The notes below the pieces were generated by a model. It had not been told where the DNA came from. It searched no databases and saw only the letters and a list, made by a program, of their open reading frames with translations. The position numbers and the translations under genes were made by a program. Below are positions 1-5,644 of a stretch of DNA of 5,644 nt, in pieces. Positions within the stretch are counted from its first letter, which is position 1. Every line of letters begins with the position of its first letter. The stretch spans positions 1 through 5,644 of the forward strand of contig JAUVDU010000133.1 in assembly GCA_030595135.1 (NCBI GenBank), in the 5' to 3' direction. This DNA is from Deltaproteobacteria bacterium. Lineage in GTDB: Bacteria > Desulfobacterota > Anaeroferrophillalia > Anaeroferrophillales > Tharpellaceae.

Positions 1-174
1 ATGGCTAATGTCTCACAGCATTTGCGGCTGATGCGTAATCAGGGTGCGGTGGGTTTTCGGCGGGAGGGAAAAACCGTCTACTATCGGGTTGCCAATCCGA
101 AATTTATTGAAGGGATGATGAAGGTGCGTGAAGGTTTATTAGAAGAGTTGCGGAAAAAAGGAGAAATTGTCTGA
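1..174 (+). CDS. ArsR-family winged-helix transcriptional regulator, C-terminal part (5' truncated)
   Basis: This is the last 57 codons of a gene cut by the window's left edge; the first ATG is probably internal. The residues ANVSQHLRLMRNQGAVGFR look like the recognition helix of an ArsR/SmtB-type helix-turn-helix. They are followed by the beta-wing (REGKTVYYRV) and a final amphipathic helix ending LLEELRKKGEIV, as is usual for this family. ArsR proteins are dimeric DNA-binding repressors that respond to metals, thiols or reactive sulfur. The visible part has no cysteine, and the last helix has no Cys or His, so a C-terminal-helix metal or dithiol site is unlikely; sensor residues could lie in the missing N-terminus. 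The TGA stop overlaps the next start codon (TGATG), so it is probably translated together with the octaheme cytochrome and may regulate that operon. The family call is firm; the effector is unknown. Confidence 0.8.
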   Translation: MANVSQHLRLMRNQGAVGFRREGKTVYYRVANPKFIEGMMKVREGLLEELRKKGEIV

Positions 175-272
175 TGCAAAAGAGATATTTTGTTTTTGGT
201 CTGATCTGCATGGCGTTACTGCTCGGGATTTGGGGCGGCGGGGTCAAACCGGAGTTGGTAAAAGAAGCGTAT
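174..272 (+). other. Signal peptide / N-terminal export segment of the octaheme cytochrome
   Basis: Residues 1-33 have a short basic start (K3, R4), then a hydrophobic core from about residue 5 to 20 (FVFGLICMALLLGIW), then a polar stretch. This is a Sec-type export signal, as needed for heme attachment in the periplasm. The cleavage site is unclear (perhaps near EAYGG, residues 31-35). It could instead stay as an uncleaved anchor. Confidence 0.65.
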
Positions 273-1775
273 GGGGGCATATCGACTGCCGATCACGGCC
301 GTTTTGTTGAACTTGATAAACCTTTTGCTTCAGGGCCTGAGGTAACCAGAGCCTGTTTGAAATGTCACAATCTCGCAGCCGGTCAGGTACACCGTTCCAT
401 TCATTGGACTTGGGAGTGTAACAAGGGGGCTGAAGAAGGCCTGGGCAAGGCCCATGTCGTTAATAATTTCTGAATATCGCCACAATCGAACTGGTGCAGG
501 TGCACCAGCTGTCATGCCGGTTATGGTTGGAAAGAGAAGAACTATGATTTTACGGTTGAAGAGAATGTTGATTGTCTGATCTGTCATGATACCACCGGAA
601 CCTATCGCAAATTTCCGACCGCTTGCGGGCATCCGGCGTATGAAGATAAGAAGTTTGGCAACAAACTGTTTGAAGCGGTTGATCTGCGGAAAGTTGCACT
701 TAAGGTTGGGGCGACGAGTCGGACGACTTGCGGGAGTTGTCATTTTTATGGCGGCGGCGGCGACGGAGTTAAGCATGGTGATCTCGATTCGTCACTGCTA
801 AAAGCGAGTAAAACTCTCGATGTGCATATGGATGTGAAGGGTTTGAACTACTCCTGTACTGCCTGTCATACGACCAAAGGCCACCAGATTTCGGGGCGTT
901 GTTATTCGCAGGCCGCATCTAATAAACATCAACTGGCCCTGCCGAAAGATGATGGCGAACGTCTGGCCTGCGAATCGTGTCATAGCCGGTCGCCGCATAA
1001 AAATGGAGATATTTTAAACCATCATAGCGATAAAGTCGCCTGTCAGACCTGTCATATCCCGCAATATGCGCGGGGCGGAGTATTTACCAAAATGTGGTGG
1101 GATTGGAGCACGGCGGGGACAATGGACGAAAACGGTAAGCCTATTGTTAAAAAAGATGAGCACGGCAATCTCATATTTCACAGTAAGAAAGGGGGTATGG
1201 GTTGGGCCCAAAATGTGAATCCTGAATATGGTTGGTACAATGGTTCAATGAGTTATTTCCGGTCGAGTGACAAGATTCCGCCGGGCGCGGAAAAAATCGA
1301 AATTAACTCTCTAAAAGGTGATTACGAAGATCCCGCAGCGCGGATTTTTCCCTTTAAAGTCATGCGCGCAAAACAGCCATATGATCCGGAAAACCGAACC
1401 TTGCTCATTCCCTATCTTGCCGGAAAAGAGGGTAGCGGGGCTTATTGGGGGGATTATGATTGGCAAAAGGCGGGTGAAGTCGGCATGCAGGAAGTCGGTC
1501 TTCCGTTTAGTGGAAAGGTTGATTTTATCGAGAGTGATATGTACTGGCCGATCACCCATATGGTTGCACCTAAAGAGCAGGCTCTCTCCTGTGAAGAGTG
1601 TCATAGTCGTAATGGCCGCTTGGCCAACTTGAAGGGTTTCTATCTGCCGGGACGTGATCGTTGGAGCCTGCTTGATCGTCTGGCTTGGCTGGCTCTGGGA
1701 TTGACCTTGTTAGGCATTTTGCTGCATGCCGGTTTGCGTTTTGTCAGTGCCGGTCGCAAGGGAGGGCAATCATGA
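174..1775 (+). CDS. Octaheme c-type cytochrome, octaheme tetrathionate reductase (OTR) family, with probable selenocysteine at residue 100 (in-frame TGA)
   Basis: Reading the TGA at 471-473 as an amino acid gives a 533-residue protein with eight CXXCH heme sites starting at residues 61, 110, 134, 186, 228, 266, 290 and 473. That is the heme count that defines the OTR family. Residues 1-33 form a signal peptide or anchor (KR followed by a hydrophobic stretch), so the enzyme is exported. Residues 193-205 (GGGGDGVKHGDLD) carry Asp197 and Lys200, which match by spacing the Asp and the Lys heme ligand of the Shewanella OTR active site (recalled: Asp150, Lys153). Other family blocks are TKMWWDWSTAG, KVMRAKQPYD and MYWPITHMVAPKE. 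Residues about 504-522 are a C-terminal transmembrane helix. OTR enzymes reduce tetrathionate and also nitrite and hydroxylamine in vitro; the natural substrate here is unknown. The start is set by AAGGAG at 158-163 and the TGATG overlap with the regulator. The alternative is a nonsense-mutated pseudogene, but no other lesion is present and a SECIS-like hairpin follows the TGA. Confidence 0.88.
471..473 (+). other. In-frame TGA codon 100, probable selenocysteine codon
   Basis: The TGA lies between VVNNF and ISPQSN in the frame that continues without another stop to 1773. In OTR homologues as I remember them, the corresponding motif is NNFC, with the cysteine next to the active-site heme (Cys64 of Shewanella OTR, recalled). 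TGA replacing TGC/TGT at a catalytic cysteine is the classic signature of selenocysteine. One heme motif lies before it and seven after it, so only read-through gives the octaheme protein. A hairpin meeting bacterial SECIS rules follows at 491-508. Confidence 0.85.
480..526 (+). promoter_or_regulatory. Bacterial SECIS-like stem-loop directing UGA recoding
   Basis: Bases 491-497 (CTGGTGC) pair perfectly with 502-508 (GCACCAG), closing a four-base loop AGGT at 498-501. The loop starts 24 bases after the TGA and has G as its second base, which fits the published bacterial SECIS consensus (loop about 16-37 bases after UGA, a G in the first two loop positions). The top of the element (TGCAGGT, then GCACC) closely resembles the apical part of E. 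coli fdhF SECIS as I recall it. A lower stem is possible: 480-482 with 524-526 and 484-488 with 518-522, one of the latter pairs being G-U. SelB would bind this mRNA hairpin to deliver Sec-tRNA. The pairing is seen directly; the function is inferred. Confidence 0.82.
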
Positions 1776-2386
1776 AGATAAAACTCCAACTTTATACCCG
1801 TTTTGAACGGTTTTGGCACTGGTTTCAGGCCTTTTTGATCATCTTTTTACTGATTACCGGTTTCGAGGTGCATGGCAGCTGTAAAATCTTCGGTTATGAC
1901 GCTGCCTGTCGCTGGCATAATCTGGCCGGAATAACGCTGTTGGCTTTAAGTTCTTTCGCCATTTTCTGGCACCTGACTACCGGTCAGTGGCGTCACTACC
2001 GGCCCAGTTTTGAAAATCTGCAAAAGATTATCGGCTACTATCTTGTCGGCATCATGCGCGGTGAGCACCACCCTTTTCACAAAAGTGAAGAGCGTAAACT
2101 TAATCCCTTACAGGCCCTCTCATATTCTTTTCTGAAAGTGTTTCTGCTGCCGCTGCAACTCTTATCCGGTCTGCTCTATTATTACTATAATGACTGGATC
2201 AACTGGGGCTTTGCGGCGCGGCTGGACGGGGTCGCGTTTCTGCATACGGCGATGGCCTTTGCCATGCTTCTCTTTCTGGTTGTGCATGTCTATCTGACGA
2301 CCACCGGCGGCACTTTGCTCACTTATACCAAATCGATGTTTACCGGGTGGGAAGAAGTTGATAGCAAAATCATGAGTGAGGAGTGA
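1772..2386 (+). CDS. Membrane-bound cytochrome b (cytochrome b561/thiosulfate reductase cytochrome b-like), partner of the octaheme cytochrome
   Basis: This is a 204-residue integral membrane protein with four predicted helices at about residues 14-34, 49-69, 116-138 and 154-176. Likely b-heme ligands are histidines in or near helices: H16 (FERFWHWFQ), H49 (CRWHN), H67 (FWHLTTGQWRHY), H158 and H172. The pattern FWH..TTG.WR.Y and the helix layout fit the b-type subunits that oxidise quinol and feed periplasmic multiheme or molybdenum reductases. An upstream in-frame start at 1685 would lie inside the cytochrome c gene. The ATG at 1772 is preferred: GGGAGGG at 1761-1767 sits just upstream and the start overlaps the preceding stop (ATGA). 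The gene is therefore translationally coupled to the octaheme cytochrome, which suggests a quinol:octaheme reductase complex in the inner membrane. Exact heme number and ligands are not settled by sequence alone. Confidence 0.83.
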   Translation: MKIKLQLYTRFERFWHWFQAFLIIFLLITGFEVHGSCKIFGYDAACRWHNLAGITLLALSSFAIFWHLTTGQWRHYRPSFENLQKIIGYYLVGIMRGEHHPFHKSEERKLNPLQALSYSFLKVFLLPLQLLSGLLYYYYNDWINWGFAARLDGVAFLHTAMAFAMLLFLVVHVYLTTTGGTLLTYTKSMFTGWEEVDSKIMSEE

Positions 2387-2408
2387 TGAAAAAGCCGTCT
2401 ATTCGCCG

Positions 2409-2425
2409 ATTGCTTTAGCAATTTT
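2409..2425 (+). terminator. Small hairpin with T-run, possible weak terminator after cytochrome b
   Basis: ATTGC at 2409-2413 pairs with GCAAT at 2418-2422 around a TTTA loop, followed by TTT. The stem is only 5 bp and AT-rich, so termination here would be weak at best. It lies 23 bases after the cytochrome b stop. Confidence 0.22.
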
Positions 2426-2487
2426 AAACTGATATAAGGCTCTTTGAGAAGCTGTTTCAAGAACAGCAATTTTGCGGTGCCGCAATT

Positions 2488-2525
2488 AAAAAAAAACGGG
2501 CTCGTGAAAGGGTCCGTTTTTTTAT
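2488..2525 (+). terminator. Intrinsic (rho-independent) terminator of the cytochrome operon
   Basis: Bases 2497-2503 pair with 2510-2516 (CGGGCTC with GGGTCCG, two G-U pairs) around a GTGAAA loop. The stem is extended by seven A-T pairs between the A-run before it and the T-run 2517-2523 after it. The A-run/T-run symmetry means it could work on either strand, but only + strand genes are present. It ends the regulator-cytochrome c-cytochrome b unit and separates it from transketolase, whose start is 45 bases further on. Confidence 0.85.
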
Positions 2526-2552
2526 TTAATTTTATCTCATTTTATTTTATCT

Positions 2553-2567
2553 GGGAGGCTGGAAGGA
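2553..2567 (+). promoter_or_regulatory. Ribosome binding site region of transketolase
   Basis: Two purine-rich Shine-Dalgarno-like blocks, GGGAGG (2553-2558) and GGAAGG (2561-2566), precede the ATG at 2570. The first has the more usual spacing (11 bases); the second is very close (3 bases). They favour the 2570 start over the upstream in-frame start at 2444, which would run translation through the terminator hairpin. Confidence 0.6.
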
Positions 2568-2569
2568 TA

Positions 2570-4573
2570 ATGTCTGTGAATTTGGAAGAAAAATGTATTA
2601 ATACGATCCGTTTTTTGGCAGTTGATATGGTTGAAAGGGCCAATTCCGGGCATCCGGGGATGCCGATGGGGGCGGCTGCCATGGCCCACATCCTCTGGAG
2701 TCGTTTTTTGCAGCATAATCCGGCTAATCCCGAATGGCCCGACCGCGACCGTTTTATCCTCTCGGCCGGACATGGTTCGGCCCTGCTCTATGCTCTGCTC
2801 CATCTCAGCGGTTATCCTTTAACTCTTGATGATCTGAAAAACTTCCGTCAATGGGGTAGTTTGACGCCGGGTCACCCCGAATATCGTCATACTCCCGGGG
2901 TTGAAATGACGACCGGACCTTTAGGTCAGGGGTTGGCCACCGGAGTCGGTATGGCGATGGCCGAAAGAAGTCTGGCGGCGGCCTTTAATAAACCCAAATT
3001 TCCGGTTGTCGACCACTTTACTTACGGGATTGTCGGCGACGGAGACCTGATGGAGGGGATCTCGCATGAGGCCGCATCGTTGGCCGGGAACCTCAAGTTG
3101 GGAAAACTTATCTACCTTTACGATGATAACCATATCTCGATCGAAGGTGATACCGCAATCACTTTTAGCGAAGATCGGGCCGCCCGTTTTCGGGCCTACG
3201 GCTGGCAGGTGATTGAGGTTGCCGATGGTAATGATTGTGCGGCTATCGCCGCAGCTCTGACCGCAGCTCGCGAAGATCTTGAGCGTCCCAGCTTGATTGC
3301 GGTTCGCACTCATATCGGTTTTGGGAGTCCGGCGAAACAGGATACCGCCTCGGCTCACGGTGAGCCTTTGGGGGCGCAAGAGATTATTACGACCAAAAAG
3401 AATCTCGGTTGGCCGGCTGAAACGGACTTTTTGGTTGAAGACGATGTCTATGAAAGTTATCGCCAGGTAAAGACGGCCGGAATTAAAGCCCAGGAGGAGT
3501 GGCAGAGCATGATGGCGGCTTATCAAGAGCAATTCCCCGAATTGGCGGCTGAATGGGAGCGTCGTCAAGCCGGTGAATTTCCGGTCGATTGGGAAAAATC
3601 TCTGCCCAGCTTTCCGGCTGACGAGAAAGGCCTGGCCACGCGGGCTGTTTCCGGTAAGATGATCAATGCCTTGGCCGGAGTTTTACCGGAATTGATGGGT
3701 GGTTCAGCCGATCTCGGCCCCTCCAATAAAACTCTGATTAACGAGGCTGCGGATTTTGCCGCGCCCGATTTTGCGGGTCGTAATATCCGTTTCGGGGTGC
3801 GTGAACATGCTATGGGCGCGGTGCTTAACGGACTTGCCCTGCATCGGGGTCTGCGCGTTTACGGCGGTACTTTTCTGGTCTTTTGCGACTATATGAAACC
3901 GGCAATTCGCCTGGCGGCGATGATGGGTTTGCCGGTTATCTATATTTTCACTCATGACAGTATCGGTCTCGGCGAGGATGGGCCGACCCACCAGCCGATC
4001 GAGCATCTTGCGAGTTTACGCGTAATTCCCAACCTGACCGTAATCCGGCCTGCCGATGCTAATGAAACCGTGGCCGCCTGGAGCGAGGCTTTACGTCGTC
4101 AGGATGGCCCCACAGCCTTGATTTTGACCCGGCAGAACCTGCCGACGCTGGCGCCGATGGTTGAAAAATCTGCGGCGGGATTGCATCGCGGAGCCTACGT
4201 TGTGACTGAGGTTGAGACCGAAACCGCCGATATCACGCTGATCGGCACAGGTTCAGAGCTTTCTCTGGCCTATGCGGCGGCTTTAGAACTTAAGCAAAAA
4301 GGGATTTCGGCCCGGGTTGTCAGTATGCCGAGCTGGGAACTTTTCGGGAAACAATCCAAAGCCTACAAGTATCAAGTTTTGCCCCCGGACGGTCGCCGCC
4401 TGGCGATTGAGGCGGGCTCGTCAATGGGTTGGCATCGTTATCTGAAAGGTCGGGGTGAAATAATCGCAATCGACCATTTCGGTGCTTCAGCTCCGGCTTC
4501 CGAACTTTTTAAACAATTTAGAATTACTCAGGAAGAGATTGTGCGCCGGGCCGTGGCTTTGTGTGCTCAGTAA
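2570..4573 (+). CDS. tkt: Transketolase
   Basis: This is a complete 667-residue transketolase, close to the length of E. coli TktA (663). The enzyme moves two-carbon ketol units between sugar phosphates using thiamine diphosphate (ThDP) and a divalent metal, in the cytoplasmic pentose phosphate or Calvin-type pathways. The N-terminal ThDP/metal domain shows SGHPG (H28), SAGHGS (H68), TPGHPE (H102), GPLGQG (116-121), GDGD (157-160) and DDNHISIEG (N187). The central pyrimidine-binding domain has GVREHAMG with catalytic Glu412 and [11 protein letters not shown] with Asp470 and His474. The C-terminal domain follows with [14 protein letters not shown] and SMPSWELF. All expected catalytic residues are present. 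The start at 2570 gives the normal family N-terminus; an upstream in-frame start at 2444 would add 42 residues read through the terminator and is rejected. It is followed after 27 bases by a phosphoglucose isomerase gene, probably co-transcribed. Confidence 0.96.
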
Positions 4574-4586
4574 AAGTTGTAAAAAA

Positions 4587-4595
4587 AAGGAGGTG
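4587..4595 (+). promoter_or_regulatory. Near-perfect Shine-Dalgarno sequence of the phosphoglucose isomerase gene
   Basis: AAGGAGGTG, fully complementary to the 16S rRNA anti-Shine-Dalgarno tail, lies five bases before the ATG at 4601. It is the strongest ribosome binding site in the window and fixes this start. It shows that the isomerase domain is translated as its own protein. Confidence 0.85.
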
Positions 4596-4600
4596 TAGTC

Positions 4601-5644
4601 ATGTTCGATATTCTCTTGAATGGTTTAGAAATTCAGGCGGGAGCGGTGGCTGCGCCGCTGGCTGAGCGCTTAAGTCAGTGGGATCGTGAAAATTTATGCT
4701 CTCGTATCTGGCAGCATGATGGCACTGTTTGGGTGAAAGATCCGCAACTGGCTGAAAATACGCCAGAGTTAGCCAATCGTCTGGGTTGGCTTGAATTGCC
4801 AAAGATAATGGCCGATCTCGTTTCAGATATTGATCGGTTTGTCGCGGAGGTGGTGGCTTCCGGTTTTACGCGGGTTGTCGTTTTAGGGATGGGCGGCAGC
4901 AGTTTGATTGCCGAGGTCTGGGATAAAGTCTTTGGTGTGGCCGAAGGTTTTATCCCGGTTACAATCTTAGACAGCACCCATCCTCAGGCGGTTGCCCGCA
5001 TCGCTGAGACCGGAGCGCTTGAGACCACCCTCTTTCTGGTTTCGAGTAAATCCGGCGGCACCCTTGAAACCCTCTCCTTCTTTAACTATTTTTACGCTCA
5101 ATTAACTCTCCTGAAAGAAAACCCCGGCGAAAATTTTACGGCGATTACTGATCCCGGTTCCAAGCTTGAGGTTCTGGCCCGAGAGAGAGGTTTTCGCAAA
5201 ATCTTCTCGACTCCTACCGAGGTTGGCGGCCGCTATTCGGCTCTGACCTGTTTTGGTCTTCTACCGGCGGCGCTGTTGGGTCTGCCGCCAGGGGATCTTC
5301 TGGCTCGGGCCCAAGCGATGATGGCCGCCTGCTCTTCAGGAGTTTCGGCCACAGATAATCCAGCTCTACAACTGGGAGTTTTTCTCGGTGAAATGGCGCG
5401 GGCCGGTCGCGATAAAATGACGCTGGTTTTATCGCCTGGTTTGCAGCCCTTTGCCGTCTGGCTCGAACAACTATTAGCTGAAAGCACCGGGAAAAAGGGC
5501 TATGGTCTGGTTCCGGTCATTGTTGCTGCCGATGATGATGCGTTACCTTTTCTCGATTGTCATAATAAACCCGCAAAAGATCGTTTTTATCTCTTTCTGC
5601 GGCTCGCAGATGACGAAAATTTAAGTTTGGATTCAGCCCGGGTT
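4601..5644 (+). CDS. pgi: Glucose-6-phosphate isomerase (phosphoglucose isomerase), 3' truncated by the window
   Basis: The first 348 codons of a phosphoglucose isomerase are visible; the frame is open at the right edge. The enzyme interconverts glucose 6-phosphate and fructose 6-phosphate in the cytoplasm. Sugar-isomerase (SIS) fold motifs appear in order: LGMGGSSL (95-102), the phosphate-binding loop SSKSGGTLET (148-157), EVGGRYSALT (207-216) with the conserved Arg211, and LLAESTGKKG with the likely catalytic Glu294. The start region (SRIWQHDGTVWVKDP and NRLGWLELP) resembles the isomerase half of bifunctional transaldolase/phosphoglucose isomerase proteins more than E. coli-type Pgi. Here no transaldolase precedes it: the upstream gene is transketolase, and a strong Shine-Dalgarno sets an independent start. 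With transketolase it forms a sugar-phosphate unit. The catalytic histidine expected further on cannot be confirmed because of truncation. Confidence 0.9.
   Translation, partial: MFDILLNGLEIQAGAVAAPLAERLSQWDRENLCSRIWQHDGTVWVKDPQLAENTPELANRLGWLELPKIMADLVSDIDRFVAEVVASGFTRVVVLGMGGSSLIAEVWDKVFGVAEGFIPVTILDSTHPQAVARIAETGALETTLFLVSSKSGGTLETLSFFNYFYAQLTLLKENPGENFTAITDPGSKLEVLARERGFRKIFSTPTEVGGRYSALTCFGLLPAALLGLPPGDLLARAQAMMAACSSGVSATDNPALQLGVFLGEMARAGRDKMTLVLSPGLQPFAVWLEQLLAESTGKKGYGLVPVIVAADDDALPFLDCHNKPAKDRFYLFLRLADDENLSLDSARV

What the first reader, a model, noticed from the sequence alone, without database searches (positions are those of the whole stretch)
174..1775. Probable selenocysteine-containing octaheme cytochrome c (OTR family)
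Seen: one frame, open from 174 to 1775 except for a single TGA at codon 100, encodes exactly eight CXXCH motifs, one before and seven after the TGA. No frameshift or other stop exists. Known: OTR-family enzymes have eight hemes and, as I recall, a cysteine at the NNFC position near the Lys-ligated active-site heme. Inference: TGA replaces that cysteine with selenocysteine, placing a selenolate by the heme where a sulfur substrate such as tetrathionate or a polysulfide would bind. I know of no described selenoprotein in this multiheme family, but I could not search.
Basis: partly seen in the sequence, partly recalled or inferred. Interest (0 to 1): 0.94.

Follow-up and report, generated by a model that had tools for sequence, protein, structure and literature searches.

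The report
Selenocysteine in an octaheme cytochrome
A bacterium's eight-heme cytochrome gene carries a TGA codon where nearly all compared relatives have TGA or a cysteine codon, followed by a short sequence able to form a hairpin, so it likely inserts selenocysteine next to the heme thought to break sulfur-sulfur bonds; the protein family already stands in a published selenoprotein list.

Summary
174-1775 is one frame with a single internal TGA (471-473, codon 100) and eight CXXCH motifs; it scores 611.8 bits to TIGR04315 (cut-off 375). The TGA falls on the Cys of NNFC, residue 64 of the Shewanella OTR chain 1SP3. Among 153 distinct OTR loci compared the site is TGA in 39, TGC/TGT in 113 and Thr in 1. 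All 39 TGA copies carry one of two SECIS-like hairpins at fixed distance; 0 of 109 Cys copies examined carry either string. The window's genome holds selA and tRNA-Sec, and a selB fragment cut by a contig end. Sec rows do not form one clade (p-AU 5e-6), with at least four Cys/Sec changes. The commoner hairpin comes with a protein change: Cys108 is in 34 of 34 copies with that hairpin and 0 of 109 Cys copies, so the RNA likely dictates the residue. The likely, untested function is a membrane-anchored tetrathionate-type sulfur reductase fed by the downstream cytochrome b. The selenoprotein status of the family is not new: a 2026 review table lists TIGR04315 (WP_331457571.1, 'GenBank annotated'). 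So this is a new member of a known kind.

The parts
174..1775 (+). OTR-family octaheme cytochrome c gene, read through the internal TGA (533 aa)
   Evidence: TIGR04315 611.8 bits, cut-off 375; PF11783 236 bits; 1SP3 E 5.4e-116
174..278 (+). N-terminal hydrophobic stretch, signal peptide or anchor (residues 1-35)
   Evidence: read from the translation; not tested with a signal-peptide program
471..473 (+). in-frame TGA, codon 100, predicted selenocysteine
   Evidence: TGA in 39, TGC/TGT in 113, Thr codon in 1 of 153 distinct OTR loci
491..508 (+). SECIS-like hairpin CTGGTGC-AGGT-GCACCAG, stem from 17 nt and loop from 24 nt after the TGA
   Evidence: folds alone at -12.2 kcal/mol, z -2.5; 5 of 6 invariant degenerate columns here have a single codon in 17 orthologues against 3 of 151 elsewhere; a longer stretch prefers a competing fold
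495..497 (+). Cys108 codon inside the hairpin, an extra Cys not seen in the Cys-type relatives examined
   Evidence: Cys in 34 of 34 copies with this hairpin, Ala in 5 of 5 with the other hairpin, Cys in 0 of 109 Cys-type copies
501..515 (+). second CXXCH (residues 110-114), attachment of the putative catalytic heme 2
   Evidence: alignment to 1SP3, first Cys at chain index 74
771..773 (+). Lys200 codon, aligned with chain index 153 of 1SP3, the predicted heme-2 iron ligand
   Evidence: invariant in 14 of 14 aligned sequences; chain index computed; a highly conserved Lys ligand of heme 2 is stated in PMC11024163, its number 153 is recalled
1665..1760 (+). C-terminal hydrophobic helix (residues 498-529), predicted membrane anchor
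   Evidence: sequence; helix 498-529 in an otherwise poor model
1772..2386 (+). cytochrome b561-type membrane protein, overlapping the OTR stop (ATGA); likely quinol-side electron donor
   Evidence: PF01292 83.7 bits; homologue downstream in 34 of 38 Sec loci and 80 of 104 Cys loci
1..174 (+). 3' part of an ArsR/SmtB-family regulator gene (the contig begins inside it)
   Evidence: below cut-off, as a fragment; two full-length homologues pass the NF033788 cut-off; homologue upstream in 18 of 37 Sec loci and 1 of 108 Cys loci
2490..2523 (+). terminator-like hairpin after the cytochrome b gene
   Evidence: consensus scan, 14 pairs then T run; 6 such sites found against 3.5 expected, so weak on its own

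Best explanation
The gene encodes an octaheme cytochrome c of the OTR family with a TGA codon in place of the family's nearly invariant cysteine, and it is predicted to be read as selenocysteine and likely to work in the periplasm as a reductase of tetrathionate or a related sulfur compound. Shown: family, TGA at the Cys column, conserved hairpin sequences, selA and tRNA-Sec in the genome, and a cytochrome b gene directly downstream. Inferred: SelB loads selenocysteine at the hairpin; electrons pass from quinol through the cytochrome b and the heme chain to Lys-ligated heme 2; the selenolate of residue 100 attacks a sulfur-sulfur bond at that heme, releasing thiosulfate and leaving a selenium-sulfur adduct that heme-2 electrons then reduce. 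Selenium would make this step faster or more reversible than the cysteine of relatives. The ArsR-family regulator upstream may switch the operon on in response to a sulfur or metal signal (untested).
For: Family and eight motifs. Site: TGA lies on the Cys of NNFC, chain index 64 of 1SP3; 39 TGA, 113 Cys, 1 Thr in 153 distinct OTR loci, counted by profile alignment without a motif. Hairpins: two unrelated stem sequences, each about 7 bp at a fixed distance from the TGA (34 with loop from 24 nt, 5 with loop from 20 nt), absent as strings from 109 Cys copies. By a perfect-stem count, 32 of 32 Sec copies have 7 bp or more against 1 of 40 Cys copies. In L091 the outermost pair is C-G changed to T-A on both sides. 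Codon constraint: Fisher p 4e-7. Arg109 is AGG in all 31 copies that have Arg with the commoner hairpin, and in 1 of the 68 Arg-bearing Cys copies listed (one search listed 100 of 109). Decoding genes: selA G000:C393, 598.5 bits; tRNA-Sec G000:C143, 69.7 bits, over cut-off; first 104 positions of selB, 163.8 bits, ending at a contig end. selD of relatives: 18 of the 19 copies over cut-off carry one TGA, the nineteenth being a fragment, with an 8-bp hairpin in a same-genus copy. Function: a purified OTR relative reduced tetrathionate at up to 93 and nitrite at about 1.3 umol/min/mg (PMC6449678, passages).
Against: No selenium or protein data were available for any copy. selD was not over cut-off in the window's genome (70.5% complete), and selB there is a fragment that does not reach the family's cut-off of 242.25 bits. 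One OTR copy over the family cut-off, L103, has Thr at the site, so the residue is not indispensable to the fold. Rfam gave no match at the hairpin. In the 45-nt folds, 27 of 32 sequences show the short hairpin as the optimum; 5, the window among them, prefer a longer competing pairing (also, where the 71-nt window fold has z only -1.46). tRNA-Sec is over cut-off in 355 of 395 genomes of the phylum, so its presence hardly discriminates. The substrate is inferred: OTR also reduces nitrite and hydroxylamine, and its function is called cryptic (PMC11024163). The position of residue 64 beside heme 2 is recalled from the 1SP3 literature, not measured here. The AlphaFold model was too poor to use (mean pLDDT 48.7).
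Confidence: 0.8

Rival explanations
1. The protein is a selenoprotein of the OTR fold, but its natural substrate is not a sulfur compound: it reduces nitrite, hydroxylamine, selenite or another acceptor, with Sec as a tuning residue near the heme.
For: S. oneidensis OTR reduces nitrite and hydroxylamine as well as tetrathionate and is called cryptic in function (PMC11024163). The multiheme selenoprotein candidate ExtKL of Geobacter is linked to selenite reduction (PMC5877670).
Against: A purified OTR relative was far more active on tetrathionate than on nitrite (PMC6449678). Authors of the Ca. Tharpella study note scarce oxidized nitrogen in the Auka sediments (PMC9213671).
Confidence: 0.3
2. 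The TGA is a real stop: a pseudogene, a sequencing error, or a truncated 99-residue protein with a separately started heptaheme product.
For: Public protein records exist for the piece after the TGA alone: P0002-P0005 and P0007 (433-440 aa, seven CXXCH) begin with Met within a few residues after the site, as gene callers would make them.
Against: Exactly one stop, always TGA and always at the Cys codon, in 17 of 17 genomes of the order that cover the site and in 39 distinct loci. Hairpin and synonymous-codon constraint follow the TGA. Conserved residues continue on both sides.
Confidence: 0.03
3. Cys108 is not a by-product of the RNA hairpin but a functional partner that forms a selenium-sulfur bridge with Sec100.
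For: Cys108 is in 34 of 34 copies with the commoner hairpin and in 0 of 109 Cys copies; Sec and a nearby Cys often pair in selenoenzymes (general knowledge).
Against: All 5 Sec copies with the other hairpin have Ala there, so Sec appears to work without it. The codons of Cys108, Arg109 and their neighbours are also frozen at synonymous positions, which points to RNA constraint.
Confidence: 0.15

Closest known systems
Octaheme tetrathionate reductase (OTR) of Shewanella oneidensis, PDB 1SP3 (SO4144), family TIGR04315
   Same: Sequence match E 5.4e-116 over residues 47-483, eight CXXCH motifs, Lys aligned with chain index 153, Asp with 150, Cys column at 64.
   Different: The Cys is TGA here; there is a C-terminal hydrophobic helix after the last heme; the next gene is a cytochrome b.
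TIGR04315 selenoprotein WP_331457571.1 listed in the 2026 prokaryotic selenoproteome review (PMC13188914)
   Same: Same family, listed with one Sec, source 'GenBank annotated', no motif given (passages).
   Different: The record was not available to me, so I could not check that its Sec sits at this codon; the passages read say nothing on hairpin, distribution or function of this family.
ExtKL of Geobacter, multiheme cytochrome proposed to contain selenocysteine
   Same: A c-type multiheme cytochrome with a proposed Sec (PMC5877670, passages; listed in PMC13188914).
   Different: Five predicted hemes and a different family (NF040886 in the review table).
MmcA of Methanosarcina
   Same: Related to OTR in sequence (PMC11024163, passages); weak hit of TIGR04314 here, 25.3 bits against a cut-off of 250.

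Membership tests
OTR family (TIGR04315) | profile score over the curated cut-off | tested here: met
   611.8 bits against 375
OTR family (TIGR04315) | eight CXXCH heme-binding motifs | tested here: met
   8 in the read-through frame
OTR family (TIGR04315) | conserved Lys that ligates heme 2 | tested here: met
   Lys200 aligns with chain index 153 of 1SP3 and is invariant in 14 of 14; ligation itself is not tested
OTR family (TIGR04315) | Cys at the NNFC column (common feature, not a curated criterion) | tested here: not met
   TGA instead; 39 of 153 OTR loci share this, 113 have Cys and 1 has Thr, so this is a Cys/Sec exchange within the family and does not exclude membership
OTR family (TIGR04315) | tetrathionate reductase activity | not testable with these tools
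   no enzyme data for this protein
Bacterial selenoprotein | in-frame TGA conserved across species at a Cys column | tested here: met
Bacterial selenoprotein | SECIS-like hairpin shortly after the TGA | tested here: met
   39 of 39 TGA loci carry one of two hairpin sequences; no Rfam match; competing fold in 5 of 32
Bacterial selenoprotein | selA, selB, selC and selD in the genome | tested here: inconclusive
   selA and tRNA-Sec over cut-off, selB fragment at a contig end and below cut-off, selD not over cut-off in this 70.5% complete genome but over it in 19 of 23 genomes searched
Bacterial selenoprotein | selenium in the protein | not testable with these tools
   needs 75Se labelling or mass spectrometry

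The most novel reading that the evidence does not exclude
A selenolate-heme enzyme: Sec100 is the catalytic nucleophile beside a Lys-ligated heme c that cuts sulfur-sulfur bonds. The family has switched between Cys and Sec at least four times using two unrelated SECIS hairpins, and the commoner hairpin has rewritten the protein by forcing a cysteine (Cys108) next to the catalytic heme.
Probability: 0.45. Interest if true: 0.75.

Novelty: new member of a known kind. Interest (0 to 1): 0.5.

Why it matters
If right, a branch of Desulfobacterota-type bacteria depends on selenium for a heme enzyme that standard gene calling cuts in two. The study that named Ca. Tharpella called genes with Prodigal, reported that functional enrichment and manual inspection revealed no terminal reductase for common acceptors, and proposed an HAO-type octaheme protein instead (PMC9213671, passages); the read-through OTR is a further candidate. 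The natural Cys and Sec versions, with the structure 1SP3, would let one test what selenium adds to a heme active site. The two hairpins suggest RNA structure steering protein sequence.

Tried and rejected
Pseudogene, read error and code reassignment were rejected by the single conserved TGA, the hairpins and ordinary use of TGA as stop. AlphaFold prediction from 14 sequences gave mean pLDDT 48.7 and carries no main claim. The Rfam scan of the hairpin found nothing. A first ORF-based neighbour count missed overlapping genes (the window's own cytochrome b among them), so the counts quoted come from tblastn on deduplicated loci. One search translated minus-strand loci in the wrong direction and was redone. 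The second sequence was cut at wrong coordinates and replaced. A search for the selD selenocysteine site failed at first and was redone.

Rows dropped or mended: one search used a motif that fixes N-[NSTG]-[FYWL] before the site and so missed L103, an OTR copy over the family cut-off; it also held L030 (302 bits, below the cut-off of 375) and L036 (CAG, not OTR). Five matches over the cut-off had not been fetched; they were added. The motif-free recount (153 loci of 400 bits or more against my own profile: 39 TGA, 113 Cys, 1 Thr) replaces my earlier 'TGA or Cys only'. The hairpin and residue-108 counts remain those (39 Sec and 109 Cys rows, L030 among the latter). In one search two off-site matches (L166, L179) were set aside; their loci also gave a Cys row. 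L104 and L105 are below 400 bits and not counted. The genome-contig scan kept the best 80 of 577 relatives, so the counts are samples, not a census.

Full report
What is there. The window is contig C74 of a 70.5%-complete genome of 2.18 Mb in 415 contigs. Bases 174-1775 are one reading frame with a single internal TGA at 471-473. The read-through protein is an octaheme cytochrome of TIGR04315 (611.8 bits, cut-off 375) with PF11783 and a solved relative, 1SP3, at E 5.4e-116. Eight CXXCH motifs are present, one before and seven after the TGA. The nearest named relative found is Candidatus Tharpella aukensis (L129, 90% identity), from vent sediment and related to Desulfobacterota (PMC9213671, passages). 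The window's own source is not named.

The TGA column. In the phmmer alignment the TGA faces the Cys of NNFC of 1SP3, chain index 64. I recall that Cys64, Asp150 and Lys153 line the OTR active site; the computed indices of the aligned residues are 64, 150 and 153, but the original structure paper was not in the library and was not read. A highly conserved Lys ligand of catalytic heme 2 is stated in PMC11024163 (passage). Loci came from the relatives search, the phylum search, region fetches and the genome-contig scan. Aligned to a profile of 14 sequences and deduplicated, 153 reach 400 bits: 39 have TGA, 81 TGC, 32 TGT and one, L103, a Thr codon. L103 is a longer, 13-CXXCH protein over the family cut-off (464.5 bits), reading NNTT where others read NNFC. 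The 14 Sec loci among the 80 carry titles of Desulfobacterota-type bacteria (Ca. Tharpella, Thermodesulfobacteriota, Deltaproteobacteria, Caldimicrobium, Thermodesulfatator, Desulfobulbus, Desulfobacteraceae, Desulfohalobiaceae) or just 'Proteobacteria' (L130, L132); the other loci carry titles from several phyla, Gamma- and Betaproteobacteria, Chloroflexota and Acidobacteria among them.

The hairpins. In 34 of 39 TGA loci a stem of about 7 bp, TGGTGC core with loop AGGT or AGTT, begins 17 nt after the TGA with the loop at 24 nt. In the other 5 an unrelated stem, GCAACGA-GGC-TCGTTGC, has its loop at 20 nt. None of 109 Cys copies holds either string. With a neutral perfect-stem scan, 32 of 32 Sec copies reach 7 bp or more; 1 of 40 Cys copies does. 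In L091 the outermost pair has changed on both sides. Among 17 orthologues of the order, 158 protein columns are invariant and degenerate. Leaving out the TGA itself, 5 of the 6 columns in the hairpin use a single codon, against 3 of 151 elsewhere (Fisher p 4e-7). Against a simple picture, the optimum 45-nt fold of 5 of 32 sequences, the window included, is a longer competing structure, and Rfam has no matching family.

RNA shapes protein. Two residues before the heme-2 CXXCH, Cys-type OTRs have Pro, Ala, Thr and others but not Cys (0 of 109). Copies with the commoner hairpin have Cys (34 of 34), and copies with the other hairpin have Ala (5 of 5). The simplest reading, an inference, is that the hairpin sequence TGGTGCAGGTGC fixes Trp-Cys-Arg-Cys.

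History. On a tree of 72 rows with the site masked, Sec and Cys need at least four changes (quick method, SH-aLRT support; L103 was left out for want of the motif). Holding all 32 Sec rows together is rejected (p-AU 5.2e-6; the group was defined by codon). The far clade L089, L090, L091, L097 shares the commoner hairpin type with the main clade, so either Sec is old and was lost repeatedly, or hairpin-bearing DNA moved, or the hairpin converged on what SelB prefers. I cannot tell which.

Decoding machinery. selA is full length at G000:C393, tRNA-Sec is over cut-off at G000:C143, and the first 104 positions of selB (163.8 bits, under the whole-family cut-off) end at the contig end of C170. selD was not over cut-off in this genome but was in 19 of 23 genomes searched; 18 of those 19 copies carry their own TGA, and one same-genus copy has an 8-bp hairpin after it. 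tRNA-Sec is near universal in the phylum sample (355 of 395 over cut-off), so its presence permits but does not single out this gene.

Neighbourhood and mechanism. A cytochrome b561-type gene overlaps the OTR stop (ATGA at 1772-1775) and has a homologue downstream in 34 of 38 Sec and 80 of 104 Cys loci; in the count before deduplication the four Sec loci without it are the far clade named above. An ArsR-family regulator lies upstream in 18 of 37 Sec loci and 1 of 108 Cys loci; relatedness of the Sec loci inflates this contrast. Two full-length regulators pass the general ArsR cut-off, with BigR next but well below its cut-off, so what they sense is unknown. The likely path is quinol, cytochrome b, heme chain, heme 2 with Lys200 and Sec100; each step after the gene order is inferred. 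Sulfur chemistry is favoured because a purified OTR relative from Guaymas Beggiatoaceae reduced tetrathionate at up to 93 against about 1.3 umol/min/mg for nitrite (PMC6449678, passages).

What is known. Full-text searches for selenocysteine, octaheme and tetrathionate reductase together (2 papers), selenoprotein with multiheme cytochrome, selenocysteine and UGA (none), and octaheme with selenoprotein (4 papers) led to one paper that, in the passages I read, names this family as a selenoprotein: the table of PMC13188914 lists 'Tetrathionate reductase family octaheme c-type cytochrome, TIGR04315, 1 Sec, WP_331457571.1, GenBank annotated'. Of the other papers in those lists I read passages of PMC5877670 only; PMC7759655, PMC2628731 and PMC11273360 were seen as listings. 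So the selenoprotein status of the family is on record. In what I read I saw nothing on the hairpins, the repeated Cys/Sec switching, the linked Cys108 or the regulator-OTR-cytochrome b group; the library lacks most subscription papers and all preprints, so this is not proof that they are undescribed.

Verdict. It is a strong, well-supported selenoprotein prediction of a kind already listed, with an unusual active-site consequence that is testable in at least one cultured strain.

Noticed in passing
L104 (G170:C98:15477-16670) and L105 (G279:C73:4426-5628): A divergent relative below the TIGR04315 cut-off, with seven CXXCH motifs, has one in-frame TGA in both genomes within GK-x-AGM-x3-Y-TGA-APPNTVAGHNW, which looks like the same position as NNFC; no perfect stem over 4 bp was found after it. 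Possibly a second multiheme selenoprotein.
   Followed up: partly
L103 (G303:C36:5934-7181): A 13-CXXCH protein with an OTR domain over the family cut-off has Thr (ACT) where all the other OTR loci compared have Cys or TGA.
   Followed up: partly
window 1-174: The ArsR-family regulator next to Sec-OTR genes (18 of 37 loci) is almost absent next to Cys-OTR genes (1 of 108); the full-length regulators printed share a HA[SA]FC[TG]IFSS-like stretch with one Cys.
   Followed up: partly
L089, L090, L091, L097: A far clade of Sec-OTRs with AGTT or AGGT loops and no cytochrome b downstream; three of its four genomes (G199, G339, G151) also hold OTR copies without TGA.
   Followed up: partly
L213, L214: selD in a same-phylum and a same-genus genome is itself a TGA-containing gene with a hairpin loop 20-21 nt after the TGA.
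   Followed up: partly
window 2570-4573 and 4601-5644: Transketolase gene and the start of a phosphoglucose isomerase gene follow the cytochrome b gene after a terminator-like hairpin.
   Followed up: no
P0002-P0005 and P0007: Database proteins of this family begin with a Met just after the TGA (433-440 aa, seven CXXCH), as expected when gene callers treat it as a stop; three of the five carry the plain OTR name (P0004, P0005, P0007).
   Followed up: partly
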